Shown here one piece after another: positions 1-64,000 of a stretch of 64,000 bases of DNA. The DNA is taken from NCBI GenBank assembly GCA_035527755.1, contig DATKZX010000002.1:1-64000 (forward strand), written 5' to 3'. The notes below the pieces were generated by a model. The model ran no database searches, was not told the origin of the DNA, and was given only the letters and a program-made list of their open reading frames with translations. The first letter of the stretch is position 1; each line of letters opens with the position of its first letter. Source of the stretch: Methanomassiliicoccales archaeon. GTDB taxonomy: Archaea > Thermoplasmatota > Thermoplasmata > Methanomassiliicoccales > UBA472. Made by a program: the position numbers and the translations under genes.

Positions 1-1046
1 TCTATCGTATGAGCGACCCAGCCCGCTATTCTGCTCGAGGTGAAAAATGGCGTGAAGAACTCCTTGGGCACCCCCATGGCGTCCATGGCCACTGCAGCGT
101 AGAAATCCAAGTTGGGGTAGATGTTCTTCCTCTCGTGAACGATCCCCTCGATCTTGATGCATTTGTTATACAGGTCCAACGTTCTCTTATGATGACATAG
201 GTTTTCGACTATGCCCCTGAGATGCTTCGTTCTCGGGTCCTCCGCCATATAGACCCGATGACCAAAGCCCATGATCTTCATTTTTTCATCCAGCAGTCCC
301 TGGATGTATTCATCCACATATTTTTCCAGACCTATGTCGTTGAGCATGTCCATAACTTTTTCGCTGGCGCCACCGTGCAGAGGACCCCGGAGGGTTCCGA
401 TCGCAGTGGTTACGGCTGAATACATGTCTGCATTGGTGCTTGCGGTCACACGCGCTGCGAAAGTGGAAGCGTTGAACCCGTGATCGGCATGAAGGATGAG
501 AAGACGATGGAGAACATCCGCTTCGTCCTCCTTCGGAGGGTGCCCCTTGAACATATAAAGGAAATTCTCAGCGAAGCCAAAGTCCTTCCTGGGGACTGGA
601 ACTGGCTGACCTATGCGGCTTCTGTGAAGGGTGGCTACTATCGTGGGCACCTGGGCGATCAGCCTGGTGGCCCTCCTCAGGTTCGCCGCTTCAGAGAGAT
701 CGTTTTTCTCGACATCGTACTCCCCCAGACGGGATACTTCGGTTCGTAATACGTCCATTGGATGAACATGTCCCGGTGTGTCCCAGATGCATCGGACCAT
801 AGCGTTAGGCAGTTTCATCTCAGAAACAAGATCGGTGCAGAACTCGTCCAGCTCCTGCCGATTTGGCAACCTCTTGTGTATCAGTAGGTAGGCCACCTCA
901 GTATAGGTGACCCGCCCCACCAGATCATCGATGTTATATCCCAGATAATAGAGGTAACCCTTCGGGTCCACGTAGCTAATTCGGGTCTCAGCGGCGGCGA
1001 CGTCCTTTAACCCGCGAACGACCTTCCTATCCGATTCTTCGTTCAT
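1..1046 (-). CDS. Citrate synthase (partial, 3' end outside window)
   Basis: Condenses acetyl-CoA with oxaloacetate to citrate, feeding a partial TCA route toward 2-oxoglutarate. The frame was read directly on the minus strand from ATG at 1046 (an AAGGAG ribosome site lies 6 nt upstream) to the window edge, about 348 residues. All three family catalytic sites are visible: His in GPLHGGA, His in GFGHRVY and Asp in NLDFY. Only a short C-terminal piece is missing, since the frame ends in the conserved RIAGWVAHT stretch. Methylcitrate synthase is a close relative and cannot be excluded, but without prp genes nearby citrate synthase is more likely. Confidence 0.93.
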   Translation of the reverse strand, partial: MNEESDRKVVRGLKDVAAAETRISYVDPKGYLYYLGYNIDDLVGRVTYTEVAYLLIHKRLPNRQELDEFCTDLVSEMKLPNAMVRCIWDTPGHVHPMDVLRTEVSRLGEYDVEKNDLSEAANLRRATRLIAQVPTIVATLHRSRIGQPVPVPRKDFGFAENFLYMFKGHPPKEDEADVLHRLLILHADHGFNASTFAARVTASTNADMYSAVTTAIGTLRGPLHGGASEKVMDMLNDIGLEKYVDEYIQGLLDEKMKIMGFGHRVYMAEDPRTKHLRGIVENLCHHKRTLDLYNKCIKIEGIVHERKNIYPNLDFYAAVAMDAMGVPKEFFTPFFTSSRIAGWVAHTI

Positions 1047-1310
1047 TTTTCTCCTTAGCCACACATTCCATACCTAAACGCACGGTTTGAACAAGAACAG
1101 CCATTTACAAGTGCGACCGGCATTATGCGACCGCATTCCTTGCTCGCCTAAAGTATTTGTGGCTGATGGTGACTCGGCGACCATCAGCAATTTCCAGAAT
1201 TAGAATAGATACACCCCTTAAACCTTTTTTGTAGGCAAGAGCATGGAAGTTGCACTGGAACCCTACAACCGCATCCAGGGGTGAACGGAAGATGATACCG
1301 AAAGGGCCAG

Positions 1311-1769
1311 TCACTTGATGGGCCAGATAAGTTTGGTCATTAACCTATCCATAGGAGTGTCATCGGGACTGTTGAGGTATTCCTCCCACATATGGTCGGC
1401 CGGCTGAAGGCCTTTGACCTTCATCCATTCCATCATCTTGTTGTAGGTGTCGACCAATTTTTCATAGGGCCCTGTGTGCATTGCCATTACGGCCTTCCCG
1501 GCCGGAAGCTTGAACGGCTTGACCCTTCCTTTGGAAATTCCCTTACCGCTGACCGGGAAACCGACCTCCATGTCCATCTCATCACCGGACCAGGAATGGT
1601 AAAAGGCGAAGGGTGGACCGCAGCACTGTACTTCCCCGTTCAATAGTGGAACGAGCTCCCCGAACATGCGCCCCATGACCTGAGGGATATCCTTCACTCT
1701 CACCCTTTCCCGGATGGCGATGGCTTCCTGGACCTTAGTATCGATTATCTCGAACTCCGTCATGGTCAT
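1311..1769 (-). CDS. GyrI-like effector-binding domain protein
   Basis: A 152-residue single-domain protein of the GyrI/SOUL-like ligand-binding fold (AraC effector-binding domain family). Seen: an N-terminal strand with EAIAIRERV, the FAFYHSW segment in the middle, and the typical second-half repeat PAGKAVMAMHTGPYEKL followed by WEEYLNSP, the hallmark of the family. There is no DNA-binding domain, so it probably binds a small amphipathic ligand by itself. A TATA-like AT-rich stretch lies about 25-30 nt upstream of the start. Function beyond ligand binding is unknown. Confidence 0.75.
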   Translation of the reverse strand: MTMTEFEIIDTKVQEAIAIRERVRVKDIPQVMGRMFGELVPLLNGEVQCCGPPFAFYHSWSGDEMDMEVGFPVSGKGISKGRVKPFKLPAGKAVMAMHTGPYEKLVDTYNKMMEWMKVKGLQPADHMWEEYLNSPDDTPMDRLMTKLIWPIK

Positions 1770-1840
1770 CGAAAAAAATTATCACCATAAGGTCTAATAA
1801 AATTTTATGAGAGATGGTTGAAAATGAGCAAATTGAGGGA

Positions 1841-1978
1841 TCATGAACCTACTGTATTTTCACCGGATCGTTCCATATTCTTCATGTAAAGATAACGGTC
1901 GAATTCGATCACCTTGAGTCCGTTCATTTCATCCTTAAAAAACCGGTCTCGAAGGACCGCGGCTTCCGTAAAATCATT
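1841..1978 (-). pseudogene. Short protein-like reading frame, possible gene remnant
   Basis: After an in-frame stop at 1979-1981 the minus strand stays open for 45 codons to TGA at 1841 with normal-looking composition (EFDRYLYMKN, charged and aromatic residues). The only normal start is an ATG at 1927, giving 28 residues. It lies just past the terminator of the upstream gene. It may be a tiny gene or the tail of a decayed one; no family is recognised. Confidence 0.2.
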
Positions 1979-1982
1979 TTAG

Positions 1983-2013
1983 AAAAAATGGGTCACCGTC
2001 GTTTTCGACGGTG
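1983..2013 (-). terminator. Hairpin plus poly-T terminator
   Basis: A perfect 8-bp stem (CACCGTCG/CGACGGTG, 1994-2013) with a 4-nt loop is followed on the minus strand by a T6 run at 1988-1983. It sits directly after the stop of the gene ending at 2023. Confidence 0.65.
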
Positions 2014-2022
2014 AGGACGAAG

Positions 2023-2412
2023 TTACCCGTTCGTTTCGTATGGCAGATCATTACCTTGTTCGATCTCCCGCTCCTTCTTATCGCATGCTATGATCGCATC
2101 CTCGCTCATGAGGCGCTTCATTATGCATACGGTACGCTGAACGGCGATTATATCCTCCAATTGCGTCCGGGTAATCCATACCGCTGATAGCAGGTCTTCG
2201 AAGTTCTTTCGATGAGCGGTGCTTTCGATCTCATGCAGAACGGCCGGGTTATAGAGGTTCGCTCGGGGCACCCTGGACAGTCCTGCGAGGTCGTCGATCT
2301 GTCTCTCATACTCGTTCAACATGTCCGAGTACATCTCCTGCAGGGCATCTAGGGCCGCGATCTTGTCAACAGCCTTGATAACGACGGGGGACTTTTCCTT
2401 TGGAATTTCCAT
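2023..2412 (-). CDS. Hypothetical helical protein, 129 aa
   Basis: No family recognised. The protein is predicted helical and charged throughout, with heptad-like stretches (EMYSDMLNEYERQIDDL, EREIEQGND), no signal peptide and no membrane segment. ATG at 2412 is preceded by GGTGAT, a usable ribosome site. It is followed by a clear terminator, so it is probably a monocistronic cytoplasmic protein. The diverging aminotransferase gene starts 177 nt away. Confidence 0.6.
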   Translation of the reverse strand: MEIPKEKSPVVIKAVDKIAALDALQEMYSDMLNEYERQIDDLAGLSRVPRANLYNPAVLHEIESTAHRKNFEDLLSAVWITRTQLEDIIAVQRTVCIMKRLMSEDAIIACDKKEREIEQGNDLPYETNG

Positions 2413-2588
2413 GGTATCACCATATCATACGCCCATTTCATTGAGCATGATGGATGGCCAACATCCTTCTTCGTCATTATCTTTTTCTGTACTACAGGCT
2501 TGATAATTGCTTTTGGTCCTGCCAATAAAGGATGAGCCCGTCGGGATACCATTTTAATCATCTGAGACCTTAGGTTCCTGGTCAGACC

Positions 2589-3746
2589 ATGAGCCGAGAT
2601 TACAGTGATCGATCCGACCTCATCGTGCAGTCAGAGATCCGGAATATGACCTTGGAGTGCAACCGGGTAGGCGGCATCAACCTAGCCCAGGGTGTCTGTG
2701 ATACCGATACCCCCAGAGAGGTCATCGATGGAGCGCACGAAGCGGCGATGGACGGTATAAACGCCTATACCAGATATGACGGGCTTCCGATCCTTAGACA
2801 GGCCATCGCAAAGAAGTTCAAGGAGTTCAACCGGATGGATGTGGACCCGGAGGGCGAGATCGTCTGTTCCGCTGGTGCGACCGGGGCCTTTTACTCCGCG
2901 TGCATGGCCCTGTTGAACCCGGGTGATGAGGTCATCGTGCTGGAACCATATTACGGATATCATGTCAATACCCTACTGGCCATGGGAGCGGTACCGGTCT
3001 TCGTGCGTCTGGAACCTCCGGAATGGGAGCTTGACCTACAGAAAATATCAGACGCCATTGGACCGAAGACCAAGGCAATTATCATCAACAATCCCTCCAA
3101 CCCTTCTGGCAAGGTCTTCTCTCGTTCTGAACTGAAAGCCTTGACCGACCTGGCCATAGACCATGACTTCTTCATCTTCAGCGATGAGATCTATGAATAC
3201 TTTGTTTACGACGATGGGCAGCACATCTCTCCGGCGTCCTTTGAGGAGGCCCGGGACCGCGTCATAGTCATATCGGGTTATTCCAAAACGTTCAGCATCA
3301 CCGGTTGGCGCATCGGTTATGCCGTCTGTGACCGCAAATGGGCACGGATGATCGGTTACATGAACGATCTGGTCTACGTCTGCGCCCCTGCACCTTTGCA
3401 GGTGGGCGTGGCCCGGGGCATCGAGCAGCTCACTGGAGAATATTATAGACGATTGTGCCAACAGTATCAGCGCAAACGCGAGGTGCTTCTGGACGGTCTG
3501 CGCGAAGGGGGCCTGTACCCCTACGTTCCCCAGGGATCATATTACATACTGGCCGATGTCAGTTCGATCCCGGGAAAGGGTTCGAAGGAAAAGGCCTTGA
3601 ACATTTTGCGTGAGTGCGGTGTGGCGAGCGTTCCCGGAACGGCGTTCTATCACCAGGACGGAGAAGACCTGGTCAGGTTCTGTTTCGCCAAGACGGACGA
3701 CGTGTTGAGATCGGCCTGCGATAGGCTCTCCCGACTTTCCTGGTGA
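2589..3746 (+). CDS. Class I/II PLP-dependent aminotransferase
   Basis: Fold-type I aminotransferase (aspartate/aromatic aminotransferase group, COG0436), 385 residues, the usual length. Seen: GINLAQGVCD substrate-entry segment near 29-38, NNPSNPSG at 167-174, SDEIY at 198-202 (Asp that pairs with the PLP ring nitrogen), the Schiff-base lysine K233 in SGYSKTFS, and R241 in GWRIGY. It transfers an amino group between an amino acid and a 2-oxoacid in the cytoplasm; the substrate cannot be fixed from sequence. It meets the CDF transporter tail to tail with no gap (stop at 3746, next stop at 3747). Confidence 0.92.
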   Translation: MSRDYSDRSDLIVQSEIRNMTLECNRVGGINLAQGVCDTDTPREVIDGAHEAAMDGINAYTRYDGLPILRQAIAKKFKEFNRMDVDPEGEIVCSAGATGAFYSACMALLNPGDEVIVLEPYYGYHVNTLLAMGAVPVFVRLEPPEWELDLQKISDAIGPKTKAIIINNPSNPSGKVFSRSELKALTDLAIDHDFFIFSDEIYEYFVYDDGQHISPASFEEARDRVIVISGYSKTFSITGWRIGYAVCDRKWARMIGYMNDLVYVCAPAPLQVGVARGIEQLTGEYYRRLCQQYQRKREVLLDGLREGGLYPYVPQGSYYILADVSSIPGKGSKEKALNILRECGVASVPGTAFYHQDGEDLVRFCFAKTDDVLRSACDRLSRLSW

Positions 3747-4607
3747 TCAGGCCACTATCTCCTTCTCCGTCTCCAGGTGGATGATGACGATGATCCCGGG
3801 GATCTCATGGCGGAGGACCTCCTCGATCCTGTCCGTCAGTTCGTGTCCCTGGGCGATGGTGCGGTCCGCTTCTAAACAGATGTGCATTTCCGCATAGATC
3901 TTGTCGCCGACCCTTCTGGTCTTGAGGTCGTGGTATTGCAGGAAACCTTCCTGTCCTTTCAAGATCCGTTCGATCAGAGCCTCTGACTCGGGACAGCTAT
4001 GGTCCATGAGGTCCCAGCATGACCTGCCGAGTACGCCGTAGGCCATCTTGATGAGCAATGCGGCGACCATCAAGGCCAATATGGGGTCCAGTATGTACCA
4101 CCCAGTGACACTTGCCAGGAACAGACCTACGACAATTCCTAGGGAGGACAGCACATCGGAGAAAAGATGTTTTGCGTCACCCTCCAGGGCGATGGACATG
4201 CTCAGGCGCGATCCCTTCATCAAAATGTAGGAGAGCCCCCCGTTCATACCTGTGGCGATCAATGATATCACGATAGCTAGATCGATATCGTTGAAGGATA
4301 CTGGATCGAATAACCTATCTATGCTGGCAAGGACTATCAGCAAGGCGGCCATGACAATGAGCAGCCCCTCGACCAGACAGGATATGTTCTCCGCCCGCTG
4401 GTGCCCATACTTATGGTCTTCGTCGGCCGGCTTCATGGAGATGTAAATGGAAGCGAGCATCATGATGGAGGCCACGATGTTGACTATGGATTCAAGTGCG
4501 TCTGAGAGCAGAGCCACGGAACCTGAGATCAGATAGGCCATTAATTTGATGGAAAAAACGATGAGACCACCGATCACAGCCAGTTTGGCCAAGCTCTTCT
4601 TTTGCAC
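3747..4607 (-). CDS. Cation diffusion facilitator (CDF) metal exporter
   Basis: Proton-coupled efflux of divalent metals (Zn, Fe, Mn, Co or Cd) across the membrane. The 286 residues fit the family: about six hydrophobic segments in residues 8-205, then a soluble C-terminal domain of about 80 residues (KIYAEMHICLEADR, typical CDF cytoplasmic ferredoxin-like fold). Metal-site residues are visible in SDALESIVN in the second helix and HLFSDVLSS in the fifth (HxxxD). The first site is D-based with no His before it, which in this family often points to Fe/Mn rather than Zn, but this is weak. Confidence 0.9.
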   Translation of the reverse strand: MQKKSLAKLAVIGGLIVFSIKLMAYLISGSVALLSDALESIVNIVASIMMLASIYISMKPADEDHKYGHQRAENISCLVEGLLIVMAALLIVLASIDRLFDPVSFNDIDLAIVISLIATGMNGGLSYILMKGSRLSMSIALEGDAKHLFSDVLSSLGIVVGLFLASVTGWYILDPILALMVAALLIKMAYGVLGRSCWDLMDHSCPESEALIERILKGQEGFLQYHDLKTRRVGDKIYAEMHICLEADRTIAQGHELTDRIEEVLRHEIPGIIVIIHLETEKEIVA

Positions 4608-4684
4608 AACATCGGTGAGCGCACAGGCCCGATAAACCTTTTTTGTTGTGAAGGACGTTCACATGGAGCGGTGACTAGCTTACT

Positions 4685-4981
4685 TTATTCGTCCTGGCTT
4701 GATCCAGCGTATAAGGACTTCTCAAAGATGGCGTCGACCTCCTGCTCGGTCAGCTTGGGATCGTGACGCACAAAGAACGTCAGATAGCTCTTATCCTCGG
4801 TGTAAATGACCTTTGAAGGACGAACGTTCACGCTCATCAGGACCTCGCCACTGTCCAGCACCAGATCCACCTGAGTTGTGGTCCTGCCACTCTTGTTCTT
4901 GGTCCTGGACAGCTTCATGATGCTCTTCTTGTTGCTCTGATAAAGCGACCTTAGCCGCTGTTCCAATTCCCCTCGGTTCAC
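4685..4981 (-). CDS. Small basic hypothetical protein, 98 aa
   Basis: No family recognised. The first 35 residues are strongly basic (RLRSLYQSNKKSIMKLSRTKNKSGR) and could contact nucleic acid; the rest alternates hydrophobic residues as in beta strands (TQVDLVLDSGEVLMSVNV), then ends in an acidic helix. No membrane segment. It is monocistronic with a short AT-rich leader. Confidence 0.55.
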   Translation of the reverse strand: MNRGELEQRLRSLYQSNKKSIMKLSRTKNKSGRTTTQVDLVLDSGEVLMSVNVRPSKVIYTEDKSYLTFFVRHDPKLTEQEVDAIFEKSLYAGSSQDE

Positions 4982-5123
4982 GGAAGAACATCGCCTGGAA
5001 ATATGAAAAACTTACCTCAGTGGTCTAGATTTTACTATTTCGGCGCTTTGGTTTGAGTTTATAAATAAACGAACGATTTAGATAATTATTTATGCGCCTC
5101 AACACCGTTATAACATTGATAAC

Positions 5124-5408
5124 ATGGTTGGAATGAATACGCTGCTAAACAAGAAGGTCATGACCTCTGATGCCTTTGAGGTCGGAGCTGTGAACGCGTT
5201 CGATCTAGATCTGGCCTCTTGGAAGGTCACCCATGTCGCTGTAACATTGAACACGCAGTCCAATAAGGAACTGGGAGTGAGGAAACCGTTGCTGGGAGGT
5301 TTGATCATCTGCATTCCGGTCGCCAACGTTGATAAGATCGGCGATGTGGTTAGCTTGAACATCAGTTTCAGCGCCCTGAAGTCCATCCCAGAGTGCAAGC
5401 TTCAATAA
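5124..5408 (+). CDS. PRC-barrel domain protein
   Basis: Single PRC-barrel domain of 94 residues, the small beta-barrel also found in RimM and photosynthetic reaction centre H chains. Typical features are KVMTSDAFEVGAVNAFDLDL at the start and a central VTHVAVTLN strand. Archaeal stand-alone PRC-barrels are common; in haloarchaea some act in cell division (CdpB), but this one is not linked to ftsZ closely enough to claim that. An alternative ATG lies at 5133. The upstream AT-rich segment 5060-5090 contains a plausible TATA box. Confidence 0.75.
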   Translation: MVGMNTLLNKKVMTSDAFEVGAVNAFDLDLASWKVTHVAVTLNTQSNKELGVRKPLLGGLIICIPVANVDKIGDVVSLNISFSALKSIPECKLQ

Positions 5409-5480
5409 ACACTTTAACCACCTTTCCTTTTTTTAGGCCAACCCTTAATTCCCACCTCGCCTTATTCCCCAGGGAACTCC

Positions 5481-6698
5481 ATGTCCCAAGGACCAATGAA
5501 CGCCAGGTTGATCTACAAGTTCTTCGAGGCGGCCAACATGCAGCGGTGGAACGACCATATCCGCCCGGTCGAGCTGACGGAGCTGGACAAGCAATCTCAT
5601 AAAATGGTCATCGCCTATGTGCTGGCGAAGTTCGAGGAAACCGAAAAGAGCAGGAAAATCGATTGGACAAAGATCATTGAAGGCGGCATCTTCGAATTCC
5701 TGCATAGGATATTCTTGACCGACCTTAAACCGCCGGTCTTCCACCGCTTGCAGAAGGAGAAGGGACGGGAACTGAACGAGTACGTCTTCCGCGAACTCGT
5801 GTCCGAAGTGCCCGATATCGACCCGGAGTTCCTGGAACGATTCAAAGCATATCATTCGGAACAGGACGAGAGCATCGAGAGGCGCGTCCTCAAGGCGGCG
5901 CATTACCTGGCGACGAACTGGGAGTTCCGGTTGATCTATGCTGCCAACCCGACGATGATGGGGATCGAGGATACGAAACGCAACATCGAAATGCAGATCG
6001 AGGACCATTACGACCTCATCGGTGTGCAGCGTGTAATGCTGGGTAAAAAATCATATGGTTTCATAGAATTCTGCGGGCAGCTGCGATACCAGCAGCGTTG
6101 GGCCCGGGCGCCGCGCATCCCCAGGACGTCCGTCCTGGGACATATGTTGATGGTCGCCATCATGTCCCACCTCTGCTCGCTGCGCATAAATGCCGGTCCG
6201 CAGCGCGCGATGAACAATTTCTACACCGCCCTGTTCCACGACCTGCCAGAGGTTCTGACGAAAGACATTATTACTCCGGTCAAGAAGTCTGTAGGCGGTT
6301 TGGAGGAGCTCATTGCTGAGTACGAGGAACAGGAAGTGAAGGACAAGCTTCTGCCTCTGCTCCCGGCCACTTGGCGCAAGGATTTCGAATACCTGCTGCT
6401 TGATCCCTTCCGCAATCGGGTGAGGGACAGAACAGGGGTGACCAAGGAAATGCCCTATGAGGAGATCAACTCCTCGTACAACGATAATGATTCTTGGGCG
6501 GTGGACGGAAGAATGTTGAAGGGATGCGACAATCTGGCGGCGTTCATCGAAGCCGCCTCGTCCATTAAATATGGCATCAGCTCGAGGGTGCTGCGCATGG
6601 GAAAGCAACGACTATTGGAGTCATACAAGGAGATGGGCAGCATCTCTGACATCGATTTCTATCGCCTGATGCAGGAAATGGACGAGATGGAGATATGA
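5481..6698 (+). CDS. HD-domain phosphohydrolase (YfbR-like group)
   Basis: Metal-dependent phosphohydrolase, probably acting on nucleotides. The 405-residue protein carries H221 in SVLGHMLMVA and the HD pair at 253-254 in TALFHDLPEVLTKDI, with later metal or substrate residues in the D-rich region near 340. The HDLPE motif is the same as in YfbR-type 5'-deoxynucleotidases, but this protein is twice as long, with about 200 extra residues at the N-terminus. The exact substrate is not known. The downstream gene is convergent and abuts it exactly (6698/6699). Confidence 0.8.
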   Translation: MSQGPMNARLIYKFFEAANMQRWNDHIRPVELTELDKQSHKMVIAYVLAKFEETEKSRKIDWTKIIEGGIFEFLHRIFLTDLKPPVFHRLQKEKGRELNEYVFRELVSEVPDIDPEFLERFKAYHSEQDESIERRVLKAAHYLATNWEFRLIYAANPTMMGIEDTKRNIEMQIEDHYDLIGVQRVMLGKKSYGFIEFCGQLRYQQRWARAPRIPRTSVLGHMLMVAIMSHLCSLRINAGPQRAMNNFYTALFHDLPEVLTKDIITPVKKSVGGLEELIAEYEEQEVKDKLLPLLPATWRKDFEYLLLDPFRNRVRDRTGVTKEMPYEEINSSYNDNDSWAVDGRMLKGCDNLAAFIEAASSIKYGISSRVLRMGKQRLLESYKEMGSISDIDFYRLMQEMDEMEI

Positions 6699-7226
6699 TC
6701 ACCAGGACATTCTGCCCTCGAAGGTGCGGAAGAGAAGGTCGCGGTAGTACCTATCGTAAGGCATGGTGAACCTCAGCCCCTTTTCACCATTTTTCAGATC
6801 CACCACGTAAAGTCCGTTCTCATCACTATCGTATGACAATCTGACCGCCTCGATCTCATCGATGCCTAATGTGAAATTGTCCGGTCTTTCCTTCAGAAGC
6901 TGGTCGGGGACCATTTCGTAAAACCGGGATATGTTGGAAGAACTGCTCGACCCAGCAAGAAATATTCCTTTCTGCCTCAGCTCACCTTTGGCCTTATCCA
7001 CCGTCCCCTCTTCTATCCGAGCGAACAGCAGTTGCTTCGTGGTCATTGCCACGGCGAATATGCCATCCCGTCCTACGATGTGCGTCGGCGATATTACAGC
7101 GATGACCACCTCCCCCCGGACCGGCTCGAACTGTTCGATGTCGTCCGATTGAACCAAATGACCGCAATATGGACAGAAGCGCATGTCCTCGAACAGATCC
7201 TTACCGCAGCTTGCACAGGTCGGCAT
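6699..7226 (-). CDS. Zinc-ribbon protein with beta-rich domain
   Basis: A 175-residue protein starting with a four-cysteine zinc ribbon (CASCGKDL and CPYCGHL, residues 4-21). The rest is beta-strand-rich and resembles PH-like or bPH domains (VIAVISPTHIVGRDGIFAVA, LGIDEIEAVRLSYDSDENGLYVV), with a Ser-rich loop (SSSSSN) in the middle. No membrane segment. Function unknown; zinc-ribbon plus PH-like proteins are frequent in archaea. Confidence 0.65.
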   Translation of the reverse strand: MPTCASCGKDLFEDMRFCPYCGHLVQSDDIEQFEPVRGEVVIAVISPTHIVGRDGIFAVAMTTKQLLFARIEEGTVDKAKGELRQKGIFLAGSSSSSNISRFYEMVPDQLLKERPDNFTLGIDEIEAVRLSYDSDENGLYVVDLKNGEKGLRFTMPYDRYYRDLLFRTFEGRMSW

Positions 7227-7323
7227 ATCAACATTACTGATATGACCTGGGTTATTTATGCCTTAATCGCATTCGGAGCCTGATCTACTGGCAATATTTT
7301 ATTTTCTTACTGGCATAGCTCAG

Positions 7324-7372
7324 TATGACAAAATATGACAAATGACACATATTTTATATAGTTAATATGACA
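7324..7372 (+). promoter_or_regulatory. Three TATGACA repeats flanking a TATA box
   Basis: TATGACA occurs at 7324-7330, 7334-7340 and 7366-7372, the first two exactly 10 bp apart (one helical turn), with a related AATGACA at 7340-7346. A TATA-like ATTTTATATA lies between at 7351-7360, correctly placed for a start near 7385 and the ATG at 7410. Short direct repeats on one face of the helix suit ribbon-helix-helix dimers, so autoregulation by the next gene is inferred. Confidence 0.5.
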
Positions 7373-7409
7373 ATCTAATTCTCAGTCCGAGCCAAGGAGT
7401 TTACCGATT

Positions 7410-7769
7410 ATGGAGGGAGAGCGAATATCACTGCGCCTCGAGAACGAGGACCTGGAACTTATCGATGGATTCATCGAAGGGCATCCGGAGATCTCGAACC
7501 GATCGCAGTTAGCAAGGATCGCCCTCCGCGCGTTCATTGATAGGGATGGTGGAACGCGGATCGAAATCTCAGGCAAGGGTCAACTTACAATAAATGTCCC
7601 GCCGGCTATCCGTAACATAATGGAAGGGATGGTGGAGGATGGCTACTACAACACGGTGGAGGACATCATCGGGGAATGCCTGAGGAAGGAGTTCGTCTCC
7701 AGAGAGAACCTGGACAATGTCAAGGACGATCTCTTCCACAAGGGCAGGCAAGCCCTGGCAAATTTGTGA
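7410..7769 (+). CDS. Double ribbon-helix-helix regulator (CdrS/CdrL-like position)
   Basis: The 119-residue protein has two RHH modules: residues 4-46 (ERISLRLENEDLELIDGF...RSQLARIALRAFI) and about 60-105 (GQLTINVPPAIRNIMEGM...TVEDIIGECLRKEF). Each has the strand-helix-helix pattern of CopG/Arc-type DNA-binding proteins. AAGGAG at 7394-7399 precedes the ATG. The next gene, 101 nt downstream on the same strand, is ftsZ. In haloarchaea a short RHH protein, CdrS, is co-transcribed with ftsZ2 and controls division genes; the neighbourhood here suggests a similar role, by inference only. Confidence 0.8.
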   Translation: MEGERISLRLENEDLELIDGFIEGHPEISNRSQLARIALRAFIDRDGGTRIEISGKGQLTINVPPAIRNIMEGMVEDGYYNTVEDIIGECLRKEFVSRENLDNVKDDLFHKGRQALANL

Positions 7770-7870
7770 AGGACCAGCGGACAACTCTGAGCGCAGAGGG
7801 ATGGGATGCACTAACTTACCTTAGCGGAGGCGCTGTCACGCGTTCCGCGTTGAAAACGGGGGCCTAAAAA

Positions 7871-8686
7871 ATGGAAGTCGGGGTAATACAACAGACGATC
7901 AGGACCGAGCAAATGGTATCGATGCTCAGCCGGGGCCTGACAGAGCCAAAGATATCGGTGGTGGGATGCGGGGGTGCTGGTAACAACATTGTTAGCAACA
8001 TTTTCGGTAGCTGCAAGAAGAACGTGCAGACCGTAGCCATCAACACCGATGAGAGATCACTGCAAAAGGTCAACGCGCACAAGAAGCTGCTCATCGGCAA
8101 GGATGTGACCGAAGGGCGCGGCGCTGAGGGTTTCCCGGAGGTCGGGGAGTACTGCGCTGAGTGTGCCAAGGACGCCATAAAGGACGCCATAAAGGACCGT
8201 GATATCGTGTTCGTCATCGCCGGGATGGGCGGCGGCACCGGGACAGGTACAGCTCCAGTGGTGGCCCAGGTGGCCAAGGACCTTAATTCGATCACATTCG
8301 TCATTGCGATCACGCCATTCTCCTTTGAGAAGGATAGAATGGAGAAGGCTCAGTATGGCATATCTAAGATCAAGAAGATAGCCAAGACGACCGTGGTAGT
8401 GGAGAACGATCGGCTGATGAACATAGCGGAGGAGCTCCCTCTGAACAAGGCCTTCTCGGTCATAGACCGCAGCGTGGTGAAGATCATCGACTCCTTTTGC
8501 TCCCAGGTGAGCATGTCGTTCATGAACGCCCTGACCGAGGAGGTCATGCAGTTCATGCAGGGCAATACGGAGGAGTCCCACGTGATGAGCGCTCAGTACC
8601 TAATGCCTGAGATGGTCATGGCCAGCAATGGTCCAGCGGACATGGAAATGCGGCCGAGCGGCGAGCTGCCCCCATTAATGCGCTGA
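7871..8686 (+). CDS. ftsZ: FtsZ-family GTPase, short form without T7 loop
   Basis: Tubulin-like cell-division GTPase, but only 271 residues against about 350-390 usually. The nucleotide-binding half is intact: GCGGAGNN at 32-39, NTD at 58-60, GRGAEGFPEVG at 82-92, the tubulin signature GGGTGTG at 120-126, TPFSFE at 149-153 and END...R near 178-181. After helix H7 the expected T7 loop (N-x-DFAD), which completes GTP hydrolysis in the next subunit, is missing, as is the C-terminal domain. An unrelated, Met-rich 60-residue tail follows. No other frame restores the missing part before the next gene, so this is not a simple frameshift. Confidence 0.88.
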   Translation: MEVGVIQQTIRTEQMVSMLSRGLTEPKISVVGCGGAGNNIVSNIFGSCKKNVQTVAINTDERSLQKVNAHKKLLIGKDVTEGRGAEGFPEVGEYCAECAKDAIKDAIKDRDIVFVIAGMGGGTGTGTAPVVAQVAKDLNSITFVIAITPFSFEKDRMEKAQYGISKIKKIAKTTVVVENDRLMNIAEELPLNKAFSVIDRSVVKIIDSFCSQVSMSFMNALTEEVMQFMQGNTEESHVMSAQYLMPEMVMASNGPADMEMRPSGELPPLMR

Positions 8687-8796
8687 ACGTTCTTCCGGCT
8701 TCCAAACTCTACAGGTGTTGGCGGGATTCAGCCGCCGCACCATTCCCCTAATTCGATTCTCAAAGGTCTTATCGTGGCTACCACCATTACCGACCT

Positions 8797-9885
8797 ATGC
8801 TCATAGGATTCGTCATCAACCCCGTGGCCGGCATGGGCGGTGTGGTCGCCCTCAAAGGCACCGATGGCGAGGTTCTCGATGAAGCGGTCCGACGGGGTGC
8901 CTCCCCCATATCCAATGACCGGGCCAGACGCGCTTTGTCCAAGATCGAAGGGAAGAGCGTTTTCCTTACCGCTTCCGGGGATATGGGCGAGAAGGTCCTT
9001 ACCGAACTGAGCCTTCCATCGGAGGTGGTCCATTCAGTTTCTGGAAAAAGCGCGGCAATGGACACCAAGGATGCTTGCATCAGATTCGTCGAGAGAGGAA
9101 CGGACCTGATCATCTTCTGCGGCGGTGACGGCACCGCGCGGGATGTGCTCGATGTTGTGGGGGAGAGCATCACGGTCATTGGGATACCTTCCGGGGTCAA
9201 GATGCATTCCGGAGTGTTCGCTAACACACCTGAGGAGGCCGGAGAGGTTATTTGCGCGTTCATAAAGGGTGAGATGACCACTCGGCTCTCCGAGGTCATG
9301 GATGTGGACGAGGAAGCGTTTAGAACAGGGGAGCTTCGCACCCGTCTCTACGGCTATTTGAGAGTGCCGTCCTTAGAAGGGATGATTCAGCCACCGAAGG
9401 GAACGATCTTTGGGACCTCGGACGACGAACAGAAAGAGGCGATCGCCGTGTTCGTTGTGGAGAACATGGAGCCGGGGACACATTACGTGTTGGGACCGGG
9501 TACCACCACCAGGGCGGTGGCTCAGAGATTGGGCCAACCGAAGACCCTTCTGGGGGTGGATGTCTATCTGGACGGAAGAATTACGGTACAGGACGCCTCC
9601 GAGTATGATCTGATCAAGGTACTTCCGGGAAAGAAGGTAAAAGTGCTTGTTACGCCGATCGGCCGGCAGGGATTCGTTCTAGGACGGGGGAACCAGCAGA
9701 TCTCACCCCGGGTCATCGGTATGGTAGGAGTGGAGAACGTTCAGGTCCTGGCCACCCCGGGTAAGCTCGGAGAGACCCCGACGCTCCATTCAGATTCCGG
9801 TGATCCAGAATTGGATCGCCGTATGAACGGTTACCAGAGGGTTCTGGTCGGATACGCGCGGTTCCGAATGGTCAAGATCGTTTGA
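8797..9885 (+). CDS. ATP-NAD kinase family protein (COG3199)
   Basis: Phosphorylates NAD to NADP or a related substrate. The 362 residues match the COG3199 branch: N-terminal GFVINPVAGMGG, the diacylglycerol/NAD-kinase motif FCGGDGTARDV near residues 107-117 and the IGIPSGVKMHSGVFA segment. The long C-terminal domain contains a second glycine-rich stretch (YVLGPGTTTRAVAQ). It follows ftsZ on the same strand, but the 110-nt gap suggests a separate promoter. Confidence 0.88.
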   Translation: MLIGFVINPVAGMGGVVALKGTDGEVLDEAVRRGASPISNDRARRALSKIEGKSVFLTASGDMGEKVLTELSLPSEVVHSVSGKSAAMDTKDACIRFVERGTDLIIFCGGDGTARDVLDVVGESITVIGIPSGVKMHSGVFANTPEEAGEVICAFIKGEMTTRLSEVMDVDEEAFRTGELRTRLYGYLRVPSLEGMIQPPKGTIFGTSDDEQKEAIAVFVVENMEPGTHYVLGPGTTTRAVAQRLGQPKTLLGVDVYLDGRITVQDASEYDLIKVLPGKKVKVLVTPIGRQGFVLGRGNQQISPRVIGMVGVENVQVLATPGKLGETPTLHSDSGDPELDRRMNGYQRVLVGYARFRMVKIV

Positions 9886-9929
9886 ACGGGAGCAAATGAT
9901 ATTTCAATAGCTGCCGCAATAGCCTGCTA

Positions 9930-10367
9930 ATGAGCGTGATACACCTAAACCTCCGAACCTTCTGCCATGCCACCGAAGATACGGAAAAGGTGCAAAAAGC
10001 GATGACGTTCGCCAGTGGTATAGATGATACCACCGTCACCCACTCCGAAGGTTACCATGGCAACAAGATCCTGATCATGGAGTGCACGCTCTCTCGAAAG
10101 GTGGACATACGCTCTTTCTTCCAACGATTGTCCGTAGAGGACCTCAAAGAGCTGCTGACCACCATCGACCAAAGGATGGACGAGGACGGACTGTTCTTCT
10201 TCAGGTTGGACAAGCAGAAGTCGTTCATGGAGGAGCTAGTTATCTTTTCGGGCGACGATTGCATTCATGCTCGGGCCAGGGTGGAGAGCTATCCTAAGAG
10301 GAGAGAGAAGGCCCTGGAGAACGCCAAGGTCATGCTCCAAGAGCATATAGACCGACAGGATAAATAG
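9930..10367 (+). CDS. RNA-binding protein, COG1325 family (exosome-associated)
   Basis: A 145-residue protein of the archaeal COG1325 RNA-binding family, often annotated as a predicted exosome subunit. Visible signatures are the N-terminal HLNLRTFCHATEDTEKV and the C-terminal DDCIHARARVESYPKRR followed by an ALENA helix. Small, soluble, with mixed alpha/beta composition. The tRNA-Leu gene begins 25 nt after its stop, so the tRNA promoter lies over the end of this gene. Confidence 0.75.
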   Translation: MSVIHLNLRTFCHATEDTEKVQKAMTFASGIDDTTVTHSEGYHGNKILIMECTLSRKVDIRSFFQRLSVEDLKELLTTIDQRMDEDGLFFFRLDKQKSFMEELVIFSGDDCIHARARVESYPKRREKALENAKVMLQEHIDRQDK

Positions 10368-10391
10368 GGAAAAATCATTCGGAACCGGGAA

Positions 10392-10478
10392 GCAGGGGTA
10401 GCCAAGCTTGGCCAACGGCGTAGGACTTAGGATCCTATCCTTAGTGGTTCGTGCGTTCAAATCGCACCCCCTGCACCA
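10392..10478 (+). tRNA. tRNA-Leu (anticodon UAG), CCA encoded
   Basis: Full cloverleaf: acceptor GCAGGGG/CCCCTGC, D arm GCCAAGC...GGC, anticodon stem TAGGA/TCCTA with loop CTTAGGA (anticodon TAG), a long variable arm (class II, expected for Leu), T arm GTGCG-TTCAAAT-CGCAC, discriminator A and an encoded CCA. A TATA-like GATAAATAG lies about 30 nt upstream. A degraded copy of its 3' part lies at 13351-13427. Confidence 0.96.
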
Positions 10479-10628
10479 TCTCTCCTTTTCTATCATGAAC
10501 TTCACCTCCCGGATCTGAGTTTTCAATTTCGGCCAATGCCCCGCCCCTATCCCTTTTTAGAACGTTTAAAAGATGGTTATTTAATATTCAGGAGGCGAAT
10601 AATAGAGTGCGCCCGGTTGGTAAGGTAC

Positions 10629-11951
10629 ATGTTGACGATCGTGATCAAATTAAGGTCCATATGGAATCAACTGAAATCGAGCTTTTGGTTCCTCCCCACA
10701 CTGACCATAATAATATCCATAGGGGGAGCGGCCTTTACGATCTATTTGGATACCATATTGGATTTTAAGCCCACCGGGGTGTTCCAATATATTCTTCCAA
10801 GTAGTGTGAATTCTGCCCGCAGCGTTCTTTCCACCATATCTGGCGCGATGATCGGGGTTGCCGGAACGGTCTTTTCAATTACCCTTGTCGCTTTAACATT
10901 AGCTTCCTCCCAGTTTGGGTCCAGGCTTTTAAGGAATTTTATGCATGACCGAACGAATCAGATCGTGCTAGGCGCCTACGTCTCCACGTTCGTCTATTGC
11001 CTGTTCGTTCTAAATGCGGTAGATGATAACAATGGGATCGAATTCATTCCCGCCATCTCGATATTAACTGCCATTTCTGCCGCTGTCATCAATATTTTTC
11101 TGCTCATCATTTTTATCCATCACATATCCATGAGCATTCAAGCCGATAATGTGATCTCGGATGTCTCATCATCCCTCTCAAAAAATCTAGAATCATTATT
11201 TCCGGAGATGATCGGCGAAGATGCTGGTCAGAAAAATGAGGCGGACCCGGATCTATTTAAAATTGCTTTCGGTCAAAAAAATTTTGCCACATCATCTAAA
11301 AATGGTTATCTGGAATATGTCGATTATGATAATATCTTTCGTATCGCGAAAGAACACGACTCGCTGATCAAATTAATGTTCAGACCGGGGGATCATTTGG
11401 TAAGTGGCTCAATAACCATGGAGATCATTTCGGAGGATGATGTTCCAAATGAGGTAATTAAAAAACTACAGGAATTATTAATAATCGGGAGAGTGAGGAC
11501 GCCATATCAGGATGCTGAATTTTCCATCAACCAAATGGTAGAGATCGCTGCGAGGGCGTTATCCCCTGGCGTCAATGATCCATTCACTGCCATCACCTGT
11601 ATTGACAATCTGACCTCGACCATGTGTCAATTGACCCAGGTGAAGTTTCCTCCCTCATATCGTTATGACGAAGATGGCGTACTTAGAGTAATAGCTGATG
11701 TTTTGACCTTTGAGGGAATGCTAGGCACCGCTTTCAATCAGATCCGACAATTTTCTGGAGGGAGCCCAGCGGTGGTCATAAGGCTCATGGAATCTTTGCT
11801 CACCATCAACCATTTCGTTCGAACGGATGGTCAAAGGGAATGTGTCAAGAAACATGTAGGAATGGTATTGAGACTTGCTGAAAGTTCGTTCAAAGAGAAA
11901 AATGACATTTCAGATCTGAATGAAAGAAGCAAATTGATATTGGCATCATAG
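10629..11951 (+). CDS. DUF2254 membrane protein
   Basis: Predicted membrane protein of the DUF2254 family, function unknown. From ATG 10629 it has 440 residues: four hydrophobic segments in the first 175 residues (near FWFLPTLTIIISI, MIGVAGTVFSITLVAL, VLGAYVSTFVYCLFVL, AVINIFLLIIFIHHI), then a soluble C-terminal domain with the family segment EIAARALSPGVNDPFTA. The frame is open to an ATG at 10536, but the TATA-like stretch at 10577-10588 lies inside that extension, so 10629 is preferred. Codon use is much more AT-rich than in neighbouring genes, a sign of transfer. Confidence 0.85.
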   Translation: MLTIVIKLRSIWNQLKSSFWFLPTLTIIISIGGAAFTIYLDTILDFKPTGVFQYILPSSVNSARSVLSTISGAMIGVAGTVFSITLVALTLASSQFGSRLLRNFMHDRTNQIVLGAYVSTFVYCLFVLNAVDDNNGIEFIPAISILTAISAAVINIFLLIIFIHHISMSIQADNVISDVSSSLSKNLESLFPEMIGEDAGQKNEADPDLFKIAFGQKNFATSSKNGYLEYVDYDNIFRIAKEHDSLIKLMFRPGDHLVSGSITMEIISEDDVPNEVIKKLQELLIIGRVRTPYQDAEFSINQMVEIAARALSPGVNDPFTAITCIDNLTSTMCQLTQVKFPPSYRYDEDGVLRVIADVLTFEGMLGTAFNQIRQFSGGSPAVVIRLMESLLTINHFVRTDGQRECVKKHVGMVLRLAESSFKEKNDISDLNERSKLILAS

Positions 11952-12037
11952 AAAATATCCGCGAGATCATTGATCGTTCATCAGTCTTGTTTTTTCAACG
12001 ACCTCATCTGTGGTCATCGATCAGTGAGCCCGACCCT

Positions 12038-13126
12038 TTACACTTGGTCGGCGAGGGCGATGGTATGGTGCATAACATCCTCCAACATGATCTTCATCAT
12101 CCTATCGGGCTCTTCGAACATCGGACTGTGCGCTGAATCTTCGAAGGTATAAAATCCTTTGATTGGTGCCATTATTTTATTAAAATAAGACCTGGCTTCA
12201 CTGATGGAGACGGTATAATCAAATCGACCAGAAATGAAATATGTCGGTAGAGAGAGCTTGGTAACCATCATCGTAAGGTCGGTGGCCACCATTTCATCCC
12301 ATAGCATTCGGCTGGAAAAGGCCTTGCCCCGCCAAATGTTCACCTTTTCACCCAAGGTATATTCACGGTCGAACCAGATAGGAAAGAAGATGCCGCGGAC
12401 CACGGACCTCATATCACGTGTTGTGCCGATGCCGAGACCGTGCATGGCTTCATCGCGCAACGCCATGTATGCGGCGGGAAGTGGGACCGTTCCGGTCACC
12501 GGAACTTTTTCGAGCCTCCGGACCATTCTTCCATCCCCATTCTCCCTGTACTTTTTTAACATAAACTCATAAGCCAGTATTTCCGATCTCAGCTGATTTG
12601 CCATCTGGCTCAGAGCGATATAGGCATGAAAAAGATCGGGCCTCCGGGCTGCCGCCTGGATTCCGAAAAAGGTTCCCCCGGAATGCGCCATGAGGTAGAC
12701 CTTGTCCTTTCCAAAGCGGTCACGGAGATAGTTTGCCACTTCCACCGTATCGGAGATCGTCTGCTCCACGGTCATGGTTTCCGGTGGTATGTCGTGGGTG
12801 TAAGATAGCCCGGAACCCCGTCGTTCCCACCAGCAGACGGAAAAATGTTCCTCCAGACCTGTTGGATATCTATCATTTAGAAAGTGCTCGGGCATGCCCG
12901 GCCCTCCGTGGAGGAACAGTAGCACCGGATTGGCGGGATTCTTGCTTCTGATGAACATCCCTTGCTCCACTCCGTTGATGGAGACGTGCGTTTTCTCTGA
13001 GATGCTTCCCGCCACGAGATCTCCGTTCTTGTCCAGGAGGGGTTTGGTCTTGCCGGGGCTCATTATGAGCAGAGCCCCGATCAGGATGATTAATAAAGTC
13101 AGGATGACGACGATGATTGTCAACAT
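12038..13126 (-). CDS. Alpha/beta hydrolase (proline iminopeptidase-like)
   Basis: A 362-residue alpha/beta hydrolase with one N-terminal membrane anchor (residues 2-24). Seen: LFLHGGPGMPEHF oxyanion segment, WWERRGSGLS, the nucleophile elbow MAHSGGTFFG (Ser), and a late FISGRFDYTVS (Asp) and FEDSAHSP (His) completing the triad. The HGGPG motif is typical of the proline iminopeptidase (S33) branch, but many members are esterases. The catalytic domain would face the cell exterior if the anchor is a signal anchor. It lies inside the tRNA-bounded segment. Confidence 0.85.
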   Translation of the reverse strand: MLTIIVVILTLLIILIGALLIMSPGKTKPLLDKNGDLVAGSISEKTHVSINGVEQGMFIRSKNPANPVLLFLHGGPGMPEHFLNDRYPTGLEEHFSVCWWERRGSGLSYTHDIPPETMTVEQTISDTVEVANYLRDRFGKDKVYLMAHSGGTFFGIQAAARRPDLFHAYIALSQMANQLRSEILAYEFMLKKYRENGDGRMVRRLEKVPVTGTVPLPAAYMALRDEAMHGLGIGTTRDMRSVVRGIFFPIWFDREYTLGEKVNIWRGKAFSSRMLWDEMVATDLTMMVTKLSLPTYFISGRFDYTVSISEARSYFNKIMAPIKGFYTFEDSAHSPMFEEPDRMMKIMLEDVMHHTIALADQV

Positions 13127-13136
13127 GGCCCCCCAC

Positions 13137-13297
13137 CATTCATCGGAGGTTTAAATGAAATTACTGTTATTTTAGTCATTGGACTACTGAAAAATATTGA
13201 CCAACAAGGGATTATTACGGGGGCGTTCTTTTCTATTTGTGCCATCTCTCAGACATTGCTAATATGGGTTCTTCAAAGATATGAAAAGGACACGTAA
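13137..13297 (+). pseudogene. C-terminal fragment of a membrane protein
   Basis: The frame runs open to TAA at 13295-13297 with a clear protein-like hydrophobic pattern (EITVILVIGLLKN, then GAFFSICAISQTLLIWVLQRYE) but no normal start codon. It looks like one or two membrane helices with a basic/charged tail, the end of a gene whose front is lost. It lies just inside the right border of the candidate island. Confidence 0.3.
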
Positions 13298-13350
13298 GAT
13301 CTGAATAAAAAGATCGACTGACCAATGGAGATGGAATTCGTCAGTTGATC

Positions 13351-13427
13351 AGCTTATGGTCAATGGTGTAGGACTTAGTATCCCATCCTTAGTGGTTCGT
13401 GCGCTCAGATCGCACCCCCCCTGCATC
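13351..13427 (+). pseudogene. tRNA-Leu(UAG) 3' remnant
   Basis: Aligns with the tRNA-Leu at 10392-10478 from the D arm to past the 3' end: the 20-nt ATCCTTAGTGGTTCGTGCG core is shared, with scattered transitions (GGCCAACGGC to GGTCAATGGT, TTCAAAT to CTCAGAT), two extra Cs in the acceptor and CCA changed to TCA. The 5' acceptor strand is absent and the anticodon stem is broken, so it cannot fold as a tRNA. It is in the same orientation as the intact gene. Confidence 0.85.
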
Positions 13428-13681
13428 ATCCATATATCATTGCTTTGATCGGATCTCAACAAGACATTTCTGATCACACGTGTAAGTTCGACAGCGCTAA
13501 AATGTTACGACCTGGCGTGAGAAGATAAGCAGTACAGAAAAAAGATCAGATGGAGGGTATTTTCCATCGTGAAGGGAATGGTGCGCTGAAAGGTATCCTT
13601 CCTTCAAGCGTTTCAACTCATCATTCGCTCATCAAAGCTCAACGTCGTGAGATCGAACCTCGGCCATCAATTCCCCGCGCC

Positions 13682-14230
13682 TTAATGCAGAAGATCGGCC
13701 GAGCGTAGCTCTTCCGAGATCTTTTCAATGGCGGCCTTGATATTATCTGGTTTGCGCGCCCCGGTGCATACCAGCTTTCCGGAACCGAAGAGAAGGATGA
13801 CCACCTTCGGATCGCTCAATCGGTAGACCAGTCCGGGGAACACCTCTGGTTCGTACTCCACGTTCTCCAAACCCAAGGTGATGACCACCGCGGTGAGGTT
13901 GATGGGCTGTCCGAGATCGGCTGAAGCGACAATGTTCTGAACCTCGAACGTGGGTGAGCCAGCGATCTTAACACCGGTCTTCCTTACGTTCATAACCACC
14001 GTTTCGATGGCGCGTTTGACCTGTTCCAGGGTCTTGGCTCCGGTGCAGACCATCTTTCCACTTCTGAAGAGAAGGGTCGCGGTCTTTGGGTCCTTCAATC
14101 GAAAGACCAAACCCGGGAAGACCTGGGGGTCATATTCCGCCCCTGATAGATTGACGGCAAGTGTGCTGAGGTCGAGCTCTGTGCCCAAATTTGCGGATGC
14201 TACGATATTTTGAATGAGATAGTCGGAAAT
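13682..14230 (-). CDS. tbp: TATA-binding protein (TBP), apparent ATT start
   Basis: General transcription factor that binds archaeal TATA boxes and recruits TFB. Both direct repeats are visible: PQVFPGLVFRLKDPKTATLLF...GKMVCTGAK and PEVFPGLVYRLSDPKVVILLF...GKLVCTGAR, each preceded by QNIVASA(N/D)LG. The first ATG/GTG/TTG in frame (TTG at 14188) would cut off the conserved IQNIVASANLG of repeat 1. The frame stays open upstream to a TAG at 14240-14242 with no usual start; ATT at 14228-14230 gives a normal-length 182-residue protein beginning SDYLIQNIVAS. Either a rare AUU start or a point change in the start codon is implied. Confidence 0.93.
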   Translation of the reverse strand: MSDYLIQNIVASANLGTELDLSTLAVNLSGAEYDPQVFPGLVFRLKDPKTATLLFRSGKMVCTGAKTLEQVKRAIETVVMNVRKTGVKIAGSPTFEVQNIVASADLGQPINLTAVVITLGLENVEYEPEVFPGLVYRLSDPKVVILLFGSGKLVCTGARKPDNIKAAIEKISEELRSADLLH

Positions 14231-14399
14231 AGAAACGCCCTAACAGGGATAAACCGAATTCGGTATTTACCAATGAGGGCGGTATCGAATAGTTAATCGT
14301 AGGAAAAATAGCAGTTTACGGTTTTAGACGACCGGCAGTTCCATTGGAACGACCGTTAATTGTATGGTCCGTAGATGATGATCTATCGTTCGCATCGTT

Positions 14400-15152
14400 C
14401 TATCTCGAAAATTTGTTTTGGATTATTTGGCGTATACGCTCTGACTCCAGCACCTGGATCTCTTCAGTGGTCATCTTCCCTCCGCTCTTCTTGACCTTGA
14501 CCACCTCGGCCGAGGGATTGGTGAATACGAAGAGCTTAACGTTCTTAGAGGTCCCGTCCTTGAACCTGAACTTGTAGGTCAGCGGGAACTTGGACGACTG
14601 CATGAACTCACTGATGCTCAGCTCCTGGTCGATGTTCTGCCCGTCGAACACGCTCAAGCACATCTCCAAAGCGTACTTCCCGAAGGCGATGACGTTCAGT
14701 TCGTCCTTGCCGAGCAGATGCAGTTCGGCAATGAAATGCTCTTGACATTTTGTCGCCGCCTTGCGCCACTCCTTGTTGACGTCCCGGTCACTGGTTACCG
14801 GTACGCACTTGAGAGCGTGGGTCCAGTAAGTTCTGTCCCCGGTCGGATCGAACCTCCCGAACAACTGCACCACCTTGCTGAGAGGGTTGGCCTTCTTTAC
14901 CTCGTCGGAAGGTTCGCCGTTCCGGCACAGTTCCACCAGTTTAGACTCCACGGCCTCGTTCGAGGCCAGCGATCGCAGCCAATGGCCCGGTTCCTGCGAC
15001 ACGATGAGAAAATCCACTTTGGAAGGGTCTGCCCGCCTGGGTAACGATATTGGCAATTTGGATCGATCTCGCGGGCAACCGGGGCACGGGCCGTTCACCT
15101 TTGACCTGAATTCTCCCCAGCTATCCTCCGGACCGTTGGCCATGGAGGGCAT
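14400..15152 (-). CDS. Possible uracil-DNA glycosylase-superfamily protein
   Basis: A 250-residue soluble protein. PCPGCPRDRSK near residues 22-32 and VDFLIVSQEPGHWLRSL (a strand plus loop like motif 1 of UDG-like proteins), YWTHALKCVP and LNVIAFGKYALEMC are arranged as in UDG families 4/5, where cysteines bind an Fe-S cluster. Similarity is weak and the C-terminal His motif is not evident, so glycosylase activity is only suggested. It stands alone, upstream of and divergent from a CBS protein. Confidence 0.45.
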   Translation of the reverse strand: MPSMANGPEDSWGEFRSKVNGPCPGCPRDRSKLPISLPRRADPSKVDFLIVSQEPGHWLRSLASNEAVESKLVELCRNGEPSDEVKKANPLSKVVQLFGRFDPTGDRTYWTHALKCVPVTSDRDVNKEWRKAATKCQEHFIAELHLLGKDELNVIAFGKYALEMCLSVFDGQNIDQELSISEFMQSSKFPLTYKFRFKDGTSKNVKLFVFTNPSAEVVKVKKSGGKMTTEEIQVLESERIRQIIQNKFSR

Positions 15153-15279
15153 ATCCGCGACGGTCCATTAAACCGTTTCACCTGATCGTCCGCTCCACGG
15201 ATCATCGAACATCCGAACATATGCTCATGATCGACGATAGTTCAATATCGAGCTAATACCGTTAAGTGACTGGAATTCC

Positions 15280-15696
15280 ATGGAACATCACATCGCCCGC
15301 GTGAGCGTTAAGGACAGTATGACAAAGGATGTGGTCACTGTCACCCCTGACACTGACCTGAAGAAGCTCAAAGAGATGTTCGAGCAGTACGATTTCAACA
15401 GCTTCCCGGTCCTGGACGGACAGAAGATGGTAGGTGTTGTCAGCAAATTGGATCTGTTGAGAGCGTTCAGCGCTGGCCTCCATGTCACCACTGGCCGTTT
15501 CATGAAGTTGTATAGCAATAACGCGGCCGATATCATGCACACGGCCACCGTCTACGTCTCACCGGAGGATCCCATATCAAAGGCCGCCGATTATATGGTG
15601 GAGTTCAAGCTGCGCAGCGTGCCCGTGCTGGAGCGGGGCGTACTTAAAGGCATGATTTCACGGCAGGACATCATTCGTTGTTTGATGATCGAATGA
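15280..15696 (+). CDS. Two-CBS-domain protein
   Basis: A 138-residue protein made only of two CBS motifs: residues 4-58 (VKDSMTKDVVTVTPDTDL...FPVLDGQKMVGVVSKLDLL) and 80-138 (ADIMHTATVYVSPEDPI...SVPVLERGVLKGMISRQDII). Such pairs form a Bateman module that binds adenosine nucleotides and acts as an energy or ligand sensor. The partner is not encoded next to it. The last 26 nt overlap the convergent DedA gene. Confidence 0.92.
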   Translation: MEHHIARVSVKDSMTKDVVTVTPDTDLKKLKEMFEQYDFNSFPVLDGQKMVGVVSKLDLLRAFSAGLHVTTGRFMKLYSNNAADIMHTATVYVSPEDPISKAADYMVEFKLRSVPVLERGVLKGMISRQDIIRCLMIE

Positions 15697-16303
15697 CCTT
15701 GGCCTTTTTCCTCCTCGAGTAGAGGAAGTACCCTACCAACACCACGGCCAAACCTCCCAGGATCACATAATCCAGACCGTCGGTCCCTTCCCAGAACTGT
15801 ATCCAGTTCTCTCCCAGGTAATAACCGGCCGATACCAGCACGGTGTTCCACACCAGCGCCCCGAAGAATGTGAAGATCACGAACTTGACCCGATCCATTT
15901 TCGCCAGACCTGCGGGGAATGAGATGATGGATCGTATACCAGGCATGGAGTGTCCAATGAAGATCCCCCACACACCCCACTTCTTGAACCAATTTTCTGC
16001 TGATTCCATCTTTTTCTCGTCCAATCCGAAGAATCGACCATAACGGTCCAATATCGGCCGGCCCAGGTGGTATGCCAAGAGGTAGGCTATGAAGGACCCC
16101 ACGACCGCGCCGAGGGAACCTATCAGGATGACCAGGAAAAAGTTCAATTCCCCTGTATAGGCTACATACCCGGCGAAAGGCATTATCAACTCGCTCGGAA
16201 TGGGAGTGAACACTCCCTCGACCAGCATGGCCAGGAACACACCTACGTATCCGGTGTTGTTAATGAGGTCGATGATGACCGTGTTGATGGAATCGATTAT
16301 CAT
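15671..16303 (-). CDS. DedA family (SNARE-associated Golgi) membrane protein
   Basis: A 210-residue polytopic membrane protein of the DedA/VTT family, thought to act in lipid scrambling or undecaprenyl/polyprenyl carrier recycling. Typical segments: FLAMLVEGVFTPIPSELIMPFAGY near 20-43, the GSLGAVVGSFIAYLLAYHLGR loop with conserved G and R, FFGLDEKKMESAENWFKKWG, and GHSMPGIRSIISFPAGLAKM. The conserved acidic residue (E in VEG) and R in PGIRS are present. The 3' end overlaps the CBS gene by 26 nt, convergent. Confidence 0.9.
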   Translation of the reverse strand: MIIDSINTVIIDLINNTGYVGVFLAMLVEGVFTPIPSELIMPFAGYVAYTGELNFFLVILIGSLGAVVGSFIAYLLAYHLGRPILDRYGRFFGLDEKKMESAENWFKKWGVWGIFIGHSMPGIRSIISFPAGLAKMDRVKFVIFTFFGALVWNTVLVSAGYYLGENWIQFWEGTDGLDYVILGGLAVVLVGYFLYSRRKKAKVIRSSNNE

Positions 16304-16455
16304 TAAGGTCCCTTTGCCCGTTCAAGGCAAGGAAGGTTATCGCTCATTCGTATTAATAAAAATCTGGCCCCTTTTTACCTAAATCATGTTAGATTTGTGG
16401 ACAATTACCAACGTATATAAACCGGGAGATGTAAGGTGTAACACGGTGTAAAATA

Positions 16456-16836
16456 TTGAAACCGTTTTTAGGACATGATTCTCTAGTGAGGATATTGGAA
16501 AAGACCATTGGTGTTACGAGCCCGATCGCGGATGAGGTTGCCCTACGCGTTCTGAACTTTTTTGGTTATCACGACGAGATCATAGATAATGCCTTGGACC
16601 ATGACGACCGCCGACTTTTCTATTTCCTCCAGGACATGAAGATATTGGGCACCAGATGGGAAGAGACCCAGCTGGTATCTGGGCGCAATTGGCGCATTTT
16701 CTATTGGTCTTTGAACTGGGATACCATTCAAAGAATGCTAGACGATCGCCCCCAGATCAAGGAGCCAGAGGACCTTTACATGACCCTTCCTGATTCAGTT
16801 TGGGATCGTGAGCATGAACAGACTGGAATGACCTGA
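16456..16836 (+). CDS. Hypothetical protein, 126 aa, winged-helix-like C-terminus
   Basis: No family named with certainty. The N-terminal half looks helical (LVRILEKTIGVTSPIADEVALRVLNFFGY), as in small archaeal DNA-binding or dimerisation modules; the second half contains GRNWRIFYWSLN, a beta-hairpin 'wing' pattern seen in archaeal winged-helix proteins. The TTG start fits the TATA-like CGTATATAAA about 35-40 nt upstream. Followed by a small membrane protein on the same strand. Confidence 0.6.
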   Translation: MKPFLGHDSLVRILEKTIGVTSPIADEVALRVLNFFGYHDEIIDNALDHDDRRLFYFLQDMKILGTRWEETQLVSGRNWRIFYWSLNWDTIQRMLDDRPQIKEPEDLYMTLPDSVWDREHEQTGMT

Positions 16837-16874
16837 GAGCGACATCTTTTAAGTGACGAACGTCATCCAATGAC

Positions 16875-17189
16875 GTGAAGTTCTGCTACTGCGGCCAGTG
16901 CAAGGACCTTCGACCGAGATCGTGGTACCATCATGGTGATTGCCTGCTCTGTGGCAATGAATGTGCGATCATCGTGGTCCCCATGTCCATCTTCGGCTAC
17001 CTGATGTACATTTTTAGCGCGATAGGTGCCATCTTCGTCGTATTGGAACTGATTAACGAGGACGTGGGACTGGGAGAGGGACGTTTATACATCATGTTCG
17101 GCTCCCTTGTCCTGGCCATGGTTTTTACCTTTCTAGAGCAGGAACGCTCAACCAAATTGGCCAGGGAAAAGGTGGGTAAGGTACTCTAA
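16875..17189 (+). CDS. Small zinc-binding membrane protein
   Basis: The 104-residue protein starts (GTG) with a four-cysteine cluster, CYCGQC...CLLCG, in residues 3-26, followed by two membrane helices (about 33-56 and 68-86) and a basic tail. The Cys-ribbon on the cytoplasmic side and two-helix hairpin is a common archaeal layout of unknown function. It is convergent with the pilin-like gene (4-nt overlap). Confidence 0.6.
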   Translation: MKFCYCGQCKDLRPRSWYHHGDCLLCGNECAIIVVPMSIFGYLMYIFSAIGAIFVVLELINEDVGLGEGRLYIMFGSLVLAMVFTFLEQERSTKLAREKVGKVL

Positions 17190-17659
17190 CCGGCAATGGT
17201 CAAGGAACAGGATACGACCGTTCCCTCGGTGCTTAACGAACGTAGGTCGGTGAAGAGGGAGAGCGACCCGTCGTCAAAGGGCGTACCGAAGATCAGGTCT
17301 TCACCCCCCACCGTCAATACCCACCAGGCTTTCATTCCCATGTTCTTGATCTCAAGCAGAGTGTCGTTGACCGCGCTTTCAATTATTTCCAAGGTGAATG
17401 AAGATGGGAAGGAAGCATCATGTGAGATCATGATCAGATACATTTCCAAGGATGTCTGTGACAATGCACTGCCATCGTTATAGGGTATTTCTCCGGCCAG
17501 CATGACAGAATGGAACGTTCTCGCCGTTTCGTTCGTTCGTTCCGATGAAACATCATTTCCAGGCATGAGAAGGAACGCGCTCAATACCGACAACACCACC
17601 AGGAACAACATCGCGTCCATCAGCACCGCCATCCCCCTCTGGTCCCTGGATATCACCAT
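17186..17659 (-). CDS. Pilin-like membrane protein (type IV pilus-type N-terminus)
   Basis: 157 residues beginning with a short basic leader and RDQRG before a long hydrophobic helix (MAVLMDAMLFLVVLSVLSAFLL), the form cleaved by archaeal prepilin peptidase PibD/EppA after Gly. The remainder is a soluble beta-rich head with no cysteines. Its start overlaps the end of the next upstream gene by 7 nt, so the two are co-translated. Together with the ATPase and TadC-like genes at 20.7-24.1 kb it suggests a surface filament, by inference. Confidence 0.6.
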   Translation of the reverse strand: MVISRDQRGMAVLMDAMLFLVVLSVLSAFLLMPGNDVSSERTNETARTFHSVMLAGEIPYNDGSALSQTSLEMYLIMISHDASFPSSFTLEIIESAVNDTLLEIKNMGMKAWWVLTVGGEDLIFGTPFDDGSLSLFTDLRSLSTEGTVVSCSLTIAG

Positions 17660-18090
17660 GACTGCACCTCCACCACACCCGACAAGGAATGACCGGCGAC
17701 CATCAATAATGCTGGGGAGCGTTGGGCCACAACATCCCGGTCGGAGGGGGGCTGGTGACCTAAGATCAATAAGGTATCATTAGCGCCCATGAGCCTATAG
17801 GTCAATAGAACGCCATGAACCCCATCGGGAAGGAGCATCTCATCGGCGGACTTGGCTTGTATATACCCCATATCAAGCCCCCGACCATCTTTCGGCCAAA
17901 GTTCTTGCATCTGTAGCGAATCGAGAAGTTCCGATCTATCGATCTGATCGTCAAGGAAATTCACTGACCCGGCCGAGAGCATCACCAGGAACACGGATGA
18001 TGCCGTGATGACCACCATGACCCCCAGTATCGACTCTAGGAAACCGCCTACACCCTCGGTCCCCATGCACCTCCCCTTTCTTGCTCGCAC
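17653..18090 (-). CDS. Second pilin-like / secretion-associated membrane protein
   Basis: A 145-residue protein with one N-terminal membrane helix (VGGFLESILGVMVVITASSVFLVML) and a soluble C-terminal domain. An internal ATG at 18066 would start it just before the TEGVGG cleavage-like site and is as likely as 18090. It is the first gene of a two-gene unit with the next pilin-like protein. Similar small proteins accompany GspE/TadC genes in other archaea; no precise family is claimed. Confidence 0.55.
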   Translation of the reverse strand: MRARKGRCMGTEGVGGFLESILGVMVVITASSVFLVMLSAGSVNFLDDQIDRSELLDSLQMQELWPKDGRGLDMGYIQAKSADEMLLPDGVHGVLLTYRLMGANDTLLILGHQPPSDRDVVAQRSPALLMVAGHSLSGVVEVQSW

Positions 18091-18143
18091 GAATCTTGTC
18101 AGAGCGGGTGAGGGTCTATAATCGTGTGATAACTGTAACTTAC

Positions 18144-20069
18144 CTAGAAGACCCCTTTGCGATAATGGCCTAGGCTACTGCGTCCGCATTTGCGCCGCAT
18201 CTCTTCCATCACCTCAATGTCAATCTCCCTGAAGCTCTTGGCGACGAACGCCGCCAGATCGGGATGTCTGCGACGCACGTCGATGCCCAATGAATCGACC
18301 CCCATGGCATTGAGCTCTGGCACCTTGTCCAGCAGCAGAAGGTCGGTGCTGTGCAGGATATGCACGAAACCTTCCTGGTCCCGATGAACGGGATAACGTA
18401 CGCCCCTTTCGTCCGTCAAAGTCCCCTCGTCCAAGGTCGGGTCGCGGCTCAGCATCAGTTCCACTCGCCCGAACACCATCACCTCCGCCCTCTGATCTGA
18501 GCGGGCCAATAGCTGGAATATCTCCTCCTGGTTGAGTTCCGGAGACAGTGTCCATTGATGCATATTTGGGACAGTGAAGCTGTTGAAGACGTTCATATGA
18601 TAGGAACCGTAACATCGTAGGTGGCGGTGCCTATGGAACTGGTCAACGGTGTTCACCATTACTGAACCGGCGTTCACCGGTCGGTCGTTCCAGGACAAGC
18701 GGGGAAGCATGAGGACGAACTCCTTCCCTTCGTCCTGACATAGGACCTCGGCCTCTTCCGCCTGCTTGTTACCGTCGTAATATATTCGATCGGCGTAAGG
18801 AAGAACTGCCCTAAGGACCGCCATACTGGAAACATAGAATGAAAGTTCGCTCGATACCTCCTTCCGGCGGAGCCGTTTGGAGGGGATCTCGACCGTCATC
18901 CTTTCCGCCGGCGCTTCCTTGAACTTGTGCCTATTGATGAGATCATCAAAACCTGAGAACTCGCGGTCCTTGGTCTTGTAGACACGATATTCACCATCCC
19001 TCATCCCGAAGGGCGGGGAGGCGATGACATCGGACCCAACAAGGTCGGATGGTCGAAGATCGAAGCCGCCGACCTTTTCGTCGCCGAGGTATAGGCTGAT
19101 GCCATCACCGGCTTCCAGCATGCCCTTCGCCATCCGGACCTTTCCGCCACTCACTGACGCCAGCCCGATAGGTCTCCCCCTCGACTCCGGGAAAGCGGTC
19201 TGCATCACATCCTTATCGAGAAGATAACCGCCGGCGAATCCCCGGTTGAAGACCACCTCCAGTAATTCCTTCTCTCTCTCGGTGAGCAATGGTCTCTCTC
19301 CAGACCTGGCCCGTCGGATGACCTGGGAGTATATCTTGGATGTCAGGTACACGTACATGGGTGAACGCATTCGGCCCTCGATCTTCAGAGAGCATACGCC
19401 GGCCCGCATTAGATCCGGTACGGCCTCCACGCCGAAGGTGTCCGCCGTACTGAGCAGATACCCTTCCCGCCGGGGCATGGAGTACCGCTTCCGACAGGGT
19501 TGGGCGCAAGCTCCCCTATTCCCGGAACGACCGCCCAGGAAGCTGGAAAAAAGGCATTGCCCGGAGAAGCAGTAACAGAGAGCTCCATGAATGAACACCT
19601 CGACGCCGATCGGAGAACTCTCGGCCAGGGCCTGCACTTGTTCCCGGTCCAGCTCTCTTGCAAGGATGATCCTCTCGAGACCCTGTTCTTTGGCCCATTG
19701 CGCTCCATCGAGACTATGAATACCCATCTGGGTGGAGGCATGCACCGGTATCGATAAACGATCCTTTATCAGGGACATTAGGCCGCGGTCTTGCACGATG
19801 ACGGCGTCAGCTTCCAGTCGGTCAAGCATCTCCACAAAGGAGAACGCTTCGGCCAGTTCCGTCTCCTTAATGAGGGTGTTGACGGTAACATACGTTCTCA
19901 TTCCGTGATCGTGCGTGAGCTTTATGGCGCCGGCCAATTGACGATCGTCGAAGTTGCTGGCGAACCTACGGGCCCCGAAGTCCTTCCCACCCAGGTATAC
20001 CGCGTCCGCTCCACCGGCGATGGCGGCCTTCAGCGCTTCCTGCGATCCCACCGGGGCGAGGAGTTCCAT
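18144..20069 (-). CDS. U32 family peptidase-like protein
   Basis: A 641-residue member of the U32/YhbU group (COG0826). N-terminal TIM-barrel signature: MELLAPVGSQEALKAAIAGGADAVYLGG; then VHASTQMGIHS, the HGALCYCFSGQCLFSSFLGGRSGNRGACAQPCR cysteine region (positions about 160-190; four cysteines, a probable Fe-S site), and SLKIEGRMR. The long C-terminus corresponds to the extra domain of the larger members. Bacterial relatives work in RNA hydroxylation (RlhA, TrhP) and ubiquinone hydroxylation (UbiU/V) rather than proteolysis, so an RNA or cofactor hydroxylase role is possible. Confidence 0.9.
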   Translation of the reverse strand: MELLAPVGSQEALKAAIAGGADAVYLGGKDFGARRFASNFDDRQLAGAIKLTHDHGMRTYVTVNTLIKETELAEAFSFVEMLDRLEADAVIVQDRGLMSLIKDRLSIPVHASTQMGIHSLDGAQWAKEQGLERIILARELDREQVQALAESSPIGVEVFIHGALCYCFSGQCLFSSFLGGRSGNRGACAQPCRKRYSMPRREGYLLSTADTFGVEAVPDLMRAGVCSLKIEGRMRSPMYVYLTSKIYSQVIRRARSGERPLLTEREKELLEVVFNRGFAGGYLLDKDVMQTAFPESRGRPIGLASVSGGKVRMAKGMLEAGDGISLYLGDEKVGGFDLRPSDLVGSDVIASPPFGMRDGEYRVYKTKDREFSGFDDLINRHKFKEAPAERMTVEIPSKRLRRKEVSSELSFYVSSMAVLRAVLPYADRIYYDGNKQAEEAEVLCQDEGKEFVLMLPRLSWNDRPVNAGSVMVNTVDQFHRHRHLRCYGSYHMNVFNSFTVPNMHQWTLSPELNQEEIFQLLARSDQRAEVMVFGRVELMLSRDPTLDEGTLTDERGVRYPVHRDQEGFVHILHSTDLLLLDKVPELNAMGVDSLGIDVRRRHPDLAAFVAKSFREIDIEVMEEMRRKCGRSSLGHYRKGVF

Positions 20070-20172
20070 ATCACGGAATCGACTGCTCGCATATTAATCC
20101 CCCTGGCGACGTAGCCTACGATTAACCGTCAACCAAAATACCTTCACTGGCGGTGCTCCCACCGGGAAGAAC

Positions 20173-20718
20173 ATGGCGAAGGTAGTGAAGATTCCAAGGA
20201 CCAGGGCGATCGAAGGTCCCATCCCCTCATCTAAAATGAACTGCGAGTTCGTCTTGGACGGAAAGGACCTGTGTTTTGATTGCCTCGGTTGCCCAGTTTC
20301 GCATGATGCTCCTACTGAGAAGTGCCTACCAGCTTTCAGATATGCACTGGAGAAGAACCCCGGGACCAGGAGCTTCCTGTTGCGGGGCGAGAATCATGTT
20401 TGGTTACGCGAGAAAGGATTGGATTCATTGAGGTCATTGATCTCGGTCGAGAAGGCCTGGGAGACCTTTCGTATCACCATCCGCTCGCTTCCTTGCCGCC
20501 GTCCATTGTCAACGGAGCGTGTCTTGAGATATCTGGATAAGGCCATGGAAGGAAGGACCGAACTTTTCTGTCTTGGAGAGGGAGCCGTGTGCAAGGAGTG
20601 TTTGAAGATGCAAGAAGAGGCGTTGATCCACCTACATGCCGATCGACGTAGGGGACGGAAGCTCCTGGCCGCGGATAGGTTCCGGATCACCGAGGTCCCT
20701 GGGAGGTGTGAACGTTGA
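20173..20718 (+). CDS. Cysteine-containing protein in the pilus ATPase operon
   Basis: 181 residues, no known family. Seen: a CFDCLGC motif near residues 37-43 with a further Cys in EKCL, and a second pair CKECLK near 142; these could bind zinc or an Fe-S cluster. No membrane segment. Its stop overlaps the TTG start of the ATPase gene by 4 nt, so it is translationally coupled to the secretion machinery and probably works with it. Confidence 0.6.
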   Translation: MAKVVKIPRTRAIEGPIPSSKMNCEFVLDGKDLCFDCLGCPVSHDAPTEKCLPAFRYALEKNPGTRSFLLRGENHVWLREKGLDSLRSLISVEKAWETFRITIRSLPCRRPLSTERVLRYLDKAMEGRTELFCLGEGAVCKECLKMQEEALIHLHADRRRGRKLLAADRFRITEVPGRCER

Positions 20719-22340
20719 CCTCCGATCCCCTGGCGATAAGGTTGCAGGATGCCCTTCCGTGGTTACGGCGTGACAGATTGATAAGACCGCCCTTCTCCGG
20801 ATACTGGATTGAGAGGGAGGCCCCTCGTGGTTGGAATGCGGTGGATGAGACCGAGGTATTGGGCGGGCGCATCGATCTCATGACCGATGCTTCCGGTCTG
20901 CGTCACCGATACTGCCTGTTCCCCTGGGAGCATTTGGTGAGCGTCGAAATGCAGAGGAAGATAGCTGACTCCATTCTGAAGGTCAGGTCGTTCCCTCCGA
21001 AAGATTTCCGAGGAGGAGACATGGAGCTGAAGGCCCATGTGCAATCGGTGGTCCAGACCGTGGACCTCGAACCAGACCAGCAGGAGGAGTTCTTGGATGC
21101 TGTGGAACGCAACACCTTGGGTTTGGGCGTCCTTGATGTTCTGCTTCGGGACCCTAGGGTGGAGGACATTTACGTTGACGCGCCGTGCCAGCAGACGCGT
21201 GTGTATTTGACATTGAACCAAGCTGGACCGGGGCACGTGTTCGGGCGTTGCGAGACCAATTTGATCGTGTCGGAGAATGAGATGACCGGACTGGTCAGTC
21301 GCCTGAAGTACCGTTCGGGAAGACCTTTCTCCCGCTCCAACCCCATACTGGAAACGGAGCTGGGCGAAAACCAGGTCAGGGCCACGGCCCTTCGCCCTCC
21401 CCTCAGCCCTGACGGACTGGCCTTGGCGCTACGCAGGCGATCGGACAAACCTTGGACGCTCCTCCGCCTGGCGAGCTGCGGTGCCATGGACGAGGTCGTG
21501 GCCGGATTGCTTTCCTTCCTAGTGGATGGACGAGCATCGATCCTGGTATGCGGGGCCAGGGGATCTGGAAAATCCTCCTTGCTGTCATCCCTGCTCTTCG
21601 AATTTCCGGTGGACCAGCGCATCCTGGTAATTGAGGACACTCGGGAAGTGCCGGTCCGTTCATTGCAGGCCTTGGGCTTCAAGGCCCAGTCGATTTTAGT
21701 GGAACCAGCCAAGGACCAGGACCGGACCGAGGCTGCGGAAGAGGCATTACGCGTTTCATTGCGCTTGGGCGAATCGGCCATAGTGGTCGGCGAGGTCCGT
21801 GGGCGAGAGGCCATGACCTTATACGAAAGCATGCGGACCGGAAAGGCTGGCTCGTCAGTACTGGGCACCATCCACGGCGATGGAGCGCAGGAGGTGCACG
21901 ATCGAGTGGTCAACGAACTTGGAATACCGGAAGCCTCCTTCGCTTCGACCGATGTCATCATCACCATGGGTCTGATACGCCCGGGCGGAGGACTGGGCCA
22001 GGTACGGCGAGTGACCGAGGTGGCCGAAGTGGTCAGAACGGACGAAGGCCTGGATTTCCTACCTATGCTGACCTACGACGGCGGATACCATCTATGCGAC
22101 AGGGTGATCCCCCTCGTCAAGCGGATCTCTTCCGGATGGGGCATGAGCTATGAAGAGGGTATGCAGAACTTGCGGACGCGCGTGGAACTTCGCCGGTTGC
22201 TGCTTCAGTTCGCTAGCGATGACCCCACCTACCTCTCCCCATCGAGCGTGATGTCGGCCAACGAGTTCCTTTGGCAACATCGAGATCATGAAACCATGGA
22301 CCTGCCCGCGGCCTTCGCCTCTTTCCTCAGAGAGAGGTGA
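20715..22340 (+). CDS. Type II/IV secretion ATPase (GspE/TadA, archaeal PilB/FlaI-like)
   Basis: Hexameric ATPase that powers assembly of archaeal type IV pili. The 541-residue protein has an N-terminal domain, the family segment LGVLDVLLRDPRVEDIYVDAP near 137-157, Walker A GARGSGKS at 280-287, an Asp box (LVIEDTREVP), Walker B with VVGEVRG and the His box (LGTIHGDGAQEVHDRVV). It starts at TTG overlapping the previous stop and is followed 4 nt later by a TadC-like membrane protein, the classic pair. Confidence 0.93.
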   Translation: MTSDPLAIRLQDALPWLRRDRLIRPPFSGYWIEREAPRGWNAVDETEVLGGRIDLMTDASGLRHRYCLFPWEHLVSVEMQRKIADSILKVRSFPPKDFRGGDMELKAHVQSVVQTVDLEPDQQEEFLDAVERNTLGLGVLDVLLRDPRVEDIYVDAPCQQTRVYLTLNQAGPGHVFGRCETNLIVSENEMTGLVSRLKYRSGRPFSRSNPILETELGENQVRATALRPPLSPDGLALALRRRSDKPWTLLRLASCGAMDEVVAGLLSFLVDGRASILVCGARGSGKSSLLSSLLFEFPVDQRILVIEDTREVPVRSLQALGFKAQSILVEPAKDQDRTEAAEEALRVSLRLGESAIVVGEVRGREAMTLYESMRTGKAGSSVLGTIHGDGAQEVHDRVVNELGIPEASFASTDVIITMGLIRPGGGLGQVRRVTEVAEVVRTDEGLDFLPMLTYDGGYHLCDRVIPLVKRISSGWGMSYEEGMQNLRTRVELRRLLLQFASDDPTYLSPSSVMSANEFLWQHRDHETMDLPAAFASFLRER

Positions 22341-22344
22341 GAAC

Positions 22345-24057
22345 GTGTCCGAACCATGGTTCCGACTACCATCCATTTCCCATACCGTTCCTGACGTGTT
22401 CCGAAGGATGTATCCAGTGAAGGTAAGCCCGGGAACGTTGGACCTCATTCGTCGTGAAGGCTATAGATTGGATGATTACGTCCTGCGAACCTTCAACCTC
22501 ATGTTGTGGTGCCTGGGGACCATGATACCTTTAGGAATGCTGATGGTGGTGGTCCTCCCTTACCCCTTTAGCCTCGTGGCCATCAGCCCGATGATACTGC
22601 CTTTCATTTTCCCGGCCTACAGGCTTTCATTGCCTGGACGACATTATCTTACCGAACAACGCACTTTTCTGTTGGATTCACCGGCGGTCATCGGGGCCAT
22701 GACCATGAGCATGAATCGCTCCCCCTCGCTGGAAAGAGCTTTGGAGGTGGGGTCACGCAGTGGCTCCGGAGCCCTGCAGGCGTCATTGGCGCGAATGGTA
22801 TGGAAGGCGTTGACCGGAGAGGTGCAGGACCTGAGGCGGGGTCTGTCCGCCTGGACCGCGACCTTGGATGGAGTGAACGAAGGATTGCGCCGGTCCCTGC
22901 ATCTGATATTGGCGGCGGAGGATGAATCGGCCGAGGAAGGTAGGGACCGCCTCTTGGACCAAGCGAACTCTTTGGTCCTCGATAATCTGCGAGAGGCTTG
23001 CGAACGATACGTGGGGTCGCTCTCCTTCCCGGTGATGCTGGTGTTCGCCTTCGGAGTATTGGCACCGGTGATGCTTTTCTCCCTCATCCCCATGATCGGC
23101 CTGGGATCCAGCCTTCCTACGGACGGAGGGGTTATGAACACAATATCACTGGCCATTGTGCTTCTTGTCCTGGTGCCGACGGTGACCCTGCTTTATGTGA
23201 GAGCCATGCTAGGGCGCAACCCGCTCAGTCGAAATGAAAATGGTATGTTCACCGTACGTAGGAGGACGGTGGCGATGGCCCTGGTCGCCGTATCTGTTGC
23301 CACCACCGGTATCGTGGCCTTCGGCTCCATAACAGCATCCATACTGGTGGGGCTGTGTATTGCATTGTTCGCTCTGTATTCGAACGGGGGAGGAAAGAAT
23401 GAAAAGGCGGACAAGGGACACACCCGATCGTTCATCGACGGGCTTTACCGTCTGGGGAACGCCATGATGGGCGGGCAGGACCTGGAAGCCTCTTTTCACG
23501 ATGTGGTGCTGATGGAAGAAGGTGCGTTCTCCGAATGGGGTCTGAGGATGCTGCATGCCACCCGTACCGGGAGGATCTCACTGATACAGTCGTTGAAGGA
23601 TGACAGATATCTCCGGGAAAGGAGCCCGGAACTGCACCAGAGCTACTTGACGGTCATGGAATGCGCCAAGGAGGACCACCAAGGGGCGGGGAAAGTAGCC
23701 ATAAACCTGGCCCAATGCCAGAATGATATGGACAGGACCAAGAGGCACATACGGGAGAATCTACGCTCGGTCGTAGAGATGATGAACTCCACAAGCCTGT
23801 TCTTCGCCCCGGCCATCATAGGGCTCACCAGTGGCATAATGGGGATGATGGGTGGAGAGAAGGAATGCATCATGGCCGTGGCCTCCATATATGTGGTGCA
23901 GCTGGCGTTGTTAGTGAACTATTTCACTAGCAACTTGGATGGCTATGATGGTAGAGGAGAATGTCTTCGAACCTATGCGGTCAGAGGATATGTGGCCTTA
24001 CTGATGTTTCTTACAGCTTCACTATGCGGTCAGACCTTTCTGTTCCACCTTCTCTGA
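22345..24057 (+). CDS. TadC/GspF-like pilus assembly membrane protein
   Basis: Platform protein of the archaeal pilus system, two GspF domains in 570 residues. Membrane helices appear near 45-85, 230-290 and 310-345, and again at the C-terminus. GspF-type helix bundles are ALEVGSRSGSGALQASLARM and its second copy RMLHATRTGRISLIQSL...VMECAKEDHQGAGKVAINLA. The frame is open from an ATG at 22288, but the GTG at 22345 directly follows GAGAGGTGAG and the previous stop, so it is preferred. Its 3' end overlaps the convergent FmdE-like gene by 47 nt. Confidence 0.9.
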   Translation: MSEPWFRLPSISHTVPDVFRRMYPVKVSPGTLDLIRREGYRLDDYVLRTFNLMLWCLGTMIPLGMLMVVVLPYPFSLVAISPMILPFIFPAYRLSLPGRHYLTEQRTFLLDSPAVIGAMTMSMNRSPSLERALEVGSRSGSGALQASLARMVWKALTGEVQDLRRGLSAWTATLDGVNEGLRRSLHLILAAEDESAEEGRDRLLDQANSLVLDNLREACERYVGSLSFPVMLVFAFGVLAPVMLFSLIPMIGLGSSLPTDGGVMNTISLAIVLLVLVPTVTLLYVRAMLGRNPLSRNENGMFTVRRRTVAMALVAVSVATTGIVAFGSITASILVGLCIALFALYSNGGGKNEKADKGHTRSFIDGLYRLGNAMMGGQDLEASFHDVVLMEEGAFSEWGLRMLHATRTGRISLIQSLKDDRYLRERSPELHQSYLTVMECAKEDHQGAGKVAINLAQCQNDMDRTKRHIRENLRSVVEMMNSTSLFFAPAIIGLTSGIMGMMGGEKECIMAVASIYVVQLALLVNYFTSNLDGYDGRGECLRTYAVRGYVALLMFLTASLCGQTFLFHLL

Positions 24058-24445
24058 CTATGAGGAGCTCCAGGTCGCTGAGGTCATTCAGTTCCAGGGA
24101 CAGTTTCTCTCCGGCCTCGTAGCCGTTGGTCATATCGATCCTCTTTTGCACGGTATCCAAAGGGGAGATCTCCATGGACCTTAGACCATCATAGAAACGT
24201 ACAACTGGCCTACCTCCTTCCTTCACCCCAAGATTGCCCTTTCCCAAAGTGCACCGGGAAGAGAACTGCACACCGTCGATGAGGCAGGAGACCGGAGGTT
24301 CGGTGCCAGTGAAGAACGTGGCGAAGAACTTGCCTGGGAAGTACGAACGAGCGATCTTCCCCATTCTGTAGCCCAGCAGAACATAGGGACCTAGGTGTCC
24401 GTGAAAATCGGCGAGCCTCTTCAGTTCTTCGGGCATTTTGACCAT
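24011..24445 (-). CDS. FmdE-domain protein
   Basis: A 144-residue protein of the FmdE family (named after a gene linked to molybdenum formylmethanofuran dehydrogenase). The hallmark FHGHLGPYVLLGYRMGKIA starts at about residue 12, and a lone Cys in VSCLIDGVQFSSRCTLGKGNLG matches the family core. The usual C-terminal zinc ribbon is missing. The frame is open upstream to 24676, but a TATA box at 24463-24474 places the transcript start almost on the ATG at 24445, pointing to a leaderless mRNA. No fmd/fwd genes are nearby; its role is unknown. Confidence 0.82.
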   Translation of the reverse strand: MVKMPEELKRLADFHGHLGPYVLLGYRMGKIARSYFPGKFFATFFTGTEPPVSCLIDGVQFSSRCTLGKGNLGVKEGGRPVVRFYDGLRSMEISPLDTVQKRIDMTNGYEAGEKLSLELNDLSDLELLIVREGGTERSDRIVKL

Positions 24446-24462
24446 GTCAACACTGAATCGTT

Positions 24463-24474
24463 CGAAATATAAAG
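24463..24474 (-). promoter_or_regulatory. TATA box of the FmdE-like gene
   Basis: Minus-strand CTTTATATTTCG centred about 24 nt upstream of ATG 24445. The spacing argues for leaderless transcription and decides the start codon against the longer open frame. Confidence 0.5.
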
Positions 24475-24533
24475 TTCTTATTTCATAATTTCGGATAAGG
24501 ATTAAGAAGGACCGGTACAGTAGCGGCAATACC

Positions 24534-25082
24534 ATGAGGCCAATGTCCGCGGAGCGGCTGATGACCTTGCTGTTGGTCGTTATGGCCATCTCCTTGACCA
24601 GCGTCGTCGTTTCCCCTCTGACCTTACCAGAAAGCTCGGTTCCCGACCTCGGCGGGAGCATAGGAGTGGTGGACAATTGGAAGGAATTGCAGACCGTACC
24701 AATGCCGCAGCGCTTAGTTTATCTGATAGGGGATGTGAACTGTCATCAACAGCTCTCCAGATCCTACGTGCTGAACGACAATCAGATGCCAGTATGCGCT
24801 CGGGACCTGGGAATATTGATAGGATTGATGACCGGCGTGAGCATATATCTGGGTGTGCGACGCAAGGTCTCATGGACCATACTGGCGCTATTTTTAGTGC
24901 CCATGGCATTGGATGGCGGATTGCAGGCCATAAGCGATTACGAGTCCAGCAATCCTTTGCGCACCCTCACCGGAGCCTTGGCCGGTTTTGCGTTGGGTTG
25001 GGGAGCGAGTATATTGATCGACCACTATTATAGGGACGAAAATGTTCCCGAGAGGTCATCGGAAGGGTCGAGCCAGAAGTAA
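24534..25082 (+). CDS. DUF2085 membrane protein
   Basis: Predicted integral membrane protein of 182 residues. The DUF2085 signature is visible: NCHQQLSRSYVLNDNQMPVCARDLGILIGLM, with CHQ, RS and PVCARD in order. Hydrophobic segments lie near 8-25, 92-108, 115-133 and 144-160. The conserved Cys residues suggest a redox or metal site but no function is known. Divergent from the FmdE-like gene. Confidence 0.85.
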   Translation: MRPMSAERLMTLLLVVMAISLTSVVVSPLTLPESSVPDLGGSIGVVDNWKELQTVPMPQRLVYLIGDVNCHQQLSRSYVLNDNQMPVCARDLGILIGLMTGVSIYLGVRRKVSWTILALFLVPMALDGGLQAISDYESSNPLRTLTGALAGFALGWGASILIDHYYRDENVPERSSEGSSQK

Positions 25083-25180
25083 GCTTTGATACCTCCGAAT
25101 ATTGGGAAAATCCTTATATATAATCGTGTCAATTGAGCACAAGTTATTCCATATCATTCACTTTTACCGTTTTGGAGGAT

Positions 25181-25840
25181 ATGATTCGTATGGAGAATAT
25201 GAAGACTGGCACTACCACATTAGGTATAGTCAACGCAGACGGCGTAGTCATGGCGTCCGAGCATCGGGCTACCATGGGTAACATTATCGCTCACAAAGAG
25301 GTCCAAAAGGTATTCAAGATCGATACCAATCTGGGCATGACCACCGCTGGACTGGTTGGAGACGCCCAGGTCATGGCACGATACCTGAGGGCAGAGGTGG
25401 AGCTTTACAAGTTGAAGAGGACCACCTCCATGAGCGTGAAGGCCGCGGCCACATTGACCTCTAACATTCTGAGAAGGGGCGGTGGCGCATACGGTTATTA
25501 CTACGTGGGTCTGATCGTGGGCGGTTACGACCGAGAAGGAGGACACGTCTATTCCCTGGATGCGGCGGGCGGTTCGATACCTGATCATTATGTCAGCGTC
25601 GGTTCCGGTTCCCTATTCGCCTATGGTGTCCTTGAGGACCATTACAAGAAGGATATCACCCTGGACGAGGCCATCAACCTAGCGATACGAGCCCTGAACG
25701 CGGCTATGAAGAGGGACTCTGCCAGCGGCGACGGTGTTGATATCATTACCATCACCAAGGACGGATACGTCGCGGTGTCTCAGGAAGAGATCTCCAAGAG
25801 GGCTTCGCGTATGGGGATCAACATCCCCCACCCCAACTAA
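25181..25840 (+). CDS. psmB: Proteasome beta subunit
   Basis: Catalytic subunit of the archaeal 20S proteasome, an N-terminal threonine protease. The mature protein begins at [21 protein letters not shown] after a short propeptide ending MKTG; the catalytic Thr1, D17 and K33-type residues ([10 protein letters not shown]) are in place, and the GSGS segment ([14 protein letters not shown]) is typical. Two starts compete: ATG 25181, only 2 nt after the GGAGG at 25174-25178, and ATG 25190, 11 nt after it; the frame is even open to a TTG at 25133. A strong TATA (CTTATATATAAT) lies near 25117. The alpha subunit is not in the window. Confidence 0.96.
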
Positions 25841-25880
25841 ACCCCTTTCTTAACACATTTTCTGTTATACATTTCGTAAA

Positions 25881-27800
25881 GTGAACTTCATGAGCGCAGA
25901 AAGAATTCTCGAGGATGCCCGAGAACAGGTCAGGAAGATAGTACCTCCAGAGATCAACATATCTTCTATTGATTTTGAGGGCCCAGTAGTGGTCATTTAC
26001 ACCAAGGATATGGAGGCTTTTGCCTCCGGCAACGACATGATAAGACAGTTGGCGCAGGGATTGAGGCGCCGAGTGGCGATCCGCCCCGATGCTTCGTTGC
26101 TTGCGGATTCGAAAACCGTGGAAAAGAGGCTTCGCGAGATCATTCCGGAAGAAGCACAGATCACGGACATCTATTTCGATGACGACACCGGAGAGGTGAC
26201 CATAGAGGCCATAGCCCCCGGGCTGGTCATCGGAAAGCAGGGCTCCATCCTCAACGAGATCAAGAAGGAGGTGGGCTGGGCGCCGAAGGTCGTTAGAGCC
26301 CCACCCATCCCATCCAAGACCGTCTCCGAGACCCGCGCTTATCTGCGTGAGGTCAGTGCGGAACGCAAGGATTTCCTGCGCAAGATCGGTAAGAAATTGG
26401 CCCAATCCAAATATGAGGGGGAAGGCTGGATCCGAATGACCTGCCTGGGAGGGTACCGCGAGGTCGGACGTTCCGCCACCCTGCTTTCCACCAGAGACAG
26501 TAAGATCCTTATCGACTGCGGCATGGACCCTTCCAGCAGCAGCAGTAAACCTTACTTCACCGCCCCGGAGTTCCAGCCACTTGACCAGCTGGACGCCGTT
26601 GTGATCACCCACGCTCATCTTGACCACTGTGGATTGCTGCCGACGCTCTTCAAGTACGGTTATGACGGCCCGGTGTATTGTACGCCCCCGACCAGGGACC
26701 TGATGTCCCTGAGCCTCATCGATAGCATCAAGGTGTCCCACGGTGAGTCCAACAAATCAGAGTACGAGTCCAAGCACATACGCGAGATGGTCAAACACTG
26801 CATCACCCTGAAGTATGGTGAGACGACCGATATTGCTTCCGACATACGGTTGACGATGCAGAACGCCGGGCACATTCTTGGTTCCGCGGTCTGCCATTTC
26901 CATATCGGGGATGGTCTGTATAACGTTGCCTTCACGGGAGATATGAAGTATGAGCGCAGCTGGTTGTTCAACGCCACCACCAACAAGTTTCCGCGATTGG
27001 AGACCTTGATCATTGAATCCACCTACGGAGGCTTCAACGACATCCAGCCTAGCCGGGTAGATGCCGCGACGCAGCTCAAGGGTATAATCGAGCGAGCCAT
27101 AATGCAGCGCAAGGGCAAGATCGTCGTCCCGGTCTTCACTGTCGGACGTTCCCAAGAGGTCATGCTGGTCATCGAGGAACTGATGCGCACCGGAAAGGTT
27201 GATAAGGTGCCAGTATACCTGGATGGCAGCATATGGGAGGCTACGGCCATCCATACGGCGTATCCGGAATATCTCAACAGCCAATTGCGCACCCAGATAT
27301 TCCAGATGGGACAGAACCCCTTCCTCAGTGACATCTTCAAACGGGTGGACAGTTCGAGTATGAGGGAGAACATAACCCATGATCCTGAACCGTGCATAGT
27401 TCTCGCCACCAGCGGAATGATGAACGGCGGACCGGTCATGGAGTACGTCAAGGCCTGGGCCAGCGATCCCAGCCAGACCCTGGTCTTCGTAGGATATCAG
27501 GCCGAAGGGACCATCGGTCGAAAGATCCAGAGAGGCGTTAAGGAACTGAACTTACAGGACAAGGGCAAGAGCATCACCGTGGAGTTCCGCATGAACGTGG
27601 AGATCGTCGACGGTTTCTCCGGCCACTCCGATCGGAGGCAGCTCATCAACTACATCGCTAGCCTGGACCCCAGACCGGAGAGGATAGTCATCGGTCACGG
27701 CGAGGAGCACAAGTGCCTCGAACTGGCCTCGGCCATCTACAAGAAGTTCAATGTGGAGACCAGGGCGCCGATGAACCTGGAGACCATCCGGTTCAAGTGA
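25881..27800 (+). CDS. fttA: KH/beta-CASP ribonuclease FttA (aCPSF1)
   Basis: Archaeal transcription termination factor and 3'-end processing nuclease, relative of eukaryotic CPSF73. 639 residues: two N-terminal KH-type domains (about 1-75 and 76-150; VIGKQGSILNEI in the second), then a metallo-beta-lactamase core with HAHLDH at 244-249, NAGHILGSA, FTGDMKYE, and the beta-CASP part (TVGRSQEVMLVIEEL, ATSGMMNGGPVMEY, FSGHSDRRQL). Metal ligands are intact. GTG 25881 and ATG 25890 are both possible starts. It lies close downstream of psmB on the same strand but with its own AT-rich leader. Confidence 0.96.
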   Translation: MNFMSAERILEDAREQVRKIVPPEINISSIDFEGPVVVIYTKDMEAFASGNDMIRQLAQGLRRRVAIRPDASLLADSKTVEKRLREIIPEEAQITDIYFDDDTGEVTIEAIAPGLVIGKQGSILNEIKKEVGWAPKVVRAPPIPSKTVSETRAYLREVSAERKDFLRKIGKKLAQSKYEGEGWIRMTCLGGYREVGRSATLLSTRDSKILIDCGMDPSSSSSKPYFTAPEFQPLDQLDAVVITHAHLDHCGLLPTLFKYGYDGPVYCTPPTRDLMSLSLIDSIKVSHGESNKSEYESKHIREMVKHCITLKYGETTDIASDIRLTMQNAGHILGSAVCHFHIGDGLYNVAFTGDMKYERSWLFNATTNKFPRLETLIIESTYGGFNDIQPSRVDAATQLKGIIERAIMQRKGKIVVPVFTVGRSQEVMLVIEELMRTGKVDKVPVYLDGSIWEATAIHTAYPEYLNSQLRTQIFQMGQNPFLSDIFKRVDSSSMRENITHDPEPCIVLATSGMMNGGPVMEYVKAWASDPSQTLVFVGYQAEGTIGRKIQRGVKELNLQDKGKSITVEFRMNVEIVDGFSGHSDRRQLINYIASLDPRPERIVIGHGEEHKCLELASAIYKKFNVETRAPMNLETIRFK

Positions 27801-27828
27801 ACGACGGAAAAACATTCCCTCGATCATA

Positions 27829-27852
27829 AAAAAATTAGGGTGGGGCACCCCC
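27829..27852 (-). terminator. Terminator of the M32 carboxypeptidase gene
   Basis: Just after the stop, the minus strand has the GC-rich self-complementary GGGGTGCCCC followed by CACCCTAA and a T7 run (complement of A's at 27828-27834). Confidence 0.5.
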
Positions 27853-27858
27853 AAACCC

Positions 27859-29394
27859 TCAGAACCCGTAGATCTTGCTCATCTTCTCTTCCAGGTACTT
27901 TAGGAAAGGAGAAATGGTCAGCTCCTTCCCCGTCACTTCCCTGATCAGATCTGCCGGGTCGTACAGGTCGCCCTTGGAGTGGACGTTCTTCCCCAGCCAT
28001 TGCAGCACCGGGGAGAACTCGCCCTTGCGCAGACCTTTCTTCCACTGCGGAACGTCCTTGTTCATCTTGTCGAGGAACATACCGGAGTAGATGTTGCCTA
28101 GCGCGTAGGAAGGGAAATAACCGAAACTGCCGCCGGACCAGTGGGTGTCCTGCAGCACGCCCTCTCCATCGTTCTCGATCTTCACGCCTAGATAATCGGC
28201 GTATTTCTGGTTCCATGCCTGCGGCAGTTCGTCTACCGTCAGCTTGTGCGCGAATATGTCCTTCTCGATCTCGAAACGGATGATGACGTGCAATGCGTAC
28301 GTTACCTCGTCCGCCTCCACCCTGATCTTGGATGGGTTCACTGCGTTCGCCGCGGCGATTATGTCCTTGTTCTTCGATCCCTTGAACGATCTTGATGAGA
28401 ACTTACGGAAGCGCGGCAGGGCATAGTTCAGGAACTCCGGGCTGCGTCCGACGATGTTCTCGACGAAGCGGCTCTGCGACTCGTGTATACCGTAGGAGCA
28501 GGGAGTACCTATGGGCTGGAACATCCATTCCCTGGGAATCCCCTGATCGTACAGAGCGTGACCGCCCTCGTGCATCACACTGAACAAGCTGGAGAAGAAC
28601 CTGTCCTCGTAATAATGCGTGGTGATCCGCACGTCGTCGTAGGTGCCGACGGTGAATGGGTGCTCGGTCTCATCGAGTCGGCCGCCAGCCTTCTCGCTCA
28701 TGGTATCGTACCCGATGAAGTTCATGGCATCGATCGATATCTTCCTCTGCACTTCGATGGGCACCTTGAGCGACATGATGGACAGGTCCGGTTTGAAATC
28801 TGCCCCTTGCACCTTGTCGATGAGCTTGATCAGTCCGTCGCGCAATCCGGCGAATATCTCGTTTATACGTTCCGCGGTCATATTAGGTTCGAACTGGTCC
28901 AGCAATGCATCGTAAGGGGTCTTCGTCCCTTTCACCTGCATCAATATGTCCGCGGCCTGCTCCCGCAGCTCGATCATCTTTGCCAGGTCGTCCCGGAACA
29001 TCTTGAAGTCCTTGGCCGCCTTAGCCTTCTTCCAAGAACCGTTGCATTGAGTACGGTGCTTGGCCGTCTCGGTGACCAATGAATCTGGGAGCTTGGCGCT
29101 CTCGTTGTAGCTCTTGCGGAACAGATGCACGTTCCTCTTCTGCAGCACATCGAACGACCCTTGGTCCTTCTCGCACTGTTCCAACAATCGGGGTATCTCA
29201 GGGTCGGTGAGCTTCTTGTGAATGAGAAGCTCCATCGCGGATAGTTGCTCGCCGCGCATGGCCAAGGCCCGCGGGGGCATCTTAGTCTCCATGTCCCAAT
29301 AGAGAACGTCAGTGGCGGAGCCCAGGACGAACATCTCCTTGGAACGTTCCATGAGAACGGAATATGCACTACTGTCATTGGGCGTCATTTGCAT
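27859..29394 (-). CDS. M32 family metallocarboxypeptidase (Taq-type)
   Basis: Zinc carboxypeptidase with broad specificity, cytoplasmic. The 511-residue length is standard. Zinc site HEGGH at 275-279 (FSVMHEGGHALYDQG), followed by the family motifs EWMFQPIGTPCSYGIHESQSRFVEN and the later IRVEADEVTYALHVIIRFEIE with metal-binding Glu. The C-terminal HWSGGSFGYFPSYALGNIYS is diagnostic for M32. Monocistronic, with a terminator directly behind. Confidence 0.95.
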   Translation of the reverse strand: MQMTPNDSSAYSVLMERSKEMFVLGSATDVLYWDMETKMPPRALAMRGEQLSAMELLIHKKLTDPEIPRLLEQCEKDQGSFDVLQKRNVHLFRKSYNESAKLPDSLVTETAKHRTQCNGSWKKAKAAKDFKMFRDDLAKMIELREQAADILMQVKGTKTPYDALLDQFEPNMTAERINEIFAGLRDGLIKLIDKVQGADFKPDLSIMSLKVPIEVQRKISIDAMNFIGYDTMSEKAGGRLDETEHPFTVGTYDDVRITTHYYEDRFFSSLFSVMHEGGHALYDQGIPREWMFQPIGTPCSYGIHESQSRFVENIVGRSPEFLNYALPRFRKFSSRSFKGSKNKDIIAAANAVNPSKIRVEADEVTYALHVIIRFEIEKDIFAHKLTVDELPQAWNQKYADYLGVKIENDGEGVLQDTHWSGGSFGYFPSYALGNIYSGMFLDKMNKDVPQWKKGLRKGEFSPVLQWLGKNVHSKGDLYDPADLIREVTGKELTISPFLKYLEEKMSKIYGF

Positions 29395-29657
29395 CGAACA
29401 ACTGTATGGTCGGGCCGAAATTAATCTTTGCCATCATACCTTCCATAACAACGAGAGATCACTATGCCAGGTATCGTGAGGTTTTGTGAGACGGTGCCGC
29501 ATCGTATTTCGCCGAAGGTGTGTTTTTTCGGTGATGGCACCCTACAATTACAGCATAAGGATGGGGGTTTCATACGGTCGGAGCTTTGATCGTTGCCGTA
29601 GCAGCTGTATGGTATTGGAGGTTTAGCAAGAAGAGGAAAGGTCGATCCTGATCGCTG

Positions 29658-30404
29658 TCACAGACCGAGCCTTAGAGAGAACAGGCTGACCATGTCCAAT
29701 GCCGCCCTTCCACGCGGCGTTATCGCATAATCGCCACGGTTCTTGACCTTGCTGACATAACCCTCGTCCAACAGTGGCCGAATGTGGAACTGCAGATGCC
29801 CCGTCCTCATTTCCAGGTCCCTGCTGAGGTCTGTGAAGGCGCGGTCCCGTACACTTAGTACCTGCAGGATACGCAGACGCGTAGAATGGGAGAGCGGAGC
29901 CATCATTTTCGAGGCACCGTCCAGGTCCTTAAGATGCTCTTCGATCACTGAACGGCCGTCCGGGGAGGGGGCGTTCACCCTATCGAACATCTTTTGCACG
30001 AAGGTGATCAACGCTCTCACGTCCCGCACCATCCCCAGCTGTAAGCGGTGGCAATCCTTGTTTTGACATGGTGAATGCAGACCGGCGATCATTGATTCGG
30101 CCCTCTCTAGCTCCTGCATCGGTGTATCAAAGTCATCTTTGAGGAGACTGATCGAAATGCCTTGGAAGATCCCGTTGAGCTCGTCACGGCAATCCTTGCG
30201 GTTGGGACACGTGGAGACGCGATCGATGCGGTCCAGATTGGATGTCAAGAACTGGTGATAGTAATCTGTGATGACGTATTGGATCTGGGCCAGGACCACC
30301 TTCTTGAAGTCCTCGTAACGGACGCCTAACACCGCATTCCCCAACCCGCTGATCTCCGCCTTGAGCTCCTCGATGGACCGAACCAACTCCGTTTCACTGC
30401 TCAT
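29658..30404 (-). CDS. ArsR-like winged-helix regulator with cysteine motifs
   Basis: 248-residue transcription regulator. The C-terminal domain (about 165-248) is a winged helix: SHSTRLRILQVLSVRDRAFTDLSRDLEMRTGHLQFHIRPLLDEGYVSKVKNRGDYAITPRG. The N-terminal 150 residues are helical and contain two like motifs, CPNRKDC and CQNKDC (about 66-72 and 112-117), which could bind a metal or Fe-S cluster. It diverges from a Cys-rich 62-residue protein across a 70-bp AT-rich promoter region, so it may control both. Confidence 0.8.
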   Translation of the reverse strand: MSSETELVRSIEELKAEISGLGNAVLGVRYEDFKKVVLAQIQYVITDYYHQFLTSNLDRIDRVSTCPNRKDCRDELNGIFQGISISLLKDDFDTPMQELERAESMIAGLHSPCQNKDCHRLQLGMVRDVRALITFVQKMFDRVNAPSPDGRSVIEEHLKDLDGASKMMAPLSHSTRLRILQVLSVRDRAFTDLSRDLEMRTGHLQFHIRPLLDEGYVSKVKNRGDYAITPRGRAALDMVSLFSLRLGL

Positions 30405-30427
30405 TTAGTATAGAGATATGTTATTTC

Positions 30428-30445
30428 ATAATATTAATGTATTAT
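30428..30445. promoter_or_regulatory. Inverted repeat in the divergent promoter
   Basis: ATAATA (30428-30433) and TATTAT (30440-30445), 6 bp apart, lie between the divergent regulator and the Cys-rich small protein, in a region that also holds TATA-like sequence for both directions. It could be a winged-helix operator or only AT-rich promoter sequence. Confidence 0.3.
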
Positions 30446-30474
30446 TCCTGCTTTGCTCAACCAAGGTGAAAAAC

Positions 30475-30663
30475 ATGGAATTCAAGGATTTCGTACAGAA
30501 CGCCAGCAAGGAACAGTTGATCGCCCTAGGTACCCTGGGGATGTGGATGCAGGAGAAGGTACCGGTATACTGTAACTGCAAAGAGAAGTGCAATCAGAAC
30601 TGCCAATTAACCAAGGAGCTCAATGAGGCCCTGATACTGGCGGGACAGCGCCTGCAGAACTAA
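30475..30663 (+). CDS. Cysteine-rich small protein, 62 aa
   Basis: Starts at ATG 30475 with AGGTGA 9-14 nt upstream (the frame is open to 30418 but without a ribosome site). After a helical half (FVQNASKEQLIALGTLGMW) comes CNCKEKCNQNC, a tight four-cysteine cluster suited to metal binding, then a helix. No known family. Divergent from the Cys-containing regulator and followed by its own terminator. Confidence 0.7.
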   Translation: MEFKDFVQNASKEQLIALGTLGMWMQEKVPVYCNCKEKCNQNCQLTKELNEALILAGQRLQN

Positions 30664-30694
30664 TGATGTCAGACTGAAGAGACAATGCGTCCTA

Positions 30695-30727
30695 CCGGAC
30701 GTGCTACCGCGCGTTCCGGCTTTTTTT
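30695..30727 (+). terminator. Hairpin and T7 terminator
   Basis: CCGGACGTGC/GCGCGTTCCGG forms a 10-bp stem with a one-base bulge and a short loop, followed by T7 at 30721-30727. It ends the Cys-rich small-protein transcript. Confidence 0.6.
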
Positions 30728-30915
30728 ATCCTCGACCGGCCCGCGGAAGTTCTTGATGACCTGATCTAACATTATCCGATCGGAGGAGTGGGGCAAAGCT
30801 TTGATCGATCGTAAAAAACATTAGATGCTGAAGGGTCCAGTAATATCGTATGACGAGTGCCGATCGAGCATCGGTCTATGATCCGGAATATATGAGAATA
30901 CTGCATATGAAAACA

Positions 30916-31869
30916 TCAGGGCCACATTCCAAATCCAAAGAGAATATCGAGGGATGCTACGATTATGAGCGAGAGCGAATAGATGATCATGGTCACATGG
31001 AAAAATGGAAGTACTCTTAATGTTGCCTTTGGGGTTTGATATTTTAGTATGGTACGGTTCGCCATCAATAGTAGCATGAACCCGATCGCAAACCCGAAAA
31101 GGACATACCATCCCAGATAGGCTGCGAAAATCACTGCGGTCACAAGATGGACGCATGTGAAGAAAAGGATCCAATGACCGGTCCGTGGAATGCCATATAG
31201 GACGGTCACCGACCTCATCCCTCGCGCCTTATCATTTAGGATATCGATCAGATCGTTCGCGCCAAGATGCGCCTCTGCGAACGGATAAAAGAATAGGAAG
31301 TACAGCAGAACAATCGCATCTGGATGACCTACGATGAGGTAGCCTGCCACCGGAAAAAGCGTAAAATCCGTACGACCCAGCAATTGGGCGATGGGATAGT
31401 TTTGCTTTCGTTTGTGAATTTGGTAGAAACACTCCACACCGTAGCCATAGGCTGCAATGATCAGCAGATAGATCGAATGGGGGGCTGGAAGCGTCAGAAT
31501 GATGATTATTGAGAGAGCGACCAAAATGAAGAACAATGTCAACGCCTGTCTTCCAGAGATCAAACCGGTTGAGATCGGGCGTTCCTTGAACATTCTCCAA
31601 TAATTGGTTAGGCTGTTCTCAACGTCCTTCTTGTCCAGGTCCCTATCGACATAATCGTTTAGGACCAGCCCTGCCTCGAATCCGAAGAAACCGATCAGTA
31701 TCGCCTTGATCACCAGGATCCAGTCAAAACCACCATGGTAGGCAAAGGCAAGGAACAATCCAGAACAGAACAATAGCGGCCAAGCGAACCCGAACTGCAG
31801 TCTGGTCAGATCCATGTACGCGTTGATGGTATCTTTCCTCGACCTCTTGACCCCAACCGCGTCATTCAC
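30916..31869 (-). CDS. UbiA family prenyltransferase
   Basis: Integral membrane prenyltransferase, 317 residues with about eight hydrophobic segments. The two Asp-rich metal-binding motifs are visible as NDYVDRDLDKK (near 71-81) and ANDLIDILNDKARG (near 203-216). The substrate is not clear: archaeal members make DGGGP for membrane lipids, heme or quinone precursors. The second motif is followed by RSVTVLYG. AT-rich compared with neighbours. A second, unrelated UbiA member lies at 39.6-40.5 kb. Confidence 0.88.
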   Translation of the reverse strand: MNDAVGVKRSRKDTINAYMDLTRLQFGFAWPLLFCSGLFLAFAYHGGFDWILVIKAILIGFFGFEAGLVLNDYVDRDLDKKDVENSLTNYWRMFKERPISTGLISGRQALTLFFILVALSIIIILTLPAPHSIYLLIIAAYGYGVECFYQIHKRKQNYPIAQLLGRTDFTLFPVAGYLIVGHPDAIVLLYFLFFYPFAEAHLGANDLIDILNDKARGMRSVTVLYGIPRTGHWILFFTCVHLVTAVIFAAYLGWYVLFGFAIGFMLLLMANRTILKYQTPKATLRVLPFFHVTMIIYSLSLIIVASLDILFGFGMWP

Positions 31870-32057
31870 CGATGATAAATATCACCAAGGATGATAATAA
31901 TTTGCTCGATAAAATTGTAAAGATCCGATAGAGAGATATCTGAGGTCTCCATCTAATTTTCAAACACATATTTTTTCAAGGGACCGCAATCGCTTCGATC
32001 GTGAACGCGCTCAGTAATGCGTAAATAGTCAGAAAATTACTCTAAATCAGTGAGTGA

Positions 32058-32405
32058 ATGAGGAGAAAGATCAAGGAAGTGATCTCGGGCATCGTGCTCG
32101 TCATTTCCATCGTGGGAATTTATTTGTTCACGCAGCAGATGATCTTCTCCACTTCAAACACGGGATATTATGGCATTGCTATACTGGTGATGGTGGCCCT
32201 ATGCCTCATAAGCATGCTTGCCTTGGTCACATTCTCCAGCTCAGGATGGAGTCTTGAAGGTTCTTGTGGGGAATGGGTTGCTGCTGCTTTGATGAATCCA
32301 TTTATGCTGCTATTTTACAAAAACAAGGAAAAAGAGAATGACGCTGTAGTAATGAAGATGGAACATCAGAAATGGGACGAGGAATACTGGAATAGGTCGA
32401 AGTAA
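32058..32405 (+). CDS. Small two-helix membrane protein, 115 aa
   Basis: No family recognised. Two hydrophobic segments (about 8-30, VISGIVLVISIVGIYLFTQQM; and 39-62, GIAILVMVALCLISMLALVTF), perhaps a third re-entrant near AAALMNPFMLLFY, then a strongly charged C-terminal tail. Starts at ATG 32058; a GTG three codons earlier in another frame is ignored. Just outside the second tRNA-bounded segment. Confidence 0.6.
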   Translation: MRRKIKEVISGIVLVISIVGIYLFTQQMIFSTSNTGYYGIAILVMVALCLISMLALVTFSSSGWSLEGSCGEWVAAALMNPFMLLFYKNKEKENDAVVMKMEHQKWDEEYWNRSK

Positions 32406-32792
32406 CTTCTTAAAAGACGATCCATCGATTATTTCATGGTTAATGATACTTTATCAATAATTTTACATTATCAGATCATAAAAAGGTAGCTCAGAACATT
32501 TAGATGCGTGGTAAGAGCACCCCCGTGTAAAAAACCAAAAATAATTTAAAAAATGAGGTGACTGGATATGTATAATGATGCGGGGAAAGGGATTTGAACC
32601 CTTGGACCACTAAGGACTAGACCCTCAATCTTCGCACACACATATTAGATAATAGCCAGATCACTATTAATACGCTGCTCGGGACTCACTAATTCAAGTC
32701 TTGTTGAAACATATTCAAGAAACGCTGATCGATGTTCGTACACGATTCCAAATTAACATATATTTAAGTGATTAATTGATTTCAGGGATCCA
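32406..32792. other. AT-rich intergenic segment with tRNA fragment
   Basis: 387 bp without a protein gene. It contains the 53-bp tRNA-Leu(GAG) copy at 32579-32631; the rest is AT-rich with promoter-like sequence before the next ORF (TATTTAAGTGATTAATTG near 32760) and no recognisable repeats. Confidence 0.6.
32579..32631 (-). pseudogene. tRNA-Leu(GAG) 3'-half copy
   Basis: 53 bp identical to the 3' part of the tRNA-Leu at 33434-33520, from the anticodon loop through variable arm, T arm and acceptor to the discriminator base; the CCA is changed to TCA. Same orientation as the intact gene. Beyond the anticodon loop the sequences part abruptly, as expected for an att core rather than gradual decay. 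Confidence 0.9.
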
Positions 32793-33347
32793 TTGGGGAA
32801 GAAGAGATTATTGGTCATCTTGGGTTGTTTGATAACCATCATCATCGTTTTAAGTGCCGCTATCTTCATAGCAGGAATGAGCCCCGAAAAGACCCTTGCA
32901 GAACGAATGGCCTTGGCGTCTTCAGACATTAATGAGATTGGCGGGCACGTCGGTGAAGGATCGGCTGGGGCCCCTAAATATTTCAGTAATTCGACCTCAG
33001 ATTATTGGTATTTAATAAGCGGGAACGAATTCTCGGGGTATGTCCATATCTACGCGTTCAACTCGATGTCACTTTGTCAATCTGAATATTCCAATGGGAT
33101 CCATCATGATTTAGCCGATAATTGCACCACCATCATCGGCCTCGGTAACGGAACGGATCGCGGATACATTGCTTGGAATGCGACCTCCAAAAAATATTCA
33201 ATCGATTTCAGTGTTGACAGTGTTATTGTTACGATGCACTTTGAATATTACCCATTACTACCTTTGGACAAGGAGTTATCAGATGGGAAAGTTGTTTTTA
33301 TCATCATTGTTCAGTATTATAATATCGTGACCATCTTAAACGATTGA
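32793..33347 (+). CDS. Membrane-anchored or secreted protein, 184 aa, unknown
   Basis: The TTG start gives a basic N-terminus (KKR) and one hydrophobic helix (residues 5-28, LLVILGCLITIIIVLSAAIFIAG), then an extracytoplasmic domain with many Asn-X-Ser/Thr sites (FSNSTSDYW, NCTTI, NGTDRG, NATSKK), a pattern of archaeal surface proteins. One pair of cysteines (CQSE, NCTT) could form a disulfide. No family recognised. Composition is AT-rich and it is the only cargo of the tRNA-bounded segment. Confidence 0.55.
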   Translation: MGKKRLLVILGCLITIIIVLSAAIFIAGMSPEKTLAERMALASSDINEIGGHVGEGSAGAPKYFSNSTSDYWYLISGNEFSGYVHIYAFNSMSLCQSEYSNGIHHDLADNCTTIIGLGNGTDRGYIAWNATSKKYSIDFSVDSVIVTMHFEYYPLLPLDKELSDGKVVFIIIVQYYNIVTILND

Positions 33348-33433
33348 GTTGCCTTAGATATTAAAAAAAGAGGAGATATTGAAAGCTGATTTCATATCGG
33401 GAATAATTCGCATATCATTCAAAAATGGATATG

Positions 33434-33520
33434 TGGTGCGGGGAAAGGGATTTGAACCCTTGGACCACTAAGGACTAGACCCTCAATCTAGCGCCGTTGA
33501 CCAAGCTTGGCTATCCCCGC
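33434..33520 (-). tRNA. tRNA-Leu (anticodon GAG), CCA encoded
   Basis: Acceptor GCGGGGA/TCCCCGC, D arm with GCCAAGCTTGGTCAACGGC, anticodon stem CTAGA/TCTAG with loop TTGAGGG (anticodon GAG), long variable arm, T arm AAGGG-TTCAAAT-CCCTT, A discriminator and encoded CCA. Class II tRNA as expected for leucine. A TATA-like CTTAATAAC lies about 35 nt upstream on the minus strand. Confidence 0.96.
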
Positions 33521-33685
33521 ATGGCTTTTTTGGGAATGGGGGAGACCGTTATTAAGCTTTGCATATGGGGTCATCTCCCAGAAGACCATTTGAGATTCGC
33601 TTACCTGTCTGGCCAGAACCTTTTCACTTCCTACACTCATGCCCCTTTCCTCTCATTTATATATGGGAATCCCATAAGTTGGAAC

Positions 33686-33985
33686 GTCGGGAGAGGGAGG
33701 GCGACTGACGGTAGGGCCTTCGGGCCCAGCTGAGGAAGGTCCCTCCTCCATGAGAAAGGTGGACCGCGAAAGTGGTTTGGCGAGAGCCAAGGCAAGGGCA
33801 CAGAAACGACACAGCCCCGGGGTAGGATGAATCGCTTGGCGAGGACGTTCCCCGAGGATCTGGTGAAACGGCGACCCCCCACCGGAGCAAGCCCAAACAG
33901 CCGGAATGACAGCTCAGGACCGGCGGGTAGGGCGCATAGTTGAATGTTGCCTGAAACAGAAGGGGGCCTACTACCCTCACCTGAC
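33686..33985 (+). ncRNA. rnpB: RNase P RNA
   Basis: About 300 nt, catalytic RNA that matures tRNA 5' ends. Universal blocks are present in order: CTGAGGAAGGTCC (P4 5' strand, CR-I) near 33731, AGGGCACAGAAACGACA, then CCACCGGAGCAAGCCCAAACAG-type CR-IV near 33879-33902 and ACAGAAGGGGGCCTACT (P4 3' strand, CR-V) near 33956. The ends pair as P1 (GTCGGGAGAGGG with CCCTCACCTGAC), P2 is GGTAG/CTACC and P3 is GGGCC-TTCG-GGCCC. A TATA box, ATTTATATA, lies about 25 nt before the start. Ends set from P1, so uncertain by a few bases. Confidence 0.93.
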
Positions 33986-34083
33986 ACATGGCCCGCTTTT
34001 CCAGCGGCCTTTATTATGCTTTCACGCTCCCTGCACAGCGCAGATAGAGTAACTCACACCCCTTGGTCAGTTCGAGGGGGAAA

Positions 34084-34545
34084 ATGAACAGTAAAGAAGG
34101 AAAGTTAGTAATTATCAAGGAGAGGGTGCCTCTGCGCACCCATGAGATGCTGCGCCGAGAGTTGAAGAAGGGACGGAAGGCGCTATACATATCCAAGCAC
34201 TCACCCAGGCAGCTTGAGATGCAATTCCAACCGGTCAAGGATAACATGACCGCCCTGTGGCTTTCACCCCGTACCGAGGACGATTGCATTCCTCCGATGA
34301 ACCTGCAGCGCTTCGAGCAGAGCATCGTGGATTTCCTGAAAGACAACGACGATTCCATCGTCGTGCTGAACGGCCTAGATGTCCTCTACATGTGGAACGG
34401 CATACGCCCGGTCATCAATTCGATAAAGAGGGCCAAGGGAACATTGGGAAATGCGGAATTCGTGATCAGTCTGGACCCCAAGGAATATTATCCGGAATAT
34501 GTGGGCGCACTGGAACGAATTTCTGACAAAGTGGTCTGCACCTGA
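34084..34545 (+). CDS. DUF835 domain protein
   Basis: 153 residues of the DUF835 family, a RecA/KaiC-like fold without a P-loop found mostly in Thermoplasmatota and some methanogens. Seen: ALYISKHSPRQLEMQF, the central DDSIVVLNGLDVLYMWNG (the family's LDGLEYL-type strand), and EFVISLDPKEY. The frame is open to 34063, but ATG 34084 has GAGGGGG 4-12 nt upstream. Two more DUF835 genes lie at 42.3-43.3 kb. Function unknown, thought to be signalling. Confidence 0.8.
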   Translation: MNSKEGKLVIIKERVPLRTHEMLRRELKKGRKALYISKHSPRQLEMQFQPVKDNMTALWLSPRTEDDCIPPMNLQRFEQSIVDFLKDNDDSIVVLNGLDVLYMWNGIRPVINSIKRAKGTLGNAEFVISLDPKEYYPEYVGALERISDKVVCT

Positions 34546-34552
34546 GGTCGAA

Positions 34553-34583
34553 GGCGGTCCTTCCGCCCGATCCCTCTTTTTTT
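34553..34583 (+). terminator. Hairpin and poly-T terminator
   Basis: GGCGG (34553-34557) and CCGCC (34563-34567) around a 5-nt loop, then a T7 run at 34577-34583, directly after the DUF835 stop. Confidence 0.6.
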
Positions 34584-34621
34584 CGAAACCCTATTGACCA
34601 TGAGAGACCATTGGCCATATC

Positions 34622-35488
34622 ATGTCCGCTTTGAACGTTATTCTCACCACGGTATCCGACGACAACATCTCAGGTTCTTCGGAGATCTATTCAGAACTAT
34701 TGCGTGAACTGATGAAGGTGGTCTCGCAGAAGCCCTCGTCCCGAGAATGGCAGGATTTCGCCACCGGACTAACCAAGGTCAAGAGGTCCATGGCCCCGAT
34801 ACAGAACGTGGCCGGTTCGTTACAAGTGTTGCTCAATGCCAGCATACCGGAGGAGCAGTTGAACGGGTTCATCAAAGGTTTCCTGACCGATCTGGTGGAA
34901 AGGGAGGGCCAGGCCGCCGAAACCATAGCCATGACCTTTATCCATGAGCATCGGCCGAAGAAAATTGTGACGATCTCCTATTCCAGTACGGTAATGGCAG
35001 CGATCTTGGCCCTACCCAAGGAAGTGGAGGTCTCGGTGGCCGAATCATTGCCCTTAGGAGAGGGAACTATCACCTACCGCAGGCTTCTGGAGAAAGGGGT
35101 CAAGGTATCGTTGTTCCGAGATTCCATGATCGCCTCGGAGGTAGCCGCGGCCGACCTGGTACTGGTAGGGGCTGACGCGATCAGTCCGGAAGGTGTGGTC
35201 AACAAGGTCGGCACACGACTGCTGGCGATGGTCGCGAAGGATCAGGGTGTTAACATGGTGACATTATGTTCCACGTCCAAGCTCATCCCGGTGTTGGACA
35301 TGGATCCCATGGCCTCGGTTAAGAGCTCCGAGGGATTAAGTTACCGTGAATCGATCTTCGAGATCGCTCCCCTTTCACTGTTTCATTCGGTCATAACAGA
35401 GGAAGGAGCGCTCTCTGGCGAAGAGATGGAGAAGCGCTTACTGCGAGACCGGAGCAAGATGAAGGAGAACGACTGCCACGATTGTTGA
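34622..35488 (+). CDS. eIF-2B alpha/beta/delta-like isomerase family protein
   Basis: 288 residues of the IF2B-like sugar-phosphate isomerase superfamily (methylthioribose-1-phosphate isomerase, ribose-1,5-bisphosphate isomerase, eIF2B subunits). Family motifs: KKIVTISYSSTVMAAIL, the VAESLPLGEG segment in place of the usual ESRP, LVLVGADAISPEGVVNKVGTRLLA with the catalytic Asp, and VTLCSTSKLIP. The changed ESRP motif makes the catalytic assignment uncertain; it could be an AMP-pathway R15P isomerase paralogue or a non-catalytic homologue. Confidence 0.82.
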   Translation: MSALNVILTTVSDDNISGSSEIYSELLRELMKVVSQKPSSREWQDFATGLTKVKRSMAPIQNVAGSLQVLLNASIPEEQLNGFIKGFLTDLVEREGQAAETIAMTFIHEHRPKKIVTISYSSTVMAAILALPKEVEVSVAESLPLGEGTITYRRLLEKGVKVSLFRDSMIASEVAAADLVLVGADAISPEGVVNKVGTRLLAMVAKDQGVNMVTLCSTSKLIPVLDMDPMASVKSSEGLSYRESIFEIAPLSLFHSVITEEGALSGEEMEKRLLRDRSKMKENDCHDC

Positions 35489-35722
35489 TCAGCCGACCCG
35501 TTGCAGGAATTGTTTGACCTGTGAATCGAAGCCGTTCGTTTCGATGTCCAATTCAGTACCCTGTTCCTGGGTCACTGTCACCTGGACGTAGCCGGAGTCG
35601 CTCTTGAACAGCAAGTGCTGAGGGGATTCCTCCTCCACAGCTATCTCCATTCTTCCGAAATACTCCTTGGCCTTTTCTAAAGCCCTTTCCGGGCTCAGCT
35701 TGGTTGTCGCTCCGTATCTCAT
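35489..35722 (-). CDS. Small hypothetical protein, 77 aa
   Basis: Starts at ATG 35722 (a TTG two codons earlier is also in frame). A helix (SPERALEKAKEYFGRM) is followed by beta strands with alternating hydrophobic residues (HLLFKSDSGYVQVTVTQEQGTELDIETNGF) and a short helix. Looks like a small alpha/beta domain; no family named. Convergent with, and directly abutting, the isomerase gene. Confidence 0.65.
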   Translation of the reverse strand: MRYGATTKLSPERALEKAKEYFGRMEIAVEEESPQHLLFKSDSGYVQVTVTQEQGTELDIETNGFDSQVKQFLQRVG

Positions 35723-35801
35723 TCGCAATTCCCCTTGGGGAAAGCCAATGCGCCCATAACTATTTTTTTATCTGGTCCACCGATGCGATATCGATGTCTC
35801 G

Positions 35802-38800
35802 TCATTCAAATCTCAGGACCTCGGCCGGAGAGACCTTGCTGGCACCTCTAGCCGCTGGCAGAACGCTCAGCATCGTGGCCAGGAATGCCAGAACGCCCAC
35901 GATTATTATCGACTGCCAATCGATGACGAAGACGAAGTCCTGGGACTGCAATGCTACATTCCAGAGCTGATATCCTACCACGATCCCTAGCGATGTACCG
36001 GCAACGATCCCTAGCAATGATATGAACGCCGATTCCAAGGCGAAGTTGACCACCACCATGCGTTTGGTGAAACCGATCGCCCTCATCATCCCGATCTCCA
36101 GCCTCCTCTCGTGGATGGACCGGATGGTGATTATTCCCAGCCCGGCAATGCCGATGATCAGGCCCATTGCCAGGAAGGCTCGGAACAGAGTGAAGATGGA
36201 GTCGATGCTGGAAGTGATCTCCTCGGCCAATGCCTTGACCGATATGGTGCTCATGCCCACATCCAAGAAGTCCTTCTCCAGCAATACGGATTGCTCCTTG
36301 GCGTCCAGACCGGGTGTGTAACTGATGAGCAGCCGGTTCAATCCCTGGGCCTTGAAGCTGCCGTAGGCGGTGCTTTCATTGACGAACAGACCTGCTAGGG
36401 TGCTCTGTTTCATCACTCCCACCACGGTGATGTTGGTGATCGTACCATCGAAGGCTATCACTCGGAACGAATCACCCACCACCAGACCGGGATTGTCGGA
36501 GAAGGATGTGAACTGGTTCATGTTCGACGCCATTCCGCCGTCTATGATCGCCAAGGAACCGTTGTTCAACAATCCTTCCCATACTTCTTCTTCGCTTGCG
36601 AATCTGGATAGGTCCCATTTATCGAGAGGGTAGTAACCCTCGGTATAGAACCGCCGGTCCACTCCCAATCCTATCGTATCGAACTGATATGTTTCCTCCC
36701 CTCCAGCGATCTCGCGTGTCCCATTGATCCTTATCCCTACCGTAGGTAGGGCCACGATGTTGCTCACGTTACCTTTCTGCAGGAAACCGTCGCTGGCGTT
36801 GATCCTATCCCATGGGTCCTGGTCCAATACCGTACGGGGGTCCAATGTGAAGGCGACGGTGTCGAAGCCCCCGGAGGTCTCCTCCACCATGATCGGGATG
36901 TTGTAGTCCAGTACCCCGGAGATCATGGTCAGGATGGTGACCGTGAATATCACGAGGCCGAAGATGAATATGCTCAATCCCGTCCGCACCTTGGCCTTCA
37001 AAGGATAGGATATGGCCGTGCGGACCACCGCCCTATAGGAGGACTTGGCCCTTATTACAGTGGTAAAGAAGCGAATGATGGCGTCTGAGTTGAACATCAC
37101 GAGCAGGAGCAGAGAGACCAACATGAAGAGGCCCGCCACCACCAACATCTCTATTTCTTCATCGAATGGGAATATCTTGAATCCGATCGCCATGCCCAAC
37201 CAGAGACCCAGTGTCATCAGGGCCGCGGCGTTCCAGGCCAGTCGGTCTCCTACGAACCGTCTTATCAGGAGTCCCAACGAAAGGGTGATCAAAGAGAGTC
37301 CGCTGTAGGCCGCCCCTAGATTTTCCAGGACCACTCCTAAAGCGGTCAACAGGAACCCGGCCATCACCATGGAGACGCCTATGAGAAAGGACCTGCGGTC
37401 CTTGATCGGTACAGGAGGCTCTGGTATGTTCTTTATCGCTCTCACGATGTTCATCTTTGAGATGCGCCCCGTAGCCACGTATACCGTGGTTATGGTGATC
37501 AGGAACCCCATAAGGTAAGAATAGGCCATCCCGGAGGGCGTGAAGGTGAAATAGTCTGCGATCGAGAGCCCGGAAAAACCGAAAACGCCTGAAACCGAAA
37601 GGATGATTATGTATGCCAGAACCACTCCCAGCAGAGTGCCTATTCCGGCGGCCACCGCCCCATAGATGACCCCTTCATATATGAAGAGCCTCCCCATGGT
37701 GGACCTCAGCATCCCAACTGCCCTGGTGATGCCCATTTCCGATTTGCGCTCTTCCCCCAACATCGTGAATATATTGAGAACCAAGGCCGCCCCGGCAATG
37801 ACCGAGAAAGAGCCGAACACGAAGAACAGGGAGGTGAACGATGTTAGGGCGTCACGACCGTCCTCCAAGGTCTCCTGTTGGTCCTGGACGATCTCCAGCC
37901 CGAGGTCCGATCGGTCATCCAAAACCGCCTGGATCTGTTGGCGGGCGTCCGAAACATGTGCTTTGCCCTCGCTGAGCAATGTTACGAAGATAAGATTGTT
38001 CCTCCCTTCGTTCCCGGTCCAGGATTGCAGCGTCGAACGTTCTACGAATATGCTAGGGGCGGATTGGAACTGTCCAGAACTGAGCTGATAACCACCCAGA
38101 CCATCAGAGGTCACGATCCTTTCCAAGGTCAACGGTAGAACGTTGGTCCCTCGGACCAGCAGTAGCTGGTCCCCGACCGCCGCATCCAGTTCCAAGGCGG
38201 CGCTCTGTGGCAGGAACACACCTCCGGGCAAGGGGGCTGTGGTTATGGGTCCCTCATCAGCTATGGTGAAACCGCCGAAATTGGCCACCATGTCCCCTTC
38301 CACCCCCAGGGCGACGTTGTTGAGCGAAGACAGGCCGGTCCTTTGATCGATCACCACCGCGTTCTCCAGACTAGCTTGCGCCACGTGTTCGATCCAATCC
38401 GTGGAACCGAGATCGGATAAGATCGCCTGGAGTTCGGTATCATTCAGGTAGACGTAATTAGTGGCGAAGGGCGAAGCAACCACAAAATCGACCTCACCGA
38501 GCCCCTCGGTGACCTGATTCACTATGAGATTGTCCAGGGTGTCACTGACCGCGAAGGATGCGGAAATGATCGCCGTACCCACCATCAATCCTCCGACCAC
38601 CAAGGCGGTCGTGGTCGGCCTCCTGATGGCGTAACGAAGGGCCATGGTGAAGACCACCAGATTATGACGGGCGTCCATGAGCACGATCAGAATGATGAGC
38701 ATTATGTTCAATATCAGGGAGAGAGCCGTATCAAAAAACAGCCAGGGGGCTAATAGTATTATTGCCACCAAGGTCATTTTGATGATAACGAACCACTTGG

Positions 38801-38804
38801 ACAA
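35802..38804 (-). CDS. ABC transporter permease with two FtsX domains
   Basis: 1000-residue MacB/LolC-type permease in one chain: two FtsX domains (about 290-440 and 850-985), each with the EERKSEMGITRAVGM / ERRLEIGMMRAIGF signature loop, plus large extracytoplasmic regions (about 80-290 and 660-850) and about ten membrane helices. Such proteins couple ATP hydrolysis to export or mechanical work on lipids or surface proteins rather than uptake. The TTG start lies 4 nt after the ATPase stop, a clear two-gene operon. Confidence 0.92.
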   Translation of the reverse strand: MSKWFVIIKMTLVAIILLAPWLFFDTALSLILNIMLIILIVLMDARHNLVVFTMALRYAIRRPTTTALVVGGLMVGTAIISASFAVSDTLDNLIVNQVTEGLGEVDFVVASPFATNYVYLNDTELQAILSDLGSTDWIEHVAQASLENAVVIDQRTGLSSLNNVALGVEGDMVANFGGFTIADEGPITTAPLPGGVFLPQSAALELDAAVGDQLLLVRGTNVLPLTLERIVTSDGLGGYQLSSGQFQSAPSIFVERSTLQSWTGNEGRNNLIFVTLLSEGKAHVSDARQQIQAVLDDRSDLGLEIVQDQQETLEDGRDALTSFTSLFFVFGSFSVIAGAALVLNIFTMLGEERKSEMGITRAVGMLRSTMGRLFIYEGVIYGAVAAGIGTLLGVVLAYIIILSVSGVFGFSGLSIADYFTFTPSGMAYSYLMGFLITITTVYVATGRISKMNIVRAIKNIPEPPVPIKDRRSFLIGVSMVMAGFLLTALGVVLENLGAAYSGLSLITLSLGLLIRRFVGDRLAWNAAALMTLGLWLGMAIGFKIFPFDEEIEMLVVAGLFMLVSLLLLVMFNSDAIIRFFTTVIRAKSSYRAVVRTAISYPLKAKVRTGLSIFIFGLVIFTVTILTMISGVLDYNIPIMVEETSGGFDTVAFTLDPRTVLDQDPWDRINASDGFLQKGNVSNIVALPTVGIRINGTREIAGGEETYQFDTIGLGVDRRFYTEGYYPLDKWDLSRFASEEEVWEGLLNNGSLAIIDGGMASNMNQFTSFSDNPGLVVGDSFRVIAFDGTITNITVVGVMKQSTLAGLFVNESTAYGSFKAQGLNRLLISYTPGLDAKEQSVLLEKDFLDVGMSTISVKALAEEITSSIDSIFTLFRAFLAMGLIIGIAGLGIITIRSIHERRLEIGMMRAIGFTKRMVVVNFALESAFISLLGIVAGTSLGIVVGYQLWNVALQSQDFVFVIDWQSIIIVGVLAFLATMLSVLPAARGASKVSPAEVLRFE

Positions 38805-38808
38805 CGGG

Positions 38809-39528
38809 TCAACCCCTGTCGATTATATCCTGGCAAACGGTACTGACCTTGCCGTCATCGTCCACGATCTCCCCGTCCCTCATGTGGATGATGCGATCGC
38901 ACTTCATGCCGACCTCGGGATCGTGGGTAACGATGACGAAGGTCTGTTGGTTCTCCTGATTGAGTCGCCTCATTAGCGCCACGACCTCATCGGCGGTCTT
39001 CTTGTCCAGATCTCCGGTCGGTTCGTCCGCCCATACAAGTGCGGGTGTGTTTACCAGCGCCCGGGCGATCGTGACCCTCTGCCTTTCGCCCCCTGATAGG
39101 GAGGCCGGACGGAGTGGGGCCCGGTCCTTAAGACCCACTGTCTCCAGTAGTTTCAGGGCCTTCTCTCTGGCTATGGACGGGCTCTCCCCTGAAATGAGCA
39201 ATGGGAGCTCCACGTTCTCCTGGGCGGACAGTACTGGCAACAGATTATAGAATTGAAAGATGAATCCCATCCTTCGGGCTCGAAAACGGGTTTTTTCGTT
39301 ATCGTCCATCTTGGTCAGTTCCACCCCCTCGATCAGAACCTGGCCGGAACTCACATCATCGATACCGGACAGGCAGTTGAGCAAGGTGGTCTTTCCGCAT
39401 CCGGAAGGTCCCATGACCGCCACCATCTCCCCCTTCTTGATCTCCATGGTGATGCCTTTCAGAGCCTCCACTCGGATATCCCCAGTAACATAGGTCTTAA
39501 TGATATCCTGGCAACGAATTATGGACAA
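38809..39528 (-). CDS. ABC transporter ATPase, MacB/LolD type
   Basis: 239-residue nucleotide-binding subunit of the FtsX permease encoded next. Walker [11 protein letters not shown]-loop ([22 protein letters not shown]), signature [15 protein letters not shown], Walker [14 protein letters not shown] and the H switch [10 protein letters not shown]. Starts with TTG preceded by GGGGAG. The Q-loop and PTGDLD are typical of the LolD/MacB/FtsE group. Confidence 0.95.
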
Positions 39529-39598
39529 TTTACTCCCCCAAGATGTTTATGATACTTCGGAATATGATATATAATCGTTGTCCAGGGGATCCTTCAGT

Positions 39599-40525
39599 TC
39601 AACGTAAGAGCATGAACAGGTTTACCAAAACTAATAAAATTACCAGGGAACCGACGTTCAATTTCACCTGTCGAATGACCTTCCTTCGGTCGTAGGTTTT
39701 CAGGAACAGACCGGTAAAGCTAGCAGCGATCGGTATCGCACAGACCATCATTAGCGTTGACAGTTCCAGCTCCCAGTACTCACCGAGCAAGGTGAGGATC
39801 GACCAGATAAGAGTACTGAGCGATACGCAGATGAATGATATCGCCGCCCCTCTCCTCAGACCCATACGGACCATCAGATTCACTTTACCCCCGGCCTGGT
39901 CACCCTTTAGGTCGGGCATCTCAACGCTCAGTATGAAAAATCCCACGAAACCAAAAAGCGGTAGGCAGGTGATCATGAATTTGAGGTCTAACCCCCCATT
40001 GACGACCATGTATCCCATGCCAGGCATGACCAGCCCCGCGGCTAGCACCGTCGATACCTCCCCTAGTCCCCGATAGCTCAAACGGAGAGGTGGCGCGGCA
40101 TAAAAATAGCCAAGCAGAGCACCGAACAGGACGAAGGGAAGGAAGTACCAGGGCATATTGAATGTGATTTGGAATGCGAATGCCGCCACCATTGCAAGAC
40201 ATATCAGCGACCAGGAGATGCAAAGGGCGGCCCGGGCGTATTCTGGATTTTTATTTAGAACCCCGCTTCCGCCTGAAAGGACCGAAGGGGTGTTCGCTGC
40301 GTCGACCTCTTGATCAAAGTAATCGTTGGAATAACTAAGAGATATCTGTGCGAGGAGAAATATCAAGTAACCCAGAGCGAAACGGCCAGCATCCGGTCCT
40401 GTTGGGTCCCCTCTCGCTAAAAGAGATCCAAGCAGGAAAAGTAACAGACCTGGTAATAGAAATTGTGGGCGGCTCAATCGCAGTAGAGCCCATATCTTCT
40501 TTCGTTCCCTGGCCCCATCTGACAT
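39599..40525 (-). CDS. UbiA family prenyltransferase (MenA-like)
   Basis: 308 residues, about eight membrane helices. First Asp-rich motif SNDYFDQEVDAAN (near 66-78), second EMPDLKGDQAGGKVNL (near 203-218). The first motif followed by a TPSVLSGGSGVL stretch is characteristic of the MenA/1,4-dihydroxy-2-naphthoate octaprenyltransferase branch, though menaquinone is unlikely here and the acceptor is unknown. Upstream of the ABC pair and opposite trpB2. Confidence 0.88.
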   Translation of the reverse strand: MSDGARERKKIWALLRLSRPQFLLPGLLLFLLGSLLARGDPTGPDAGRFALGYLIFLLAQISLSYSNDYFDQEVDAANTPSVLSGGSGVLNKNPEYARAALCISWSLICLAMVAAFAFQITFNMPWYFLPFVLFGALLGYFYAAPPLRLSYRGLGEVSTVLAAGLVMPGMGYMVVNGGLDLKFMITCLPLFGFVGFFILSVEMPDLKGDQAGGKVNLMVRMGLRRGAAISFICVSLSTLIWSILTLLGEYWELELSTLMMVCAIPIAASFTGLFLKTYDRRKVIRQVKLNVGSLVILLVLVNLFMLLR

Positions 40526-40890
40526 CGGGTTTTCACCTCAACATAAATGACCTAGATCGGTCGGTCGAAGAGAAGCTCCCCGACATGTTTAGGAAATATG
40601 AAGGGGGCTGTGGGTGTGCAGTGATTACATTTCTTTTCATTGCTATGACATATGAGGCGTGCTCGAATATTTCACAATAAAGGTTCTAAATTTATTGTGA
40701 ACGCCCACTTATGAGATGAAATTGGGGTGCATTCATCAATTTATGAACTTGATCGTTGAACGCTTTACGAGGAATCGCATAGCCGGTCTTTGAATTTCTT
40801 CTAAAAAGTTGTAACGAGATCTATTAATGTATTATTATGTACATCATAGTCCATAAATGCTATATATTGCATTATCCTTTTCTCTATTTC
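40526..40890. other. Intergenic segment with promoter and inverted repeat
   Basis: 365 bp between divergent genes. It holds an 11-bp perfect inverted repeat (40671-40701), AT-rich sequence, and a TATA box (GCTATATATTGC, about 40858-40869) about 25-30 nt before the preferred trpB2 start. No convincing ORF. Confidence 0.6.
40671..40701. promoter_or_regulatory. 11-bp perfect inverted repeat upstream of trpB2
   Basis: TTCACAATAAA (40671-40681) and TTTATTGTGAA (40691-40701) with a 9-bp spacer, about 190 bp upstream of the trpB2 start. It could be an operator for a dimeric regulator or a hairpin; the lack of a nearby poly-T run argues against a terminator. Confidence 0.45.
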
Positions 40891-42192
40891 ATGAAAGATG
40901 ATGTCAGGATCACCCTAGGCGTTAATGACATTCCGAAGCGCTGGTACAATATCGCTGCCGATTCCCCTGTCCCGATCCCTCCGCCGCTGAACCCGGGCAC
41001 CAACCAACCTCTGAAGCCAGAGGAGATGGAGGCCATCTTCCCCAAGAACATCATCGCTCAGGAGTATTCTACCGAGCGCTACATTGACATTCCAGAAGAA
41101 GTGCGTGAGGCCTATATCATGTTGAACCGCCCCTCCCCCTTGGTTCGGGCGGTCCGACTGGAAAAGGCGCTTAAGACCCCAGCTAAGATCTACTACAAGC
41201 GGGAAGATCTCAGCCCCTGCGGTTCCCATAAGCCCAACACCGCGGTTCCACAAGCCTACTTTAACATGGTGGCAGGGACAGAGCACTTGACCACTGAGAC
41301 CGGTGCCGGGCAATGGGGATCTTCCCTTGCCCTAGCATGTTCTATGTTCGATCTTAGCTGTAAGGTCTTCATGGTGAGGGTCTCCTACGACTCTAAGCCC
41401 TATCGCCGCTTCGTCATGCAGACCTACGGCGCCGATGTCTACGCCAGCCCTAGCCCGGAGACAAATTACGGCCGCACTCTCTTGAAGAGCGATCCTACCA
41501 ACCCTGGAAGTCTAGGCATCGCCATCAGCGAGGCCGTTGAACTGGCGGTCAGCACCCCCAATACAAAGTACAGCCTTGGCAGCGTGGCCAATCACGTCAT
41601 GATACATCAGTCGGTGATCGGACAAGAGCTCATCGAGCAAATGAAGATCGCCGAGATCGTTCCGGACTACATGGTCGCCTGTGTTGGCGGTGGCAGTAAC
41701 TTTGCCGGATTTGCCTTCCCCCTGTTGGCACAGAAGATAAAAGGGACGATAGACACTGAGTTCATCGCCGCCGAGCCCGTTTCAGTTCCTTCCTTGACCA
41801 AGGGAGAGTATCGTTACGATTTCGGAGATACCGCGGGATTGACGCCTCTGTTCAAGATGTTCACCATGGGTCATGAGTTCATGCCTTCCCCCATACACGC
41901 CGGCGGTCTGCGCTATCACGGAATGGCTCCCACCGTCAGTCTGATGAAGAACTTGGGATTGGTCAAAGCAGTGGGCGTTGAACAAAAGGACACTTTCTCT
42001 GCTGGTGTGCAGTTCGCTTTGGCGGAAGGAGTGATCCCAGCACCGGAGAGCACCCATGCCATCCGGGCGGCCATAGACCTAGCCCTGGAGGCCAAGCGCA
42101 ACAATGAGGAGAAGGTCATCGTCTTCAACCTCTCTGGACATGGGTTGCTAGATATGGCTGGGTACGACAGCTATTTCAATGGCAAACTATAG
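40891..42192 (+). CDS. trpB2: Tryptophan synthase beta chain, TrpB2 type
   Basis: PLP enzyme that joins indole and serine to tryptophan (or, in some TrpB2s, acts as a serine deaminase or uses O-phosphoserine). 433 residues from ATG 40891. TrpB2-specific features: the N-terminal KRWYNIAADSP, RPSPLVRA, the PLP lysine in EDLSPCGSHKPNTA, TETGAGQWGSSLALAC, the VGGGSNFAGF phosphate-binding loop and NLSGHGLLD. The frame is open to 40837, but the TATA box lies within that extension. No other trp genes are nearby, the usual setting for TrpB2. Confidence 0.95.
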   Translation: MKDDVRITLGVNDIPKRWYNIAADSPVPIPPPLNPGTNQPLKPEEMEAIFPKNIIAQEYSTERYIDIPEEVREAYIMLNRPSPLVRAVRLEKALKTPAKIYYKREDLSPCGSHKPNTAVPQAYFNMVAGTEHLTTETGAGQWGSSLALACSMFDLSCKVFMVRVSYDSKPYRRFVMQTYGADVYASPSPETNYGRTLLKSDPTNPGSLGIAISEAVELAVSTPNTKYSLGSVANHVMIHQSVIGQELIEQMKIAEIVPDYMVACVGGGSNFAGFAFPLLAQKIKGTIDTEFIAAEPVSVPSLTKGEYRYDFGDTAGLTPLFKMFTMGHEFMPSPIHAGGLRYHGMAPTVSLMKNLGLVKAVGVEQKDTFSAGVQFALAEGVIPAPESTHAIRAAIDLALEAKRNNEEKVIVFNLSGHGLLDMAGYDSYFNGKL

Positions 42193-42238
42193 GGATCTTC
42201 TTAGATCCGACCCGGGGGCGTGAGCCCCCATATTTTTT
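42193..42238 (+). terminator. Tandem hairpins and T-run terminator of trpB2
   Basis: First hairpin GGATCT-TCTT-AGATCC (from 42193) directly at the stop, second GGGGGC-GTGA-GCCCCC (42214-42229), then a T6 run at 42233-42238 and more T's. Confidence 0.75.
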
Positions 42239-42339
42239 ATTTTTATCACTGAAAGACTTTGATTTCACTAATACAATTATTTATAAAATATCGCCATTAC
42301 CGTTGTTAGTGGGTCGGGGAAGTAAATTGAGGAAGTGTC

Positions 42340-42867
42340 TTGTGCGCCGAACTTGAAGTCGAAAATGGATTGAAATTCTACTCCATCGAGGTTCGTTCAG
42401 ACTTCGGCCTGTTCACTTTGGACCACGGGCGCATCTACATGATCATCAATGAACGTCTGGACAAGACGCTTTCATTGATAAATGGCATGGCTTCTGCCGG
42501 TAAGGACATCATCTGTGTCAGCCGAATGCACCCGGATATGCTGCGGGGGCGATATCCATTACAAGAAATTCATTCCCTTTGGCTTAGCGAAAGCGGCAAC
42601 AGCCCTAGGATATCACCTGATCAATTGGACCAGATCGTGGAAGAAATTTCTAATTTCGTTCAAGAAAGAAAGAACGCAGTGGCCGTCTTGGACGGCCTGG
42701 AATACATTTCCCTGTTCACCGATTTTCGCTCGTTGAACATCTTTTTGGAGGAATTGAACGATGTCGTTATGGCGTCGCGGTCAATCCTTTTGATACCAGT
42801 AGATCCGCGCCTATTTGACCCTTGTCAACTGGCACGGTTGCGTCGCTTTGCTGAGATCCTTCATTGA
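42340..42867 (+). CDS. DUF835 domain protein
   Basis: 175 residues. Family core: GRIYMIINERLDKTLSLINGM, GKDIICVSRMHPDML, then ERKNAVAVLDGLEYISLFTDFRSL (the LDGLEYL motif) and SILLIPVDPRLFD. No P-loop. The start is TTG 42340 by frame. Its last 101 nt overlap, antisense, the end of the next DUF835 gene. Confidence 0.82.
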   Translation: MCAELEVENGLKFYSIEVRSDFGLFTLDHGRIYMIINERLDKTLSLINGMASAGKDIICVSRMHPDMLRGRYPLQEIHSLWLSESGNSPRISPDQLDQIVEEISNFVQERKNAVAVLDGLEYISLFTDFRSLNIFLEELNDVVMASRSILLIPVDPRLFDPCQLARLRRFAEILH

Positions 42868-43327
42868 GCTGTGAGGTGTCCATCTGGGGAAACGCCTCCC
42901 ATAACCTCTTCAGGTCCCTCTCCTCGAAGGTCAGCGGATCTATGGATATGATCATGCTCCCTTTCGACGTCCCGAGCGCATGGTCGATGTCCTGCAGTGC
43001 TGAGACGATCTTGTTCATATCGCTCCACAGTAATAGGTACTCGAGTCCGTCCAAGAAAAATTTCTTGTGCCCCGCCTTGACCTCGGCCCGCACTTTCTTG
43101 ACCAGGTTCGATACGTTCTTTGGGCAAAGGGCGTCCTTGTGCTTCACGCCGCTCAACCAGTGAAATTTAGAATTGGCTAGACCGTATTTCTCAACCACGT
43201 ATTCGGGATGCAGGCGGGTGATGCACACTCCGTCGTCACCAGATAGGTATTTAGAGAACATTAGGAAACCGTTGCGAGGGTAACCCTCCACCAACAACGA
43301 GACATTGGCATTTATGACATTTTCCAT
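42767..43327 (-). CDS. DUF835 domain protein, convergent partner
   Basis: 186 residues: NGFLMFSKYLSGDDGVCITRLHPEYV, HKKFFLDGLEYLLLWSDM and GSMIISIDPLTFEERDL mark DUF835. A disordered tail of about 40 residues (QLNEGSQQSDATVPVDKGQ) is encoded by the region overlapping the neighbouring DUF835 gene, so the tail may have arisen by readthrough into the opposing gene. Divergent from the STAND ATPase gene. Confidence 0.82.
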   Translation of the reverse strand: MENVINANVSLLVEGYPRNGFLMFSKYLSGDDGVCITRLHPEYVVEKYGLANSKFHWLSGVKHKDALCPKNVSNLVKKVRAEVKAGHKKFFLDGLEYLLLWSDMNKIVSALQDIDHALGTSKGSMIISIDPLTFEERDLKRLWEAFPQMDTSQLNEGSQQSDATVPVDKGQIGADLLVSKGLTATP

Positions 43328-43443
43328 GAGATCATTCCTCCGTTCCTTATTCTATGACTTTGTTTTTACCCTATTTAAAGGGCATTTGAGCATGCTACTT
43401 TAGTTAAATGAGAATCTGCACCTGAACACTGTGTGAAAGGTTA

Positions 43444-46161
43444 TTGATAGAAGAACGTGGTTTTTGTTATGTGAATCGTGTGGCTAGCAGATCATTATTG
43501 ACCGTCAAGGAACGGGTCTTTCTTCATCTGCTATTTCAACAACGGTTCATCATGGATTCCGATTCTCCCAAGACCGTTACCCAGGAAGGCGTGGCCAAGG
43601 CCGTCGACGTGGGCAGGAACAACGTAGCCAAGGTCCTGGCGGAGATGAATAATGATAGTTACATCGAATCATTCACCCGCCACGTCAAGGGATTGCCCAG
43701 CGTGCGTAAGGTCTATTTCCTGACCCCAAAAGGTCTGGAAGAAGGGAAGCAGATCAAGCAGGATGTGGAAGCTACCGTAGTGGATATCATAGATCTGCAG
43801 GGGGAGACTCACCAGGACGAAATCGGACGATTGGGGAATTACCTGCCAAAGCGATATGACCTCCTAGAGCTGATCGTGGGCATTAGTCAGGGGAGCATCG
43901 ATTGCAGGACGTTCCACGAGAACAAAATGAGAGAGGAGCGTCGATACGTCGACTTTACCGATAAGAAGCCGGCGGTGAGAAACTTCTTTGGTCGTGAGAA
44001 AGAACTGGCGTCTCTGAACGATCTGCTGACCTCGGAGACCAAACGCATCGTGGTCATCAACGGCATCCCGGGAATCGGAAAGACCACCTTGTTGGCCAAG
44101 TTCGCTCAGACGGTGAAGGAAAACACCAATGTATTCTGGTACAAGGTACATGAATGGGCCAACTTGAAAGCGTTGCTGCGCCCTTTGGCTGAGTTCCTAT
44201 CGCAGATGGGGCGGAAAAACCTTGAATGGTACTTGAACCAGACGGAAAAACCCTCGGTAGGAGAGGTCACCCACATCCTAGAGGCCGATCTGAAAGATGT
44301 CTCCACCCTGCTAATATTCGATGATGTGCACAAGGCCGACCCCACGGTCCTGGAGTTTCTGGGAGCGCTGCTCAGTGTAATGGAGGTCCTAGAGCACACC
44401 AGGGCGGTCTGTACCGCCAGAGAGCTTCCCTCGTTCTACTCCCGCGGTATGATCTTCCGCGGTTTGGTGGAGGAGATCAACCTGGATGGTCTGGACCGGG
44501 AGAGCAGCACCAAGATGATGCGGTCCCGCGGATTGAACGACAGCACCTTCGAGGAGATATTTCGTGTCACCAGCGGTCACCCTCTCTTTCTGGAGCTCAT
44601 TGACGACCCCAAGCTGGCCTTGGGAAAGAACATTCGTATTTTCATCGAGCAGGAGGTCTTTTCGCGCCTGGACGTCGCTGAGCGCAAGATCATGAGCATC
44701 GCTGCGGTGTTCCGTTATCCGGTGCTCATAGACGCGTTCTTCATCATGGAGGAAGAGATCCATCTGGCCGCGGGTATGGACAAGGTGGAGATGGAGGGCG
44801 CGGACTACGCCGTCAGCTATGAGGCGGTTGACACCTTGTTATCCAAGGCCATCATCTACGAATCCGTTGGTCGCATGATCGGCATGCACGACCTATTACG
44901 TGAATTCTCCTTATCCAGATTAACACCCAGACAGAGGCGGGTCTATCATCGGGCAGCGGCAAGGTACTACTTGGAGGACAGCTCCGCCCCGGCGAGGGTC
45001 GAGGGACTTTATCACTCCATCATGGCGGGGGACCTGACCACCGCATCATCCATCGCCGCCGGTGACGGCCGCACTATAATCAACAAGGGTTACGCCACCC
45101 AGTTCGCCCCACTCCTGGAACGCTTGGCGCGTGACATGGGGACCACTGAGAAGAAGGACCTGGTGGAGATCAACCTGTTGCTGGGTGAGGTGCTTTACCT
45201 GCAGGGAGAATGGGACAGAGCGATTGACGTCTTACAGTCGCTTAGGAAAACGGCACCCGGAGATCGGGATGGCAGAGTGTTTAGTGAGATCAATCGTATA
45301 ATTGGAGTGATCTACCTCAATCGGGCAGATTATGACAAAGCCAAGGTCTTCCTAGGGGATGGGCTCGAGATATCGATGCGAAATGGAGATCGCTCGACCG
45401 AGGCCGATATATTATATGACATGGGCGGACTCCTAGAACGGCGGGGACATAATACAGAGGCCATGGAACATTTCATGAAGGCCAGGGACATCGCCCTGGA
45501 ATTGGCCGATGACCTAGCCTTGGGCAAGGCACTTTACGGACTGGGTCGTGCTCATTCCACTTTATGTGATTATGATTTGGCCGTTCGTTATAAGAAGGAG
45601 GCATTGATGGTATTGGAACGCCGGGGCGATATTACCATGATGGCCAAGACGTGCATGAGCATCGGTAACGACCTTTGCACCCTAGGGAAAAATCAGGAGG
45701 GAATGGAGTTCCTTGAACGATCCACGGAACTGGCCAATATATTGGGTGACCTTAGTACCGTTGGTCACGCCATGGCCAACCTTACCGGATGCAAGATCAC
45801 CCTGGGTGAATTTGACGATGCGGAGGATCTTGTTCAACGGTGCCTACCCATCTCATTGAAGTTGAACGATCCTTTAATGACCTCCATGCTGCGGTTCTAT
45901 AGTGGATATATCAGCACTCGGAATAATGATTGGACGGAAGCCCGGACAGAGTTCAGAATATCGATGGATATCTTACGTAAGCTCGATACACCGGTCCGAC
46001 TGGGGCAGTTATTGATGGAGATAGCAGATATCAACATCAAGAACAATGACCGAAAGGAGGCCCGGGTTCTTCTTCAAGAAGCATACGATATCGCAAGTAA
46101 AATTGGCCACCAGAAACTTTTAGATCAGGTTAAGGAAAATATGGAAAAGTTGTGCACATGA
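43444..46161 (+). CDS. STAND-type ATPase with winged helix and TPR repeats
   Basis: Large signal-transduction ATPase, 905 residues from TTG 43444 (a GTG at 43471 is also possible). Order: winged-helix domain (about 15-105, VTQEGVAKAVDVGRNNVAKVLAEM), linker, NB-ARC/NACHT-like NTPase with Walker A GIPGIGKTT near 205-213 and Walker B LLIFDDVHKAD, a regulatory helical part ending in MHDLLREFSLSRL, then at least six TPRs (about 590-890). STAND proteins act as inducer-driven switches, usually regulators or defence sensors. No effector domain is attached, so a DNA-binding regulator is most likely. Confidence 0.88.
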   Translation: MIEERGFCYVNRVASRSLLTVKERVFLHLLFQQRFIMDSDSPKTVTQEGVAKAVDVGRNNVAKVLAEMNNDSYIESFTRHVKGLPSVRKVYFLTPKGLEEGKQIKQDVEATVVDIIDLQGETHQDEIGRLGNYLPKRYDLLELIVGISQGSIDCRTFHENKMREERRYVDFTDKKPAVRNFFGREKELASLNDLLTSETKRIVVINGIPGIGKTTLLAKFAQTVKENTNVFWYKVHEWANLKALLRPLAEFLSQMGRKNLEWYLNQTEKPSVGEVTHILEADLKDVSTLLIFDDVHKADPTVLEFLGALLSVMEVLEHTRAVCTARELPSFYSRGMIFRGLVEEINLDGLDRESSTKMMRSRGLNDSTFEEIFRVTSGHPLFLELIDDPKLALGKNIRIFIEQEVFSRLDVAERKIMSIAAVFRYPVLIDAFFIMEEEIHLAAGMDKVEMEGADYAVSYEAVDTLLSKAIIYESVGRMIGMHDLLREFSLSRLTPRQRRVYHRAAARYYLEDSSAPARVEGLYHSIMAGDLTTASSIAAGDGRTIINKGYATQFAPLLERLARDMGTTEKKDLVEINLLLGEVLYLQGEWDRAIDVLQSLRKTAPGDRDGRVFSEINRIIGVIYLNRADYDKAKVFLGDGLEISMRNGDRSTEADILYDMGGLLERRGHNTEAMEHFMKARDIALELADDLALGKALYGLGRAHSTLCDYDLAVRYKKEALMVLERRGDITMMAKTCMSIGNDLCTLGKNQEGMEFLERSTELANILGDLSTVGHAMANLTGCKITLGEFDDAEDLVQRCLPISLKLNDPLMTSMLRFYSGYISTRNNDWTEARTEFRISMDILRKLDTPVRLGQLLMEIADINIKNNDRKEARVLLQEAYDIASKIGHQKLLDQVKENMEKLCT

Positions 46162-46184
46162 AGTTGTGCACATTTTTATGCCGT

Positions 46185-46352
46185 TCAGACCGAGATAGCG
46201 TGGGGGTCTAGGAACGGTATGGAGTGGGGGTCTAGGAACGGTATCGACTGGATTCCAGCGATAAGACCGGGAATCGAACCGAGTAGCAACATGCAAGCAC
46301 TGATGGCGAACAGCGCCACCAAACCGATTATGACCTTATTCCTAACAATCAT
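46185..46352 (-). CDS. Unannotated 55-aa membrane peptide with a tandem C-terminal repeat
   Basis: Found by direct reading: ATG at 46352 to TGA at 46185. AGGTG lies 8 nt upstream and a TATA-like TTTAATATATAC about 40-60 nt upstream. The peptide has a basic start (MIVRNK), one membrane helix (VIIGLVALFAISACMLLLG, with a lipobox-like Cys in a suboptimal context) and a tail in which the 8-residue unit SIPFLDPH occurs twice. The double unit comes from the 24-bp DNA repeat at 46200-46244, which keeps the frame. Function unknown. Confidence 0.5.
   Translation of the reverse strand: MIVRNKVIIGLVALFAISACMLLLGSIPGLIAGIQSIPFLDPHSIPFLDPHAISV
46200..46244. repeat. Two 21-bp direct repeats, 24-bp period
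   Basis: GTGGGGGTCTAGGAACGGTAT occurs exactly at 46200-46220 and 46224-46244. The 24-bp period is a multiple of three, so on the minus strand it adds eight residues in frame to the small membrane peptide. Confidence 0.85.
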
Positions 46353-46549
46353 TCAAAGCACCTGTGAGCTATTATGAAACCTGGTTCGACTTGTATATAT
46401 TAAAATGGTCTTTGAGCATGCTACCACAATGATTATATACTTATTTTAGAAAAAACGGATAATTTTGACCCACTGGATAAAGGAAAAAAATAGTGATTGA
46501 AGAATATCGGCATATTTATTAGCCGTGAGAATGTCATGCGGAGACGATC

Positions 46550-47260
46550 ATGAATTCGACAGACCGCTTAGGCCTGAACCTAAAGGCTCTCAAGGCCGTC
46601 ATTTTCGATTTGGACGGCACCCTGATCCAAAGTACCATCGATTTCAAGGCAATGAACCAGGCGGTGGCAGAAACCCTGATACAGCATGGGCTGCCCAAAG
46701 ACATACTGGATACTAAAGGCAGGATCAATGAGAGCATCGTTCGCGCCTACGCCTATTTCAAGGGTCACAGTCAAAATGGTTGGATGGACCGCTTGGAAAA
46801 CGACCTGAACCGTGTCAGCGCCGCGGTGGAGATGCGCCAGGTGGACCGGACCACGGTGGTGCCGGGCACCTTCGAGGTTCTGGACCATTTGAATAGAAAT
46901 GGATTGTCCGTGGCCATTCTCACAAGGGGGAGCAGGCCCTATACATTACGAGCGCTGCGCGCTTCCGGCCTTGAAGGATATTTTCGTACCATCGTTTGTC
47001 GCGACGATTATCCATTGATCGAGGCCAAACCGAATCCTATCGCCTTACGCAGGGTTTTCGCTGACCTGGGAATGGAGAAACAGCAATGTTTGTTCATTGG
47101 GGACCACGAAACGGACTATCAGTGCGCTATTTCCGCTGAGACCTCTTTCGCAGCCGTTCTCACTGGATCCCATGGGCAGGAAGTGTGGAGCAGGATCCGG
47201 CCTGATCTGTTGATGTCCAGCATAGCCGAGCTCCCAAGAATGCTGGAGGGTGGATCGTGA
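46550..47260 (+). CDS. HAD-superfamily phosphatase (phosphoglycolate phosphatase-like)
   Basis: 236 residues, haloacid dehalogenase fold. Motif I FDLDGTL (residues 20-26, nucleophile Asp), motif II LTRGSR, the Lys in EAKPNP and motif IV GDHETDYQCA. The helical cap after motif I is the C1 type. Substrate likely a small sugar or glycolate phosphate. The next gene (RidA) overlaps it by 4 nt, so they are co-translated. Confidence 0.9.
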   Translation: MNSTDRLGLNLKALKAVIFDLDGTLIQSTIDFKAMNQAVAETLIQHGLPKDILDTKGRINESIVRAYAYFKGHSQNGWMDRLENDLNRVSAAVEMRQVDRTTVVPGTFEVLDHLNRNGLSVAILTRGSRPYTLRALRASGLEGYFRTIVCRDDYPLIEAKPNPIALRRVFADLGMEKQQCLFIGDHETDYQCAISAETSFAAVLTGSHGQEVWSRIRPDLLMSSIAELPRMLEGGS

Positions 47261-47628
47261 AAGCCATACTGACCAAGGGCGCCCCCGAGCCCATAGGCCC
47301 TTACTGCCAAGCATTGGTGCATGGGGACCTGATATTCTGTTCTGGGCAACTGGGATTGGACCCGGGCACCGGGCTACTAGCGGCCGGTGCGGTGGAGCAG
47401 GTTCAGAGAGCCCTCGATAATCTTGAGGCGGTATTGGAAGAAGCCGGCAGTTCCGTCGATCGGGTCCTGAAGGCGACCTTGTACCTAACGGACCTTTCCA
47501 CCATGGCCGAGGTGAACATCGCCTACGGTGAATTCTTCGCTCGACCCTATCCGACCAGATCGGTCATTGAGGTTTCTGGGTTGCCCAAGGGAGCGATGGT
47601 CATGATTGACCTGATCGCTGCGCGATAG
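47257..47628 (+). CDS. RidA family reactive imine deaminase
   Basis: 123-residue trimeric Rid protein that hydrolyses reactive enamine/imine intermediates released by PLP enzymes. Typical: PEPIGPYCQALVHGDLIFCSGQLG, LDNLEAVLEEAGSSVDRVLKATLYLTDL, the catalytic Arg in YPTRSVIEVSGLPKGA and a final IDLIA. GTG start overlapping the phosphatase stop. Confidence 0.94.
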   Translation: MKAILTKGAPEPIGPYCQALVHGDLIFCSGQLGLDPGTGLLAAGAVEQVQRALDNLEAVLEEAGSSVDRVLKATLYLTDLSTMAEVNIAYGEFFARPYPTRSVIEVSGLPKGAMVMIDLIAAR

Positions 47629-47669
47629 TCCTCAGCAAACCTTTTTCAGCCCCCCACTTCGTTATTGAT

Positions 47670-50162
47670 ATGATGAGCGATGAGGCAGCTGAGGGCAAGG
47701 AGAGTAAGCGGAGAAGCGCGACCTTCTCCGTGACCGGTATGACCTGCGCCACTTGCGCTGGGACGATCGCTGATTCCTTGAACGAACTGGAGGGTGTGTT
47801 CGGCGCCGATGTCAACCTGGCGACGGATCGTGCGTCCGTGACCTATGATCCGGAGAAGGTCGACCTGCCCAAGCTGCGCAAGGCGGTCGAGGACGCCGGA
47901 TACGGCGTCATAATCAACGAGCTGACCTTGTCGATCTCGGGAATGAGCTGCGCCACCTGCGCCAACACGATCGAGGAGAATGTAGGCGAACTGGACGGGG
48001 TCTACTCCGCCTCTGTCAATTTGGTAACAGAGAAACTTACCGTGAAGTACGACCCGCAGAAGGTCAGGGTCACCCAGATAAAAAAGGCGGTCGAGGACGC
48101 CGGATACGAGGTCATTGAAGCTCAGACGATGGACATGGAGAAGGAGGTCCGGGAGAAGGAGACCAAGCGACAACGCGCCCTATTGCTGCTCTCGCTGTCC
48201 TTGGCCATCCCAACCATGATATTGATGATGACCATGGACTTCACCGATATCGGGCAGGAGTTCCTGATGGAATATGGCAACCTCATCATGTTCCTGATGG
48301 CCACCCCGGTGCAGTTCATCGCTGGTTACCAGTTCTACGTGGGCGCCTACAAGGCGTTGCGGAACCGCACCGCCAACATGGACACGCTGATCGCCGTTGG
48401 AACCTCAGCGGCCTATTTCTATAGCGTGGCGGTCGTCTTCCTACCCGGCGTGGTTGCCTTCGAACACGTCTACTTTGACAGCTCGGCCATGATAGTTGCG
48501 CTTATCCTGTTCGGCAAATATCTCGAGGCCAAGGCAAAGGGGAGCACCTCGGAAGCGATCAAACGCCTCATGGGACTGCAACCCAAGACCGCCCGGATCT
48601 TACGTGAAGGGGCGGAGATGGAAATATCGATCGATGAGCTGGACGTCGGCGACGTGATGCTGATCAGGCCGGGGGAAAAGGTCCCCACGGACGGAGTGGT
48701 GATCGACGGGCGTTCATCTGTGGACGAGAGCATCATCACTGGAGAAAGTCTGCCGGTGAGCAAGGAAGAGGGTTCTGTGGTCATCGGCGCCACGATCAAC
48801 AAGAACGGGCTGCTGAAGGTGCGGACGACGAAAGTGGGAAAGGATACCGCCCTAGCTCAGATCGTCAAGCTGGTGGAGGACGCTCAGGTAAGCAAGGCGC
48901 CGATACAACGCGTTGCTGACCGCGTAGCGGCCGTGTTCGTGCCAACGGTGATATCGATAGCTCTGATCTCCTTCCTGCTGTGGTACTTCGTGGGAGTGAA
49001 CGCCTTCGATGTGCAGCAGGCGGCATTCACCTTCTCCCTCACCATATTCATCACCGTAATGGTCATCGCCTGCCCCTGCGCCCTGGGATTGGCCACTCCG
49101 ACGGCGATCATGGTCGGTACTGGTAAGGGAGCGGAGAACGGCATACTCATCAAGGGCGGGGAGTCGCTCGAGATAGCCGGCCGGATACAGACGGTCGTCT
49201 TCGATAAGACCGGTACTTTGACCAAGGGGGAACCAGAGGTGGTGGAGGTGCTGAACTTCGACCCCGGCTGTCCGGACATGTTCGAGTTGGTGGCCAGCAC
49301 CGAGGTCGGTTCCGAGCACCCATTAGGTGAGGCCATCGTGCGTAAGGCCCGGACGGATGGTCTGGAACTTTATGAGGTGGACGACTTCGAAAGCTTAGCT
49401 GGAAAAGGAGTGAAGGCGACCGTAAGGGGAAGGCAGGTAGTGGCAGGAAATCGCGGATTGATGAAAGAGATGAGCATTCCCCTGGACGACAAGGAAAAGG
49501 ACATTACCGCACTTGAAGAGCAGGGAATGACCGCGGTGTTGATCCTGCTGGACGGACGCTTGTGCGGAGCCGTCGGCATCGCGGACGTCATCAAGCCTAC
49601 GGCCCAGGAAGCGGTCATCGCCCTAAAGGAGATGGGCATCGAAGTGGTCATGCTAACTGGGGACAATAAACGAACGGCGAACGCTATCGCGGCCAAGTTG
49701 GGCATCGTGACCGTACTGGCCGAAGTGCTTCCGGGCGACAAGGCCAAGGAGATCAGCCGGTTACAGAAGGAGGGGCGTATCGTGGCCATGGTGGGTGATG
49801 GCATCAATGACGCCCCGGCATTGGCACAGGCGGACGTAGGGATGGCCATAGGCTCCGGTACCGATGTCGCTGTGGAAGCTGGCGATATAGTGCTCATCAA
49901 GGACGACCCGAGAGATGTGGTTGCGGCCATACAACTGAGCAAGCAGACCATGAAGAAGATAAGACAGAATTTGTTCTGGGCCTTCGGCTACAATACTGCC
50001 GGCATACCGGTGGCCGCGGGCGTCCTCTATCCATTCTTCGGCATCCTTCTGTCGCCCATCATCGCCGCCGGGGCCATGGCCATGTCCTCGGTGTCGGTGG
50101 TATCCAACGCCGCACTGCTTAAGCGTTACACGCCTGAGATCAAACGAAAAGGGGGTGAATGA
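47670..50162 (+). CDS. copA: Copper-exporting P1B-type ATPase
   Basis: 830 residues, exports Cu(I) from the cytoplasm. Two N-terminal heavy-metal domains with GMTCATC (C26, C29) and GMSCATC (C94, C97), eight membrane helices, TGES actuator loop, intramembrane ACPCALGLATP (CPC), phosphorylation site DKTGTLTKGE, HP motif in SEHPLGEAIV and the hinge MVGDGINDAPAL. ATG 47670 and 47673 are adjacent. Transcribed with a tiny YHS protein immediately downstream, a likely copper partner. Confidence 0.96.
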   Translation: MMSDEAAEGKESKRRSATFSVTGMTCATCAGTIADSLNELEGVFGADVNLATDRASVTYDPEKVDLPKLRKAVEDAGYGVIINELTLSISGMSCATCANTIEENVGELDGVYSASVNLVTEKLTVKYDPQKVRVTQIKKAVEDAGYEVIEAQTMDMEKEVREKETKRQRALLLLSLSLAIPTMILMMTMDFTDIGQEFLMEYGNLIMFLMATPVQFIAGYQFYVGAYKALRNRTANMDTLIAVGTSAAYFYSVAVVFLPGVVAFEHVYFDSSAMIVALILFGKYLEAKAKGSTSEAIKRLMGLQPKTARILREGAEMEISIDELDVGDVMLIRPGEKVPTDGVVIDGRSSVDESIITGESLPVSKEEGSVVIGATINKNGLLKVRTTKVGKDTALAQIVKLVEDAQVSKAPIQRVADRVAAVFVPTVISIALISFLLWYFVGVNAFDVQQAAFTFSLTIFITVMVIACPCALGLATPTAIMVGTGKGAENGILIKGGESLEIAGRIQTVVFDKTGTLTKGEPEVVEVLNFDPGCPDMFELVASTEVGSEHPLGEAIVRKARTDGLELYEVDDFESLAGKGVKATVRGRQVVAGNRGLMKEMSIPLDDKEKDITALEEQGMTAVLILLDGRLCGAVGIADVIKPTAQEAVIALKEMGIEVVMLTGDNKRTANAIAAKLGIVTVLAEVLPGDKAKEISRLQKEGRIVAMVGDGINDAPALAQADVGMAIGSGTDVAVEAGDIVLIKDDPRDVVAAIQLSKQTMKKIRQNLFWAFGYNTAGIPVAAGVLYPFFGILLSPIIAAGAMAMSSVSVVSNAALLKRYTPEIKRKGGE

Positions 50163-50306
50163 TTGGCCGTAGATCCGATATGCAAGATGCAGGTAGACGC
50201 GAAGAGCGCCAAGTGGAGCTCGGAGTATAAGGGCAATAAATACTACTTCTGCGCCCCAGGTTGCAAGAAGAAATTCGATACGGACCCGGAGAAGTATCTG
50301 AAGTAG
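50163..50306 (+). CDS. Mini YHS-domain protein, 47 aa
   Basis: Read directly from the sequence: TTG 50163, which directly follows the copA stop and has GGGGGTGA about 5 nt upstream. The whole protein is one YHS module: DPICKMQVD, then YYFCAPGCKKKFDTDPEKYL. The Cys pattern (C, C, C) is that of metal-binding YHS domains found fused to or beside CopA pumps. Probably a copper chaperone or sensor working with CopA. Co-transcribed; T-rich termination region follows. Confidence 0.85.
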   Translation: MAVDPICKMQVDAKSAKWSSEYKGNKYYFCAPGCKKKFDTDPEKYLK

Positions 50307-50369
50307 TTAGACCAAAACCTTTTATTTCTTTTTAAAAGAAAGGAAGGCGGGCGTTGCCCGCTAAGATAT

Positions 50370-51950
50370 TTAATGGCTCTTGTGCCGCCCGTCACGCTCG
50401 GCGTTGCCACGCTCTCGCGCATATGCTTCCTGGCGCGCCTCGATGTCCGGGGACTCGCTAGGCAAGGCCTTCTTGACCACTCCCATGGCCCCCATGGCCA
50501 AGTTGAATAGCGCAGGAGGGATCCTGATCCCGTAGCGGGTGGTGGTTCCGGTGAGCTTTCCAGGATTCATTATGTCATCGGGATCGATGAGCTTCTTGAT
50601 CCCTCGAATGTACTTCGCACCGGTGCCGCGGATGGTGTCCAGGTTGGATGCGAAGAAAGCGCCGAATCCCAATGGGCGCCCGTCCATGGTCAAAGAGGCG
50701 TCAGCAAACTTCTTGTTGAACGCGAAGGAGGTCAGGTTCTGCATCTCATCCGGGTTGAACAGGTAGTATGGCATGAACATGACCGTGTTGCGGTCGACCA
50801 TGGAACCTATTATGGCACCGGTCATATGCAGCTCCTTCAGTATGCTGTAGCAGGTGTCCACGGCCTCCTCGAACTTGTTCAGGGGCAGTAACGCCTCTCC
50901 CGGTATGTGGCCAATGCCGATCTCTCGGGCGCGGAACTCGTAGCAGCGCTCTTCCCACTCGTGAGTGGCATCGGCGTCCGGTAGCCTCGTGGCCCCGTGT
51001 TTCGCCATGATCTCATCGAGCTTCTTCTCCTCCCAGGCCACGATCTCCTTGTCACCCTCTAATTGAATGTTGAGGACCGAACCCACTTCAAGAGCGTGCT
51101 TGCCGGCCTTCTTCAACAGATCGAAGTGATTTCCATCGCTAAAGCCCATGTGCAGGGGCCGGACGCGGGAGCGGGCGATGTCCATCAACGGCTTTCCGAC
51201 AGCCCTTAGGTTCTCGAAGCCGTAGGATAGGGACTTCATCTCCTCCGGAGCGGGCTCCAATTTCAAGGTGACCGTGCATATCTGGGCCAGTGTGCCTTCG
51301 GCTCCGATGATCAGCTGGTTGAGGTTGTAGCCGGTCTCATTGTCCACGATGGAGTCGTAACCGGTGTGTACGATGGTACCATTGGGCATAACGACCTCCA
51401 TATTGCGGACCAGCTGGGCGGAGGTGCCGTACTTGTAGGAACCAACTCCCACACCGTTGACGGAGACCCACCCGCCCAAGGTGGCCGACGGGAAGCTGCT
51501 GGGGTAGCCACCCAATAGAAGCCCCTTTTCCAAACAGTCATCGTAGACCTGTTTCCAGGTGCATCCGGCTTGGGCGACGACGTAGAGGTTCTCCACATCG
51601 ATCTTGATGATCTTATTCATGCCACCGCTGCTATCGATCAGAATTCCGCCGAACACCGGTATGGAACCTCCCAATCCCCAAGTGGAAGCTCCACGCGGAG
51701 TGATGGGGATCTTTTCCTCAGCGGCGATCTTGACGATCTTGGCCACGTCCTCAGTCGTGTGAGGGCGGACCACGATATCTGGAATGTTCTTAAAGGCTAA
51801 TTGGGTCACATTTGGAAGCGGGGCGAGGTCATGGCTATAGAGCAACCTTTCCATTTTGCTCGTCTTAACGTTCTCTCTTCCAATGGCATCTTGCAGTTTT
51901 GCCACGACCGGAGCCATGACCCTGCTGACTTTCTCCTCCGCAGCTTCCAT
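50370..51950 (-). CDS. FAD-linked oxidase (GlcD/D-lactate dehydrogenase-like)
   Basis: 526 residues of the VAO/PCMH flavoprotein family. FAD-binding half: RPHTTEDVAKIVKIAAEEKIPITPRGASTW, SFPSATLGGWVSVNGVGVGS; C-terminal cap domain with TRYGIRIPP near the end (iron-free). Oxidises a 2-hydroxyacid (glycolate, D-lactate) or related substrate; alkyl-DHAP synthase is a related but less likely alternative. TTTATATCC about 20-25 nt before the start suggests its own promoter and a short or absent leader. Confidence 0.9.
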   Translation of the reverse strand: MEAAEEKVSRVMAPVVAKLQDAIGRENVKTSKMERLLYSHDLAPLPNVTQLAFKNIPDIVVRPHTTEDVAKIVKIAAEEKIPITPRGASTWGLGGSIPVFGGILIDSSGGMNKIIKIDVENLYVVAQAGCTWKQVYDDCLEKGLLLGGYPSSFPSATLGGWVSVNGVGVGSYKYGTSAQLVRNMEVVMPNGTIVHTGYDSIVDNETGYNLNQLIIGAEGTLAQICTVTLKLEPAPEEMKSLSYGFENLRAVGKPLMDIARSRVRPLHMGFSDGNHFDLLKKAGKHALEVGSVLNIQLEGDKEIVAWEEKKLDEIMAKHGATRLPDADATHEWEERCYEFRAREIGIGHIPGEALLPLNKFEEAVDTCYSILKELHMTGAIIGSMVDRNTVMFMPYYLFNPDEMQNLTSFAFNKKFADASLTMDGRPLGFGAFFASNLDTIRGTGAKYIRGIKKLIDPDDIMNPGKLTGTTTRYGIRIPPALFNLAMGAMGVVKKALPSESPDIEARQEAYARERGNAERDGRHKSH

Positions 51951-52078
51951 ATGAAGTCCTCAAATTACTAGGATATAAACAAGATTATTCCGTAAAGACC
52001 GTAATGTATTTTAAATGTATTCCCAAGCCATACGTAAAAAATCTAACATTCTATTCATTATGAAATAATTAAAAAGGT

Positions 52079-52349
52079 GCCCGAGTATCGGTGCTTTTAG
52101 GTACTTCGTCCCGTCTTGACGATCTCGCATCTGCAGATGGGAGAATCATCATTTTGATGACGTCCTACCTAGCTAACGAACCCCGAAAGGATCGATCGCT
52201 TATCCGTATCACCGCTCACCCGCCTTAAGCCGGGCAATGGTTGGCAGACCTGCTCCCGAAGGAGCATGGATAGGACCTATACCTATGGGCACGATCCTCA
52301 AATCATGCTGGATCCATCCTGGTTTCCCTACAGCTTTTCCGACTCGGGC
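52079..52349 (-). ncRNA. Unidentified structured RNA, about 270 nt
   Basis: The ends pair perfectly over 8 bp: ACTCGGGC at 52342-52349 with GCCCGAGT at 52079-52086. On the minus strand a TATA-like TTACTTATACT lies 25-30 nt before the 5' end, and the 3' stem is followed by ACCTTTTTAATT, a poly-T terminator, which fixes the strand. Internal hairpins include GCTCC-TTCG-GGAGC and ATCATCATTTTGATGA. Long-range closing helices are typical of SRP RNA or RNase P RNA; RNase P is elsewhere, and the SRP helix 8 motif is not recognised, so no name is given. Confidence 0.5.
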
Positions 52350-52469
52350 AATATTTACTATTGTCACCCATAGTATAAGTAATTTTTGTTAATCTATGGG
52401 ATGGCCAGAATATTATTTGATGTATATTAATAAATTAGCTCAAGAAGGTGGAATAGCACATAACAAGAG

Positions 52470-52712
52470 TGCCCGGGCGGAGGGGAGGAGAAAGGTGACC
52501 ATTGGTCCGACCCATTCCTCAAAATGGAGATGTTCCTCAGGCGACCATCCCTTCATCTCCGCCCGATCACCCGAAGGCTCGGGGGATCCGTTGGAACTGC
52601 GCACAGTTATCACAGGTGCCGTTTCCGAACGGTTGCATCTTTGGCTGATGAAAGCTCAGTGATTCGTTGTTAACGGATCACGGGTCCTGCCCTCTCCATT
52701 CCACGGGCAACT
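52470..52712 (+). ncRNA. Second possible structured RNA
   Basis: Stems seen: CGGGCGGAG/CTCCGCCCG (about 52474 and 52557), nested GAGGA/TCCTC and GGAGATG/CATCTCC, CCCGA/TCGGG, and CCGTT-TCCG-AACGG; the outer ends can pair TGCCCG/CGGGCA. A TATA-like TGTATATTAATAAA at about 52425 lies roughly 35-45 nt upstream. No terminator is clear. Strand is tentative; it could also be a decayed repeat. Confidence 0.3.
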
Positions 52713-52778
52713 TAATACTTGGCGTTACTAACTATAAATAGATTATTTTTATACCAGGCAACGAAATTTGAGTCCCTC

Positions 52779-53000
52779 TCACTTGAGAGATTCCAATTCG
52801 GTTCGGGATGCCCGGATCTTTTCCCCGATCGAGTTCATCTTTGATTGGCACTTGTTACGAATGCGGTCCGCTTCCTCCTGACCCATCTCCCTCTTGTTGT
52901 AGCGCTTATCGGCCTCATCCATTTCGCTCCTGTATTCAGCCATAAGGGCGTTCAGGTCTTTTATGCGCTTTTCAAGCTTTTCTGACCTTGGTGCGAACAT
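52779..53000 (-). CDS. Small coiled-coil protein, 73 aa
   Basis: Entirely helical, strongly charged with heptads (SEKLEKRIKDLNALMAEYRSEMDEADKRY ... RNKCQSKMNSIGEKIRASRTELESL). ATG 53000 is preferred because a TATA-like GTATAATATC about 20 nt upstream makes the mRNA leaderless there; a TTG at 53009 is in frame. No family named. Confidence 0.65.
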   Translation of the reverse strand: MFAPRSEKLEKRIKDLNALMAEYRSEMDEADKRYNKREMGQEEADRIRNKCQSKMNSIGEKIRASRTELESLK

Positions 53001-53078
53001 GAAAATCAATAGATATTATACATATGCCAACTATAAATTATTGGACCATTGCCCCTTCACCCCGGTTCCATACCTAAT

Positions 53079-53183
53079 TTGACCAACGACCCCACGGAGG
53101 CGAAGCTGAAGGTGACGGAGACCTTGGCCCTTTCCATGGTCCTGTCTACCTTCTCCAATTACCTCATATTCAGTATGAACTGA
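53079..53183 (+). CDS. Possible tiny hydrophobic protein, 34 aa
   Basis: TTG 53079 to TGA 53183. The peptide has an acidic/basic front (TNDPTEAKLKVTE) and a hydrophobic helix (LALSMVLSTFSNYLIFSM). A TATA-like ACTATAAATTA lies 40 nt upstream. It overlaps the convergent GIY-YIG gene by 14 nt. Either a real small protein or the remains of a longer one. Confidence 0.3.
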   Translation: MTNDPTEAKLKVTETLALSMVLSTFSNYLIFSMN

Positions 53184-53583
53184 TCGTCTTCCATAAGGTC
53201 TTTAAAAGAGGTTCCAGAAGTTCTTCATCGGCCAAACGCAATAGATGACTAGGGCATGAACAATCGGATGATCCGAATCCTTTAACGGGGATGGTCAGCG
53301 ATACATCTTGCGATAACGTTGTAAATATCCGACATTCCAAACGGCGTTCATCGGGGAAGATCAAGGCCCCGAATACCTTTCCCTCCTGCAGCAGGTAGTC
53401 GATATGCCAATGCAGTGTCTTATCGTGATCGAAATGCCTCCCTACCCGGTTGCCTATCCCGTTCAGGGCAGAACCGCAATACAAGTATGTCCCCGATGGA
53501 AAATGCCACTTTCCTGATCTCCCCACCTCTATGTCCCTATCCTCGTCCAGGGTTATCAGTAGGAGATAGCTGCCTTTCATCAT
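53170..53583 (-). CDS. DUF123 family GIY-YIG-like protein
   Basis: 137 residues. The family's GIY-YIG-related core is visible: GSYLLLITL at the start, KWHFPSGTYLYCGSALNGIGNRVGRHF in the middle and LHWHIDYLL. DUF123 proteins are small relatives of Uri/endonuclease domains found in archaea and often fused to or near DNA repair enzymes; here it is alone. Either of two adjacent ATGs (53583, 53580) may be used. Confidence 0.8.
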   Translation of the reverse strand: MMKGSYLLLITLDEDRDIEVGRSGKWHFPSGTYLYCGSALNGIGNRVGRHFDHDKTLHWHIDYLLQEGKVFGALIFPDERRLECRIFTTLSQDVSLTIPVKGFGSSDCSCPSHLLRLADEELLEPLLKTLWKTISSY

Positions 53584-53756
53584 GACCTCGATCCCACCTT
53601 TCCTTTGTATTGGTTATAACATAAACACCGTGGCCGTCATAAAAGATCATGTCGATCGGGATCAACTCGTCCCCTCCTCAAATGTAGGCTGGTGATCAAC
53701 CATCATCATCGAACAATGCATGCACTTCTTCGAGATGACCTTGGCCAGAGAGGTAG

Positions 53757-54677
53757 CTAGTCCTTTATCGCTCCCTCTACCTCGGCCTTAGTACGGATCT
53801 TGATGATGGTGCTATCTCCCAGACGGCAATCGGATATTATGGCGATGTCCTTGAGCTTCCGCCCATAGACCTCCAGTTCCTCCATCTCCCTGAGATGTTT
53901 CTTGTAGGGGATCTTAACCCTCAATCCATCAACATGGAGCACCACTGGAGCCGGACGCAGACACTCCTGCACCGCATCCATCTCATCCAAGATGTCCTTT
54001 ATTTCCGATGGGTGAACGAACAAGGGGTCTTCCTCGATCTCCATTCTCCGGACGTCGATCACCTCTTTGACCCGGTCGGCGATCTCCTCCAGCTTGGCGA
54101 TCTCTTCGGCCCGTCTCATCCTTTCGACCTTCCGCCCCACTCCACATACCAAGGCTTCGCAGTGCGGAAGCGAATCTACCTCTGGACCGATGACCGTCAC
54201 CACTGGGATCTGGATATCCTTGAATAGGTCTATCTTCTCATGGGTCACGCACTCCTTGAAGTTGCCCAGCATGAATATGGCCGCATCGTATTCCTCGATT
54301 ATGGCCTTCTCCTCCGCTGATATCTGGCATGTCTTCCGTCCGCGGCCTCGGGCCAAACCCATGACGATGGTGATGGCACCGTATCGTCTCAGGTGCTCGG
54401 CTATATCGCATATTGGGTGTGGCATGTGGTGACGACCTAGGGTCGGTCCGATGACAGCTATCTCCGTCCCCGCCAGAGGAACCTCGATGATCTTACCACC
54501 CAGCTCTGCTGTCTTCCTCTCCACCAATGGCCGGTCCTCGGAGGGGATGGCCATGGTGATGATGATCATTACCTGCACCTGGGTCTTCTGCAGTACGAAC
54601 CCGCCAATATCTTCGATGAGGTCGAAAAGCTCCTCGACCTTGTGCACTCCGCCGTCGTACATCAGCACTTCGTACAT
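53757..54677 (-). CDS. mmp7: Methanogenesis marker protein 7
   Basis: 306-residue protein found only in methanogens and relatives, part of the ATP-driven machinery that reduces and activates methyl-coenzyme M reductase (MCR). Recognised by EVLMYDGGVHKVEELFDLIEDIGGFVLQK, GPTLGRHHMPHPICDIAEHLRRYGA and FMLGNFKECV. Several cysteines (KTCQIS, KECVT, PHCEALVCG) could hold metal clusters. Last gene of a six-gene operon, its ATG overlapping the mmp17 stop (TAATG). Confidence 0.93.
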   Translation of the reverse strand: MYEVLMYDGGVHKVEELFDLIEDIGGFVLQKTQVQVMIIITMAIPSEDRPLVERKTAELGGKIIEVPLAGTEIAVIGPTLGRHHMPHPICDIAEHLRRYGAITIVMGLARGRGRKTCQISAEEKAIIEEYDAAIFMLGNFKECVTHEKIDLFKDIQIPVVTVIGPEVDSLPHCEALVCGVGRKVERMRRAEEIAKLEEIADRVKEVIDVRRMEIEEDPLFVHPSEIKDILDEMDAVQECLRPAPVVLHVDGLRVKIPYKKHLREMEELEVYGRKLKDIAIISDCRLGDSTIIKIRTKAEVEGAIKD

Positions 54678-55246
54678 TATTCCTCCACCTCGCGGATCAT
54701 GTACTGGTGCACCTTCTTGGCCTCCTCGATGAAATCGACCGTCATGCCATGCTCGGTAGCGACGATGGTCATGGTGTTGTTGTCATAGAACTCGTGACGT
54801 ACCTTCAGCCCCTCGGGCAGCAAACGCCATATGGCGTCGAGAAGTTGGGAACGGGTCTCCTCCTCCGGATCCAGCTTAAGGTCGGAGAGCTCCTTGGCCG
54901 AAACACCTTCGACGAATACTTCCAGGCGGGTCAGCTGCTGTACCCTGTCCCGGCCGTACAAGCGCCATAGGGTGGCCATCAGACGGGGTGCGTACGACTC
55001 GTCCTTGATCTCGATGAAGGTCCCACCCTCCTGCGCTTTTATTTCAGCGATGTCGTATACTGGGCGTTTACCCGATGAGTGCTTGACCCTGAGGGAGACG
55101 ATGAACAAGGTCTGGTCCGGGCGGATGGTCAGTTTGACCCGTTCCACCATGTTGCTCATTCCCATGTCCATCAAGATACGTCCCATCAGCCATTGATACG
55201 ACTCCAGAGCATATTGCTCCGTTCCCTCCACCTCGAACTCGACCAA
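54677..55246 (-). CDS. mmp17: Methanogenesis marker protein 17
   Basis: 189 residues when started at TTG 55246, 4 nt behind the mmp15 stop with GGGGTGAG as ribosome site; the frame is open to 55294 inside mmp15. Recognised by VEFEVEGTEQYALESYQW and the final MTVDFIEEAKKVHQYM. Component of the MCR activation complex with Mmp3, Mmp7, McrC and A2 in methanogens. No catalytic motif is visible. Confidence 0.9.
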   Translation of the reverse strand: MVEFEVEGTEQYALESYQWLMGRILMDMGMSNMVERVKLTIRPDQTLFIVSLRVKHSSGKRPVYDIAEIKAQEGGTFIEIKDESYAPRLMATLWRLYGRDRVQQLTRLEVFVEGVSAKELSDLKLDPEEETRSQLLDAIWRLLPEGLKVRHEFYDNNTMTIVATEHGMTVDFIEEAKKVHQYMIREVEE

Positions 55247-55250
55247 TTTC

Positions 55251-56474
55251 TCACCCCAGAAGGCCGGATGACAACAGGGCTGCGCCGACCGCACCTATGT
55301 ACTGCGGGTTCGGCGGCACTATGGGCCTCTCCCCCAGGGTGTGCTCCATGGCGGTCACCAATCCGGAGATCAGAGCTGTCCCTCCCACCTGGATTATGGG
55401 GTGGCGGACCTCGATCTCCTGCAGCTGCTGCTCGTATATCTGCTCTGTCACGCTATGACAGGCGGCAGCGGCCACGTCCTCCAGGGTGTTCCCGGCCGCC
55501 AACGACGTCACCAGGTCCTGAATGCCGAAGATGGAGCAGTAGGAGTTCATCTTGACCTTGGTATGATCACCCTTGTCAGCCAAAGCCCCCAGCTCGGTGA
55601 TCTCCACCTTGAGCCTCTTTGCCGTCAGCTCAAGGAAACGACCGGACGCTCCGGCACAGATGCCCCCCATGGTGAAGTTGTCTGGGATGCCATCCCTTAC
55701 AGTGATGGCCTTGTTGTCCATTCCACCAATGTCAATGATCGTCGCCTCACCTTTCTGCTTTCCGGCCAGCCACACGGCGCCTTTGGAGTTCACCGTAAGT
55801 TCCTCCTGGACGAGCTTGGCGTTGAACTTCTTTCCCAGTGTAAAACGGCCGTAGCCAGTTGTCCCGATCGCATCTAACTGCTCCCGTTTGACCCCGGCCT
55901 CGGCCAGGGCGTTCACTAGTGCGGTCTCGGCCGCTGAGAACACATCCGTGGTCGGCAGCCAGTATTTTCCTATGATCTCATTATCGCGCATTATGACCGC
56001 CTTGGTTGTGGAAGAACCGGAGTCCAGACCGGCGGTGAGACCGACCTGTCTTTCCCTGGCCAATAACTCCTTGCGCTCAACGATGGTCACTAAAGCCTCC
56101 ATCCGGGTCAGCAGCTGAGCCGACTTGGTCCTCTCAGTGAAGGAATAGGTGACCACCGGTAGCCTGGTATGTTCCTGCACATACTTCCTGAGCTCCGTAC
56201 GTACCAGCGCGGCCTCGGCGCACCTGAAGCAGGTGGCTATGAAAATGGCGTCGGCATCATAGTTCTTGTCGGCCAGCTCGATCGCTCGAGCGATCATCAA
56301 TTTAAGTTGAGGGCTGTGAGGATTGAAACCGAAGTCCTTGACCGCTTTGTCGATCTTGTCCATGTTGACATCGGGATATACCATCTTGGCCCCGACGATC
56401 TCAGCGGCGTTCTCTATCTCCCCCTGCACCGCGCTATACTCGGTCCCACATGACAACTGAGCGATCTTGATCAT
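55251..56474 (-). CDS. mmp15: Methanogenesis marker protein 15 (BadF-like ATPase)
   Basis: 407 residues. The C-terminal two thirds is a BadF/HgdC-type activator ATPase of the ASKHA fold: [14 protein letters not shown] phosphate loop, [17 protein letters not shown], and [14 protein letters not shown] with a Cys that in the activator family binds a bridging [4Fe-4S]. Such proteins use ATP to drive low-potential electron transfer, which fits MCR activation. The N-terminal 140 residues are a separate domain ([29 protein letters not shown]). Overlaps mmp5 by 4 nt. Confidence 0.92.
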
Positions 56475-56905
56475 TTTAATTCCTCCAGGAACTCCTTGAT
56501 GCTGACGACCATGATCTTGGCCTCATCCTCGTCCTCAGGGTATTCCAGGGAGAGAATGGGCACCTTTCTCTTGCGTACCAGCAGTTTAGCCAGTTCGTTC
56601 GTTCTCTGACACCCGACGCATCCAAAGCTGTAAGGGGCGTCCTCCATGAATATGGCCGCTTCCGCCTGATCGATAAGCGGGCCGTAGATGGACATTCGAC
56701 CACGTATGCCCGAGGGGATCTCGATACCTGCGTACTTCAATCCAAGCTTGACATCGTCCAAGGTCACGTTGAGCGGCGGAGCCTCTATCTCATTGGAGTT
56801 GACCCGGTCCTTCAGAGCCCCCATGAGGCTCAAAGGTTGGTGGCCGAACCTTTCCACCAGGTCATACAATATCAGGCTGTTCGGTGGCATTATGAAGATC
56901 TTCAT
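56471..56905 (-). CDS. mmp5: Methanogenesis marker protein 5
   Basis: 144 residues, methanogen-specific. Opening [24 protein letters not shown] and the [28 protein letters not shown] segment are diagnostic. The CVGC pair could bind a metal with Mmp15. Both ends overlap neighbours by 4 nt (mmp6 upstream, mmp15 downstream), showing tight translational coupling. Confidence 0.92.
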
Positions 56906-57327
56906 GGTGATTCCTCTTCGATGAACTTCTTTAGATCGTTAACTGGCATTTTCATTCGTTTCTTGGGCTTGGGAGGTTTTTCCCCCCGCTCCAGACAAAC
57001 GAGCCCCTTCTCAACCAGGCATAGATCCTTCCATTCCTTCTCCAGTTGAGCGAATCCGGGCCGGGACCCGTGGTGAGCCCGGCAGCGTCGAATATCACCC
57101 ACCGGAAAGGCGCGTATCTTGGAGAAGATACGATTGGGGTCCAGCTTTCGGACCTCCGTCAAGGTATGCCACACCTCTTCCTTCGGTCCTTCGAGCACCA
57201 CTCCGTAGCAGGTCTCCTTGACCGAGACCGGAAAACCGAGGTTGTGCACGAAACGAGCGATCCGGTCCGGTGTTAGGTCTGAGGACGGCGCGATCAGTAT
57301 CAACCGGGTCTCTACATCATCGTTCAT
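56902..57327 (-). CDS. mmp6: Methanogenesis marker protein 6
   Basis: 141 residues, methanogen-specific. Seen: RLILIAPSSDLTPDRIARFVHNLG, VVLEGPKEEVWHTLTEVRKLDPNRIFSKIRAFPVGDIRRCRAHHGSRPGF, typical of the family. No catalytic motif. Overlaps mmp3 and mmp5 by 4 nt each. Confidence 0.92.
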   Translation of the reverse strand: MNDDVETRLILIAPSSDLTPDRIARFVHNLGFPVSVKETCYGVVLEGPKEEVWHTLTEVRKLDPNRIFSKIRAFPVGDIRRCRAHHGSRPGFAQLEKEWKDLCLVEKGLVCLERGEKPPKPKKRMKMPVNDLKKFIEEESP

Positions 57328-59021
57328 TTGGATTTCCCCGCCTTCTTGGTGGACTTGTTCGACCTCGTCCCAGCACCATTGACCTTCTTGGTCTGAGGCC
57401 TTTTAGATGGTTTCTTCGAAGTCCCTGTCTTTACCTTGCCCTTAACGACAGGAGCCTTCTTGGTCGCCTTTATTTTCACTTTTTTCTCCGGTTCGACAAA
57501 CTCATCCAACAGCGCCTTGCGCACATAGATGACGTCTCCTTCCTGGATGTCCTTCATCATGCGATCGAGGTCGCCGATGAATCGCCCTAGGACATTGGTC
57601 CCGTGGGCCTCTTCGCCCGTGGGACCGAACTCATCGCTATCCTCCAACCTAATGCCCACCAATCCCTTCTGTGGACGTGACATGTTGGTTATGGCCACAT
57701 CGCCACGTACCGAAGGTCCCATTAGTCTCTCGGGGTACAGATCGGCGGCCATTACGGGGTCCCCTACGAAGGTGATCATGGGCATGTCCTCGAAGGTGAA
57801 GTGTACCTTCAGGGTGCCTATTGTTTTGTGGTCGAGTCCGGTTATCTTGCGGAAGTAACGAACCGACCACGGTGATTCTTTCGCGTCCATGGAAATGGAG
57901 AATATCTTCTCCGAGGGAACGCCCATTGTCTCGATCTCCTCCTGTTTAAGGGCAAAGATGGTCATCTCCGGTTCCTGTTCCACGATGACAGCGTCGTCGG
58001 AAACATCCCCGACCCTCTTCTGCTTAAGACCTCGGGCTTCCAGGAAGGCCTTGGCCTCTGCCTGGGTCATACCTATGGTCATGACACGCATAGGGTCCGG
58101 TCTGACCAATACTTTGCCTCCAACCGGTACCAGATGTACCAGATTGAAGCCGTTCGTGACGTTCCCCACCTGGTTGTGGGAACGATTCATCTGCCGCACT
58201 TGGTTATAGAAATATATCTTGCCCGCCTGGTGGCCTTTGTGCCGTACGGTGACCGTATTTGATCGACGTACGTCGCTGTATTCCTGTCCCAAGCTGGTAT
58301 CCATGTTCGTTTCACAGGCACTGTAGCTGAATCCCTTTTCATCGATGGGCAGACTACCTTCGCTCGCTACCACTAGAAAATGTTCACAGCATAGAGGCGA
58401 ACGTTCGTCCAGCTTGACACCGACATAGGTCTCGATGGACATGCCATCTTCCACAGGTACGGTCAGATCGACCGTGGCGAAAGCGTCCTTTGAGGTCATG
58501 CGGAGCACGACTGGCTCGATGTCCTCAATGATGTCACCCTCATCAAGACGATCCAGAACATGCCTGCCCTTGGTAACGCGCCCAAAGATGGCGTCCTTTA
58601 ACCCCAGATCATCGTTCATGTCGATCCTGGAGATTATGAAATATGTAGTGGATGCATCGAATCCACCCAGAGCGAAGAAACAATCATAGCGCTTGAAGCT
58701 GCTGACGCCCCTTGTCCCTTGAAACTCGGTGGGAAAGGATCCGAAGGCGTGTAGTCGACTTGTCTGCCAGCGAAGATTCTTTCCGATCACGTCGTGGTAG
58801 ATATCCTTCCAGGCTTCCGCATAGGATGATTCATTGAGCTGAATGATGAATTGTCCCTTAGTGGTCTTGACCATGTATTCGTTGGTCAATTTTCGCTGGG
58901 CCTCCATAGGGCGGATCAATGCCACGGAACTACCTGGGACATATGGTTCCCCTTGAATGGCCTGGGCGACCGTGGTCCCGTCGGGCAACTCTTTTTCCAA
59001 TCCGTTGACGACAGTTCTCAT
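57324..59021 (-). CDS. mmp3: Methanogenesis marker protein 3
   Basis: 565 residues from ATG 59021 (GGGGGGA 5-11 nt upstream); the open frame to 59090 adds an unlikely N-terminus. It begins with a ubiquitin-like strand pattern (RTVVNGLEKELPDGTTVAQAI) and contains a cyclophilin-like domain (about 130-200, FFALGGFDASTTYFIISRI), then further domains. The final 50 residues are a Lys-rich tail (KKAPVVKGKVKTGTSKK). Large scaffold of the MCR activation complex. First gene of the six-gene operon. Confidence 0.93.
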   Translation of the reverse strand: MRTVVNGLEKELPDGTTVAQAIQGEPYVPGSSVALIRPMEAQRKLTNEYMVKTTKGQFIIQLNESSYAEAWKDIYHDVIGKNLRWQTSRLHAFGSFPTEFQGTRGVSSFKRYDCFFALGGFDASTTYFIISRIDMNDDLGLKDAIFGRVTKGRHVLDRLDEGDIIEDIEPVVLRMTSKDAFATVDLTVPVEDGMSIETYVGVKLDERSPLCCEHFLVVASEGSLPIDEKGFSYSACETNMDTSLGQEYSDVRRSNTVTVRHKGHQAGKIYFYNQVRQMNRSHNQVGNVTNGFNLVHLVPVGGKVLVRPDPMRVMTIGMTQAEAKAFLEARGLKQKRVGDVSDDAVIVEQEPEMTIFALKQEEIETMGVPSEKIFSISMDAKESPWSVRYFRKITGLDHKTIGTLKVHFTFEDMPMITFVGDPVMAADLYPERLMGPSVRGDVAITNMSRPQKGLVGIRLEDSDEFGPTGEEAHGTNVLGRFIGDLDRMMKDIQEGDVIYVRKALLDEFVEPEKKVKIKATKKAPVVKGKVKTGTSKKPSKRPQTKKVNGAGTRSNKSTKKAGKSK

Positions 59022-59174
59022 CTTGTCCCCCCATGGATACAGTGCGGCGATAATAAGGGTTTTGCCAAATGTACTGAACTGGCCACTCATTAATTGCCGT
59101 ACAGCCTTCTCAGATGTCTAGCGCACCATCATCGATAAATAATCTATGAATAGGCATAGGGCCATATTTCGCCG

Positions 59175-59738
59175 ATGAATAGAATGGAATTGCGGTCCAT
59201 GGTCCGATCGCGGATCATGTCCCTGGAAGGAGTGGACTCCATGGAATTTCTCGATCATCGCCTCCGGGAGAAAGTAGAGGAGATGGAGAGGGGAGCGGAG
59301 GGCAATGGTGCGGTCGGTGGACTTATGCCTTTCGTGAACACCGGGGTTTGGGATGTCCTCACCCGCCAGGAGGTCTTAATAATCGTAGCCCGGCCAGACG
59401 TTCTCATTATATCACCTCAGCAAAACCTTGTCCATATCGTTGACCAGAACGAACAGATCATAGGTGAATACCTGCCCGAAGGATGTCGTGAAGACATATT
59501 ATTGAGAGAGAACGCCTACCTGCTTAGTGAGGATTTCGTGATCTATGGCGATGTAGAGATCGTAGGCGAGCCGTACTTTCGCATACCGACCATGAGCTTC
59601 CCGCTCTTGGAAGACATACCCGGGATCAAGAACATCGCTAGCGCCAGCATATCTACGATCTCTGACGAATACCTAAGAAATCATCTTGGTTTCGTGGGCA
59701 CCAAGCACTGGACGCACCTGGTAGGATATGATTATTGA
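59175..59738 (+). CDS. Unknown protein embedded in the MCR activation cluster
   Basis: 187 residues, no family recognised. A helical acidic N-terminus (DSMEFLDHRLREKVEEMERG) is followed by a beta-rich domain (EVLIIVARPDVLIISPQQNLVHIVDQNEQIIGEYLPE) and DFVIYGDVEIVGEPYFRIP. No cysteines and no membrane segment. Divergent from mmp3 and convergent with mcrC, whose stop lies 5 nt beyond. Its place between the two operons suggests a link with MCR, otherwise its job is unknown. Confidence 0.65.
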   Translation: MNRMELRSMVRSRIMSLEGVDSMEFLDHRLREKVEEMERGAEGNGAVGGLMPFVNTGVWDVLTRQEVLIIVARPDVLIISPQQNLVHIVDQNEQIIGEYLPEGCREDILLRENAYLLSEDFVIYGDVEIVGEPYFRIPTMSFPLLEDIPGIKNIASASISTISDEYLRNHLGFVGTKHWTHLVGYDY

Positions 59739-59743
59739 GATCA

Positions 59744-60352
59744 TCACATATTTCTTTTGATCTTGGAGACGATCTCATCCAGCTTGACCTGGCTGACCGT
59801 GGTGCCGCGCACTACTCCGGTGACGATGTCCATGATCGTCCCCTTGGTACCGATGTCCGAATCCTTGGGCATGACCAATCGGGTCTTGCAACCTATGCGT
59901 GCGAAGTCCTCGAAATCCACCGGGGCCTGACAGACGATGACCGATGGCAGGTCCACGTTCCTCATGATCAACCTTGCCTTGTAGATGATATGGTTGCGGA
60001 CGTTGCCCAGGTGGATCAAGGCTAATTTGAACTGTTGGATGCGCGCTACCTCCACTGGGTCCAGTCCGAAAAGGGAACTGGTAGAGACGTCCGGAGCATC
60101 TGAAGGTACGCCAGACCCGGCCGTGACCACGATGACGGAAGTGTCTATGCCTTCTTCCCTTAGGCCGTAGGTTATCTCGCAGACCGGTTTGGTGATGTGA
60201 CGCTTACCTGGTCCCATGGCCACTGCCACCACGTCGCGGCCGCTGTCAGAGATGGTCGCCCTGTTGGCGAGACTGCCCCCCACACCCATACCGCGGGCTT
60301 CGCGGCATTCCACAAAGCGGGTCTTGCGCCCAATGGAATCTTTCAAGTTCAA
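59744..60352 (-). CDS. mcrC: McrC, MCR activation complex protein
   Basis: 202 residues. Classic McrC features: [54 protein letters not shown], then the [29 protein letters not shown] stretch. It docks on MCR and connects it to the Mmp3/7/17 complex. It is usually in the mcr operon; here it follows atwA with a 4-nt overlap, so it belongs to the activation set rather than next to mcrBGA. Confidence 0.94.
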
Positions 60353-61971
60353 ACCTCGCAGACCTTGGCCTCTTCACCTTCAAGGTCTTCCTGGGTCATT
60401 CCAGCCAGGACCTCTTGGGGTGTCCCCATTGCCACCACTTTTCCCCCCTTTATGAGGGCAACACGGTCGCAACACGCCAAAACGAAATCCATGTCATGAC
60501 TGACGATGAGGAAGGTCTCGTTAAGCTCCTTGCGGGCATGGAGCACCGATTTGGCCACCGCCAAACGGGTGATGGGGTCCATAGTGCCGGTCGGTTCGTC
60601 CAGGACCACGAATCGGGGTTCGATGATCATGGTGCGAGCTAAAGCGATACGTTGCTTTTCCCCCACGCTGAGGGAGTCCGGGTAGGCATAGAGAACTCTC
60701 CCCACCTCCTTTGCAGTGAACCCAACTCCTCGGAGCACCTGGATAGCCTTCATCTTGCCCAGTTCTTGAGGTAGCCTCATGCCCAGACAGACGGTCAGGT
60801 TCTGCAACACCGTGTTGAACGGGTACAGAGCGTTCTCCTGATGCATGATGCCGATGTACTGAGTGGCGCGACCTCTTCCCTCTTCCCCGAGGTCGGACAT
60901 ATTGACCCAATCGTCGCCGACTCGCACTAAGACCTCTCCGTGCGTAGATGGGGTGATCCCGGAGATCATGCGCGATAAAGTGGTCTTTCCCGCACCACTG
61001 AGCCCTATTAAACCGAATATCTCCTTTTCACCTACATCCAAGGTCACTCCGTCCACAGCCTTGACCACGCCGCGAACGATGGAATAGAAATATTTCTTGG
61101 CATCGATCACCCGGATCACCGGCAGGCCGATCTCAACGTTCATTTCATTGTCCTTTTCGAACCCTACATCAAAATCCTTGGCGATATCGGAAGGCTTACC
61201 TTCCGCCTTGATCATACCGTCCTCGAGCCAGATGGCACGGTGGGATAGTAATTCGATGGCTTTTGGCCAGTGAGATGTGACTATCATGGACATCCCGGTA
61301 TCTTTGACCGCCTTGATCAGCGCCTGGTGAACTGTTTCGGCCGTTTCCGGATCAAGCGTTCCCGTGGGCTCGTCGGCCAAGAAGAGGATCGGTTCGCGGG
61401 CCAATTGCCTGGCTAGTACCGTCCTTTGCTTCTCTCCTCCGGACAGGTCCCGGGCGATATGCATGGTACGGTAGGTCATATTGACCATTTCCAACAGGCG
61501 GATGGCCCTTTCCACCTTCTTATCGTCAGATTTCTCTTTCATGGCTTCGAAAACGTTTTCGATCACCGTGAGATCTCCGAACAGGGCGAAGGTTCTCTGC
61601 AACATGATAGCTATGCGGCTCCGCATCATCATGCGCACGGGATTCCTATCATCGAGGTTCCAGAAGTCCACTTCCTTGATGACCGTTCCCTTGCCGCACT
61701 TGGTGCATTTCGCACCAGGGGCGGGCAGGTCGATCCAACCACATTTCTCACAGTAGTTGACCCGGTAAATGATCTTTCCAGAATCTGGTTTGTACTCCTT
61801 GTTTCCCCGCATGGCGTTGATGAGAACGGATTTCCCACTACCGCTTCTGCCGATCAGTCCCAGGACCTCACCGGTATGAACCGTTGTACTAATGTCCTTC
61901 AATACCTGGTTCCCATTGAAACTTTTTGAGACCTTGTCCAAAATAATGAAGACCTCTGAACCGTCAGGCAT
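60349..61971 (-). CDS. atwA: Component A2 (AtwA), double-ABC ATPase for MCR activation
   Basis: 540 residues with two ABC domains and no membrane part. Domain 1: Walker A GRSGSGKS, signature [13 protein letters not shown], Walker [12 protein letters not shown]; domain 2: [34 protein letters not shown] four-cysteine zinc ribbon (CEKCGW...CTKCGKG, near residues 75-96) is inserted in the first domain after Walker A. It drives ATP-dependent electron delivery to MCR. First gene of the atwA-mcrC pair. Confidence 0.95.
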
Positions 61972-62058
61972 ATACCTTTGCCAACGATTATTGTCATTAT
62001 AATACTTTCCCCGTTTATATCGCCTGGCATTAACAATTTGATTATGTAAAATTTATAT

Positions 62059-62079
62059 GGATGGATTATATATCCATCC
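62059..62079. promoter_or_regulatory. Perfect 8-bp palindrome over the TATA region
   Basis: GGATGGAT (62059-62066), 5-bp TATAT, ATCCATCC (62072-62079). It overlaps the TATA region and lies 5 bp before the start of the winged-helix/DUF2111-like gene, 88 bp from the atwA start. A dimeric regulator bound here would block the plus-strand promoter; autoregulation is inferred. Confidence 0.6.
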
Positions 62080-62083
62080 TATA

Positions 62084-63049
62084 ATGTCCATGTCTTTTAA
62101 CTCCTATTTCGCCGGTGGTCCAACACCCAAATTTAACGCTTTTCACATTTGGAAGGCGCACCAGATCGTGACAAAGGAAGGACCCATAGGGCGAAAGGCT
62201 TTAGCCGAACTACTTCAGATCGGAGAGGGAAGCACTCGGACCATCCTAGACAAGATGATGCGGGAGGGGTCCATAGAAAGCTCCAGGCTGGGCATCACCA
62301 TCACCGATCGCGGCAGACACAAGCTGGAGAATTCTGGGATCGAGGCACGTCGGGTGGACCTATCGGACCTTACGCTCGGAAAATTCAACTGCGCCGTACT
62401 GGTAAAGGGGATGGCCTCCAGAGTTAAACTGGGTTGCGAACAGAGGGATGAGGCGGTGCGGGCTGGAGCCATGGGGGCCACGACATTGCTGGTAAGCCAT
62501 GATCGTATCGTCTTCCCAGGCGATGAGGAGTTCCCAGAACAAAATCTGGTAGCTCCGTTGCGCAATTATTTCCGCATGGACGATGGGGATGTGATCATAA
62601 TAGGCTCGGCATTTAGTTACGATGCTGCGGAGAAAGGGGCGGTGACCGCAGCGCTTTCGTTGGGAAATCTGAGCAAGAGGTGCTGGAACGAAGGTACCAA
62701 TATTTTGAGCCAGGATACGGAGGCAGACGACCTGCGCTGTTTGGCTTTGGCGATTCATGAGCTCATAGGAAGATTACCGGTGACCATGCGTAGCCGGAAC
62801 CATGAGGGCGTTCGATGCGAGGACGGTGATGTCGTCGATACGAATTTCACCGGCCCAATGCTGGAGGAATCGATGAGGAAAGGCACCATCATCAGAAGGA
62901 TCTCCACCAGTGGGCCATACCGTGGTCTGCCGGTGATCGCCGTTCCGATCATGAGAAAGAGGGAGGCCATTGCGGTCATGGCCACTCTGGACCTTGGCAA
63001 AGGTACGCCCATTGAACTTCTGGAACGGCTGGCCCGGACCCGCGTTTAG
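62084..63049 (+). CDS. Winged-helix regulator with C-terminal DUF2111-like domain
   Basis: 321 residues from ATG 62084 (the frame opens at 62057, but that lies across the palindrome/TATA). N-terminal winged helix (about 15-90, ALAELLQIGEGSTRTILDKMMREGSIES...ITITDRGRHKLE), a middle region resembling DUF4443, and a C-terminal domain (about 210-321, AIHELIGRLPVTMRSR...VDTNFTGPMLEESM...GLPVIAVPI) like the methanogen protein DUF2111. Opposite atwA, with a palindrome at its promoter, it is a candidate regulator of MCR activation genes. 4-nt convergent overlap with the next gene. Confidence 0.75.
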   Translation: MSMSFNSYFAGGPTPKFNAFHIWKAHQIVTKEGPIGRKALAELLQIGEGSTRTILDKMMREGSIESSRLGITITDRGRHKLENSGIEARRVDLSDLTLGKFNCAVLVKGMASRVKLGCEQRDEAVRAGAMGATTLLVSHDRIVFPGDEEFPEQNLVAPLRNYFRMDDGDVIIIGSAFSYDAAEKGAVTAALSLGNLSKRCWNEGTNILSQDTEADDLRCLALAIHELIGRLPVTMRSRNHEGVRCEDGDVVDTNFTGPMLEESMRKGTIIRRISTSGPYRGLPVIAVPIMRKREAIAVMATLDLGKGTPIELLERLARTRV

Positions 63050-64000
63050 AAGTAATACCAAATGCTGCGGTAGTCGTCGATGTTCTCTCCCCTTTCCGCC
63101 AGCTTACCGAGGAAATCGAGGATCGGTACGTCTTGGTGGACGTAGGTTGACGCCACGGCAATCTTCTCCTCCCATGGATGGAACTCATAGACCCGTTCCC
63201 CTCGAGGGGTTATGGAGATGAGATCGTGGGCCTGCCATGCCCTGAGATGGTTCTTCCCCAGGGCTGGTATGTTGAACACCGGTTCGTCTGTGCGGCTGAG
63301 GCCGGGAATTATTCGGGCCTCTTCCTTCCGCTCCTGCAGGAGACGGGGGATCGGCACTCGATAGCTGGATGTCTCCTCCTTGCCCTTGGCATTGAAGGTG
63401 TAGTAGGGATCTATCCCGATGGATTTTAAGGCCTGTCGTAGGGCCACGGTCTCGAAGCGCCGGGCGTTCTCCATGGTGAAAACCTGTTGGTTGTATACCG
63501 ATATCCCCGACTTCCTCAATTTTTTGATACAGTCGGCCCCATCAGGCGTTATCTCGTAGGTATGCTCGAAATGGGTTACCAGGGCGAATTCACGATTGGG
63601 AGGGTCGTGCACCTCGGACACTATGTTTAGAAATCCCTCATCCACCCTCATAGGCAGGACAACTGGCACCCTGGTGCCCATTCTCACCCGTCGGACGTGT
63701 TTGATCTCCATCAGGCGTTTCATCAATTTGTGCAACATCCCGTTGGATAGTATGGCGGGATCACCTCCAGTGACCAGCACCTCGGTTACCGCTGGGTGTT
63801 CCTGGAACCATTCGATGGCTGCATCCAGTTTTTCAGGAGGAGCCATGGCATCTGGCGATAGTACCCCGTCTATCTCCCAGTTCCTCTGGCAATAGACGCA
63901 TATCTGGGCGCAGGTGTTGTAGGGCTTGAATATGGCTATCATCGGGTAGCGCCGAGTGACCAGATCGATCGGTGATGTATCGCGCTCCATCATGAAATCC
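63046..64000 (-). CDS. KamA-like radical SAM protein (partial, 5' end outside window)
   Basis: Visible part about 318 residues, without the N-terminal portion usual for lysine 2,3-aminomutase (about 415 aa). The SAM-binding Fe-S motif is CAQICVYC (Cx3Cx2C), followed by VTGGDPAI, the KamA-type GTRVPVVLPMRV, FEHTYEITPDGADCIKKLRKSGISVYNQQVF and DPYYTFNAKGKEET. It may be a 2,3-aminomutase or a related enzyme; methanogens use lysine 2,3-aminomutase for the osmolyte N-epsilon-acetyl-beta-lysine, but no acetyltransferase is in view. Confidence 0.85.
   Translation of the reverse strand, partial: DFMMERDTSPIDLVTRRYPMIAIFKPYNTCAQICVYCQRNWEIDGVLSPDAMAPPEKLDAAIEWFQEHPAVTEVLVTGGDPAILSNGMLHKLMKRLMEIKHVRRVRMGTRVPVVLPMRVDEGFLNIVSEVHDPPNREFALVTHFEHTYEITPDGADCIKKLRKSGISVYNQQVFTMENARRFETVALRQALKSIGIDPYYTFNAKGKEETSSYRVPIPRLLQERKEEARIIPGLSRTDEPVFNIPALGKNHLRAWQAHDLISITPRGERVYEFHPWEEKIAVASTYVHQDVPILDFLGKLAERGENIDDYRSIWYYF

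Follow-up and report, generated by a model that had tools for sequence, protein, structure and literature searches.

A conserved short FtsZ without T7 loop or C-terminal domain, encoded at an FtsZ2-type locus in Methanomassiliicoccales and related archaea

A stretch of 64,000 nucleotides from a Methanomassiliicoccales archaeon (contig DATKZX010000002.1, here called the window) carries a short ftsZ gene whose product keeps the GTPase domain of FtsZ and lacks the T7 loop and the C-terminal domain. Our preferred reading, to which we assign a probability of about 0.5, is that this product is a conserved GTPase derived from FtsZ2, has lost the polymerising half, is encoded in an RHH-ftsZ2 locus and serves division as a GTP-dependent switch or adaptor. 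Sequence comparison establishes the identity of the protein, its conservation, its locus, the parts that are missing, the GTP site that is kept and the uninterrupted helix pattern; the way in which it would act is proposed from what is generally known of FtsZ.

Results

A first, sequence-only reading of the gene had described all GTP-binding motifs as intact, and the match to the Tubulin/FtsZ domain bears this out (Table 1). The residues of the GTP site are kept at GCGGAGNN (residues 32–39), PEVGE (89–93), GGGTGTG (120–126), PFSFE (149–153) and N179, and in an alignment of the GTPase domain the GGGTGTG signature is conserved in short and full-length forms alike. The best Foldseek match of the predicted fold is M. 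jannaschii FtsZ (1w5a, E 4.4e-21). In both fold and sequence this protein (1w5a/1fsz) is the best match for the N-terminal domain, at approximately 40% identity, and the match ends close to the end of H7. The top 49 PDB sequence matches of the short form are all FtsZ (E down to 2.6e-45). Membership of the CetZ, TubZ or tubulin families was rejected, as these FtsZ matches are far stronger than those to 4b45/4b46, which we take to be CetZ (E 2.7e-11 or weaker), or to TubZ (3.8e-6). The NCBIfam ftsZ model TIGR00065 is matched at model positions 16–201 of 353 only, and the whole-protein score of 210.7 bits falls below the curated cut-off of 295.2, a shortfall that we count against reading the protein as an FtsZ2-derived GTPase.

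Table 1 Features of the short ftsZ locus, in positions of the window.
Feature	Position	Strand	Description and evidence
RHH gene	7410..7769	+	119 aa, CdrS/ParD-like, apparently two RHH-type segments; Pfam and synteny
Conserved 12-mer GGGATGGGATGC	7798..7809	+	61 nt upstream of the short-ftsZ ATG
Short ftsZ, putative FtsZ2-derived GTPase gene	7871..8686	+	271 aa, ATG start, open frame
N-terminal helix at the H0 position, residues 1–20	7871..7930	+	AlphaFold2 helix 3–20; EQ-V-LS-G pattern kept in f1–f5
Tubulin/FtsZ GTPase domain, residues 27–186	7949..8428	+	Pfam PF00091, E 2.6e-41; Foldseek
GGGTGTG tubulin signature (phosphate loop T4), residues 120–126	8228..8248	+	Direct reading
Predicted extended H7 helix replacing H7-T7-H8, residues 191–234	8441..8572	+	Amphipathic, no NxDFAD; AlphaFold2, hydrophobic periodicity, T7 columns
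Predicted disordered C-terminal tail, residues 235–271	8573..8683	+	Hydrophobic C-terminus; AlphaFold2 pLDDT

The same reading held that a short unrelated tail stands in place of the T7 loop and the second domain, and both parts are indeed absent. The TIGR00065 match stops at model position 201, and a profile alignment of short against full-length FtsZ ends at the H7 terminus. The three key T7 columns, which in an alignment of 36 full-length FtsZs of the class hold N, D and D at frequencies of 1.00, 0.97 and 1.00, are most commonly Q, T and E in the short forms of families f1–f5 of the order. The next open reading frame, NAD-kinase-like, begins 110 nt past the stop codon, and there is therefore no second-domain remnant of useful length. 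FtsZ_C (PF12327) gave five matches in the genome from which the window comes (G000), none of them on the contig of the short gene (C2).

In an AlphaFold2 model made from seven orthologues (mean pLDDT 74, core mostly >90), a single uninterrupted helix is predicted to span H7, the position of T7 and H8, with a pLDDT of about 67–79 over residues 191–230; values fall below 50 across residues 232–271, in keeping with a disordered tail. A regular hydrophobic stripe covers the entire extended-helix stretch in 30 orthologues. Separately, congeners differ synonymously in a smaller share of codons within this stretch (8441–8572) than elsewhere (0.20 vs 0.33, with a random-column p of 0.002).

An NxDFAD motif hidden in the tail, which the sequence-only reading had named as an observation that would overturn it, was looked for by alignment and in the predicted structure and was not recovered. 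The stretch NALTEEVMQFM aligns loosely with NxDFADVxxxM and was rejected as a degenerate T7 loop, as neither the N nor the first D is conserved. The last T7 position (position 46 from N179) is often acidic, with D or E in 25 of 30 f1–f5 sequences. Around residues 246–252 the tail holds a PE-hydrophobic-AS stretch, present in 13 of 30 f1–f5 tails against 0.6 expected from shuffling, for a pattern that was defined after the tails had been inspected. The short form ends in PPLMR and has no archaeal GID-type SepF-binding tail, so the usual SepF tethering would not be expected for it; three of the full-length paralogues in G000 end in VDFIK, LDFIR and IDFVN.

A comparison with homologues from related archaea, a check suggested at the outset, revealed that the short form is conserved across both order and class. 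A match was obtained in 139 of the order's 147 genomes; short open frames occur in each of the six families (f1–f6), and orthologues in Methanomassiliicoccus sp. and Methanomassiliicoccaceae MAGs. Outside the order it is carried by all seven f8 genomes searched (E <1e-83), and more divergent forms without a C-terminal domain (CTD) occur in f7, f11, f12, f16, f17, f19, f20, f26 and f28 of the same class. Among the best matches listed for other classes of the phylum nearly all are full-length open frames, and the 14 full-length genes fetched from these classes all keep NLDYAD or NLDFAD. Within the genus, dN/dS is 0.06–0.10 in the GTPase domain and 0.2–0.6 in the tail; the GTPase part is under purifying selection. 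A frameshift, which the first reading had named as a refuting finding, or an assembly error is excluded by these dN/dS values and by the recurrence of the same short form in independent genomes. More broadly, a full-length ftsZ turned into a pseudogene, frameshifted or misassembled would account for the missing C-terminal half and for nothing else; such an artefact deserves next to no credence given the length class shared across unrelated assemblies and families, the purifying selection and the nearness of the downstream open reading frame.

The gene immediately upstream encodes a ribbon-helix-helix (RHH) protein. The Pfam RHH_8 match of the window copy is weak (E 0.0016, under the cut-off), and its orthologues match RHH_1/RHH_8 above the cut-off. 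Each of the 77 short-ftsZ loci examined is immediately preceded by an RHH gene on the same strand, as found with a profile of nine seeds that were drawn from some of these same loci. Full-length loci of the class have an RHH neighbour in one case out of 43, the exception (L006) being an FtsZ2-type gene of G000. Five further full-length FtsZ2-type genes of the class also have this neighbour, as do 13 of 14 from other classes, and FtsZ1-type genes are without it, both labels having been assigned by synteny and not by named reference sequences. It is known that cdrS-ftsZ2 forms a conserved archaeal division operon (PMC7439475) and that ftsZ2 is often found beside parD (PMC8178401). As an RHH neighbour is common to the short and the FtsZ2-type genes, the short gene stands in an FtsZ2-type locus. 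The constant pairing might instead mean that the short form senses GTP in partnership with the neighbouring RHH regulator, so that GTP or division state would feed into transcription of the locus. We consider this very improbable, because the same neighbour is found at full-length FtsZ2 genes and inherited locus structure explains the linkage better. On contig C26 of G000, at about 40.2–46.3 kb, three full-length ftsZ genes (L003, L004 and L006) are clustered, one of which is FtsZ2-type with its own RHH gene.

In the tree, one branch separates all 56 short forms from 36, and later 50, full-length forms (SH-aLRT 85 and 87). This split is compatible with a single truncation and does not prove it, the support being below the starred level, and the long-branched short forms found across the class could include more than one truncation. 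The short forms fall outside the starred FtsZ1-type clade and nearest to the FtsZ2-type genes (supports 80–92), these labels again resting on synteny and not on named references. On present comparisons the short form is best read as a class-wide FtsZ2-derived paralogue without the polymerising half. It resembles cdrS/parD-linked archaeal FtsZ2 in its GTPase domain, its RHH neighbour and, more tentatively, its tree position; unlike archaeal FtsZ2, it has no T7 loop, C-terminal domain or GID-type tail, and its H7 is predicted to be extended.

We infer that the 12-mer GGGATGGGATGC found upstream of the gene is part of the short-ftsZ system. It occurs at the same place in most orthologous short-ftsZ loci of f1–f5. 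G000 holds four copies (in the window and at C4:63358, C6:21431 and C19:17353) vs none of the reversed control, and each of the 16 class genomes searched holds one to six, again with no copy of the reversed control. Of the other copies, which occur in either orientation, the one on C4 precedes an SMC-like gene and the one on C19 is close to an SRP54-like gene; with copies near SRP54-like and other genes as well, a role as a simple division-gene operator is no more than possible. A structured RNA was rejected (no Rfam match, folding z-scores near zero), as was a peptide, since the reading frame varies between genomes. Further upstream, positions 5481–6698 (+) encode a 405-aa protein in which the N-terminal half has no Pfam match and a YfbR-like HD domain covers about residues 194–373 only.

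A search of the genome for a full-length FtsZ, also proposed at the outset, returned five, together with one divergent FtsZ-like protein: the seven PF00091 matches of G000 (99.7% complete) are the five full-length proteins with FtsZ_C, the short form and the divergent one. Families f1–f5 resemble G000, with four to eight FtsZ_C matches each. SepF is present in all f1–f5 genomes searched and weak or absent in f6. The divergent protein of f1–f5 (L007, at C13:2985-6224 in G000, as well as L081-L083, L085-L088 and L092) has the signature GLGGETGS or similar, a weak FtsZ_C match or none, and no NxDFAD.

Family f6 probably corresponds to the Methanomethylophilaceae, gut methanogens that form the largest family of the order. 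For ISO4-H5, a rumen methanogen whose 16S is 96% identical to that of Methanomethylophilus alvus, a wall or S-layer was not seen (PMC5011839). We found no credible FtsZ_C match in 25 f6 genomes, eight of them single-contig, the best (E about 0.1) lying in the frames of other proteins. Of the 25, 24 carry the short form, which is degenerate in G038 and G040; the exception is G028. In this last genome (genus g20, 96% complete) an FtsZ-family protein was not detected. A profile search identified a second, divergent paralogue in most f6 genomes, including all eight that are single contigs; by profile alignment it spans the N-terminal domain (NTD) and the CTD, with a shortened T7/H8 segment and without NxDFAD. 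This paralogue was not found in G024, G083, G090, G110, G111, G115, G117 and G118, among others, where the short form stands alone, and in the near-complete genomes G111 and G118 the short form is the sole detectable FtsZ-family protein. Judged by these searches, f6 retains no near-canonical FtsZ other than the short form, which calls for an explanation of how this family divides. No Snf7 (ESCRT-III) match was found in the order within a 400-genome sample of the class, using a weakly sensitive model for which the Sulfolobus control itself fell under the cut-off.

Discussion

In an FtsZ protofilament, each subunit must cover the nucleotide of its neighbour with its T7 loop and C-terminal domain. 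The short form has neither the bottom interface nor the catalytic T7 acids and, as judged from established FtsZ biology, should therefore be unable to build canonical head-to-tail protofilaments. We propose that it would bind GTP, with hydrolysis by the normal two-subunit route not expected, and that its nucleotide (top) face would bind a partner in the GTP state. Ancestrally this partner may have been the exposed bottom face of a full-length FtsZ filament, the short form then serving as an end cap in the manner of SulA or MciZ, which are bacterial FtsZ inhibitors acting at the filament end. The likeness would lie in the proposed mode only (the bottom face at a filament end), as these proteins are unrelated to the short form. 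Dimerisation, or the recruitment of another factor, may fall to the long amphipathic helix at H7 together with the tail. The five full-length FtsZs encoded in G000 are possible partners, with which a cap, one of the roles suggested in the first reading, is compatible. A cap cannot be the whole story, because f6 lost the FtsZs with FtsZ_C and kept the short form, and G111 and G118 have no other detectable FtsZ-family protein; for f6 the proposal needs another partner, be it the divergent CTD-bearing paralogue or an unrelated factor, or else a new assembly.

The situation in f6 also invites the idea that the short form assembles on its own into a non-canonical oligomer or filament, using its amphipathic helix and a new nucleotide-face contact, and serves as a division scaffold at least in that family. 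This would agree with its standing as the only near-canonical FtsZ of f6 (and as the sole one detected in some near-complete genomes), with the strength of the hydrophobic stripe along the extended helix, and with conserved T3-loop residues by the nucleotide that are specific to the short form, such as F88 in f1–f5 (D in f6). The catalytic acids and the bottom face are absent, however, and f1–f5 genomes keep several full-length FtsZs, and we regard independent assembly as unlikely.

Less probable still, in our view, is an obligate pair similar to alpha/beta-tubulin, in which the short form would join a CTD-bearing partner (the long FtsZ2 in f1–f5, the divergent paralogue in f6). Each of the eight f6 genomes that are single contigs has exactly two members, one short and one CTD-bearing, and the second spans both domains, as such a pair would have it. 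Against it, the f6 partner likewise lacks NxDFAD, the two f6 genes are far apart, and G024, G110, G111, G117 and G118 show the short form alone.

A switch or adaptor stays our preferred reading for the protein at large. For f6 in particular we tentatively suggest, at somewhat less than even odds, that these archaea divide without canonical FtsZ; their division GTPase would be a single-domain FtsZ2 derivative without T7 and CTD, working as a switch or as a new assembly, in some genera without another FtsZ-family partner and without ESCRT-III.

FtsZ homologues that lack the standard C-terminal domain were already known in the form of FtsZl1 (PMC2875224). FtsZl1/Tubulin_2 (Makarova and Koonin 2010, PMC2875224) is likewise an FtsZ-like GTPase with no recognisable FtsZ C-terminal domain, but its sequence has diverged strongly and its architecture includes a coiled coil and an alpha-helical domain at the C-terminus, whereas the short form is close to FtsZ. 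Membership of this family (PF13809) was rejected, the short form scoring 19.2 bits with a cut-off of 27. The haloarchaeal CdrS-FtsZ2 operon (PMC7439475) has an RHH gene directly upstream of ftsZ, as here, but haloarchaeal FtsZ2 has the C-terminal domain that the short form lacks. In the open literature, searched by terms on archaeal SepF/FtsZ, FtsZ/tubulin evolution, ESCRT evolution and Methanomassiliicoccales genomes, we found neither a class-wide short derivative of FtsZ2 nor the loss in f6 described.

A GTP site held under strong selection in a protein without the polymerising half raises the question of what this site is for. The loss from f6 of every FtsZ with a recognisable CTD, together with the retention of the short form, points to a mode of division based on something other than canonical FtsZ chemistry. 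Surveys that score FtsZ as present by the GTPase domain alone would wrongly credit f6 with a normal FtsZ. Elsewhere in the class, many near-complete genomes of family f22 (genera g56 and g88) gave no FtsZ match; an ESCRT-III match is present in several of these, in agreement with PMC11188069.
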